From positions 1 to 36,734 of the forward strand of contig CABMDC010000005.1 in assembly GCA_902384795.1 (NCBI GenBank): DNA of 36,734 nucleotides, in the 5' to 3' direction. The position numbers were made by a program, and so were the translations under genes. Source of the stretch: Candidatus Gugararchaeum adminiculabundum. Lineage in GTDB: Archaea; Micrarchaeota; Micrarchaeia; Burarchaeales; Gugararchaeaceae. The notes under the pieces were generated by a model, which was not told the origin of the DNA, did no database searches, and saw only the letters and a list, made by a program, of their open reading frames with translations. This document shows, piece after piece, positions 1 through 36,734 of this stretch; positions within the stretch are counted from its first letter, which is position 1, and each line of letters begins with the position of its first letter.

Positions 1-2
1 CA

Positions 3-563
3 AAGCTAAAAACTACTCCAGCTCCAAAGCAAAAACCCACCCCTACTCCGCCTACTAACATCCACAAGTCCGGGCCTACGAAAACTCACCACGGCCCCGC
101 GAAAACCAAGCACACTCCCAAACCCCAGCCAAAGCCGCAACCCGCGCCCCAACCAAAACCGGTCCAGGTGCCAAAAACCCCTCTCCAGGCACCGGTTCAG
201 GCTCCTCCGCATGCGACGGAAACTACCCCTTTCCAGCTTAACAACCCCCCTGTCATAGCCGCAGAACGCCTTGAAGAGCTAGGCAAAAAATTCATCGAAG
301 CGCGCAGCGCCTGCGAGCAGAATGGTAACACCAAGCTGCTTGAGAATTTGAAACAGGAATTAATCTCCGCCCGCCAGGACGCGTTCATCAAGATTGGGAA
401 GATTGCAGACAAGCAGGTTCCCAGCGATCCCAATTCGGCAACCAGCACCCGGTCCTATATTCCTTCGGCCGCCGATTCCTCGGCGCTGTTTTATCTCGGG
501 AACATGCAACTGCAGGTTGAAGAACTGCTCATCGAGGCTCAAAACGCGCAATCAGGGCAATAG
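3..563 (+). CDS. Pro/Lys-rich protein, C-terminal part (cut by window edge)
   Basis: The frame is open from the first bases, so the gene begins upstream of the window. A GTG at 168 could serve as a start, but the open, compositionally similar sequence before it argues against this. The first 75 or so visible residues are a low-complexity linker of Pro, Lys, Gln and Thr (repeated KP, PQP and PTP), as in extended surface or periplasm-spanning linkers. A predicted helical domain of about 95 residues follows (RLEELGKKFIEARSA onward). This tail resembles in pattern the C-terminus of the next gene (603-3170): a helix ending in AR, a central NLKQEL helix, an IGKIADK segment, a short SYIP-type turn and a last helix. 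No family is recognised. Reading it as a paralogue of the next gene's tail is inference by eye. Confidence 0.75.
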   Translation, partial: KLKTTPAPKQKPTPTPPTNIHKSGPTKTHHGPAKTKHTPKPQPKPQPAPQPKPVQVPKTPLQAPVQAPPHATETTPFQLNNPPVIAAERLEELGKKFIEARSACEQNGNTKLLENLKQELISARQDAFIKIGKIADKQVPSDPNSATSTRSYIPSAADSSALFYLGNMQLQVEELLIEAQNAQSGQ

Positions 564-572
564 CCGCGAACC

Positions 573-580
573 TATTTAAA
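573..580 (+). promoter_or_regulatory. TATA-like box before the coiled-coil gene
   Basis: TATTTAAA ends 22 nt before the GTG at 603, and no Shine-Dalgarno sequence lies in front of that GTG. This fits a leaderless archaeal transcript and suggests the gene has its own promoter despite the short 39-nt gap to the previous stop. Confidence 0.5.
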
Positions 581-602
581 CATCCAAAGCGAAATATATT
601 CG

Positions 603-3170
603 GTGGATTTGTTGGCATCTTCTGAAGCTACAAAGGCGAAAAAAGCACAGCCGGAGCAGCAAGATCCCTTCGTAATCCTCGCCCCGCAGATGGACCTTCC
701 GCGCCGCGAGACCATCGTGCCCTCAAAAGTTGACACTCCTCCAGAAAAACTATCTGCCCTTCATTCCCGCAAGATCCTTCCCACCTCCACCGCACTTACG
801 GTGGTTGACGACAAGGGAAATATTTCCAAGGTAAACGTCCCGTCCTCCTCCACATTCGCGCTTCCAAAGGAAAATCTCAACCAGCTTGCTGAAAAGGCAA
901 AAAAGCGCAAAAAGTTTGACATCGAATCCTATCGCCCTGATTTGGAAAAAGCATGGTCCGGCCTGCAGCTCGCGCTCCGCCAATATGCGAACGAGCGAAA
1001 CGGGGCGCTGAAGCAGGAGAAACAGCGCGAGGAGGAAAATGCGCGGGCGCTCGAGGCCGCGTCCAGCCTCAAGGCAGGCGAACAGGCGAAAAAATTCGTG
1101 CATTTCCTAAGTTCGGCACTGGCCTCGCTGGATATCGATGCCCGGGTGAACCACAAGAAATTCCTTGATGCGCAGAAAATCAGGCTTGACAAAATAAAGG
1201 ACAAGAGGGAGCGCGAGGACGCGGCAAAAACCCTGAAGCTCAGGCAGGAGCAGGATGCGCAGGCAGCCGCGCTTGCGGCAAAGCAGGCCGAGGAGAAGCG
1301 CGCAGAAGCAGAGCGTATTTTCATTTTCTCGGTGCAGAACTTCGCCGCATCCTGGAAGCTCGCAGGGGAAACGGCAGGAAAGAAATCGGAAACAATCAGC
1401 GGGCACAACAAAAAAGCCCGCACAGACAAAATGCGCGCAGCTGCAAAAGCGCAGCTCGCCAGGGATTTAATTCTTATGCACGACAGCCTCAACCTCTGGC
1501 TCCAGAAATCAGTTGTGGAAGCCGCCTTCAAGAAGCAGTTCGAAGCCAACCTGCTCAATTTCATGCTCACGGCAAAAATTGAAAGCGATGTAAAAAGCGG
1601 AAGCAATACGGTCATTTTCTGGGAAGCGCTCGCAAAAAGCCCGGCAGTCCAGGCTGCGCAGGCGAAGCACGTGGCAGGCATCCAGGCGCTAAAGGACCAT
1701 CGGGCGGCCGAGGCAAAGGCAACGGAGGAAGCGAAAAAAGAGGCTGCATTCAGGCAGAAAGGAATCCAGTTCGGCAATTATCTCGGGTCAGTTTTAACCA
1801 AGGTGGAATCTACAACGCGCGCCAATTCCATCCGCATAGCCAAGGACAATGCAAAGATACGCGCGGCAAACGAGGAGAGGAAGAAGCTCGCAGCAGAGCA
1901 GAAGAAAATCGGGGAGCAGAAGCTCGCAGAGCAAAAAGCGGCAGAAGAGGAAAAGAAAAGGCTTGCTGAGCAGGAAAAGAAAGCCGCAGTTTTCATAGCC
2001 GATGTTGCAAGAGTAACCGACAAGCAGATGGCCGATCTGAAAGCGCGCCTCGAAGACAGGAAAAAGCGCGCAGACGTGGCAAAGAACGAGGCGTTCAAAG
2101 CGGAAATCAAGCGTGCTGCTTCCGCCTGGTCCGAAGCCGCAGAAGCCCAGCGGCAAAAATCCACCGCCATCCGCGAAAGCAACAAAGGCGCAAGGCAGGC
2201 AAGGCTCGCTGCGCGCAATCTTGCAAAAGCCTGGGAATCCGCCTGGGAAAAAGCAGCTGAAAAATCAATTGAAATAAGCGGCCGGAACGCCAAAGCAAAA
2301 GAACGAACTGCAAAAGCACGATTGGTGCGCGAGAAGGCGGAAGCAGACGCGGCAGCCCTCCTAAAACAGAAGGGAATAGATTTTGGAAACAATATGCGCT
2401 CCAAACTTTCAACCGTTGAATCTTCCGTGCGCTCCATCCATTCGGCGCATATAACCCAAGAGAAAAATAATGCAAAGCTGCGCGCAGACAAAGAAGCGAA
2501 GGAGAAGCTCGCAGCAGAGCAAAAGAAAATCGAGGAGCAAAAGCTGGCGGGGCAGAAAGCAAAAGAGGCGGCAGAGGCAAAGGCAGCAAAGGAAGCAGAG
2601 GCAAAGATGATTACCAAGTTAGGCAAAACAGCAGCTTCAGGCCTTGATGCATTCAACAAAAGCGTAGATGCCAACAGAAAGGATATTTCAGATCGCAAGA
2701 TTGCAAGAGAAAAAGCAGCAGAAATCAAGAGGCAGGAAGCCGAAGCAAGGGCAACGGAAGAGGCCGAGCGCGCCAGGCAGGAGGAAATCCAGGCGGCCGA
2801 AGCAAGAAAAATTTCAGAGCAATCCAGCGAGCCTGTCAATTTCTTCGAACTATACAAAAACGCCCACTACCTGAACGAGAAAATTTCCATCGCCAGGGAC
2901 CAGTACGGCCAGTCTGGCGACGATTCAATTTTCAGGGCCATTTACAAAGACCTCCTTGACAATCAGAAAAAGATTTTTGACGAAGTCGGCCGCAAGGTAA
3001 ATTCAGGCGAAATCCCCTCCAAAATCAATCCCAACAAGCCGCTTGAAAGGTCATTCGATATCCCCGCAGGTGAAACCGCCCGCATGCAGTCCATGGCCCG
3101 CGCGCTTCTGCTGGTGCTGGAAGAATACGAAAACACAACCGGCAAAAAGCTGAAGTCAAGCTACTACTAG
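603..3170 (+). CDS. large repetitive coiled-coil protein (855 aa)
   Basis: An Ala/Lys/Glu/Gln-rich protein, almost wholly predicted helix, with no signal peptide or membrane segment. It is internally repetitive. Modules of roughly 35 residues with an aromatic/hydrophobic start, a Lys/Ala-rich body and an AEQKKI(G/E)EQKLA heptad tail recur near residues 164, 238, 384, 463, 497, 590 and 674. The blocks beginning KGIQFGNYLGS (about 384) and KGIDFGNNMRS (about 590) are clearly related and about 206 residues apart. The last ~115 residues (from PVNFFELYKN) form a separate domain resembling the tail of the preceding gene, with SFDIPAG and LLVLEEYE as landmarks. The GTG start sits 22 nt after a TATA-like box. 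No family is recognised. A structural, filament-like or surface/cytoskeletal role is possible but only inferred. Biased composition makes simple coiled-coil matches unreliable. Confidence 0.85.
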   Translation: MDLLASSEATKAKKAQPEQQDPFVILAPQMDLPRRETIVPSKVDTPPEKLSALHSRKILPTSTALTVVDDKGNISKVNVPSSSTFALPKENLNQLAEKAKKRKKFDIESYRPDLEKAWSGLQLALRQYANERNGALKQEKQREEENARALEAASSLKAGEQAKKFVHFLSSALASLDIDARVNHKKFLDAQKIRLDKIKDKREREDAAKTLKLRQEQDAQAAALAAKQAEEKRAEAERIFIFSVQNFAASWKLAGETAGKKSETISGHNKKARTDKMRAAAKAQLARDLILMHDSLNLWLQKSVVEAAFKKQFEANLLNFMLTAKIESDVKSGSNTVIFWEALAKSPAVQAAQAKHVAGIQALKDHRAAEAKATEEAKKEAAFRQKGIQFGNYLGSVLTKVESTTRANSIRIAKDNAKIRAANEERKKLAAEQKKIGEQKLAEQKAAEEEKKRLAEQEKKAAVFIADVARVTDKQMADLKARLEDRKKRADVAKNEAFKAEIKRAASAWSEAAEAQRQKSTAIRESNKGARQARLAARNLAKAWESAWEKAAEKSIEISGRNAKAKERTAKARLVREKAEADAAALLKQKGIDFGNNMRSKLSTVESSVRSIHSAHITQEKNNAKLRADKEAKEKLAAEQKKIEEQKLAGQKAKEAAEAKAAKEAEAKMITKLGKTAASGLDAFNKSVDANRKDISDRKIAREKAAEIKRQEAEARATEEAERARQEEIQAAEARKISEQSSEPVNFFELYKNAHYLNEKISIARDQYGQSGDDSIFRAIYKDLLDNQKKIFDEVGRKVNSGEIPSKINPNKPLERSFDIPAGETARMQSMARALLLVLEEYENTTGKKLKSSYY

Positions 3171-3676
3171 CCCACTTCAATCCTGAAGCACATGACTCCG
3201 GCATCCCTGTGCCCGCTCGCCCCGCCTGTCAAATTATAGACGAATTCAATCGGTATGTTGCTCTTGGTATCCCCGACCGCCCCGGCAAGGCTTGCAACGG
3301 TTCCTGTGAAATTCACTTCCCCCCCAACAGCAATCGTTCTCGGAAGCGAAGGGCTCAGTCCGGTGGGCGCAAACCCGTTGATTTTCACCGAACTCAGGGC
3401 AATGCTCGCCTCCTCATTATTTTTCACAGTCATATAAACGGCCCCGCTCGAGAGAAATTTAATAGCGGTGATTCTCACGGTGTTCAGCTGCATTACCTCA
3501 TTCTTGCTGCACGAATAGGTGCTCAGCTTGAAAAATCCGGCATTCCACATTCCCACCACCACAAGTATCAAAATAAGCAAAACCCAGCCATAGGTGACAA
3601 TATACTCAATTGAACTCTGTCCTCTCTTCATTTTGTGCATCTCATTCATTCTGCCACTTCCGCTTTTCCCATTCAT
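3167..3676 (-). CDS. pilin-like protein with class III signal peptide
   Basis: The N-terminus carries the archaeal prepilin signature: a basic stretch (MHKMKRG), then QSSIEY and a hydrophobic helix of about 22 residues. The expected prepilin peptidase cut is between Gly and Gln of KRGQSSIEY. The mature part, about 140 residues, looks beta-rich and ends with a Cys near the C-terminus (VMCFRIEV). It is the last gene of the pilus locus: its ATG directly follows the TAG of the TadC-type gene upstream, so it is surely co-transcribed. A start at an internal ATG (MNEMHKM or MHKMKRG) is possible, since the first residues precede the signal peptide. The specific role (major or minor subunit) cannot be told; its position next to the platform genes is unlike the other five pilin-like genes, which form a separate block. 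Confidence 0.85.
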   Translation of the reverse strand: MNGKSGSGRMNEMHKMKRGQSSIEYIVTYGWVLLILILVVVGMWNAGFFKLSTYSCSKNEVMQLNTVRITAIKFLSSGAVYMTVKNNEEASIALSSVKINGFAPTGLSPSLPRTIAVGGEVNFTGTVASLAGAVGDTKSNIPIEFVYNLTGGASGHRDAGVMCFRIEVG

Positions 3677-4756
3677 CTATCTCACCAAAATTCCTGCAAA
3701 CATCCCGGCCAGCGCATTCTTGGCAACAAAATAAACCACTATGGTAATGACCATGAAAATCGGTATCATTTTCGCATTGCGCGTCAATGTCCCGTCCCTT
3801 ATCTGGTTGATTATCAGGGCGCTGAACAATGCCGTCACTCCCAGGCTCACAAGCGCAAAAAGCTCCATCTCGCTCCCGGTGAGCGGCGGCTTTCCCTTTC
3901 CCACTCCCTTCAAAATATCGCCGCTCAGCCCGCCAGACCCGACTCCGACCGGAGTATCTCCCAGGTCCGCCCCTCCTGTCTGGCTTGCCAGCTCGGCGCT
4001 CACCCCGGAATAGAAAACCGAAACAGCGAACAGCGCAGGCGCCGCAATCAGCGAGCTGAAGGTAATCAGCACCACATACATCATGGTGGCGTTGGCGATT
4101 TCTCGCTTGAGCGCGTTCATATTCTGGATCTCCTTGGAAACCTCATTAAGCAGTTCCGCCATTTCCCCTCCCAGCGCGTCGCCCTCCACCAACAATTTAA
4201 TCGCCCTGGCAAAGCTTGCGGATTTTACCCGGTCCGCCATTTCATTCAACGCATTCGCAAACGGCATGCCTCCGAAGCTTTTGCTTGAGACCCTTTTTAC
4301 CTCGTCCCCAAAAGGCCCGAACTCCGGTTTCGCACTCGTCAGAATCGCCCTTTCAAAAGTCATCCCCGCCCTCATGTTCGCGCTTATCATCTCCATGGCG
4401 TCCGGGAGCACCTCGTCAATTTTCCTCGCCCTGTCCTCCGCGGCCTTGAGCAGGAACATGAAGAAAATGCCGAATGAAATCAGCATGGTTATCGCTATTA
4501 TGAGGATTTTTTCCAGCAGCAGGACCGTTTCCACGTCCAGGAAAACGTTCCCCAGCGAAATGGTCTGCGGAATGACAATCAGCCTTCCGGAAACTACGAA
4601 TATGGCGATGCTTATCACCAGCGAGCACCAGAAGGCCACGCCTATGAAATGCTTTGCAGGAAGCTGAAGGTCGGCTTGCATTGCCAGTCTTTCAATCCTC
4701 TTGACAATCTTGTCAGGGAACAAATCCCCGGTAGTTACAAAGATTTTTTCAATCAT
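3677..4756 (-). CDS. TadC/FlaJ-type pilus platform membrane protein (second of pair)
   Basis: A 359-residue membrane protein with a type II secretion F-like cytoplasmic domain at about 118-215. That domain holds the usual Leu-Pro-Asp-Ala opening (LPDAMEMISANMRAGMTFE) and a conserved Gly-rich helix (GDALGGEMAELL). Hydrophobic segments lie near 37-60, 86-107, 225-248, 300-320 and 332-357. Such proteins form the inner-membrane platform on which the secretion ATPase drives pilin assembly. The ATG directly follows the stop of the previous TadC-type gene, so the two are translationally linked. Having two adjacent one-domain platform genes rather than one two-domain FlaJ resembles the TadB/TadC arrangement. 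Assignment to this superfamily is firm; the exact appendage built is not known. Confidence 0.9.
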   Translation of the reverse strand: MIEKIFVTTGDLFPDKIVKRIERLAMQADLQLPAKHFIGVAFWCSLVISIAIFVVSGRLIVIPQTISLGNVFLDVETVLLLEKILIIAITMLISFGIFFMFLLKAAEDRARKIDEVLPDAMEMISANMRAGMTFERAILTSAKPEFGPFGDEVKRVSSKSFGGMPFANALNEMADRVKSASFARAIKLLVEGDALGGEMAELLNEVSKEIQNMNALKREIANATMMYVVLITFSSLIAAPALFAVSVFYSGVSAELASQTGGADLGDTPVGVGSGGLSGDILKGVGKGKPPLTGSEMELFALVSLGVTALFSALIINQIRDGTLTRNAKMIPIFMVITIVVYFVAKNALAGMFAGILVR

Positions 4757-5623
4757 CTATTCCACCGACGGCCTCTTGCTTGATACGAACCCCAGGAAAA
4801 ACAGCTGGAAACCCGCCAGCCCGAAAAGCGCGATGGGGAAGAAAATTTTCGGAATCGGGATGTTCACAAATGAAAGCATGACATTCATCAGGCTAATCCC
4901 CAGCGAAGGAAGCACAATGGCGAACATCATGTACATCATTATGAACGGGTTCAGTTCCGCCCCGTATTTCTTGATGTCGCTCATCCTCTCCTGGGTCATG
5001 TTGTCCACCAGTTCCTTGAGCGTGTTCGCAATGTCCGATCCCACCACCAGCGAGTTGGAAATCTGCCACACCACCCTCCTGAACCTGGCGCTCGGGTTCC
5101 TGGAGCTCGCCTGGTTCAGCGCATTCGTTTCCGGGATCCCCACCTCGATGGATTTGGTGATTTTTGCGAACTCCTCGGAAACTCCGCCGTATCCCCTGCC
5201 GATGCTTTTCATCCCCTCAAAAAGCGTGACCCCGGACTTCACTTCTATGTACATCTGCCTGATCGCCGGAATCAAATGGTCATCGATTTGGCGGATTCTT
5301 TTTTTTGCCTTCGCGGCAGGGTGCATCATTCCCATGCTGAAGGAAAAAACCGCAATCAGCGTTGCCAATGCCGCTGCAAACAGCGGATCCAGCGTTCCGT
5401 TTACTTTGGTAAGCAGGAGTATCAGCGCAGCGATGACAAAGAAATTTATGATCGTGGCAGTGATCACCCCTGTGCAGTACTCCTCTGGCTTGTAGCTCAT
5501 GTTCGCCTGCACCAGGTTGACCCTCAAATAGGGGAAGGAGTTGCTCACCCTTTTTCCCAGGCCCTTGAACCTTTTGCCAAAGCTCATGAGCGCAGGTTCA
5601 GGCAAAAGAGAAAACGGAATCAT
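4757..5623 (-). CDS. TadC/FlaJ-type pilus platform membrane protein (first of pair)
   Basis: A 288-residue membrane protein with the type II secretion F-like domain at about 112-205 (IPAIRQMYIEVKSGVTLFEG, later SLVVGSDIANTLKELV). Hydrophobic helices lie near 52-73, 79-99, 227-253 and 260-280. It sits 5 bp after the ATPase gene and is followed without a gap by the second platform gene. Together they would form the membrane platform partnering the ATPase. It is shorter than its neighbour, with a basic N-terminal cytoplasmic stretch (GKRFKGLGKRV). A start at the internal MSFGKRF cannot be excluded; the ATG at 5623 is used because it fits the tight spacing. Confidence 0.88.
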   Translation of the reverse strand: MIPFSLLPEPALMSFGKRFKGLGKRVSNSFPYLRVNLVQANMSYKPEEYCTGVITATIINFFVIAALILLLTKVNGTLDPLFAAALATLIAVFSFSMGMMHPAAKAKKRIRQIDDHLIPAIRQMYIEVKSGVTLFEGMKSIGRGYGGVSEEFAKITKSIEVGIPETNALNQASSRNPSARFRRVVWQISNSLVVGSDIANTLKELVDNMTQERMSDIKKYGAELNPFIMMYMMFAIVLPSLGISLMNVMLSFVNIPIPKIFFPIALFGLAGFQLFFLGFVSSKRPSVE

Positions 5624-5628
5624 AATCC

Positions 5629-7149
5629 CTAGCCCCCGGTCTTCATCCTGTAAAGCTCCTCAGGATTTCCCTTTCGTTTTACTATCTCCAGCACTTTTTC
5701 CCTGTTCCTATAGTAATTCGCAACTATTCTCCCGATATCATCGGTTTCCGTGATCTTTCTGTCCAGCATGTACTGCAGTATCATCTGCTTTTCTTTCAGG
5801 TCTGCCTGCATCATCTTCTCATCCATCCCAGCGTACATCTTTAGCTGGGTGAGCAGCCTCACGGGCTCGCTGATTTTTTCCAGCACATCGGTCGCCGGGT
5901 TCCAGCGGTAAATAACGTTTACTTTCACGGTCCCGTCCTCATTGGGAATCACTTCGGCAACTTCGAACGTCCTCCTTCTTCCGCTTCTCCTGTCCCTGTA
6001 CTGCACGACTATGAGATGCAGCGCCCCGAGCACCGACTCGGGCAATTCGATTGGCGGATTTATCAGCCTCCTCCTCACCTGCTCGGCGCTGTCCGCGTGC
6101 ACGGTCGCATAGACCGCGTGCCCGGTATGCATCGCCTCGAACAGCACCTCGGCCTCCATGGCTCTCCTGATTTCCCCGACCACAATCCTGTCAGGCCTCA
6201 TGCGCAGCGAGTTCACCACCAAGTCCAGCATTGTAATTTCTCCTTTCCCTTCGGGGTTAGGCGGCCTTGTGAGCAGTGGGGTCCAGTGCAGGAAATCCGG
6301 CATGAACAATTCCCTTGTGTCCTCAATGGAAATCACCCTCTGGTTTGGGGGAGTGAAAATAAGCATGGCATTCAGGATGCTGGTCTTTCCGCTTGCGGTT
6401 CCTCCGCTCACCAGCGCGTTCAATTCATACTGCATGCACAGCCACACCAGCGCAGCGACCTCCAGGCTGACAGTTTTTATTTTCGGGTCAAGCTGCTTTA
6501 TGATGGTCCACGGGTTCTTGGCAAATTTCCTGATGGTAATGGAAATTCCTTTTGATGAAATCGGCGCCAGCGTTGCGTTCGCCCTGTCTCCCGAATTCAG
6601 CCGCGCATCCAGCAACGGGTTTAGCGTTGTGATTTGCCTTCCCACCCAGCGGCTGATAATCGAAGCATAATTCCTGGCCTGCGCTTCGCTCTCCAGATAC
6701 AAATTGGTCTCAAGCCAGCCCCACTTCTTGTGGTACACGCGCACCGGCTCTGCGGCAGAATTCACCACCACCTCTTCCAGGTTCTCGTCCGCAAGAAGCA
6801 GTTCCATCTCCCCGAGCCCGACGAGCTCGTGCACCAGTTTCCCGACCAGGATTTTCTTGGTGGCCTCGTTGACATCCCCGAGCTCCTCTTTCACCTGCTC
6901 CTCAGTTCTTTTGATGAAGGATTCGCGCGCATTCTGCAGCCCCTTTACATCGGAAATCGCGGCCGCGTCCACTTCCACGTTCTCAATGATTTTCCTCTTT
7001 ATCTGGTCCAGCACCAGCTCGGTCGCGGGCTGGAGCTTTATCTGCTTGAGCTCATAGGTGTCGGTAAACTTGTCCTCCCTGCGCATTATCCTTACTTCTG
7101 CAGGAACCCCGCTTGCCATGATTTTGTATTCATCCAATACTTCAACCAC
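5629..7149 (-). CDS. type II/IV secretion system ATPase (TadA/FlaI/VirB11-like)
   Basis: A 506-residue secretion NTPase that should power assembly of the pilus encoded around it. Walker A is GGTASGKTS near residue 249. The Asp box is IEDTREL, Walker B is RPDRIVVGEIR, and the His box is YATVHADS. The N-terminal domain ends with the linker GDRANATLAPIS typical of FlaI/TadA proteins. The long C-terminal tail after ~400 (LDRKITETDDIGRIVANYY) is also seen in archaeal pilus ATPases. The start is a GTG with GGGGTG upstream; an ATG ten codons in (MASGVPAE) is an alternative. The gene is followed after 5 bp by the two TadC-type genes, a standard ATPase-platform order. No archaellum-specific genes (flaH, flaG, flaF) are present here, which favours an adhesive-pilus or secretion role over motility. 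Confidence 0.93.
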   Translation of the reverse strand: MVEVLDEYKIMASGVPAEVRIMRREDKFTDTYELKQIKLQPATELVLDQIKRKIIENVEVDAAAISDVKGLQNARESFIKRTEEQVKEELGDVNEATKKILVGKLVHELVGLGEMELLLADENLEEVVVNSAAEPVRVYHKKWGWLETNLYLESEAQARNYASIISRWVGRQITTLNPLLDARLNSGDRANATLAPISSKGISITIRKFAKNPWTIIKQLDPKIKTVSLEVAALVWLCMQYELNALVSGGTASGKTSILNAMLIFTPPNQRVISIEDTRELFMPDFLHWTPLLTRPPNPEGKGEITMLDLVVNSLRMRPDRIVVGEIRRAMEAEVLFEAMHTGHAVYATVHADSAEQVRRRLINPPIELPESVLGALHLIVVQYRDRRSGRRRTFEVAEVIPNEDGTVKVNVIYRWNPATDVLEKISEPVRLLTQLKMYAGMDEKMMQADLKEKQMILQYMLDRKITETDDIGRIVANYYRNREKVLEIVKRKGNPEELYRMKTGG

Positions 7150-7175
7150 TCAAACACACCCCGAATAAAAACAAT

Positions 7176-8039
7176 TTATCTGCTCTCAAAGAAACTTTCC
7201 AGCTTTGTCCCGCTCTTTTCCCTTTTTGCAATCCTTTCTTCCAGCAGTGCAATCCTTTTCTTGAGTTTGTCCAGTTGCTCCTCAAATTCATGGGCATTTC
7301 CTGTAAGGTTTTCCAGGCTCCCCTCAATTTTTGTAATTTCCTTGAATACGCCGGCCACATGCTCCTTGGTAATCACCGGCTCGCCCTCAACCTGTTCATC
7401 CGCCCACTCCTGTTCCTTGCTTTCCAAATCGTCAAGCTTCGCGTCAATCTCCCTTATCATGTTGCTTATCTCCCTTTCAGTTGTAAGGAACTGGCTGCTC
7501 ATCCCGCCAATTTCCGTTTCCATATCCACGAACATCTTCCGCGCAATCTCGTCCTTTTCTTTTTGCAGCCTTTCCTTCAGGTCAAGCCCCTTGCTTTCGA
7601 CAACGCTCTGCATCGGGTTGATGACCGAATAGCGCATTTTCACAAAGCCGTTCTTTTCCAGCAGCTCCAGCACTTTTTCCGCCTGCGCCCTTTCAATGAA
7701 AAGCGACTTGCAGATTTCCTCCACGGTCACCTTCTTCTTTGCCTGTATGAACTCCACCATGTCGTCCACCAGGGTTCTCGCGCTCCCGGAGTTTCCATGG
7801 CTTTCAATCGCCTTTCCGATAAGCTCCGCTGCTTCTTTCACTCCTTCGACCTTTTGCATCCTTTCAGCAATAGCCGTGAATTTTTTCTCCCTGAGCCATT
7901 TGGTGATTTTCTTGTGCTTTATGAAGTACTCGACATTTACCCTGTTCTCCTCGTCGCTCAGGTATTTGTAAAGGGCTTTCAGGAGCTCAACTCCCGCGAG
8001 TCCCCCCTCTCCCTCCAGCTCAAATTCGATTTCTACCAT
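7176..8039 (-). CDS. winged-helix and coiled-coil protein at the head of the pilus ATPase operon
   Basis: About 287 residues, no membrane segment. The N-terminal ~75 residues are acidic and helical. Residues ~95-160 read as a winged helix (VTVEEICKSLFIERAQAEKVLELLEKNGFVKMRY pattern: helix-turn-helix then a short wing). The remainder is a long coiled coil, with two Glu/Lys-rich helices separated by the segment VEGEPVITKEHV. I chose ATG 8039 because GGGGAAGG lies just before it; a TTG at 8057 is possible. A TATA-like box is at 8063-8070. It is the first gene of the ATPase/platform operon, so a cytosolic adaptor or regulator of the pilus machine is plausible. No known family is recognised with certainty; similarity to archaellum FlaC/E-like coiled-coil proteins is only a thought. 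Confidence 0.8.
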   Translation of the reverse strand: MVEIEFELEGEGGLAGVELLKALYKYLSDEENRVNVEYFIKHKKITKWLREKKFTAIAERMQKVEGVKEAAELIGKAIESHGNSGSARTLVDDMVEFIQAKKKVTVEEICKSLFIERAQAEKVLELLEKNGFVKMRYSVINPMQSVVESKGLDLKERLQKEKDEIARKMFVDMETEIGGMSSQFLTTEREISNMIREIDAKLDDLESKEQEWADEQVEGEPVITKEHVAGVFKEITKIEGSLENLTGNAHEFEEQLDKLKKRIALLEERIAKREKSGTKLESFFESR

Positions 8040-8062
8040 TAATCCTTCCCCTGTCAACTTGC

Positions 8063-8070
8063 TATTTATA
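8063..8070 (-). promoter_or_regulatory. TATA-like box of the pilus ATPase operon
   Basis: On the minus strand this reads TATAAATA, 23 nt before the ATG at 8039. It lies in the only sizeable gap (about 87 bp) of the pilus locus and suggests the ATPase/platform genes can be transcribed separately from the pilin block. Confidence 0.5.
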
Positions 8071-8126
8071 TCATTCTGTTCTCGTTAGCCTCTTAATAAT
8101 CGTTTCTGTTTCATTTCCACCTGCTT

Positions 8127-9197
8127 TCAACGCCATGTCCAATCCCCCAGTTGCAGCTGCTGGGTCACTGAATTATTGTAATTGAGATCCCTGACCCGTA
8201 GCTGCCCCGCGCCCCTGACCCAGAAATCCTGGGTATTGAAATTGAGCACCAGGTTGATGTTCGCCCCGTTAGGGTCATCATGGTGCATGTCAATATTGAA
8301 AATCTGGTCATGGCCGATGTCGATTTCCATATTATCATCACGACCGTTGTTCTGCGAATCATAATAGCGCGTGTCAATCTTGATTTTTGCGTCGCCCTCC
8401 AAATCCCACTGGTGGCAGGGCGAGGTGTAAACGCTTCCGTTCACATCAGTAATCGTGACATTCATTTGCAGGCAAACGGTTGTTTGCGCGTCGCAGCCGC
8501 TATAGCCGTCGACCCAGTCGTCATGCCCTCCGCACGACGCTGCCGAGGCCAGGGTCGCGTTATCCCTGAATGTCGTGTTTATTATGATATCCATCCGCGC
8601 CCCGGTCAGGTAATTCGCGCATCCATAGGCAGATACCGTCTTGGCATGCCCGTGCTTGTCCAGGTAATAGCCATAGCAGCTCAGGTAGGTTTCAGTCCCG
8701 TCATGGTGATGGTCATGGCGCCCATAGTCCAGCGTCATATTGAAAGGAAACACATCCAGGTAATAGTCCATCTGGTCCAGGGAAATTTCCGTCCCATTCA
8801 AATCAAGGAAGCTGATCGCCACATCCGGCGGCTCGTAATAGTTCTCCACAAAATACCCATACTTCAGCATGAAATAATCCTGGCCATCGGGAATCGGAAG
8901 ATACTCCTGCACATTCAGGGTCGCGTTGACTTTGGTCACGTTCCTCCAGTCGCGCGTGAAAGCGTCCTCCGCGACATCGCTGAAAATCCCTGAAATTTTA
9001 TCCGCAGTCAGGTAAAGTGCCTGCTGTTTTTCCGCATCCAGCTGCCGGTCCGCAACTACGAGCGCAAAGCTAAGGAGCAGGGTCGCCAGTATGAATGCCA
9101 CTAGCGCGAATATGAATCCCTTCTGTGTTTTCGATTTCAGTTTCCCCATTTCCCCAATTCTCATTATTTTCTCCTCCGCTCCCGATTCATTTTTCAT
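8127..9197 (-). CDS. large pilin-like protein with His/Asp-rich segment
   Basis: A 356-residue protein with a prepilin-like N-terminus: basic stretch KLKSKTQKG, then FIFALVAF and a hydrophobic helix to about residue 49. After it comes a long, extracellular-looking domain with several N-x-S/T sites and six cysteines (C174 and C193 among them). It holds a striking metal-ligand-like cluster at about 160-186 (GRHDHHHDG, then DKHGH) and further HD/DD pairs (GGHDDW, MHHDD, IGHDQ). The cleavage site has Phe rather than Gln after Gly, so processing is less certain than in the neighbours. It is the last gene of the five-gene pilin block, 4 bp after the preceding gene. Its size and position suggest a minor, possibly tip-located subunit; metal binding is inference from composition. 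Confidence 0.8.
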   Translation of the reverse strand: MKNESGAEEKIMRIGEMGKLKSKTQKGFIFALVAFILATLLLSFALVVADRQLDAEKQQALYLTADKISGIFSDVAEDAFTRDWRNVTKVNATLNVQEYLPIPDGQDYFMLKYGYFVENYYEPPDVAISFLDLNGTEISLDQMDYYLDVFPFNMTLDYGRHDHHHDGTETYLSCYGYYLDKHGHAKTVSAYGCANYLTGARMDIIINTTFRDNATLASAASCGGHDDWVDGYSGCDAQTTVCLQMNVTITDVNGSVYTSPCHQWDLEGDAKIKIDTRYYDSQNNGRDDNMEIDIGHDQIFNIDMHHDDPNGANINLVLNFNTQDFWVRGAGQLRVRDLNYNNSVTQQLQLGDWTWR

Positions 9198-9201
9198 CCA
9201 A

Positions 9202-9903
9202 TTATTTCCGCCAAACTTCTATCTGCACAAATCCGAACTTGTCATTCCTGTCAGTGAAAACCCTTCTTGAAACCCCCACTTCCGCATCCCCCGGATCCCC
9301 GAACGAAACCGTGTAATTTTTCGCGCAGTGCACGAACGGGTGCCTTCCCGGCCCATCCTTGCAGCAGCAGATTTTGCCCCCATTGCAATACCTATCGCCC
9401 ACCTGTTCATAGGTCTCCCCCTGGGCATTGCATCCTGGATTAACATTTTTGCATGTGCCCTCATGCTGGTAACCAAGAAGCTCGCACTTGTCCTTGCAGT
9501 CCAGATTGTCCTTTACTTCATGAATAGTGCACTCCCCCACGGTAACGCTCGCCGCCATGTAGTTCGGCAGGCTCGCATTAATCGTGGAGTTCAGCAGATC
9601 CTCCCCATGGCGCTCATCCAGCGCAAATAATTTATCCAGCGTCCCGTTCTGCTCCAGTGCGTTCCCCAAATCGCGCGCAGCATACGCCAGCACCTGCGCC
9701 CTGCTTGTCGGCCTCTTGTCCGCATCATTCAGGGCGGCAAGCGCGTAGAAAACAAGCATCACAATGATGAGCGCGCTCATGGCGTCCATTAGGAAAGCGA
9801 TTCCCCTGCGCCAATTTTTCCCGTGCCCCGCTTTCTTATTTTTCCTGTTCAACATCATTTTCCGCCCCTTCCCGCGCATCCGCATCAATCCTTCAGTTCT
9901 CAT
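9202..9903 (-). CDS. cysteine-rich pilin-like protein
   Basis: A 233-residue protein with a basic N-terminus (RKNKKAGHGKNWRRG) and one hydrophobic helix (about 33-59, IAFLMDAMSALIIV), a prepilin-like or signal-anchor start. The second half holds ten cysteines packed between about residues 128 and 195. Their order is C, CKDKC, TCKN, PGC, YCNGGKICCC, HC, ending in a rare triple Cys. This spacing recalls small disulphide-rich (knottin or defensin-like) folds and would suit an exported domain. The start overlaps the end of the preceding pilin-like gene by 11 bp, so they are one operon. Several Met codons precede the membrane helix, so the true start could be further in. No family name is claimed. 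Confidence 0.8.
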   Translation of the reverse strand: MRTEGLMRMRGKGRKMMLNRKNKKAGHGKNWRRGIAFLMDAMSALIIVMLVFYALAALNDADKRPTSRAQVLAYAARDLGNALEQNGTLDKLFALDERHGEDLLNSTINASLPNYMAASVTVGECTIHEVKDNLDCKDKCELLGYQHEGTCKNVNPGCNAQGETYEQVGDRYCNGGKICCCKDGPGRHPFVHCAKNYTVSFGDPGDAEVGVSRRVFTDRNDKFGFVQIEVWRK

Positions 9904-10396
9904 AGGCCAGCAAATTCACAGCCACGACCTGGGCATTATAGACCGCAATCCTCCTGGCCGGGGAAACAGCGCTCGAGCCGCTCGTTGGCATGCTTCCCCA
10001 GCTCGCGTTCAGCGTGCTGTTCGCCCTCACAATCGACCCGTTCAGGTAGGTGACGTTCATGTAAAAATCGCTTCTTCCCAATCCCAGCAAGTCCCGCGCG
10101 CCCGAGTAATTCATGGCAGCGAACTGCGCAAGCTTATCCTGGTCTATAATCCCCCGGTTCACCGCCAGCCCGATTCTTTTCACGGTGCTCGCGTTCCACT
10201 CCTCGGGATAGCCCGGCCCGTCCAGCAGCATATCCGTTCCACTGAACGCCTTCACCTGCAAGTCCACCTGGTCGCCCTGCCTTGCCAGGAAATCCCATTG
10301 GGCTTCCATCATGGTGAACAGCACCAGGAAAATTCCAATGGCAACTATCAGCGAAAGCGATGAAAGCTGCCCCTTCCTTTCCCCGCGCAATTTCAT
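9893..10396 (-). CDS. pilin-like protein
   Basis: About 167 residues. A class III signal peptide is clear: MKLRGERKG followed by QLSSLSLIVAIGIFLVLF, with the expected cut after the Gly. The rest is a mixed domain with several N-x-S/T sites (NASTV, NYSG, NVTY, NSTLNAS). I use the ATG at 10396, one base after the TAA of the preceding gene; a TTG at 10414 would overlap that gene and add six residues. The 3' end overlaps the Cys-rich gene. It is likely a minor pilin of the same appendage. Confidence 0.8.
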   Translation of the reverse strand: MKLRGERKGQLSSLSLIVAIGIFLVLFTMMEAQWDFLARQGDQVDLQVKAFSGTDMLLDGPGYPEEWNASTVKRIGLAVNRGIIDQDKLAQFAAMNYSGARDLLGLGRSDFYMNVTYLNGSIVRANSTLNASWGSMPTSGSSAVSPARRIAVYNAQVVAVNLLAYEN

Positions 10397-10397
10397 T

Positions 10398-10814
10398 TTA
10401 GGTAGTTTTTGCAATCACAATCACTCCGTCATTATTTGTAATGTTATACCAGCTATCCGCCGTAAGGTTGAACGGCGTGCCAATGCTCCCGTTTCCGTAT
10501 CTCAGGATTCCCGGCCTTATTATGGAATTGAACTCCCCGCCGGAATAATTGACGGTCACAAACCCTTCATACACCGTCACATTGAAAAGCGCCTGGTCAA
10601 AATAGTACAAATAGAACCGGTCATAATATCCCGGAGTCGCAGCACTGTTGATTTCGCTTGCCACAATTCCGGAAATTCTCCGCCCTTCCTGCTCATACTT
10701 GCTTTCAATGACAAGCGCATGCTTTTCCACAACCCTTACCTGAATGAACATCAGGATTACGATGAGCAGGCCAGAGATAATGAGCACTTCAATGGCAGTT
10801 TGTCCCTTTCCCAT
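10398..10814 (-). CDS. pilin-like protein with class III signal peptide
   Basis: A 138-residue protein starting MGKGQTAIEVL, a very short prepilin leader. Gly-Gln is the expected cut site, the Glu at mature position +5 is the one needed for pilin assembly in type IV pilins, and a hydrophobic helix follows. The mature domain has aromatic-rich beta segments (YYDRFYLYYFDQ) and N-x-S/T sites. It lies 42 bp after the first pilin gene and 1 bp before the next. Its short size and canonical leader make it a candidate major or structural subunit along with the 10857-11303 gene. Confidence 0.85.
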   Translation of the reverse strand: MGKGQTAIEVLIISGLLIVILMFIQVRVVEKHALVIESKYEQEGRRISGIVASEINSAATPGYYDRFYLYYFDQALFNVTVYEGFVTVNYSGGEFNSIIRPGILRYGNGSIGTPFNLTADSWYNITNNDGVIVIAKTT

Positions 10815-10856
10815 TTTAGCATCCCCGCGCTACTCCGCCAGCAACTTATCCTACCC

Positions 10857-11303
10857 CTACTCCGAAATATTCACAGTTCCGCCAAGCATCTCCACATTCA
10901 CGAAATGCCTGCCGGTTACGGTGGGCAAAGTTCCTGTCACATTGCCCCTTGCCAGGGCATAAATATCAGCGTAAGCCCCTTCTGCAATGGTCAGGTTGTA
11001 CCTTAGTTCCCTTCCGTAAATTCCGGTCCCATCAGTCTGAACCCCATCCGGCACATAGATTACAATCTTTGTTTTCGCGCCCGGCCCCTGGGAGTAGACG
11101 GTATCCACGGCATTCGCGAGCGCATCAACCGCCACCCTTGCCTGCGCGCTCCTGTTCGTGATTCTAGTGTTCACCGAGGTGTAGTAGATTATCGGGACCA
11201 GGATAAGCAGTAGCACGGCAAGAACGAGCACATACTCTACCCCGACTTGGCCAAGTTTTTTCCAGCTCGCCTTCGCTTTCCCCGCACGCGCGTTCCTATT
11301 CAT
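10857..11303 (-). CDS. pilin-like protein, first gene of the pilin block
   Basis: About 148 residues: MNRNARAGKAKASWKKLG, then QVGVEYVLVLAVLLLILVP, a class III signal peptide with Gly-Gln cut and Glu at +5. The mature domain has an Ala-rich helix (SAQARVAVDALANAV) and then beta strands with N-x-T sites (NLTI, NVTG, NISE). I chose ATG 11303 because a TATA-like box lies 25 nt upstream. The frame stays open further up, but that extension runs into the dispersed repeat at 11344-11535 and adds an unlikely leader. It is likely the promoter-proximal, best-expressed pilin of the locus. Confidence 0.85.
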   Translation of the reverse strand: MNRNARAGKAKASWKKLGQVGVEYVLVLAVLLLILVPIIYYTSVNTRITNRSAQARVAVDALANAVDTVYSQGPGAKTKIVIYVPDGVQTDGTGIYGRELRYNLTIAEGAYADIYALARGNVTGTLPTVTGRHFVNVEMLGGTVNISE

Positions 11304-11328
11304 ATTCTCTATAAGAATGAGAAACCTG

Positions 11329-11336
11329 AATATAAA
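11329..11336 (-). promoter_or_regulatory. TATA-like box of the pilin block
   Basis: On the minus strand TTTATATT ends 25 nt before the ATG at 11303, the spacing expected for leaderless archaeal transcripts. It lies just outside the left end of the first dispersed repeat copy. Confidence 0.5.
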
Positions 11337-11343
11337 CTTAACC

Positions 11344-11535
11344 GCCCATCCTTTTCTTTTGCGACGCGATTCGGCTTCGCCGAATGCGCCCATTTTGCCT
11401 GCGGGCAAAATCTGGAAAGAAAAGGCTGGTCGAACCCAAAAGAAAAACGACTACCTACTGCGCTCGCGGATGAACTCGCGCGCGGAGCGCGCTCGCAACC
11501 GCTCACGGTTTAGCCCAAATTAGATGTTTTTGTTT
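11344..11535 (+). repeat. dispersed hairpin-rich repeat, copy 1
   Basis: This segment matches 13027-13157 in the same orientation. A block of 45 bp (11416-11460 against 13046-13090) is identical, the next 44 bp match at 38 positions, and both ends share short motifs (GCCCATCCTTTTCTTT on the left, GATGTTTTTG on the right). Copy 1 has about 60 extra bases, which carry two perfect stem-loops: ATTCGGC with GCCGAAT around a TTC loop, and ATTTTGCC with GGCAAAAT around TGCG. These lie inside a longer inverted repeat, CCTTTTCTTT with AAAGAAAAGG. A self-complementary GAGCGCGCTC follows near 11485. It lies between a gene end (11536) and the pilin promoter. The class of element is unknown. Confidence 0.85.
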
Positions 11536-12948
11536 CTAGGTTGCCTGCGGCTTCGGCTTCATAATTTCCATAACCGCCCTTCCTGTTTCCTCGTCCCCTA
11601 TCTTTGCCAGAATCGAAATTACCTGCGAATACTTGAGCCCCTCCAATAATTCCGCAATCATTTCATATGGCCCGGGCGCATGGAACAGAATCTCCGCCAC
11701 ATGCCCGTGATTATGCGGTTCCGCCGCCATTGCCTTTACCGCTTCAGCACGCTGTTCCACTCCGAGCTTTTCCACCAATAGGTGGCCCGCCTGGTCATAG
11801 TCCGGAATTTTGCACAGCTCCAGCATTATCTCGACCACGCCATGAATGCCCCGCCCGTTTTTAATGCTCCTTGCGGCCATCTGGCTTGTCACGTTGTCGC
11901 GTGTGCTTTCTTCCAGCTGCCCCATGAATTCAGCAAACAATCCTGGATTTTCCTTCTTTTCCTTCAGCAGCTTTTCTGCAATGCCAATGGCAATCGGCAT
12001 GCCCTCTTCGGTCTGAACCAGCCTTTCAAAAGGCAGGGTAAGCCTTAGCAAACACTCTGTTCGGCCACTCTCATCCGCCCTATTTGCATTGTTGAGCAAG
12101 AATAGGAAAAAGCCCGGGGCATTTTTCTCTCCGGCCCCTAAGAGCAATTCCTCTTTCGAATACATAGAAGCTACGTGCATCCATGCCCGGTTCACAAAAT
12201 CCGGGCCGTTCTTTGCCGCCATCAGCACGTCAGCCGCAACATCGGCCTTGCCGTTTTGCCGGTACGTTTCCATGATTGCGGCGCATCCCTCAGGAGTGTA
12301 CTTTGAAAGCACCTGGGCAACCTCTGCATTAAACCTGAATCTGTCCTCGTGAATCGCCTCAAAATACCCGGCCTTTTCCTGTACCGTAAACGCCTTCAAA
12401 ATTTTCAGCCTGGTTTCCCCGGTCAGCATGCCCATCAAAATCTGGAGCGCTTCCGCAGGAATGCTCCCGCTTCGCACAACATTCACTCCTATGTCGGTCA
12501 CTTCCTTGCCGTTCCCTATTGCTATCGCCATTTCCTGCGTATCCACTCCTCTCAAAACCTGCAGGCAAACATGAAGTTTTCCATCATTTGCCAGTTCCTC
12601 AAGCCTTTCTGCAAACGCGCCGCATATCAGCCTTGTGTTCATTGTGGCATAATACTCATCCCAGCTCGCAGCCTCTTCCCAGTTAATGCTTCTAATTGTC
12701 TCATCCAAAACGTCATTTCTTCCAATTGCATGTTTGAGTCTTGGCTCGAGTTCGGCCATGGCTTCGCTCAGTGTCCTTGTTTTATCCTCACCAGCCCGGG
12801 AAACCTGTTCTTTTAATACGGCGCAGCACAATTCATGGAACTTTCGGAATTCAGCGACCATTTTCGCCGCATCATTTGTATCTGAAATAGATCCCTTAAC
12901 CTCTTTCACGGTCAAGTTTAATTGTTTAGTCTGATTCATTATCGCCAC
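11536..12948 (-). CDS. orphan helical-repeat protein (470 aa) flanked by direct repeats
   Basis: A soluble, almost wholly helical protein without signal peptide or membrane segments. From about residue 150 on, the pattern of paired amphipathic helices (EALQILMGMLTGETRLKIL; GGIAEKLLKEKKE-type; YEMIAELLEGLKYSQVISIL) looks like an alpha-solenoid. The last repeats (ILAKIGDEETGRAVMEIM) faintly recall the N-terminal helical domain of MgtE, but no channel domain is present. The GTG start is chosen because GGAGG lies 7 nt upstream; an ATG three codons in is possible. The gene is bounded on both sides by direct copies of the same hairpin-rich repeat, so it may have been inserted or duplicated as a cassette. 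Function unknown. Confidence 0.85.
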   Translation of the reverse strand: MAIMNQTKQLNLTVKEVKGSISDTNDAAKMVAEFRKFHELCCAVLKEQVSRAGEDKTRTLSEAMAELEPRLKHAIGRNDVLDETIRSINWEEAASWDEYYATMNTRLICGAFAERLEELANDGKLHVCLQVLRGVDTQEMAIAIGNGKEVTDIGVNVVRSGSIPAEALQILMGMLTGETRLKILKAFTVQEKAGYFEAIHEDRFRFNAEVAQVLSKYTPEGCAAIMETYRQNGKADVAADVLMAAKNGPDFVNRAWMHVASMYSKEELLLGAGEKNAPGFFLFLLNNANRADESGRTECLLRLTLPFERLVQTEEGMPIAIGIAEKLLKEKKENPGLFAEFMGQLEESTRDNVTSQMAARSIKNGRGIHGVVEIMLELCKIPDYDQAGHLLVEKLGVEQRAEAVKAMAAEPHNHGHVAEILFHAPGPYEMIAELLEGLKYSQVISILAKIGDEETGRAVMEIMKPKPQAT

Positions 12949-13026
12949 ACACTCCCCTCCCTACCGCTAATATGTGTGCAAAATTGTTTATAAATGCTGT
13001 GTTTTATTTTAGCAATTAGTGTACCT

Positions 13027-13157
13027 GCCCATCCTTTTCTTTACGAAAGAAAAGGCTGGTCGAACCCAAAAGAAAAACGACTACCTACTGTGCTCGCAGA
13101 TGAACTCGCGCCCACAGCGCGCTCGCATCCGCTCGCCTTTATTGGATGTTTTTGCTT
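13027..13157 (+). repeat. dispersed hairpin-rich repeat, copy 2
   Basis: The second copy of the element at 11344-11535, same orientation, without the ~60-bp double-hairpin insert. Here CCTTTTCTTT and AAAGAAAAGG are separated by only three bases (ACG), giving a perfect 10-bp stem at 13033-13055. The 45-bp core is identical to copy 1. The right end runs into the last codons of the phosphohexomutase gene, whose stop is at 13139. Confidence 0.85.
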
Positions 13158-14485
13158 ACGAGATTTTTCGCTTTTTCGTAAACTTCAGTTAATCTCTTTT
13201 CGCTTTTCCCTTCACAAGTAATCCGAATTATAGGTTCAGTCCCGCTCGCCCTAACCAGCACCCACGCATCCTCAAAATCAGCACGCAACCCGTCCTCGCG
13301 CGAAATCTTCGCCCCGGCAAAAACATTCTCAAATTCTTTCCCAATCTTCTCCATTGTTTTCCCTTTCTCCCCGCACCTGATTTTCTCCCTTCTCATCTCG
13401 TAAATCGGAACTCTTTTCTTGGCAGCATTCAGGCTCCCAGCAGAACAGAACAATTCCACCAATTTCAGCGCAGTCAGAACCCCGTCAGCAACAAGCGCGC
13501 TTTCAGGGAAAACATACTCGCCGCACGGTTCTCCTCCGAAAACAGCATCCTTCTTTTTCACTTCATCCGCAACATAGAGCGAGCCAACTCTTGTGACAAA
13601 TGGTTTCCCGCCAAATTTCCTAATAAACTCAAGCACTCCCAGCGATGCCTCAACAGTTGTAACAATTGTCCCCTTCTTTCCAGTCAGCACCTTTTCGCAA
13701 ATCAACGCCAATTGTGCATCCAATCCAACCAGTTCCCCTTTCTCATCAACAGCAATCGCCCTGTCCGCATCCCCGTCGTGCGCAATTCCCAAATCAGCTT
13801 TTTCAGCAATCACTCTCTTCATCAGTTCCTTCAAATTCTCAGCGTTAGGTTCCAATCCCCGGCCAAACTCGCCATTTAATTTGCAGTTAATTTCAATTAC
13901 CTGGCAACCAGCCCTTCGCAATAATTCCGGAGTAATCGCGCTTCCTGCCCCATCTCCGCAGTCAATCACAACTTTTGGTTTTTTCCGGGCAATCAGCTTC
14001 ACATCGCAATTCTTCAGGCACAAATCAATGTGCTCCTCAACTGCCCCATGCACCAATTTATCCTTGCCAACAGATTTCCAATCCACTATCCTGAATTCTT
14101 TTTTCTCAATTCTTCTGGCAATCTCCCCCTCTAATTTTTTGCTCGCTTCCAGCCCCTTGTCAAAAATCTTCAGCCCGTTATACTCCGGCGGATTGTGCGA
14201 GGCAGTGATCATCACTCCGCGCGCATTGTGCCTTTTCACGGCCAGCGCCAAAGTCGGAGTCGGAATAATCCCCGCCCTAAGTACATTCGCCCCGCAGGAG
14301 TTCGCGCCAGCGGCAACTGCATATTCCAGCACAGTCCCGCTCTTGCGCGTATCCCTGGCAATGACAATAGTCTCGCCCACCTTTCCCTCGCTTGCCAGGG
14401 CCATTCCCACCTGCAGGGCTAGCTCGGAAGTGACATCCTTTCCGAAAATTCCCCTTATTCCGCTTGTCCCGAACATGAAAACCAC
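13139..14485 (-). CDS. glmM: phosphohexomutase, archaeal phosphoglucosamine/phosphomannomutase type
   Basis: A 448-residue alpha-D-phosphohexomutase that interconverts 1- and 6-phosphates of a hexose or hexosamine in sugar-nucleotide supply. Seen in sequence: N-terminal FGTSGIRG; the phosphoserine loop TASHNP with S96; the metal loop DGDADR at 237-242; the sugar-specificity loop GGEPCGEYVFPE at 317-328; and the phosphate-binding RASGTEP near 419. Length and the GGEP(C/S)GE loop fit the archaeal GlmM-like group, but phosphomannomutase activity cannot be ruled out from sequence. The GTG start has AGGTG 5 nt before it and TTTTAAAG about 25 nt upstream; ATG 14476 is an alternative. Divergent from the orphan at 14573. 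The last codons overlap the end of repeat copy 2. Confidence 0.9.
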   Translation of the reverse strand: MVFMFGTSGIRGIFGKDVTSELALQVGMALASEGKVGETIVIARDTRKSGTVLEYAVAAGANSCGANVLRAGIIPTPTLALAVKRHNARGVMITASHNPPEYNGLKIFDKGLEASKKLEGEIARRIEKKEFRIVDWKSVGKDKLVHGAVEEHIDLCLKNCDVKLIARKKPKVVIDCGDGAGSAITPELLRRAGCQVIEINCKLNGEFGRGLEPNAENLKELMKRVIAEKADLGIAHDGDADRAIAVDEKGELVGLDAQLALICEKVLTGKKGTIVTTVEASLGVLEFIRKFGGKPFVTRVGSLYVADEVKKKDAVFGGEPCGEYVFPESALVADGVLTALKLVELFCSAGSLNAAKKRVPIYEMRREKIRCGEKGKTMEKIGKEFENVFAGAKISREDGLRADFEDAWVLVRASGTEPIIRITCEGKSEKRLTEVYEKAKNLVSKNIQ

Positions 14486-14510
14486 TTGTACACCTTTTTT
14501 CCATTTCCTT

Positions 14511-14549
14511 CTTTAAAACCTGTGTTTGCCGTTCACTCACTTTTTTAAA
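14511..14549. promoter_or_regulatory. divergent promoter pair
   Basis: Minus-strand TTTTAAAG (14511-14518) lies 25 nt from the phosphohexomutase GTG. Plus-strand TTTTTTAAA (14541-14549) lies 23 nt from the ATG of the orphan gene at 14573. Both spacings suit leaderless transcripts. Confidence 0.5.
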
Positions 14550-14572
14550 CACTTAATCCCATATATTAAAAC

Positions 14573-15658
14573 ATGCAAGCCAAGTTCCATAAGGCGAGCG
14601 ATCTTCTTCAACGTCCCTTGCAAAGAGAGGTACTCATAGACAAGAGAATGCCTCCGAACGTGCTAAAAGTCCTGGTAGACGGAATCGAATACGGGTTTAA
14701 GAAAAAGCAGGAGATACCAATCTATGATGCCATTGAACCACCAACTCAATTACATGTATTCCAATTAGCCTACGAGGAAGAAGAATTTTGTCGGCAGTTT
14801 GCAGGTTTGCCCAAGGAAAAGAGCCAAATATTAGCCTCCAGAGTCCGTATCCTCATAGATGCATTAAACTCATTATTACCAGAAGCATATGCATTGGCCG
14901 GCAAGAACGAAAAAGTTTCTCAAGTGAATATATTTTGGCTTGATTACATGTATTTCTTATTGGAGACTCTTATGGGGCAGCTCGGAGAAAAGCAGACAAT
15001 CAGTAATCGCAATGGGGCGGAAGACCGTGTTTATGTTTCTTTTGAATCCAAACAAAGTTCTTTGCCTAATTCCGATCCCCATAGCATAGCTATCGAAACG
15101 CTTCGTTTTGAGATCGCAGAGTTCTTATCAAAACAAGAATCTAATATTTTATCTGTTCCTCGTTCACTCATAAATCTAGACACCCGCTTTGATCAAACTC
15201 TGAGGGGAAGCACTACTCATTTAATCGATCAGCCTTTCACGCCTCCTCCGCTTTGCAATCCAGGAAATCAATTTTTGAGCGAAGCTATTTCCAGTCAGAG
15301 AGTTCAAAAAGATGTAATCTCCTTATACTATAACATGGTTTTGTTAGACGGAAAACCATTCGAGCCAGACAGTTTGCTTTTTACTTACACGGAGAAGAAA
15401 TTCGGAAGCGGCGAAATCAATCCACGTTTATGTGATTTTGTTGTAGCAGTTCCCCCGCTCGATGACAAAATGGAGTCCATGCCCGGAGATTATGCCATCA
15501 AACGCATAAACGCTCATATCGAAGGACAAGAACTGAAAACCGAAGAACCAGAGTTGCTAAGCAGAATAACGATTCCAATCACGCGGACACTCAATATTCA
15601 GGGCGTTCCAATACTCGAAATTTTTGAAAAGGACTATCGCTTTGAATTAGTCCAATAG
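14573..15658 (+). CDS. orphan protein (361 aa), A+T-rich gene
   Basis: A soluble protein with a helical N-terminal half (residues ~1-210) and a more mixed C-terminal half with several proline-rich turns (QPFTPPPLCNPG, VAVPPLDD). No signal peptide or membrane segment is evident and I recognise no motif. The ATG follows a TATA-like box by 23 nt. Codon use is visibly more A/T-rich than the neighbours (many TTA, ATA, AGA and GAA codons), which may mark acquired DNA. It stands alone between a divergent phosphohexomutase and a convergent histidine operon, ending 1 bp from that operon's last stop. No function proposed. Confidence 0.85.
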   Translation: MQAKFHKASDLLQRPLQREVLIDKRMPPNVLKVLVDGIEYGFKKKQEIPIYDAIEPPTQLHVFQLAYEEEEFCRQFAGLPKEKSQILASRVRILIDALNSLLPEAYALAGKNEKVSQVNIFWLDYMYFLLETLMGQLGEKQTISNRNGAEDRVYVSFESKQSSLPNSDPHSIAIETLRFEIAEFLSKQESNILSVPRSLINLDTRFDQTLRGSTTHLIDQPFTPPPLCNPGNQFLSEAISSQRVQKDVISLYYNMVLLDGKPFEPDSLLFTYTEKKFGSGEINPRLCDFVVAVPPLDDKMESMPGDYAIKRINAHIEGQELKTEEPELLSRITIPITRTLNIQGVPILEIFEKDYRFELVQ

Positions 15659-15659
15659 T

Positions 15660-16589
15660 TCACTCACAAAAATATTTCACCGCATCCAATAAATCACTGG
15701 TGTTTTCCAAAATAACTTCGGCTTCCAATTTCTTCATCAATTTCTCATCCGCCACTCCATTAATCACGGCAATAAACAGCACGCCGGCGCTCTTCGCTGC
15801 CCGCACATCGCTTTCTCCGTCCCCAATATAGCAGGCATTCTCCTTTTTGCACTTCATCCTCTCAATGCATTTCACCAGCCCCTCTGGGTCAGGCTTCTTT
15901 TTCTTCACATCTTCCATGCACACCAGGCAATCAAAGTATCTCGCAATCCCGATCCTGTTCAGCCCATAGTCGGTTTCAGCCTTGGTCCTGCCAGTGAATG
16001 CCCCAAGCTTCCCCGGAACATTATCCAGCAGGCTCTTGCTCACCAGCGCTTTTTCAGTTTCCACAAATCCCTCGTCAAAATAGTACTCATTTTTCTCATT
16101 GTAAACCTTGGAATATAATTTTCCAAAATAGAATTCCTCGAAGATCTTGTTCATCTCGTTTTCCTCGCTCACATCCCAGAATTTCTCAATGTCCTCGGCG
16201 CAGGCAGAGCATTTCACAGCCACTTTTTTCGCCCCCACAATCCCTTCCCCGTGCTCCACTACCATCTTCAAATATTCCTCCAACCCCTTCACAGCCCCGT
16301 TCTTCTTCAGTATAAAGTAAAGCACAGCAGCATAGGTGAGCTCCCAGTCATCATTAAAGCTCCCGGCGTTTTTGAATTTCCTCACCTCTTCAGGCCCGAA
16401 TTCAACCTTTCCAATCCCAACCAGCCCGCAATACTTCTTCACGGTTTCCACAATCGCTTTTCTGAAAGATTGGGTCACATCAATAAGCACACCATCTATG
16501 TCAAAAACAAAGCAGTCGATTTTCCTCCTAGCCAGCCCTTTGCGGATTTGAATCCCTTCGGCAACTTTTTCATATTCGCTTGCACTCAC
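15660..16589 (-). CDS. HAD-superfamily phosphatase at the end of the histidine operon
   Basis: A 309-residue HAD hydrolase of subfamily IA. Motif I is FDIDGVLID with the nucleophile Asp and the general acid Asp two residues on. Motif II is the Thr of FTGRTKAE, motif III the Lys of KKKPDPEG, and motif IV is GDGESDV. A large cap of about 130 residues sits between motifs I and II, making the protein longer than usual for the family; it holds a Cys pair (VKCSAC). The gene follows hisC by 11 bp. Because histidine synthesis needs a histidinol-phosphate phosphatase between HisC and HisD, this is the natural candidate for that step, but that assignment rests on context. The GTG start is the first after the hisC stop. 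Confidence 0.85.
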   Translation of the reverse strand: MSASEYEKVAEGIQIRKGLARRKIDCFVFDIDGVLIDVTQSFRKAIVETVKKYCGLVGIGKVEFGPEEVRKFKNAGSFNDDWELTYAAVLYFILKKNGAVKGLEEYLKMVVEHGEGIVGAKKVAVKCSACAEDIEKFWDVSEENEMNKIFEEFYFGKLYSKVYNEKNEYYFDEGFVETEKALVSKSLLDNVPGKLGAFTGRTKAETDYGLNRIGIARYFDCLVCMEDVKKKKPDPEGLVKCIERMKCKKENACYIGDGESDVRAAKSAGVLFIAVINGVADEKLMKKLEAEVILENTSDLLDAVKYFCE

Positions 16590-16600
16590 AGAAGAATCAC

Positions 16601-17644
16601 TTACCCGTTCAGCGCTTTTTCCAGCGCAGCCAAAAATTCGTCATTCTCATTTCCGCTTCCAACACTCACTCTCAGGCAATTCGCCAGCAATGGGTAGGAT
16701 GAAACATCCCTTACCTGCACTCCCTGTCCCAGCATTTTCGCATACGTTTCCTTTGCATCATTCACCCTGAAAAGCAAAAAGTTCGCCTCACTCGCCCAGA
16801 CTTTTTCCACTCCGTTCATCCTTTTCAATTTCTTGTAAACCCTGTTCCTTTCCTTGATTATCTTATTCACTCCTTTTTCAAATTCAGCCCTATTTCTCAT
16901 GAACACCAATCCTGCTGCCTGGGAAAGCGAGTTCAAATTCCAGGGCAATCTAACCTTATCCATACCCTGAACTATTCTCTCATCGGCAATCGCATAACCC
17001 AATCTCAGGCCGGCAGCGCAGAAAGCCTTGCTCATGGTCCTTAGGCAGACAATATTTCCGCCAAAGATTGGCTGCAATCCTGCAAATTCAGCATAGGCCT
17101 GGTCCACAATTACCATTTTCGCCTTGCCAGCCACCTTCCTGATTTCCTCTTCACTAAACGTATTCCCTGTATTCGCATTGGGCGTGCAAATCACCACAAT
17201 TTTCCCAGAGCATTTGTCCGCGAAATCCGAAGGCAAAGCAAAAGTTTCAGCATCCAGCTCCACTTCCTCAACTTTGGCCCCCATTATTTTCGCGCAAATT
17301 TCATAGATTGGAAAAGTCGGCACCCCATAAATGACCGTGTCATTCTTTCCAATGTACGCCATCATCAGGCAGTACAAAACCTCGTCAATCCCGTTCCCCC
17401 CCAGAACATTCTCCGGCTTGCACCCGGTTCCGCAATAGGCGGCAATTTCCTTTCTCAGCTCTTCGCTGCTTCCCTCCGGGTATCGATTAAATTGCATTTC
17501 CTTGAACAGCCCGATTATCTCGCGCTTCAATTTATTCGGAACATCAAACGGCGACTCATTCTGGTTCAGTTTCACCCTAGCGTTCACTAGCGGCGGCCTT
17601 ACATAGGGCTTCAGGCTTTTCAGTTCCTCTCGTTCTTCAACCAT
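16601..17644 (-). CDS. hisC: histidinol-phosphate aminotransferase
   Basis: A 347-residue PLP enzyme of fold type I that transaminates imidazole-acetol phosphate with glutamate to give histidinol phosphate. Visible motifs: LNQNESP near 26-32; the PLP-phosphate region GGNGIDE at 82-88; TPNANTGN at 154-161 (a variant of the usual PNNPTG); D181 and Y184 in VDQAYAEF; the Schiff-base Lys K206 in RTMSKAF with GLRLGY after it; and C-terminal CLRVSVGS, where the Arg binds the substrate carboxylate or phosphate. Length is typical. It lies 8 bp after hisD in the operon, which supports HisC over other aminotransferases of the family. Confidence 0.95.
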   Translation of the reverse strand: MVEEREELKSLKPYVRPPLVNARVKLNQNESPFDVPNKLKREIIGLFKEMQFNRYPEGSSEELRKEIAAYCGTGCKPENVLGGNGIDEVLYCLMMAYIGKNDTVIYGVPTFPIYEICAKIMGAKVEEVELDAETFALPSDFADKCSGKIVVICTPNANTGNTFSEEEIRKVAGKAKMVIVDQAYAEFAGLQPIFGGNIVCLRTMSKAFCAAGLRLGYAIADERIVQGMDKVRLPWNLNSLSQAAGLVFMRNRAEFEKGVNKIIKERNRVYKKLKRMNGVEKVWASEANFLLFRVNDAKETYAKMLGQGVQVRDVSSYPLLANCLRVSVGSGNENDEFLAALEKALNG

Positions 17645-17652
17645 GTTTCCAC

Positions 17653-18924
17653 CTAGTCAGTTTTCTTCTTCCTCGCCTTAATCGCATTGGCGTGCTCGCC
17701 AAGCCCTTCGGCTTCGGCAATCGCAATCCCCGCATCCGCTATCTCGGCCTCCTTCCCTTCCTCCACTTTCACATAATAGGTGGCTTTCATAAAGCTCAGG
17801 ATATTCAGCGCCGATGCGAATTTCGCAGTCCCGGAAGTGGGCAGCACGTGATTGCTTCCTGCTGAGTAATCACCATAGGGAATTGTCGTCTGTTTTCCAA
17901 TAAACACCGCGCCAGCGTTCACAATTCTCTCGGCCACTTTCCCCGCTTTTTTGCACGAAAGCTGCACGTGCTCGCATGCATACTCATTGGCAAATTCCAC
18001 CGCCTCGTCAATCGAGCAGACAACTGCAAAAGATTTTTCCAGCGCCTTTTCCACGATTTCTTTCCTTGCGCTGACTTTCACCAATTCGTCAACTTTTGCG
18101 CCAACCCTTTGCAGCAGTTTCCTGTCAGTGCAAACCAGCACGCTTTCGGCATCCGGGTCGTGCTCCAGCTGCGCCAAAAATTCAGCTGCAATCACTTCCA
18201 CCTCGGTGCTTTTGTCCGCAATTATCAGCGCCTCGCTCGGCCCTGCAGGCGAGTCAATATCAACCGCCCCCATCCCCTGCACCTGTTTCTTCGCCTCGTT
18301 AACAAACGCATTTCCAGGCCCCACAATCTTCCCGACCTTGGGAACACTCTCGGTCCCAAACGCCATGGCAGCAACCGCCTGCGCGCCCCCAATCCTGAAA
18401 ATTCTTTTCACTCCGCACAATTTGGCAGCAGCCAGAATTACGGGCGAAGCGTTGGGGGGAGTGCACATGATTATCTCCTTCACTCCTGCAACCGAGGCAG
18501 GAACGCAGCACATCAAAACAGTGCTAGGATAAGTCGCCCTTCCACCCGGCGCATAAATCCCAATCCGTTCAATGGCATTCCATCTCATCTCAACGGTTCC
18601 AAACTCGTTTTTCACTTTCACATTTTTCGGCATGCACATTCGGCTGACTTTCTCAATATTCTTTTTTGCAATCTCCAGCGCCCGCAAAACATTCGCGTCA
18701 ACTTTTGCAACCGCCTCTTCCAATTCCTTTTCACTAACTTCAATCTCTCCCGAATAATTGTCAAACTTCTCATTCAGCTCCCTAATCGCTTCATCCCCGC
18801 TCATCCTAATTTTGCCGATTATTTCGCTCACTTTAATTTTCATCCCGTCATCCGAAGCGCCGCTGCTGACCTCTCTTTTCTTCGCAATTTCCAGCGCATC
18901 TTTCAGGCTAATTTCCCTTAACAT
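17653..18924 (-). CDS. hisD: histidinol dehydrogenase
   Basis: A 423-residue enzyme catalysing the last two oxidations of histidine synthesis (histidinol to histidine, NAD-dependent, Zn-bound). The family landmarks are all present: APGGRATYPST at 125-135, the GGAQAVAAMAFGT segment, VGPGNAFVNEAK, DSPAGPSE, Zn ligands Q252 and H255 (AQLEHDP), D352 (GDYSAGSNHVLPT) and H411 (GLGEHANAIK), and the catalytic E318/H319 pair (ACEHVQL). The start overlaps the end of hisS by 17 nt, so translation is likely coupled. Complete and intact. Confidence 0.97.
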   Translation of the reverse strand: MLREISLKDALEIAKKREVSSGASDDGMKIKVSEIIGKIRMSGDEAIRELNEKFDNYSGEIEVSEKELEEAVAKVDANVLRALEIAKKNIEKVSRMCMPKNVKVKNEFGTVEMRWNAIERIGIYAPGGRATYPSTVLMCCVPASVAGVKEIIMCTPPNASPVILAAAKLCGVKRIFRIGGAQAVAAMAFGTESVPKVGKIVGPGNAFVNEAKKQVQGMGAVDIDSPAGPSEALIIADKSTEVEVIAAEFLAQLEHDPDAESVLVCTDRKLLQRVGAKVDELVKVSARKEIVEKALEKSFAVVCSIDEAVEFANEYACEHVQLSCKKAGKVAERIVNAGAVFIGKQTTIPYGDYSAGSNHVLPTSGTAKFASALNILSFMKATYYVKVEEGKEAEIADAGIAIAEAEGLGEHANAIKARKKKTD

Positions 18925-20236
18925 ATTTCACAGCCTCATCCAAGCCTTTCAGCTCTTCCTTCCCTGTCTCCAAATTCCGTACATTCACTTTCTTTTCCTT
19001 CAGTTCCCTTTCACCGACAATAAACGCAAACCTCGCGCCCTTTTTCGCTGCTCCTGAAACCTGCTTGCTTAGGTTTCTTTTTAGCAAATCAATATCACAG
19101 CTGATTCCAGCTTCCCTGATTTTCGCCGCGATTTTCAGCGCCTCATTGTACATTTTCTCATTTACAGGCACCACGACAACTTCCGCGGCTTCCAGAATTC
19201 TTGGGTAAGCCTTCGCCTTTTCCAGGCTGAGCATCAATCTCTCAATTCCACCGGCAATTCCGGTCGCAGGCACGTCTCCCCCATTGAAAACTTTCACCAG
19301 CCCGTCAAACCTTCCGCCGCCTGCAATCGCTCCCAGTTCCGGGCTAGCTGTATCATAAATTTCATAGACGATTCCAGTGTAATAGTCAATTCCCCTCACA
19401 ACGCTCAAATCCAGCACGCACCTGTCCAGGCACCCATAGGCTCCAAGCAGTTCAGCGAGCTTTTCCAGCTTTGCAGTTCCGCTCGCGATCTTTTCGTTTT
19501 TCCCATTGCTCCCCTTTACTTTCACCAATTTAACCGTGTCCTTCAAGTTTCCCCTGGTCCCGCACAGTTCCAGCACTTTGCTCCCTGCTTTTTCGCTCAC
19601 TCCAGCCGCCTTCAATTCACTGAGCACTTTTGCTTTCCCGACTTTTGCCAGCTTGTCAATCGCCCTCATCGCGCTTGAAGTTTTGTCCGCGCTCACGCCC
19701 GCTTCTTCCAGCAATCCTTCAACCAGCTCGCGTGAATTGATTCTAACTTCGAATTCCTTCAGCCCGAGCGATTCCAGCGCGCCAACTCCGGCGCTGATCA
19801 CCTCGGCATCGGCTTCAACTCCTGCAACCCCGAACACTTCCACATCCCATTGGTAAAAGCACCTGTATCTTCCAAATTGCGGTTCATCATACCTCCACAT
19901 ATTGGAAATTGCGGCAAGCTTGATCGGCTTGGCCCAGTCCATTTTCCCGGCCACCATCCGAGCAAGCCCCACGGTCAAATCAAACCTCAAGCCAATTTCC
20001 CGGTCCGCCTTATCCTTGAATCCATAAATCTCATTCCTGACTCCCTCACCGCTCTTGGCAACCAGGGTTTCCATATTTTCCAATGGGGAAGGTTCCACAA
20101 ACGAGAAGCCGAACCCTCTGATGCTTTTGGTTATGGTTTCCTCTACCCACAGTTTCCTTGCCATTTCCAATGGCTCGATGTCGCGCATGCCGCGCGGCAG
20201 GCCAAAAGTTGCATTAGTATTAGTCATAGGTATCAC
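18908..20236 (-). CDS. hisS: histidyl-tRNA synthetase
   Basis: A 442-residue class II synthetase that charges tRNA-His. N-terminal GLPRGMRD is the usual start of the catalytic core. Motif 2 is WRYDEPQFGRYRCFYQWD, the histidine-binding signature is VRGIDYYTG, and motif 3 is GIAGGIERLM. The conserved Arg in the RGIDYYTG loop, needed for adenylation, is present, so this is a real HisS rather than the inactive HisZ regulator. The anticodon-binding domain follows from about 345 (EVVVVPVNEKM). It heads the hisS-hisD-hisC-HAD operon, an arrangement that ties synthetase and pathway expression. Start GTG 20236 or ATG 20227. Confidence 0.96.
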   Translation of the reverse strand: MIPMTNTNATFGLPRGMRDIEPLEMARKLWVEETITKSIRGFGFSFVEPSPLENMETLVAKSGEGVRNEIYGFKDKADREIGLRFDLTVGLARMVAGKMDWAKPIKLAAISNMWRYDEPQFGRYRCFYQWDVEVFGVAGVEADAEVISAGVGALESLGLKEFEVRINSRELVEGLLEEAGVSADKTSSAMRAIDKLAKVGKAKVLSELKAAGVSEKAGSKVLELCGTRGNLKDTVKLVKVKGSNGKNEKIASGTAKLEKLAELLGAYGCLDRCVLDLSVVRGIDYYTGIVYEIYDTASPELGAIAGGGRFDGLVKVFNGGDVPATGIAGGIERLMLSLEKAKAYPRILEAAEVVVVPVNEKMYNEALKIAAKIREAGISCDIDLLKRNLSKQVSGAAKKGARFAFIVGERELKEKKVNVRNLETGKEELKGLDEAVKYVKGN

Positions 20237-20370
20237 TGCCCACTAATCCCCTTGAAATCCTGTTAAAACTAGACAAAACTATGCTTAAAAGCCTACTCTG
20301 CACTTTTTGTGTGAAGTAAATTACCCATCTTCATCCTCTGCTAATTATTACTCATCCGGGGTATAAATAG

Positions 20371-20943
20371 CTAATCCCGCGCCCTCTCGCCCCTGCTCTC
20401 CACCCTCAGCCCTTCTCCCCTAATCCCCTCGCCCTGGGGCTCTTTCCTGCGCCACTCCGCCAGTTCTATGATCTGTACCCTGGGCGGATTCTCGACCTCT
20501 TCAATGAAAGCGAGAAATACCCCAAGTTTATCCTCAAACGTGCGCGCCCTTTCAGAAAACATCGCCTGCAGCCCATCCAAAATATTCACAAGTTTTTCCT
20601 GATTGTTTCCCATCGCATAGTTGATTTCATCTTCCATATAACAATCAAACATGCGGATTATGAACCTCTCCGTTTCCCTCCTGAGCTTGTAATTTTCAAA
20701 CCCGCATCTGCACCCTTCCACCAGCTTTGCCTTGATCCTCACCGCTTCCGGTTTCTTCTGGCAGTCCATGAAATTATTTTCCCAATAGACATTGAACTGG
20801 CTCCTCAATTCCATGAGCCTTTCCGGGCCCGGTCCCCTGTCCAGCACCCTGTCCCTATGAAACATCCCCATTCCAATTCTTTTGGAGGGAGCCCTGTTCT
20901 CAGGAAATTTGATAACTCGCGCCATCTGAACCGTATCTACCAT
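20371..20943 (-). CDS. hypothetical protein (190 aa)
   Basis: A soluble, charged protein with a basic N-terminus (FPENRAPSKRIGMGMFHRDR), a helical middle with four Cys (MDCQKK, EGCRCGF, FDCY) and an Arg/Glu-rich tail that is probably disordered (PQGEGIRGEGLRVESRGE). No family is recognised. An A/T-rich stretch on the minus strand (ATAAATACATAA) lies about 20-32 nt before the ATG. The gene follows thioredoxin in the same direction after about 30 bp but appears to have its own promoter. Confidence 0.75.
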   Translation of the reverse strand: MVDTVQMARVIKFPENRAPSKRIGMGMFHRDRVLDRGPGPERLMELRSQFNVYWENNFMDCQKKPEAVRIKAKLVEGCRCGFENYKLRRETERFIIRMFDCYMEDEINYAMGNNQEKLVNILDGLQAMFSERARTFEDKLGVFLAFIEEVENPPRVQIIELAEWRRKEPQGEGIRGEGLRVESRGERARD

Positions 20944-20973
20944 GTCGTAGTATTAGCGCTATTATGTATTTAT

Positions 20974-21303
20974 CTATATCGTCTTGCCAGTTTTCTCCTT
21001 AATCCACGCCTTTAGCCTTTCCTTGGGCATGGCGCCAACCCTGGTATCAACCGCATGCCCGTCCTTGAACAGAATAAGCGTTGGAATGCTCATGATCGCA
21101 AATCTTCCCGCGATTTCCTGGTTGTCATCCACATTGCATTTCGCGACTTTCAGCTTCCCTTCCATCTCCTTTCCCACTTCCTCGACTATCGGCCCGAGCA
21201 TCCTGCACGGCCCGCACCAGGGCGCCCAGAAATCCACGAGCACCGGACCCTTGGAATTCAAAACTTCAGAGCCAAAATTTTCCTTTGTAATCTCAAGCAC
21301 CAC
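20974..21303 (-). CDS. trxA: thioredoxin
   Basis: About 109 residues with the thioredoxin fold order and the active site FWAPWCGPCRM, plus the cis-Pro loop SIPTLILF and the C-terminal helix GAMPKERLKAWI. It is a general disulphide reductase of the cytosol. I place the start at GTG 21303 (or the next GTG, 21300), a few nt after GGTGAT, a good match to the 16S tail. The frame stays open to a TTG at 21339, but that would add a Cys-containing leader with no ribosome site. A TATAAAAA box at 21341-21348 fits a transcript start shortly before 21303. Divergent from the winged-helix regulator at 21483, so the two may share control. Confidence 0.93.
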   Translation of the reverse strand: MVLEITKENFGSEVLNSKGPVLVDFWAPWCGPCRMLGPIVEEVGKEMEGKLKVAKCNVDDNQEIAGRFAIMSIPTLILFKDGHAVDTRVGAMPKERLKAWIKEKTGKTI

Positions 21304-21340
21304 AAAAATCACCCGCGGACATCTGGTTTGTTCGCACAAG

Positions 21341-21348
21341 TTTTTATA
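21341..21348 (-). promoter_or_regulatory. TATA box of the thioredoxin gene
   Basis: On the minus strand TATAAAAA, 37 nt before the chosen GTG start. This leaves a short leader with a GGTGAT ribosome site. Confidence 0.5.
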
Positions 21349-21403
21349 CTTTCAATTTCACGCGCCAAATCCATTCATTTGTGCCCTACTTCGCCAACCC
21401 CGC

Positions 21404-21460
21404 ACATCATTGTTCACAAACAGAACATCAAATCACAATATTTATATACATCGATGTTCT
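21404..21460 (+). promoter_or_regulatory. promoter with palindromic operators before the winged-helix gene
   Basis: TTTATATA (21441-21448) is the TATA box. It directly abuts a perfect 10-bp palindrome ACATCGATGT (21448-21457). An inverted half-site AGAACATC (21422-21429) pairs with GATGTTCT (21453-21460) across 23 bases, framing the TATA box. A near copy of the operator, ACATCATTGTTC (21404-21415), matches ACATCGATGTTC at 10 of 12 positions, 44 bp upstream. This is what an autoregulated archaeal repressor promoter would look like. Confidence 0.6.
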
Positions 21461-21482
21461 TTATTGACGCTTGGCGGTAAAA

Positions 21483-21806
21483 ATGAGCGAAAAATCCCCC
21501 ATTTTGAAGGTTTTCGGTGAATACCCAAAAACAAAAGTAATTGATTTCCTGCTCTCCTCTTCTGAATCTGATTTTTCTCTTACAGACATAGCTGAAAAAT
21601 CAGGGGTCGGCCGCACCACTTTGTATCAGTTCTTTTACAGTTTAGTCGAGCAAAACGTGGTAATAGAAACCAGAAAGATCGGCAGGGCAAAGCTCTACAA
21701 AGTTAATCTGGAAAGCCAGCTGGTCCAGTCAATAATCGAGCTCTCGCAAAAGGAAAGCGACAAATCCAAATCAAAGGACATGCTCAAGGATTTCAGCTAT
21801 GTTTAA
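21483..21806 (+). CDS. small winged helix-turn-helix transcription regulator
   Basis: 107 residues. A classic winged helix: helix 1 (TKVIDFLLSS), DFSLTDIAEKSGVGRTTLYQFFYSLVEQ as the helix-turn-helix, then the wing VVIETRKIGRAKLYKVN. A charged C-terminal helix follows (QKESDKSKSKDMLKD), perhaps for dimerisation. ATG 21483 is chosen because GGCGGT lies 4 nt upstream; a TTG at 21471 is less likely. The promoter holds palindromes that straddle the TATA box, so autorepression is likely. The same sites lie between it and the divergent thioredoxin gene, which might be co-regulated. No ligand domain is present, so the signal is unknown. Confidence 0.88.
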   Translation: MSEKSPILKVFGEYPKTKVIDFLLSSSESDFSLTDIAEKSGVGRTTLYQFFYSLVEQNVVIETRKIGRAKLYKVNLESQLVQSIIELSQKESDKSKSKDMLKDFSYV

Positions 21807-21824
21807 TCCAAACGGACTGCCGGT

Positions 21825-23114
21825 TTATTTTTTAGCCAGCTTTTCGTATACCGCGAAATCTATCCCAGCCAATTCGTTTTTTCCCAGCTTCGCATAGCAA
21901 ATTCCGCGGTTTTTATACGCATCCGCATACCCCTGTCTCATCGCTGTTGCCACATCATAATCTTCTATCGCTTTTCCATACTCCCCTAAACCCATCCAAG
22001 CGTTTCCCCTATTGAGATACGCTTCCGGATACCACGGTTTTATCCCTATTGCTTTAGTGAAATTTTTCACCGCCCGTTTGTATTTTTTCAGCCCATAGCA
22101 TGCAGCTCCCCGGTTGTTATGCGCTCCTTCATTTTTCGGGTTTATGGCTATGGCTTTATCAAAATCTTCCATCGCTTTCCTGTATTTCCTCATTCCCAAG
22201 CGGAAAGCTCCCCGGTTGTTATGTGCTGATGAAAATTCCGGAGCCAGCCTTATCGCTTCGGTGCAATCATCCACCGCTCTCCTGAAATCCTTCATCATGT
22301 AATAAGCAGTTCCCCGGTTGTTATACGCTCCCGCACTTTTTGGGTCTATCTCTATCGCTCTGGTAAAATCTTCTATTGCCTGCTCATAGTCGCCTATGCT
22401 GTTATCCGCGCTTCCACGGTTCTTATACGATATGCACTGTATCTGACTCTCTTCAAGAATCCGCCCCCACGGGTAGCGCTTAGCCAGTCCTTCTATGGGG
22501 TAATAGTCCCCCCCAGTGGTTTCAAAGAAAAAGTTGTCAGTTTTAACCAAAACGTGCCCTTCATCTTCGCTGGGCGGAACTTGAATAACCTCCATTTTTA
22601 TTCCACACATTTTTGCAACATCATAAACCAGGAACGCAGAAGTGTCGCAGTCAAACTCGCCAGTACGTATGGATTCAGACATGAATCCATGAGTGTTCGT
22701 TCCATACTCTATTCCCAAACTTGAGTGCATAATTCCCACGACTTCAATCATGAACCGCTCTTCCATGTCTCTCTTTTCAGACCCAGTCAGGCTCTCTCCC
22801 TTCCCAATCCTGCTCAAATAGCCGGCTAGTTTCTGGTCCGGGCCGGTTTCTAAATCTGTTAATATGGAATAAATGCCCAATGCCAGACTGTTGTATATCT
22901 CTGTATAGAAGTCCTTTACCCAAGATTCATCGTCTTTCAGCTCTATCCTAATCCTTTCTGCTCCCTGGGTTTTGAGCTTCAAAGCCTCGCCAACAGCGAG
23001 CTGGCTTTTTTCAAGGAAAGCATAGGTAAAAGTTGATATTTTAGCAGGCATGGTGATTTCCTGCTCAAATCTCCGCCCTTTCTGATTCTGTCCGCTAACA
23101 GGTACAAACGTCAT
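21825..23114 (-). CDS. papain/transglutaminase-like domain fused to six TPR repeats
   Basis: 429 residues in two parts. Residues ~60-215 resemble a transglutaminase-like (papain-fold) domain: Cys156 in GEFDCDTSAFLVYDVAKMCG, His187 in DEGHVLVKTDN, and an acidic third residue in FFFETTGG (E198) match the usual Cys-His-acid order and spacing. Residues ~227-429 are six consecutive 34-residue TPR units, each opening with a conserved NRG (YKNRGSA, YNNRGTA, HNNRGAF and so on). No signal peptide, so a cytosolic peptidase or transferase with a protein-binding platform. A TATA-like box lies 22 nt upstream of the ATG. The catalytic reading is inferred from motif order; an inactive fold is possible. Confidence 0.85.
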   Translation of the reverse strand: MTFVPVSGQNQKGRRFEQEITMPAKISTFTYAFLEKSQLAVGEALKLKTQGAERIRIELKDDESWVKDFYTEIYNSLALGIYSILTDLETGPDQKLAGYLSRIGKGESLTGSEKRDMEERFMIEVVGIMHSSLGIEYGTNTHGFMSESIRTGEFDCDTSAFLVYDVAKMCGIKMEVIQVPPSEDEGHVLVKTDNFFFETTGGDYYPIEGLAKRYPWGRILEESQIQCISYKNRGSADNSIGDYEQAIEDFTRAIEIDPKSAGAYNNRGTAYYMMKDFRRAVDDCTEAIRLAPEFSSAHNNRGAFRLGMRKYRKAMEDFDKAIAINPKNEGAHNNRGAACYGLKKYKRAVKNFTKAIGIKPWYPEAYLNRGNAWMGLGEYGKAIEDYDVATAMRQGYADAYKNRGICYAKLGKNELAGIDFAVYEKLAKK

Positions 23115-23136
23115 GGTATATTATGCACATTTGTGG

Positions 23137-23144
23137 ATTATAAA
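23137..23144 (-). promoter_or_regulatory. TATA-like box of the TPR gene
   Basis: On the minus strand TTTATAAT, ending 22 nt before the ATG at 23114. It sits in the short gap after the acyltransferase gene, so the TPR gene has its own promoter. Confidence 0.5.
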
Positions 23145-23156
23145 CCTTCCTACTGT

Positions 23157-23636
23157 CTAGGATTCCGCAGAAATAGTTTTTATCGGCACGCCGCCCACAA
23201 ATTCCCCTGGCTTCACATCCCTGTTCACTAAGCTCATCGCGCCCACAACCGCGCCATCCCCGATTTCCACTCCTGGCAAAATTGTGCAATTGGCCCCAAT
23301 CAAAACATTTTTCCCAATCTTAACTTTCCCCCTTCTCCACTCGCCAACCAAAAATTCGTGTGTAAGCAAAACACTCCCAAATCCAATGATGCTCCCATCC
23401 CCGATTTCAACCATTTCCGGGAAAATCATATCCAGGGTCGCGCCGCCAACGGCAACCCCCTTCCCGATTCTCATGCCAATCAGCCTATAGAAGAAATTTT
23501 TCACGCGAAAGCTCGGAATCCAGAAAACCCCGAAAACAATTCCGGCATTGAACAGCATTCTCACCGGATTGCGCATCTTCCACCAGTTTCCCATAGGCGT
23601 TCCGGAAACTTTGTGCGACTCTGTTCTTCGCGCCAT
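23157..23636 (-). CDS. hexapeptide-repeat acyltransferase
   Basis: 159 residues built mainly of left-handed beta-helix hexapeptides: IGMRIGKGVAVGG, VEIGDGSIIGFGSVLL, VKIGKNVLIGANCTIL, VEIGDGAVVGAMSLV. An extended loop with a His (LLTHEFLVGEW) sits where the catalytic His of xenobiotic/maltose-type acetyltransferases lies. The N-terminus (about 20-45) is hydrophobic with Pro and Trp (FGVFWIPSF) and may pack on a membrane or partner. Likely an O- or N-acetyltransferase acting on sugars or a small molecule with acetyl-CoA; substrate unknown. It lies 20 bp downstream of the aspartokinase gene in the same direction, but a functional link is not evident. Confidence 0.85.
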   Translation of the reverse strand: MARRTESHKVSGTPMGNWWKMRNPVRMLFNAGIVFGVFWIPSFRVKNFFYRLIGMRIGKGVAVGGATLDMIFPEMVEIGDGSIIGFGSVLLTHEFLVGEWRRGKVKIGKNVLIGANCTILPGVEIGDGAVVGAMSLVNRDVKPGEFVGGVPIKTISAES

Positions 23637-23656
23637 AAAAATCAGTTCAATCGTTC

Positions 23657-24982
23657 TTATTTAATAAAAGTATCATGCAGCACTCGGGTTGCCAGCTCAA
23701 TCTTATCCTTGTCAATCACGACCGAAATGTTCCTCTCGCTGGCACTCTGCGCAATTGCCACCACGTTGATCTCGGCCTTGGCTAGCGCTCCGAAAATCGC
23801 AGCAGCGGTCCCGACCCTTCCCTTCATTCCGTGCCCGATCACCGCGACCATGCCCAGCCCTTTCTTCACTTCGAAAATCCCGTTTTCCTTGTTCTCGCTC
23901 TTGTGGATTTTCTTCAGGCCCTTTTCAATCAGGCCCGCCCTTTCCTCGTCCACCACTATGGAGATTTCCCCCCCATAGGAGCTTTCGGTGATTGCGAGCG
24001 GGAAAATTTTCATCTGGTCCAGCTCCTTTACCAAATCAGCGAAAATGCTCATCATTTCCTTGTAACCGTGCACGTTCATGATCACGGCCTTTTTCACAGA
24101 GCTGACAATAATATTCTTGGTTTCCTCGCTGGTGACCAGGGTTCCAGGCTCGCTGGAATTGAACGGCTTTATCCTCAGCGGGATTTTCGCCCTCATAGCC
24201 GGCACTACTGATTTCTCAAAAATGACCCTTGACCCGTAGTGCGCAATTTCCAGCGCATCCAAATGATTGATTTCGCGCACAATTTTCGCATTGGGCACAA
24301 TTTTCGGGTCAGCGGTCATCAGTCCGTTCACATCCTTGAAAAGAACGACTTCGCATTTCATCGCCGCGCCAATCACCGTGGCAGTGTAATCGCTTCCGCC
24401 TCTTCCCAAAGTGGTGATGAACCCGTCCTCTGTTTTGCCTACGAATCCAGCAACAATCGGCACTTTATTTCCGCAGGCCGAGATTTTCTCCTTTACCAGC
24501 TGGAGCTTATCTCCGTGCACTGTCGCATTTCCAAAAACCGAATCAGTGATGAAACCCGCGTCCGCGCCATCCAGCGCAATTGCCGGAATCCCAGCATCAT
24601 TCAAGTAACCTGCAACAATTGGCACGACCGCCCTTTCTCCGAATGCGATCACGCGGTCATTAAGTTTCAGCGTAAGCTCGCCTGATTTTTCAATCCCCTC
24701 AAGCGTTCTCTTGAGTTCGGCAATCAGCTGCTTTACCGCCGGCTCCACCTGGCCCCGCGAACCTTTCAAAGTTCCAGCCGCATCCAGGTAAACTTTCTCA
24801 ATTTTGGAAACATCCTGCTTTCCTTCCAGCGCGCACTTCGCGGCGGCCACCAGCTCATCGGTGACTCCCTTGAAGGCAGAGCACACTATGACCGGTTTAT
24901 CGCTGGCTTTCACTATCTCAATCACGCGATGTATGTCTTCCTTTGACTGGAGGCAGCTGCCCCCGATTTTGTAAACTATCAT
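23657..24982 (-). CDS. lysC: aspartate kinase
   Basis: A 441-residue aspartokinase that phosphorylates aspartate at the first step towards threonine, methionine and lysine. Kinase landmarks: N-terminal VYKIGGSCL (family KFGG(T/S)S), a central GERAVVPI region, TLGRGGSDYTAT at 191-201 (ATP/aspartate binding), FKDVNGLMTADP, and HYGSRVIFEKSV. Two ACT-type regulatory domains follow (from about 295, VIMNVHGY; and about 375, VAVIGHGMKGRVGTAA), so feedback inhibition by an end product is expected. Monofunctional, with no homoserine dehydrogenase fusion. It is alone among pathway genes here. Confidence 0.95.
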   Translation of the reverse strand: MIVYKIGGSCLQSKEDIHRVIEIVKASDKPVIVCSAFKGVTDELVAAAKCALEGKQDVSKIEKVYLDAAGTLKGSRGQVEPAVKQLIAELKRTLEGIEKSGELTLKLNDRVIAFGERAVVPIVAGYLNDAGIPAIALDGADAGFITDSVFGNATVHGDKLQLVKEKISACGNKVPIVAGFVGKTEDGFITTLGRGGSDYTATVIGAAMKCEVVLFKDVNGLMTADPKIVPNAKIVREINHLDALEIAHYGSRVIFEKSVVPAMRAKIPLRIKPFNSSEPGTLVTSEETKNIIVSSVKKAVIMNVHGYKEMMSIFADLVKELDQMKIFPLAITESSYGGEISIVVDEERAGLIEKGLKKIHKSENKENGIFEVKKGLGMVAVIGHGMKGRVGTAAAIFGALAKAEINVVAIAQSASERNISVVIDKDKIELATRVLHDTFIK

Positions 24983-25075
24983 AGAATTAACTCCCCACCT
25001 AATTCTACTGCATACTACTTCCGAAGATTACCAATAAAAACCTATTTCGCCAATAGTCAAACGGGTGGTGTTTCT

Positions 25076-25873
25076 ATGGTATTGGCTGAATTAGCATTCT
25101 CTGCGATAATTCTTCTTGCAATCGGCATTCCGATTCTTTTGGCATTCATAAAAATGATCTACCAGTACGAATCCGGAATCGTATTTACCCTAGGAAAATT
25201 CACCGGCGCCCGCGGCCCTGGCATTAACATAATAATCCCGATTTTCCAGGAGCTGCGCAAAGTGGACATGCGCATCAAAACCGTGGACATCCCTAAACAA
25301 GAGGTAATGACCAAGGACAATGTTCCTGTGGCAGTCAACGCAGTGGTCTATTTCCGCGTTGCTTCCCCTGAAAAGGCAATTCTCAAAATCCAGGACTATT
25401 TGTACGCGGTTGCGCAATACGGGCAAACCGCTTTGCGTGATGTCATTGGCAACCAGGAGCTGGACAGCGTTCTTACCGAGCGCGAGAAGCTCGCAACCCT
25501 GATGAAGGAAATAGTTGACAAGGAGACAGAAGAATGGGGCGTTGACATCACTGCCATCAAATTACAAGATATAGAATTGCCAGCAGACATGAAACGCGCC
25601 ATGGCACGGCAGGCGGAAGCCGAGCGAGAGAAAAGGGCAACCATCATCATGAGTGAAGGAGAATTCGCGGCTTCATCAAACCTTTCCAAGGCAGCGGCAG
25701 TTCTTTCCAGCACCCCTGGCGCCTTGCACCTGCGCACATTGCAGACAATTTCAGACGTCAGCACCGAAGAGGGCAACACTGTTTTGTTTGTCACTCCGAT
25801 CGAGGTGCTCAAGTCGCTCGAAAGATTGGGCGGCGGAGTGGGTGCAAGCATCCTGAAAAAATCCGAGAAGTGA
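25076..25873 (+). CDS. SPFH/Band 7 (stomatin-like) membrane protein
   Basis: 265 residues: one N-terminal membrane helix (about 6-28), then the Band 7 domain (YQYESGIVFTLGKF, GPGINIIIPIF, RIKTVDIPKQEVMTKDNVPV, YFRV). A helical, charged stalk follows with the stomatin signature MKRAMARQAEAEREKRA and a C-terminal oligomerisation part. Such proteins form ring assemblies that organise membrane microdomains and often partner a membrane protease (NfeD/STOPP type), which is not found beside it here. The ATG has a GGGTGGTG site 5 nt before it. The TGA stop is 10 bp before rpiA, so the two are one transcript. Confidence 0.93.
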   Translation: MVLAELAFSAIILLAIGIPILLAFIKMIYQYESGIVFTLGKFTGARGPGINIIIPIFQELRKVDMRIKTVDIPKQEVMTKDNVPVAVNAVVYFRVASPEKAILKIQDYLYAVAQYGQTALRDVIGNQELDSVLTEREKLATLMKEIVDKETEEWGVDITAIKLQDIELPADMKRAMARQAEAEREKRATIIMSEGEFAASSNLSKAAAVLSSTPGALHLRTLQTISDVSTEEGNTVLFVTPIEVLKSLERLGGGVGASILKKSEK

Positions 25874-25883
25874 GCTGAAATTC

Positions 25884-26552
25884 ATGGGAAACGCAAAAGA
25901 AAACGCAGCAGCAGGCGCGCTAAAATACGTCAAGCGCAACCAGGTCATCGGGCTTGGCACAGGCAGCACTGCGGTTGAATTCGTGCGCCTCCTGTGCGCC
26001 AAAAACCTTTCGCGCCCGCTGAACATCAAATGCGTTCCAACCAGCTTGGCAACTGAAAAACAGGCTCGCGAAGGCGGCCTTGTAGTGGTCCAGCTCAGCG
26101 AAGTTGACAAAATAGACGTGGCAATTGACGGCGCGGATTCCATTGACAAGGAATCATTCTTTTGCATCAAGGGTTTGGGCGGCGCCCTTACGCGCGAAAA
26201 AGTAATCGCCTACAACTCCAAGAAATTCGTCTTGATCGCGGATGATTCCAAAGTTCGCCCATTGAATTCCACCGTAATTCCAGTTGAAGTGATCCCGTTC
26301 GCAGCGCCATTCGTAAAGCGCACATTGGAAACTAAATTTTCCGCTACCAGCGAACTGCGCCAAAAAGACGGAGCAATTTATGTCACGGACAATGGCAATC
26401 ACATTTTAGACGCCAAATTGGAAGTGAACGCGGCAAACGCGAAATCGCTTGAAAAGAAAATCAATTCCATTCCAGGGGTAGTTGAGAACGGCATCTTTAC
26501 CCGGGTTCACAAAGTGGTAATCGGCACTGTTGATTCCAGCTACGAACTCTAG
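25884..26552 (+). CDS. rpiA: ribose-5-phosphate isomerase A
   Basis: 222 residues, the usual length. Interconverts ribose 5-phosphate and ribulose 5-phosphate. Motifs: GLGTGSTA at 23-30 (phosphate loop), VPTSLATEKQA, IDGADSID with D82 and D85, KGLGGALTREK at 96-106 with the catalytic Glu105, and a C-terminal VENGIFTRVHKVVIG. Complete. It follows the stomatin gene by 10 bp in the same direction. Confidence 0.96.
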   Translation: MGNAKENAAAGALKYVKRNQVIGLGTGSTAVEFVRLLCAKNLSRPLNIKCVPTSLATEKQAREGGLVVVQLSEVDKIDVAIDGADSIDKESFFCIKGLGGALTREKVIAYNSKKFVLIADDSKVRPLNSTVIPVEVIPFAAPFVKRTLETKFSATSELRQKDGAIYVTDNGNHILDAKLEVNAANAKSLEKKINSIPGVVENGIFTRVHKVVIGTVDSSYEL

Positions 26553-26560
26553 GGGTCAAC

Positions 26561-26597
26561 TTTAAATACTCCGAATTCGCAAATTATTTTTGGTGAT
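26561..26597 (+). promoter_or_regulatory. promoter and ribosome site of the small gene at 26603
   Basis: TTTAAATA (26561-26568) with a strong GGTGAT ribosome site (26592-26597), 5 nt before the ATG. The gene thus has its own promoter and a short leader, unlike the many leaderless genes of the window. Confidence 0.5.
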
Positions 26598-26602
26598 TAG
26601 TC

Positions 26603-26965
26603 ATGGCAAACCCACAGGAAGGCATCCTATTCAAACCTAAAGCAGAAGTGTTCGAAGTTCCAAAGACCAAGCAAGCCTATCTCTCCATAGAAAAAGCGGT
26701 CACATTAACTCCGGCGCAACTTCTGAAAATATGGGGGGCAATCAACGCGCTGCCTGCAAAAACAGCGGAAGAAAAGAAAGGAAAAGTTTCACTCCAAGAA
26801 GCATTCAAGCAAATCGTTGATGAACAGAATAAATCCGGCATAGAAAAACCTATTTACAAAGTTGGCAAGGAAAAAGGCGGAATAACTCCAATACCAACCG
26901 AAATACCCACAAAAGGCGGGATTGATTACCTCCCCTACAAAATCAAGAAGAAAGCCCAGGAGTAA
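26603..26965 (+). CDS. hypothetical small basic protein (120 aa)
   Basis: A Lys-rich (about one residue in six) soluble protein. The N-terminus is extended (GILFKPKAEVFEVPKTKQ); a helical centre (TPAQLLKIWGAINALPAKTAEEKKG) leads to a Gly/Pro/Ile-rich C-terminus (GGITPIPTEIPTKGGIDYLPYKIKKK). No family recognised and no membrane segment. A strong ribosome site suggests good expression. Ends about 25 bp from a convergent gene. Confidence 0.75.
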   Translation: MANPQEGILFKPKAEVFEVPKTKQAYLSIEKAVTLTPAQLLKIWGAINALPAKTAEEKKGKVSLQEAFKQIVDEQNKSGIEKPIYKVGKEKGGITPIPTEIPTKGGIDYLPYKIKKKAQE

Positions 26966-26990
26966 ACTTAATTTTCCTAATTTTTATTTT

Positions 26991-27290
26991 TCATTTTGCT
27001 ACTTCGCTAAGCCGACCCATGCTCTTGAAATAATTCTGGGCCGCTTTATCCCCCTTGCTCGCCCGCTTCCTTAGCATCTTCATCGCAGCTCGCCATTCCC
27101 TGTCGTTGCCCGTAGTTTTTGCGATTTCTATCAGCATTAGCGAACTCTTGTTTTTCCCAGCAAGGTCCAGGTTATCAATAATCCTGCAGCCGAAACTGCA
27201 GAAAGCATTCTCCAAAAAAGCGCAAACCATGGGGTGCCTTGCGGAAAAAATCGTAGCCCTTGAATTTCTGTCAGTCTGAATATTAGCCAT
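26991..27290 (-). CDS. hypothetical protein (99 aa)
   Basis: A small soluble protein starting MANIQTDRNSRATIF, with three Cys (MVCAF, AFCSFGC) and a basic helical second half (REWRAAMKMLRKRASKGDKAAQNYF) that may be repeat-like or nucleic-acid binding. ATG 27290 is chosen for its AGGTG ribosome site 5 nt before it and because it directly follows the previous gene; the longer frame to 27383 would overlap that gene. It is probably in one operon with the membrane protein upstream. No family recognised. Confidence 0.65.
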   Translation of the reverse strand: MANIQTDRNSRATIFSARHPMVCAFLENAFCSFGCRIIDNLDLAGKNKSSLMLIEIAKTTGNDREWRAAMKMLRKRASKGDKAAQNYFKSMGRLSEVAK

Positions 27291-27297
27291 TTGGCAC

Positions 27298-28677
27298 CTA
27301 TCTCCTAATAGTGGGCCTTTCCCCGGCCTGAATCTGTCCCCTCTGAACCGGAGCAATAGTTTTAGCGGCCCTTTCAAAATCAATCGGCTTTCTTTTTATT
27401 GCTTCAAAATCTGGCAGGCGAGTATCTCCGCTAATAGAAGCAATTTTCTTGGACGGAGGCATCAAGTCTTTTTTGCAGTCCTTTGCCTCAACCAGGTCCA
27501 TCGCGCATCCAAGTTTCTCTACCTGCACTTCAATAGTCTCATCTTCTTTTTTCGGATATTTGTCGTACTCATTTGAGATTGCGCCTACACAAACTCCGAA
27601 CAAGATTACCGGGCTAAGTATCAATAGCATTGCAATTTCTCCCGCCCCGATTCCGAAATCAAACAAGCCCGGCCCGTTCATGCGTCTCATTTCTCTTGCA
27701 AGCTCGCGCCTCATGCTTGGTTTCATGTACCCGGGTCTGCTCCTTCTCCTTGTCCTCGCGTTATCCTCCACTGTTTCATACCAATTCGTGATTCTCTCCA
27801 CTATCGTTTCTTTTCTAACAAGCCCTTTCCATTCGGTTCTCGCCTCTGCAGGAGAATTGGCAAAATTAAACTCATACGCCCTGTTGCTCAGCTTGTCCAT
27901 CATCCATGAGCCAGCGTTGTTCACCAGCCCCTCTGCAAATGCCAGAGCCATTCCGAGATAATGCGGGCCTATGTTCACTGTTGCGGAAACGCATGACCAG
28001 ACAAAAAAAGCCATTTCCGCCATCTTAAACTGGTTAGTGTATTTCAAAGAAAAGCCGCGGTATCCCTGTAGCATCTTGGTTGAAAGTGGCAAGCGGCTGT
28101 GCTTCAGTATCTGCAAAGCTTTGCTTGATTTTACGCTGATGTGCTCTTTCTTCAGCATCCTCACATAATCCTTCCTTATGCCCAGAAGAAGTTTTTCACA
28201 CGCATAAAATGAATCAAAAGAATTCTTGATCTCCGTGTTCGGAATTTCCCCTCTTTCAATTTTCGCCTTGGTCCCATCATCCGTCGCATCTTCAAGAATT
28301 TTCAGCTGGTTTAGCAATTCTGTGATTTTCCCCTGCGTCCTTTGGTTATCACTTTGTTTCATCAATTCCAGCTCATACTGGAGTGTGCTCACAAAAACTC
28401 TAATCGATTCAAGGTAGATTTCAGAGAATTGTTCAAATTTCGCAATAACATCCGGCAAATGGTGCTTCGGCCTTATGATGAACTGAAAGCCAACCGAAGC
28501 CATGAAATTCAAAAGTTCGTCCCTGTATTCTCTCCTGGCTATTTCCAGCGTGTCTCCTATTTGTTTCGCATCCAGCCCACTAAGGATCACTATCTTTTTC
28601 TCATGGGGCACCCTAGCAACAGTTTCATTCAAAGTTTCGAGCGCCTCGCGCTCCAGAATAATCATTCCTTTTCCCAC
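27298..28677 (-). CDS. orphan membrane-anchored protein (459 aa)
   Basis: Residues 1-215 are soluble, mostly helical and charged. They open with a small alpha/beta-like stretch (VARVPHEKKIVILSGLDAKQIG) that hints at a signalling or sensor fold. Hydrophobic segments lie near 220-252 and 341-366, separated by a basic loop (RTRRRSRPGY). The C-terminal ~90 residues are soluble and Lys/Pro-rich. No family recognised. The GTG start at 28677 is used; ATG 28665 with GGGAAAAGGA before it is equally possible. It is more A+T-rich than the metabolic genes around it. It seems to be the first gene of a two-gene unit with the 99-residue protein. Confidence 0.8.
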   Translation of the reverse strand: MGKGMIILEREALETLNETVARVPHEKKIVILSGLDAKQIGDTLEIARREYRDELLNFMASVGFQFIIRPKHHLPDVIAKFEQFSEIYLESIRVFVSTLQYELELMKQSDNQRTQGKITELLNQLKILEDATDDGTKAKIERGEIPNTEIKNSFDSFYACEKLLLGIRKDYVRMLKKEHISVKSSKALQILKHSRLPLSTKMLQGYRGFSLKYTNQFKMAEMAFFVWSCVSATVNIGPHYLGMALAFAEGLVNNAGSWMMDKLSNRAYEFNFANSPAEARTEWKGLVRKETIVERITNWYETVEDNARTRRRSRPGYMKPSMRRELAREMRRMNGPGLFDFGIGAGEIAMLLILSPVILFGVCVGAISNEYDKYPKKEDETIEVQVEKLGCAMDLVEAKDCKKDLMPPSKKIASISGDTRLPDFEAIKRKPIDFERAAKTIAPVQRGQIQAGERPTIRR

Positions 28678-28787
28678 ATCAATGCCCCACTTTTATGCCT
28701 AAGAATTATGCCTCTGCGCCTATTTAAGTGTTTCCATTAGTGGCTAGGTGTGTTACTCTCTCCGAGGATAAGAAAAACTCTTGAGGC

Positions 28788-28869
28788 GGGGGGCGTTTAA
28801 GCATAAGATTCGTGTGGGAGGTGAATTATGGCTGAACCGCCCCCAGCCCGCAAGTATGATGATGGATAA
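28788..28869 (+). other. possible 13-codon ORF with strong ribosome site, and a G/C-rich inverted repeat
   Basis: GGGAGGTGA (28816-28824) is followed after 3 nt by an ATG at 28828 and 13 codons (MAEPPPARKYDDG) ending in TAA at 28867-28869. GGGGGGCGTT (28788-28797) and AACCGCCCCC (28835-28844) can pair at 8 of 10 positions, enclosing the ribosome site and start. TTTAAGC (28796-28802) is a possible TATA element. It may be a leader peptide, a tiny protein, or the remnant of a gene start. Nothing longer is open after it. Confidence 0.3.
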
Positions 28870-28889
28870 CTCCCTACCCATCCGATGAT

Positions 28890-29405
28890 TCAATGGTCAT
28901 TCTTTGAAATGTACACTACTTTCTTCCCTGCCTGGCTCTTCTGCAACAGGCCCATTGAATGCAATCGTGAAAGCCGCGAACTTGCCGCATTCTTCCCCTT
29001 GTACTTGAATTTTTCGCGCACCTGCTCGGCGTCCGCGCCGCCCGTCTCTTCGATGAAATCCATAATCTTCATGTCTATTTCTGGAAGAATGGTTGGCGGC
29101 CTGGGGGCTGGTCGGCCCCCCGCAGCCTCTACTTTTGCCAACCGTTCTGCCAGTAAATCAAGCTTCGCGTTAATGTTTCCAAGAATCCTATTCATGTTCT
29201 CGCGCTCCGTGGTCACCTTGTACATGAGCCCTGCGATAAACAGCGGATCCTTGAACTTTTCCGCAACTCTTGCTATCTCATTTCTTATTTCCCCTACCTC
29301 TGATTCTACGGGCTGGTCGCTTGCCCCGGTAAGCTTAAATACATCCTGACTCTTATTTTTGGGTTTGTCTTGTGATTCCATCACTGACATCTCCACAATC
29401 ATCAT
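28890..29405 (-). CDS. coiled-coil and winged-helix DNA-binding protein
   Basis: 171 residues. A short disordered N-terminus, a helical part with a coiled coil at ~40-95 (NRILGNINAKLDLLAERLAKVE), a Pro-rich hinge (GRPAPRPPTILPE), and a C-terminal winged helix from ~108. The winged helix reads as helices IMDFIEE, DAEQVREKF and AASSRLSRLHSMGLL and a wing KVVYISK. The coiled coil probably dimerises it. The first ATG (29405) lies inside a TCATGA palindrome; ATG 29381 with GGAG upstream is a reasonable alternative start. Four such palindromes lie at and before the start, so autoregulation is likely. Target genes unknown. Confidence 0.82.
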   Translation of the reverse strand: MMIVEMSVMESQDKPKNKSQDVFKLTGASDQPVESEVGEIRNEIARVAEKFKDPLFIAGLMYKVTTERENMNRILGNINAKLDLLAERLAKVEAAGGRPAPRPPTILPEIDMKIMDFIEETGGADAEQVREKFKYKGKNAASSRLSRLHSMGLLQKSQAGKKVVYISKNDH

Positions 29406-29470
29406 GATCTTGACTTTCTGTCATGATCGAATCATGATAGTCATGATATTGTCGACATAACATTTATAAA
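29402..29470 (-). promoter_or_regulatory. TCATGA palindrome array and TATA box of the winged-helix gene
   Basis: Four TCATGA palindromes lie at 29402, 29421, 29432 and 29441 (first base), most extended to (A/G)TCATGAT. The TATA-like TTTATAAA is at 29463-29470. The expected transcription start, about 25 nt further along the minus strand (near 29438), falls among the palindromes. The irregular spacing (19, 11 and 9 bp) suggests cooperative binding rather than a simple repeat. Confidence 0.6.
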
Positions 29471-29633
29471 CCCATCGACCTTGGGCTGTTTTTCCGTCGT
29501 AATCCTCTCCCCAAAACTAGCCAAAAACACATCATTTCTAGCCCATTTCCCCGCGCCCCCTGCGCCCAATCCGTGCTTTTTCATCAGGTTTTTATATCCT
29601 CTACCACTAAACCCTAGCGTGTCTCCCGATCCC

Positions 29634-30458
29634 ATGGCTCTTATCCGGCTAAAATCCAGCCAAACAATCTCCCCCGCAGATGCGTACGCCCTTCTGGCAG
29701 CTGCCAGGGGAAAATCATGTCAGGATTGCAATGGATTCTGGCGAAGCCCCTTTCCAATTACCGCCGCTGTCCGGGATTTTCTAACTGCCCACCCGCTTCC
29801 AGCCAAGCCCGAAGGCAGGATTTCACCTGCTCCCCGGGACCTATACTGCCTATCCATGAGCGCATTAACCAACCTGTTCAATGAGCCAATCTCCAATGAA
29901 GAAATAGTTTCTTTTGCCAAAAATCATCCCCTGCTCAGCAAATCAAAAATTCATCCCAATGATTCGGACGCGTTTTATTCAGTCACCATGGCAAACGCCC
30001 TCCTGGGCTATTCCCCCTGCCATGTTATCGAAAAGTTTGGTCTCCATGAGCAGTCCCTCCCGGAAAAAAGGTCCAATGCCAAATACGTTTCTGCAAGGAA
30101 ATTGCTCGAGCTTTGCGTTCTGCGCGAGCGTTTCCTTCCTCCAAAGAGCGAGTGCATCTCCTGCACCGCCCTGCTCCAAAAATTAGGAATACCCAGTTTC
30201 CAAAGCAAAGAGCTCAGGGCCCTGCTGCTAAACACCAGCAAAGCATGGCAGCACCAGGCTTTTGGGGACGTTCACCGGGCAGAACTGGGAGAAGGCGCAA
30301 ACAAAATCACAATCAATTTTTTCAAGGACTTCCTGCAAGAGGGCAAGCTATACGTTTTCCAAAGCGATATCGAAGAAAATTTTGCGCATTTCCTGGCAGC
30401 ATTAAGGGAAAACGGTTTCATCCCAACGAATCTCAAGTTCTCTTTTAGCAACCTTTAA
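29634..30458 (+). CDS. orphan protein (274 aa)
   Basis: A soluble protein starting MALIRLKSSQTISPADAY. It has a CxxC pair (KSCQDCNGFW) near residues 28-33 and later Cys residues (LELCVLRERF, ECISCTALL) that could form a metal site, but the spacing fits no motif I know. Mostly helical. ATG 29634 is chosen: TTTATATC lies about 37 nt upstream, while the open frame before it (to 29481) is Pro-rich, overlaps the divergent promoter and looks non-coding. It is divergent from the winged-helix regulator and upstream of the PIN-like module, whose own TATA-like box overlaps this gene's stop. Function unknown. Confidence 0.78.
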   Translation: MALIRLKSSQTISPADAYALLAAARGKSCQDCNGFWRSPFPITAAVRDFLTAHPLPAKPEGRISPAPRDLYCLSMSALTNLFNEPISNEEIVSFAKNHPLLSKSKIHPNDSDAFYSVTMANALLGYSPCHVIEKFGLHEQSLPEKRSNAKYVSARKLLELCVLRERFLPPKSECISCTALLQKLGIPSFQSKELRALLLNTSKAWQHQAFGDVHRAELGEGANKITINFFKDFLQEGKLYVFQSDIEENFAHFLAALRENGFIPTNLKFSFSNL

Positions 30459-30482
30459 ATCCTCCGGCGCCGTGATTCTTCC

Positions 30483-31034
30483 ATGTCCCTGACTCCCGCC
30501 AGCGCGATTGCGAGCATCCTCGCCTCATTCAACAAGCGCAATGTGGGGGACTTAAGGCGCATAAACGACGAATGCATAGAGGAATACGCCATAACCGAAG
30601 GCCAGGTCTACCTGGAGCTTTCCATCCTCTCCTATTCCTTTGCCAAAATAGTCGGCAAGCCCCGCTACTGGGACAGCCCCAAGCGGATGAACTACATGAA
30701 AAAAATGAGCTCCAGCATTGCCGAGCTTTCCATCGAGCTCAGGTCAATTCCCGATGATATCGCTGCGAAAAAAATCGTTTCCATCCTCAAGAGCGTCGAG
30801 CACCTGGACCAGAGCGACCAAAGGTACGTACGCTCATTGGAGGCAAAAGCGCGGCTGAAAATCGCCTCCATACTTTACGCGAAAGGGCTCTCGCTTTCCA
30901 AGGCGGTGGAAATGACCGGGGCCGACAAGCGCGACCTGATGGAATTCTCAGGCGCCACAACCATGTTCGACCGCGCAAGCACAGGAAGAAAATTCACGGA
31001 GAGGCTGAAAGATGCAAGAAAAATTTTTACCTAA
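30483..31034 (+). CDS. probable antitoxin-like partner of a PIN-like protein
   Basis: 183 residues, helical. Residues ~128-158 (ILYAKGLSLSKAVEMTGADKRDLMEF) resemble the helix-turn-helix of UPF0175-type antitoxins, where a similar GK-S-L-KA-E-G stretch binds DNA. The C-terminal tail (TGRKFTERLKDARKIF) is basic and amphipathic, as in antitoxin tails that wrap a toxin. Its 3' end overlaps the next gene by 23 nt, so translation is coupled. TTTAAAT ends about 22 nt before the ATG, giving the pair its own leaderless promoter. The antitoxin role is inferred from gene pairing and the helix-turn-helix. The ~120-residue N-terminal region is larger than in known small antitoxins and matches nothing I recognise. 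Confidence 0.7.
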   Translation: MSLTPASAIASILASFNKRNVGDLRRINDECIEEYAITEGQVYLELSILSYSFAKIVGKPRYWDSPKRMNYMKKMSSSIAELSIELRSIPDDIAAKKIVSILKSVEHLDQSDQRYVRSLEAKARLKIASILYAKGLSLSKAVEMTGADKRDLMEFSGATTMFDRASTGRKFTERLKDARKIFT

Positions 31035-31725
31035 CTTCCACCCCGATTCGCTGGTGTGCGACTCGAGCTCGCTCATCTCGCTAGCCGAGTCCTGCTTTGT
31101 CAAGGTTTTCTACATGCTTGCGGACCATTCCAAGGGAAGGTTCCTGCTCCCGTCCGGAGTCGAATATGAGTGCATCTCCTACCCGCTCCAGTCCAAGAAT
31201 CATGCGCTTTCCGCAGTGCGGTTGAAGCGCGCAGTGAACGACGGGAAGTTCTCGGTTGTTGACACCGGCCAGCTCCAGCACCTTACGGACGAGATACGGA
31301 ATGCGGGCAACAGCGTTTTCCTTTTGCGCGGCCATCCGCTCAAAATAATCCAGCAGGGCGAATGCGAAATGCTCGCGCTTGCGCACGCCGCAGGATTGCG
31401 CTACTGCCTGATTGATGAGCGTACGACCCGTATGTTAGTTGAAGACCCCAAGGGGGTGAAAGAGCACCTGGCAGCGGAGTTCCACACGCGCATAGACCTG
31501 GACCATAGGGCGCTTTTCACATTCCAGCAATACACAAAAGGAATAGCATTCATCCGCTCCTGCGAGCTGGTCGCGCGCGCCTATGAGCTCGGCTATTTCG
31601 AGAATTACGGCGAAATCAAGAACAGCGCTTTCGAGGCCGCAATGAACAAGGTGAAAATTTCCGGGTGCAGCATCATGTCCCAGGAAGTGGACGACTACGT
31701 CCGCTACATGACCAAGAAGCAATAG
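31012..31725 (+). CDS. PIN-like domain protein (possible RNase toxin)
   Basis: 237 residues. The first ~150 carry the PIN acidic pattern: D17 in LVCDSSSLISLAE, acidic residues in QQGECEMLALAHAAG (E117, E119), and D135 in RYCLIDERTTRMLVED. The segment between them (about 45-110) is longer than in small VapC toxins. A C-terminal extension of ~85 residues (from FHTRIDLDHRALF) is helical and unassigned. PIN proteins are Mg-dependent endoribonucleases, often toxins paired with an upstream antitoxin; here the upstream gene overlaps by 23 nt. Alternatives are a housekeeping PIN nuclease or a defence component. No experiment-like evidence is available from sequence. Confidence 0.78.
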   Translation: MQEKFLPNFHPDSLVCDSSSLISLAESCFVKVFYMLADHSKGRFLLPSGVEYECISYPLQSKNHALSAVRLKRAVNDGKFSVVDTGQLQHLTDEIRNAGNSVFLLRGHPLKIIQQGECEMLALAHAAGLRYCLIDERTTRMLVEDPKGVKEHLAAEFHTRIDLDHRALFTFQQYTKGIAFIRSCELVARAYELGYFENYGEIKNSAFEAAMNKVKISGCSIMSQEVDDYVRYMTKKQ

Positions 31726-31780
31726 CCGCAAAACCAAGAAATAAATAGGAATAAAACTCTGCCCACACCAATTCTTCTTC

Positions 31781-32488
31781 ATGGCAAGTGCAATTGAAAA
31801 GCAGGAATTAATTTCCAATTTCCTTGAAAAGAAAACCGCGAGCGGTGAGCAGGTGGCGAAAATTTTCGCAGACGAGCGCGAAAGCGAAGAAGTGATTTCA
31901 GGTTTACGCGCCCGGGGGGCGGAAGTGCAGGTGCGCATTCTTGACATTTCAGATTTCATAGTTTCCGAGCGCGCAGCAGTGGAGCGCAAAACCCGTTCCG
32001 ACTTTGAGCAGTCAATAATTGATGGCAGATTATTCGAGCAGGCGGCAAGATTACAGGCGGCATTCGAGCGCGTAGTCATAATAGTTGAAGGCGAAAAATT
32101 CCAGGAGCGCATAAACAAGAAAGCCCTGCTTGGCGCAGTCTCCTCCCTAATTTTAGATTACGGCTTTTCGGTATTTTTCACCAAGGATGGTGACAAGACA
32201 GCGGAGATGATTTACGCGCTTGCCTTCCGCGAACAATTGGCGCAGAAACGCGAGCTGAAACTGGTTTCCAACAAGCGCGCCAACACCCTTGCGCAAATGC
32301 AGCAAATAATGGTCGAATCCCTTCCAGGCCTCGGCCCCAAGCTCGCCAAATCGCTTCTCTCCCACTTCGGCTCAGTTGAAAACATTGTGAACGCCAATGA
32401 AAAGGAGCTTCAGGAAATTGAAAAATTAGGGCCCAAGAAAGCAAAGCTGATCAAGAAAATTTTAACGAGCGCTTATACTGAAGATTAA
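31781..32488 (+). CDS. XPF/Hef-type structure-specific DNA nuclease (no helicase)
   Basis: 235 residues. An ERCC4-type nuclease domain: DERE at 31-34, the D-x-x-D of ILDISDF (55-58), and the signature ERKTRSDFEQSI with E68, R69, K70 and D74. Two helix-hairpin-helix motifs form the C-terminus (ESLPGLGPKLAKSLLSHFGS; LQEIEKLGPKKAKLIKKIL). It cuts branched DNA (flaps, forks) in repair. The short form without the Hef helicase is also known from Crenarchaeota, where it works with PCNA; I do not see a clear PIP-box here, as the C-terminus ends SAYTED. ATAAATAG lies about 33 nt before the ATG. Confidence 0.92.
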   Translation: MASAIEKQELISNFLEKKTASGEQVAKIFADERESEEVISGLRARGAEVQVRILDISDFIVSERAAVERKTRSDFEQSIIDGRLFEQAARLQAAFERVVIIVEGEKFQERINKKALLGAVSSLILDYGFSVFFTKDGDKTAEMIYALAFREQLAQKRELKLVSNKRANTLAQMQQIMVESLPGLGPKLAKSLLSHFGSVENIVNANEKELQEIEKLGPKKAKLIKKILTSAYTED

Positions 32489-32491
32489 TCT

Positions 32492-32755
32492 TCAAATCCC
32501 AAGCCAGTTCTCGTATTCCTTATGTTTTCCCACAAAATATATCGTTTTAACTTTTCGTTTTTCATCAATTTTATATAGCAGCCTATACTGTCCGATTTCG
32601 GATACGTGGAATTGTACTCCCTGTCCCAGGTGCCTTGCCGGGATTTCCCTTTGCAGCTGCAATATTTTCTTAGCCACTCTCCTCTGCATGCTTTTATCAA
32701 GCCTTGAAAAGCACCGGTCCCAATCCTCGCCAAATTCAATTTCATACTCGCTCAT
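32492..32755 (-). CDS. relE: RelE/ParE-family toxin
   Basis: 87 residues with the RelE/ParE fold order: an N-terminal strand (YEIEFGEDWDRCFSRL), two helices (DKSMQRRVAKKILQLQREIPA), then strands with FHVSEIGQYRLLYKID and IYFVGKHKEYENW. The Arg of QYRLLY and His of GKHKEYEN sit at the usual active positions of archaeal RelE-type mRNA interferases. It overlaps the antitoxin gene by 4 nt (ATGA). Whether it cuts mRNA on ribosomes (RelE) or poisons gyrase (ParE) cannot be decided from sequence. Confidence 0.9.
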   Translation of the reverse strand: MSEYEIEFGEDWDRCFSRLDKSMQRRVAKKILQLQREIPARHLGQGVQFHVSEIGQYRLLYKIDEKRKVKTIYFVGKHKEYENWLGI

Positions 32756-33024
32756 TCAAAGACTCCTGGGTATTTCTTTTTAATATCCGCCAAAGTGTAG
32801 GTCTTCCTTTTTCCAGATTTGATTTCTTCATCCATCATCTGCATCTTCGCAGCCGCAAGCTCGTCCATTAATTCTTCGCGCGATTTCACCACATGGTATT
32901 CTTTTCCAAGTTCCAGAATCCCGGCCCGCACCGCCTCTGCCTTGGTTTTGAAAAACCCGGCTTCAACCAGCCTTTTCAGCGTTTCTTCAACCGAACCATC
33001 CAAACGAACCAGCATATCGCTCAT
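32752..33024 (-). CDS. ribbon-helix-helix antitoxin
   Basis: 90 residues. The N-terminal ~45 form a ribbon-helix-helix: strand DMLVRLDG, helix VEETLKRLVEAG, then FFKTKAEAVRAGILELGKEY. The C-terminus is a charged helix plus a tail (TLADIKKKYPGVFE) that would bind the toxin. ATG 33024 is chosen for its GGTGA ribosome site. The upstream longer frame runs through the operators and is unlikely. Two palindromes at 33046-33079 frame the TATA element, so the usual autorepression by antitoxin or the complex is expected. Confidence 0.88.
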   Translation of the reverse strand: MSDMLVRLDGSVEETLKRLVEAGFFKTKAEAVRAGILELGKEYHVVKSREELMDELAAAKMQMMDEEIKSGKRKTYTLADIKKKYPGVFE

Positions 33025-33045
33025 CTTCTCACCCGCCAGTATATG

Positions 33046-33079
33046 TATCAATTTGATATATAAACATATCATTCTGATA
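33046..33079 (-). promoter_or_regulatory. twin-operator promoter of the toxin-antitoxin pair
   Basis: TATCAATTTGATA (33046-33058) and TATCATTCTGATA (33067-33079) are related palindromes with centres 21 bp apart, two helical turns. A TATA-like GTTTATATA (minus strand) lies between and partly over them. This layout suits cooperative binding of two ribbon-helix-helix dimers and shut-off of the operon. Confidence 0.7.
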
Positions 33080-33153
33080 CCCTAGGGTTTTCATCTACTC
33101 TCGTTAAGCATTTCACTCCTATTAAAACAAACCAAACCTAGATGCCGGTAAAA

Positions 33154-34317
33154 TTACGAACCAGAAGAATGAACGTTTCTCATTAGCACCACAAAAATAG
33201 GAATAGACAACACCTGCATTAGCACAACAAACGGAGAAATCAGCAGCGCATTATGGTCATACATATAGCCAATCACAGCTCCCCCAAAAAGAAGCGCCAG
33301 CCCATAGCTCGCGTTGAAAATTCCATAGGCAGTCCCTCTTTTCGCGAGCGGCATAATGTCCGCAATAGCGGCTCTCATAATTGTTTCATGCACGCCCATA
33401 ACTGCCCCCCACAAAACCACGGCAGCAATAATCATCCAATAGCTGCTCGTGAAAGCAAGGAACGGAATCGGCAAAGTGAAAAGCGGAATCGCAATTATCG
33501 CCACAATCCCAATCTTGTCATACACCTTTCCAATCCCCAGGGCAAAAATCGCATCCACTCCCATGGCAATCGCATAAAGGACCGGGATTTGGTCATCAGG
33601 GAAAATGGCATTCACTTTCAAATGATAGCCGATTAGCTGGAAGCTCGCAAACCCGGCAACGCTCAGGAAAATGAAAAGCGTGTAAAGCCAAAAAGTCCTG
33701 TTCGCCTTTGCTGTATTCCTCTTCTCCTCTTTTTCCAGTTTCGCAGTATCCGGGAATTTCCTTCTTGCAACAAACAGCACGACCACGCAAAGGATTACCG
33801 GAATCAGCATGACTGCAAACGCTTCCTTGTAGCTCCCGCGCGCAGCCAGAATTCCCGCAAAAATCAATGGCCCAATTATTGCGCCAATCTGGTCCATGAA
33901 CTCATGGATCGCAAACCCCCATCCTCTCCCGACTTCCTTTGCCCCATGGGACAAAATAGTGTCCCGCGCAGGGCTTCTCAATCCCTTTCCAATCCTTTCC
34001 AATATTATGAGCGCAGCCGCAATCTGCCAGTTATTGGCAAAAGCGAGCAAGGGAATTGCAATAATCAGCCCATAGCCAATGAATGCAAAAGCCCAGTAGT
34101 TTTTGGTCTTGTCAGCAAAATAGCCAGAGACAAACCTCAGCCCATAGCCCAAAAATTCCCCAAGCCCTGAAACCAGCCCGATAATGGTTGCGCTCGCGCC
34201 CAGAATTCCGAGATACTGGCCCGAGATTCCCCTCGTCCCTTCATAGGCGATATCACCGAACAGGCTCACCAAACCAAGCAGAAGAATCAGCATATATGCG
34301 TTCTTTTTGACGTCCAT
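33154..34317 (-). CDS. major facilitator superfamily transporter
   Basis: 387 residues with about 11-12 hydrophobic helices. The loop between helices 2 and 3 is the MFS motif A type (VSGYFADKTKNYW). A large basic cytoplasmic loop in the middle (RRKFPDTAKLEKEEKRN) divides the two six-helix halves. No ATP-binding or solute-binding partner is adjacent. Substrate unknown; drug or metabolite export or uptake are all possible. The ATG lies 23 nt from the A/T-rich box shared with the tRNA gene. Confidence 0.92.
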   Translation of the reverse strand: MDVKKNAYMLILLLGLVSLFGDIAYEGTRGISGQYLGILGASATIIGLVSGLGEFLGYGLRFVSGYFADKTKNYWAFAFIGYGLIIAIPLLAFANNWQIAAALIILERIGKGLRSPARDTILSHGAKEVGRGWGFAIHEFMDQIGAIIGPLIFAGILAARGSYKEAFAVMLIPVILCVVVLFVARRKFPDTAKLEKEEKRNTAKANRTFWLYTLFIFLSVAGFASFQLIGYHLKVNAIFPDDQIPVLYAIAMGVDAIFALGIGKVYDKIGIVAIIAIPLFTLPIPFLAFTSSYWMIIAAVVLWGAVMGVHETIMRAAIADIMPLAKRGTAYGIFNASYGLALLFGGAVIGYMYDHNALLISPFVVLMQVLSIPIFVVLMRNVHSSGS

Positions 34318-34340
34318 CGTGTTCCTTTACCCAAACTAAA

Positions 34341-34351
34341 CTTATTAAATT
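34341..34351. promoter_or_regulatory. shared divergent TATA-like element (MFS gene and tRNA-Ile)
   Basis: CTTATTAAATT reads as a TATA-like box on both strands. It ends 29 nt before the tRNA 5' end on the plus strand and 23 nt before the MFS ATG on the minus strand, both sensible distances. One element may serve both directions. Confidence 0.5.
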
Positions 34352-34379
34352 TGATTCGGCTAAATCTACTCTTCAAATC

Positions 34380-34569
34380 GGGCCGGTAGCTTAGTTTGGT
34401 TGGAGCGTTCGACTGATATAAGCTTTTTCTTTCCCGAAAGAAAAACCTTAAGGAAAAAGAAAGGGTTTTGCTCAAGGAAAGAAAACCCCTGGGAAAAATC
34501 AGGGAATGTCAGTTCGGAAACAAGCTTTCGGAAATCGAAAGGTCGAGAGTTCAAATCTCTCCCGGCCCA
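34380..34569 (+). tRNA. tRNA-Ile (GAT anticodon), with intron
   Basis: A full cloverleaf after removing 34419-34533. Acceptor GGGCCGG pairs with CCGGCCC with discriminator A at 34569. The D stem is GCTT/GAGC and the anticodon stem TTCGA/TCGAA. The loop is C-T-GAT-A plus A38, with the anticodon at 34415-34417. The variable loop is AGGTC, and the T stem GAGAG/CTCTC encloses the loop TTCAAAT. CCA is not encoded. GAT reads ATC and ATT codons. A TATA-like box lies 29 nt upstream. Confidence 0.95.
34419..34533 (+). other. 115-nt tRNA intron with bulge-helix-bulge ends
   Basis: The exon-intron ends form a canonical archaeal splicing motif. CTGA (34413-34416) pairs with TCGG (34528-34531). The 3-nt bulges are TAT (cut between A34418 and T34419) and AAA (cut between 34533 and 34534). 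Inside, AAGC (34420-34423) pairs with GCTT (34524-34527). The body folds into further hairpins: a perfect 10-bp stem TTTTTCTTTC / GAAAGAAAAA, then GGGTTTT / AAAACCC and CCCTG / CAGGG. No protein or homing endonuclease is encoded. Splicing by the tRNA-splicing endonuclease is expected. Confidence 0.9.
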
Positions 34570-34585
34570 CTTTTCTTTTTTAGTT

Positions 34586-35356
34586 TTACAATTTCTTCAC
34601 ATGGTACGCCCAGGAAGCTATTTTTCCGCCCAGCCCCTGGCTTACTCCCAGCTCAATTCTCCTTACCTCAAACAGGCGCTTGTAATTCTTTATGGCCTTC
34701 AGGGGCGGCATCCTGTTCACGTAATTTTCAATGTCATTGGTTCCGGTCACAATCCCGTGCCCGCCGCGTTTCAGCAGGAAAAATATGCCCGCAAACGCCC
34801 TGCGCTCCTGGAAATGCGTGCCAAAATTCGAAACTATGATGTCAAACTTCTCCGGCTTGAAATGCAGGTGCAGCTCAGCGGCGGTGCATAAGGTCTCCTT
34901 CCCCCTCACGGCTTCAACAAGGTCCCTGTCCGTGAGCGCGGTTGCGAAGAAATCGAACCTGTGGCCATGGGAGCGCAGGAACTTTTCCCACTGCTTTCCG
35001 CTGCCCATCCCCACATCCAAGACCTGCAGCCTTTCCCCTTTTTTCTCCGCTTCCTCTATTTTTGCAAGCAGAAACTGCTTGAAGTTAAAGTCAGACGGCA
35101 CTATCGCCGCATTGACGGGCCGCCCATAAGCTTCCAGCGGGGTGTCAATTATGTCCCATGCCTTGTTCAAGCCTCCTTCGCGCTCGGCTGCCAGCCTTTC
35201 CCCCAGCAATTTGCCGTCTTCCCTGAATCCAGCAGAACCAACCTGCCTTGGGAACAGCAAAGGCACTATCTTTTCCACCCCTGCATCGGGTCTCGGCCCT
35301 GCTGCCGTTCCGGTTTGCAGCCCATTTGCCGGGAATCCGTTTCTGTGCTTCATCAT
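34586..35356 (-). CDS. class I SAM-dependent methyltransferase
   Basis: 256 residues. Residues ~1-110 are an N-terminal extension with no recognised domain. The Rossmann core follows: motif I LQVLDVGMGSGKQWEKF (about 110-126), the acidic strand FFATALTDRD, motif IV FDIIVSNFGTHFQ (171-183), and GGHGIVTGTN. This places it with generic class I methyltransferases; the substrate (small molecule, lipid or protein) is not evident. The double ATG start has a TATA-like box about 30 nt upstream. The gene ends 16 bp from the convergent tRNA-Ile. Confidence 0.85.
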   Translation of the reverse strand: MMKHRNGFPANGLQTGTAAGPRPDAGVEKIVPLLFPRQVGSAGFREDGKLLGERLAAEREGGLNKAWDIIDTPLEAYGRPVNAAIVPSDFNFKQFLLAKIEEAEKKGERLQVLDVGMGSGKQWEKFLRSHGHRFDFFATALTDRDLVEAVRGKETLCTAAELHLHFKPEKFDIIVSNFGTHFQERRAFAGIFFLLKRGGHGIVTGTNDIENYVNRMPPLKAIKNYKRLFEVRRIELGVSQGLGGKIASWAYHVKKL

Positions 35357-35434
35357 CGTATTTAATTGTGGTCTTTTCCCTTATTATATGTATTGTAAAT
35401 CCCCTAGGGAGCCGGTTCGTTTTCCAGCGAATAC

Positions 35435-35442
35435 TTTATAAA
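35435..35442 (+). promoter_or_regulatory. TATA box of the ADH synthase gene
   Basis: TTTATAAA, 46 nt before the ATG at 35489. This leaves a leader of about 20 nt that contains the G-rich ribosome site GGGTGGGTGGA. Confidence 0.55.
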
Positions 35443-35488
35443 ATTCGTCGTAGCAATACTCTCATTATTCGTGGGTGGGTGGATTCTT

Positions 35489-36256
35489 ATGGCAAAATCA
35501 GACCTATTGAACAAAATCATAAATCCGAAGACCGGGCGCACGCTAATCGTGCCCATGGATCACGGCATCGGCATGGGCCCTATCAAGGGATTGGAGAACA
35601 TGACCGACACCATTGACAAGATGGCCAAGGGCGGCGCCAACGCAGTCCTGTTCCACAAGGGAATCGCCAAGCACTGCATGAAGGGAAGGAAAGACGTTGC
35701 AATGATCATTCACCTGAGCGCCAGCACATCCGTTTCAGTTGACCCGAATGCCAAGGTTCTCATCTGCACTCCAGAAGAGGCAAAGGCGCTCGGCGCAACA
35801 GCGGTTTCAGTGCACATTAACATCGGCTCGCTCACAGAACAGCAGCAGCTCAAGGATTTGGGCTGGGTTTCCGGAGAATGCGAAAGGCTCGGCCTTCCAT
35901 TGCTCGCAATGATGTACGTGCGCGGCCCTAACATCAAGGACCCGAAAGAGCACGTTGCTCTCGCGGCAAGAACGGCTTTCGAAGCAGGCGCTGACATAAT
36001 CAAAGTTTCCTACACCGGCTCCATCGAGTCGTTCAAAAAAGTGACCGGCGGAGTGGACGTTCCAGTGGTGATTGCAGGCGGAGACAAAGTCAGCGAGCGC
36101 GAATCGCTCCAATTGGTAAAGGATGCGCTGGCAGCAGGCGCGGCAGGAGTCTGCATGGGAAGAAACGCATTCCAGTCCGACAACCCCACTAAGACAGTGC
36201 GCGCAGTGGCAAAAATAATCCACGAGAATGCGAGCGTAGAAGAGGCGTTGCAATGA
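35489..36256 (+). CDS. 2-amino-3,7-dideoxy-D-threo-hept-6-ulosonate (ADH) synthase
   Basis: 255 residues, a DhnA-type class I aldolase. Motifs: the start of the barrel with VPMDHGIGMGPIKGLENM, a VLFHKGIAK segment, INIGS after strand 3, MYVRGP, the Schiff-base Lys in IIKVSYTGS, and the phosphate-binding GVCMGRNAFQ near the end. The same family contains archaeal fructose-bisphosphate aldolase. The gene that follows with a 4-nt overlap (ATGA) is 3-dehydroquinate synthase II, so the archaeal early shikimate role (condensing a deoxy-sugar phosphate with aspartate semialdehyde) is the better call. ATG 35489 has GGGTGGGTGGA upstream; an earlier GTG six codons up is less likely. Confidence 0.88.
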   Translation: MAKSDLLNKIINPKTGRTLIVPMDHGIGMGPIKGLENMTDTIDKMAKGGANAVLFHKGIAKHCMKGRKDVAMIIHLSASTSVSVDPNAKVLICTPEEAKALGATAVSVHINIGSLTEQQQLKDLGWVSGECERLGLPLLAMMYVRGPNIKDPKEHVALAARTAFEAGADIIKVSYTGSIESFKKVTGGVDVPVVIAGGDKVSERESLQLVKDALAAGAAGVCMGRNAFQSDNPTKTVRAVAKIIHENASVEEALQ

Positions 36257-36734
36257 GCAAACAAATCGTACTAAAGGAAATCTGGACAGACGACCCAAAG
36301 ATAGCGGAGAAATTCCACCTTCTTTTGCGTGACAAGAGTTCGGGCGAGGAATTCTTCATCAACACTTTCGATGATTTGAAAAAAGTGGAAGAAGCCGAGC
36401 GCAAGGGAGTTGAGCGAGTTTTCCTGAAATGATCCAACTGGAAAATCATTCCATTGGAAAATGCCATCGCACTCTGTAAAAAAGCAAAATTAATCGCAGA
36501 AGTCCACTCGGCAGCCGAGGCAAAAACAGCGCTCGAAACTTTGGAAAAGGGAGTTCACGGAGTTTTGCTTGTAACCAAAGAGGAATCCGAAGTGAAAAAA
36601 ATCAGCGAGCTCATTTCCACAACCGAATCGCTTGAGCTTGCGACAGCAAAAATCACATCCGTAACCAAAGTCGGCATGACCGCACGCTCATTAATAGACA
36701 CCGGAGAGCTCATGGAAGAGGGCGAAGGCATGCG
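36253..36734 (+). pseudogene. 3-dehydroquinate synthase II, interrupted by an in-frame TGA and cut by the window edge
   Basis: From ATG 36253 the frame gives 59 codons (MSKQIVLKEIW onward), meets TGA at 36430-36432, and then continues open to the window end without a shift. The part after the stop (SNWKIIPLENAIAL, TALETLEKGVHGVLLVTKEE, VTKVGMTARSLIDTGELMEEGEGM) is clearly 3-dehydroquinate synthase II, which makes 3-dehydroquinate from the ADH synthase product. The stop falls just before the WK(I/V)IPLEN motif, at a position often held by a small residue. A Gly codon GGA would be one base away. The part before that motif also looks about 70 residues shorter than in the family as I recall it. 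It could be a real nonsense mutation, a read error or recoding; the neighbouring stomatin and aldolase genes use TGA as a stop. Confidence 0.75.

Follow-up and report, generated by a model that had tools for sequence, protein, structure and literature searches.

A class-wide family of tRNA-linked hairpins, here called B, appears to have strayed to a protein-coding locus of Candidatus Gugararchaeum adminiculabundum, where a block containing it would have been duplicated around an orphan gene and a second hairpin element, A, would have been inserted into one of the two copies. The tail of B resembles a third strand laid against its own hairpin. We assign this reading as a whole a probability of about 0.7. 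The window is the whole stretch of DNA analysed, 36,734 nucleotides of contig CABMDC010000005.1.

Two repeat copies and the gene between them

The copies c1 (11344–11535) and c2 (13027–13157) are homologous, lie on the same strand and stand one on either side of the orphan gene, as the earlier note had it. Pairwise comparison gives 93% identity over 90 nt between 11415–11504 and 13045–13134, which share a long core free of differences, and a gapped alignment extends the homology to 11339–11542 and 13022–13165 (score 183; best of 200 shuffles, 41). Three modules make up the copies. B is an element of ~50 nt, formed by a T-rich/A-rich hairpin, a short covarying stem and then a purine tail, with the layout GCCCATCC-TTTTCTTT-loop-AAAGAAAAGG-CTGG-TCGAACCC-AAAAGAAAA. 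A consists of two imperfect hairpins, one bearing a bulged G and the other a bulged C, and C is a GA/GA-type hairpin. Covariance models of B (R1) and of A (R2) were run against the whole 1.47-Mb genome. The features in the window are the following.

11344–11535, plus strand: copy c1, B with A inserted in its hairpin loop, then the C hairpin and what looks like a remnant of the phosphomannomutase 3' end (alignment)
11344–11361, plus strand: B in c1, 5' outer stem and pyrimidine arm, GCCCATCCTTTTCTTTTG (sequence; R1 match 11344–11444, E=7e-11)
11362–11416, plus strand: A element in c1, a hairpin pair (one bulged G, one bulged C) within the B loop (R2 match, E=7.7e-7)
11417–11450, plus strand: B in c1, purine arm, outer stem and mirror-symmetric purine tail (sequence; R1 model)
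11451–11505, plus strand: C module in c1, a GA/GA-type hairpin common to c1 and c2, and partly matched at G000:C7:23106
11536–12948, minus strand: 470-residue orphan gene between c1 and c2 (open reading frame)
13027–13157, plus strand: copy c2, insert-free B (13027–13077) and C, the right end being the last phosphomannomutase codons (R1 match 13027–13077, E=2.7e-16)
13139–13165, minus strand: 3' end of the phosphomannomutase gene, with a diverged form at about 11518–11542 (alignment)
34380–34569, plus strand: tRNA-Ile(GAU) with an intron at 34419–34533 (R1 match 34417–34464; spliced form called as tRNA-Ile)

The two copies are several substitutions and one nested insert apart, the insert being ~50 extra nt in c1 that form the two-hairpin A element within the loop of the terminal hairpin. 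Other copies of A lie before B or, inverted, between arm and tail, and at G000:C12:167968–168066 in this genome, adjoining a tRNA gene, one A lies inside another. Given these varying positions relative to B, and its occurrence within itself, A is a separate inserted element; it is multi-copy and nested, and is found between genes and near tRNAs. Three further A elements (G000:C12:211487, C4:62411 and C2:41867) lie inside open frames of more than 300 codons, and may have been inserted into protein genes or at their edges.

The right ends of both copies extend beyond a stop codon. In c2 this end is the final ~25 nt of the phosphomannomutase gene on the minus strand, and the orphan's stop codon falls inside the equivalent stretch of c1, so that, read in the sense of the genes, both copies begin with a stretch like the phosphomannomutase end. 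The phosphomannomutases of relatives are of about this length, and the end found here is therefore probably native. Because these final ~25 nt belong to the duplicated unit, local duplication or recombination best explains the bracketing, and is a reasonable reading of it. A block of phosphomannomutase 3' end, C hairpin and B would have been duplicated around the orphan, thereby enclosing it, and A would have entered the loop of c1 afterwards. Since the repeat unit holds the gene's 3' end, recombination between c1 and c2 would drop the orphan and leave an intact phosphomannomutase with one copy. Gene order around the phosphomannomutase is not conserved in the order. Two suggestions of the earlier note have held up: a recombination-based duplication, through the neighbouring gene end contained in the repeat unit, and a composite of small non-autonomous elements, in the form of three nested hairpin modules.

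The codon-position composition of the orphan is coding-like. It has no Pfam or NCBIfam match and no homologue among 97 related genomes of the same order and class, and a wider protein search returned only two short matches at 38%, in Bacillus-type genomes, with E of about 1e-4. A single-sequence fold is predicted to be all-helical with low confidence (pLDDT 58), a model too weak for identifying the protein by structure search. The possibility that the orphan is a decayed copy of the phosphomannomutase was rejected, as their global DNA similarity was no better than that of codon-shuffled controls; the best local score, 35, barely exceeded the shuffles' maximum of 31. On the minus strand at 8127–11303, adjoining the orphan, there is a run of short genes without Pfam match, several of which have an N-terminal hydrophobic stretch typical of pilin-like proteins. 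Both c1 and c2 are antisense relative to the flanking genes and have no tRNA nearby. A degenerate tRNA at either copy was discarded after ARAGORN and an Rfam tRNA search gave no match, and the Rfam search of the repeats yielded nothing above cut-off apart from tRNAs adjoining repeats.

The B family and tRNA genes

The genome contains 16 copies of B in the R1 search, nine of which are linked to a tRNA, either in its intron or at a distance of exactly 2 nt behind it, an association with its 42 tRNA genes that has a binomial p of 1.6e-13. Four copies start exactly 2 nt past the discriminator base of a tRNA (Pro, Ala and two Val), and five are in introns, those of tRNA-Gly-UCC, tRNA-Thr-CGU, a Leu tRNA, one unassigned tRNA and tRNA-Ile-GAU. 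In an earlier tally of eight tRNA-linked copies, all eight were in the tRNA sense. The B elements of c1 and c2 are among the copies without a tRNA link. The tRNA-Ile(GAU) of the window was missed in its unspliced form by both ARAGORN and Rfam; its intron starts with a B-type hairpin and a mirror tail, with a 13-nt mirror match, GAAAAAGAAAGGG.

Beyond this genome, R1 matches were found in 24 of 60 genomes of the class Micrarchaeia, with up to 34 matches per genome. The other 36, which include every f9 genome searched, had no match and serve as negative controls. In two genomes of a sister family, G001 and G006 (family f2), B sits in the T-loop of many tRNA genes, directly after TTCAAA or TTCGAA. 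In-silico removal of the T-loop intron gave ARAGORN-valid tRNAs (Leu, Lys, Arg, Gly, Ala, Asn, Thr and His) at 16 of the 34 loci tested, and several of the loci that were not restored visibly hold a second interruption. The Rfam tRNA model detects just one of 12 T-loop-interrupted loci; the T-loop introns explain why such tRNA genes are missed in these genomes. In these 16 T-loop cases and in the tRNA-Ile of the window, B lies within a tRNA gene whose exons join to a valid tRNA, which is not the case for c1 and c2. In several T-loop introns the exon TTCRAA can, judged by eye, pair with an intron TTYGAA near the 3' site, a candidate for the bulge-helix-bulge, or a relaxed version of it, expected where introns are spliced.

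The elements of the f2 genomes are 96–100% identical between different tRNAs of one genome, the exons of which share 54–69%, the background level. When the same tRNA is compared between the two genomes, the elements are 73–87% identical; for tRNA-Lys of the two sister genomes, the exons are 93% identical and the elements 73%. Identity that is higher within than between genomes is what introns would leave if they spread after the two genomes had parted, and transposed introns are characterised by such near-identity between different tRNA genes of a single genome. In our reading, the usual home of B is the tRNA transcript: it forms the core of T-loop or anticodon-loop introns, or follows the tRNA 3' end directly, and it has probably spread between tRNA genes within genomes, straying now and then to intergenic sites such as c1 and c2. 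A point against this reading is that no transposase or reverse transcriptase was found tied to B.

The genome encodes a splicing endonuclease, EndA, of 400 aa, with a full-length match to the three-unit epsilon2 EndA of ARMAN-2 (PDB 4fz2, E=3.8e-128), and by homology it is probably of the broad-specificity epsilon2 type. Epsilon2 EndA is reported to have broad specificity and to cleave non-canonical introns (PMC6379350, PMC4033280). The B introns are presumably removed by this enzyme. Extra EndA-like genes are present at G001:C64:9776 (171-aa frame) and G006:C75:7020 (231-aa frame), in the f2 genomes, whose tRNAs are full of T-loop introns.

The distribution of B bears on two other accounts of the locus. 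The repeats could mark the ends at which a gene cassette or small mobile element carrying the orphan recombines, a cassette being among the proposals of the earlier note. The lack of any relative of the orphan in the 97 genomes would fit such a unit, and so would direct copies that include the end of the neighbouring gene, which excision would leave intact. However, B occurs at many places in this genome, where it is tied to tRNAs, and the orphan is missing from all 23 other genomes that contain B; no integrase or transposase was recognised among the genes adjoining the copies, and the copies differ by several substitutions and the nested insert. The cassette is accordingly a weak reading, and unlikely. 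The search for the core that the earlier note called for has shown a widespread repeat, which also occurs without the orphan. Its ordinary-intergenic-repeat alternative is right in that B occurs genome-wide, but not in the placement of the copies, which favour tRNA genes over random gene ends.

A still less probable account, which we consider very unlikely, takes the repeats as ordinary intergenic palindromes of REP/BIME type moved by a Y1 (RAYT-type) transposase, with tRNA neighbourhoods as merely tolerated sites. The paired imperfect hairpins of A, multi-copy, nested and found between genes and near tRNAs, resemble such elements, and the genome has one Y1 transposase gene. This gene, however, is not flanked by A or B, and was rejected as a mobiliser for lack of linkage to either; G001 and G006, the genomes richest in tRNA-embedded B, have no Y1 match at all. 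Moreover, B starts at fixed positions relative to the tRNA and keeps a mirror tail, for which REPs have no need.

The mirror tail of B

The tail of B is a mirror copy of the purine arm of its hairpin, position by position. The length of the T-run before C in the arm equals that of the A-run before G in the tail in 95 of 99 de-duplicated elements, and when tails were shuffled within genomes this equality fell to 58.5% on average (maximum 70.7%), a control that accounts in part for the kinship of related copies, which are not independent. Among the asymmetric, and thus informative, elements the mirror reading fits 71 of 73 and the antiparallel reading none, so that the run lengths exclude a tail paired antiparallel to the T-rich arm. 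Variants with several C/G positions have mirror matches of 12–14 nt. A second hairpin subfamily occurs outside tRNAs (G000:C1:81982, C20:51636, C1:171410 and C12:62314), and three of its four members have the linker CCCCGAATGG and a tail mirroring 12–14 nt, several G positions included.

At the level of sequence, this mirror tail is the pattern of a class II intrastrand purine-motif triplex, in the order Y-R-RH with the third strand antiparallel to the purine arm (A.A-T, G.G-C). The first loop is usually 0–4 nt, and the distance from purine arm to tail is about 15–17 nt, including the covarying clamp stem, which is longer than the loops of 1–6 nt used in the triplex search of Holder et al. 2015 (PMC4666352). 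Most likely, the tail folds back on the hairpin as a third strand, either as a triplex in single-stranded DNA or in an equivalent tail-on-hairpin fold of RNA. Purine-motif triplexes cannot form in RNA, according to PMC4666352; hence, single-stranded DNA is the relevant form, or the tail binds differently in RNA, for example in a pseudoknot.

B might act purely as RNA, with no DNA triplex involved: in an H-type pseudoknot, its A-rich tail would occupy the groove of the hairpin while the tail end paired with the loop; such a fold would stabilise the intron or the tRNA trailer. Its tail topology would be identical, tRNA-linked copies are in the tRNA sense, and in 39 of 48 elements, with 24 expected, the first base of the loop is complementary to the one that follows the A-run of the tail. 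An A-rich strand in a groove, however, needs no exact register of the tail Gs, of which there are several per tail, with the C-G pairs. We regard the pseudoknot as possible, if doubtful. More tentative still is the proposal that B is a self-spreading tRNA-intron element whose single-stranded intrastrand triplex would be needed for insertion into tRNA genes or for splicing.

Known systems and the meaning of the family

Transposed tRNA introns are known in Thermoproteales (Fujishima et al. 2010, described in PMC4033280). As far as that account goes, the two cases are alike in having similar introns in different tRNA genes, non-canonical positions and a broad-specificity endonuclease. B differs in its lineage, Micrarchaeia, in that the common part is one hairpin-plus-mirror-tail element, and in its occurrence behind tRNAs and outside tRNA genes. 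In bacteria, repeats of the class II intrastrand purine-motif triplex type are known, for example BoxC/TM-ECO of E. coli (Holder et al. 2015, PMC4666352). With these, B shares the arrangement of pyrimidine arm, purine arm and a 3' third purine strand antiparallel to the purine arm, and the presence of many copies per genome. In contrast to BoxC/TM-ECO, B is A/T-rich, has a longer second loop with a covarying clamp stem, and lies mostly inside tRNA introns and trailers. The A element, in turn, is similar to REP/BIME repeats with their RAYT in its short paired imperfect hairpins, conserved bulges, nesting and copy number, but shows no RAYT linkage and is nested in hairpin loops and tRNA-linked elements. 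A limited literature search found no paper that joins tRNA-intron transposition with intrastrand triplex repeats, or that describes B.

B itself is a more interesting object than the bracketing of the orphan. To our knowledge, the spread of archaeal tRNA introns is an unsolved problem. B bears on it, being well defined and recurrent: it has very recent copies, its insertion positions are fixed, and its structure can be tested. The covariation of its mirror tail looks like selection for a three-stranded arrangement, of which natural cases are unusual.
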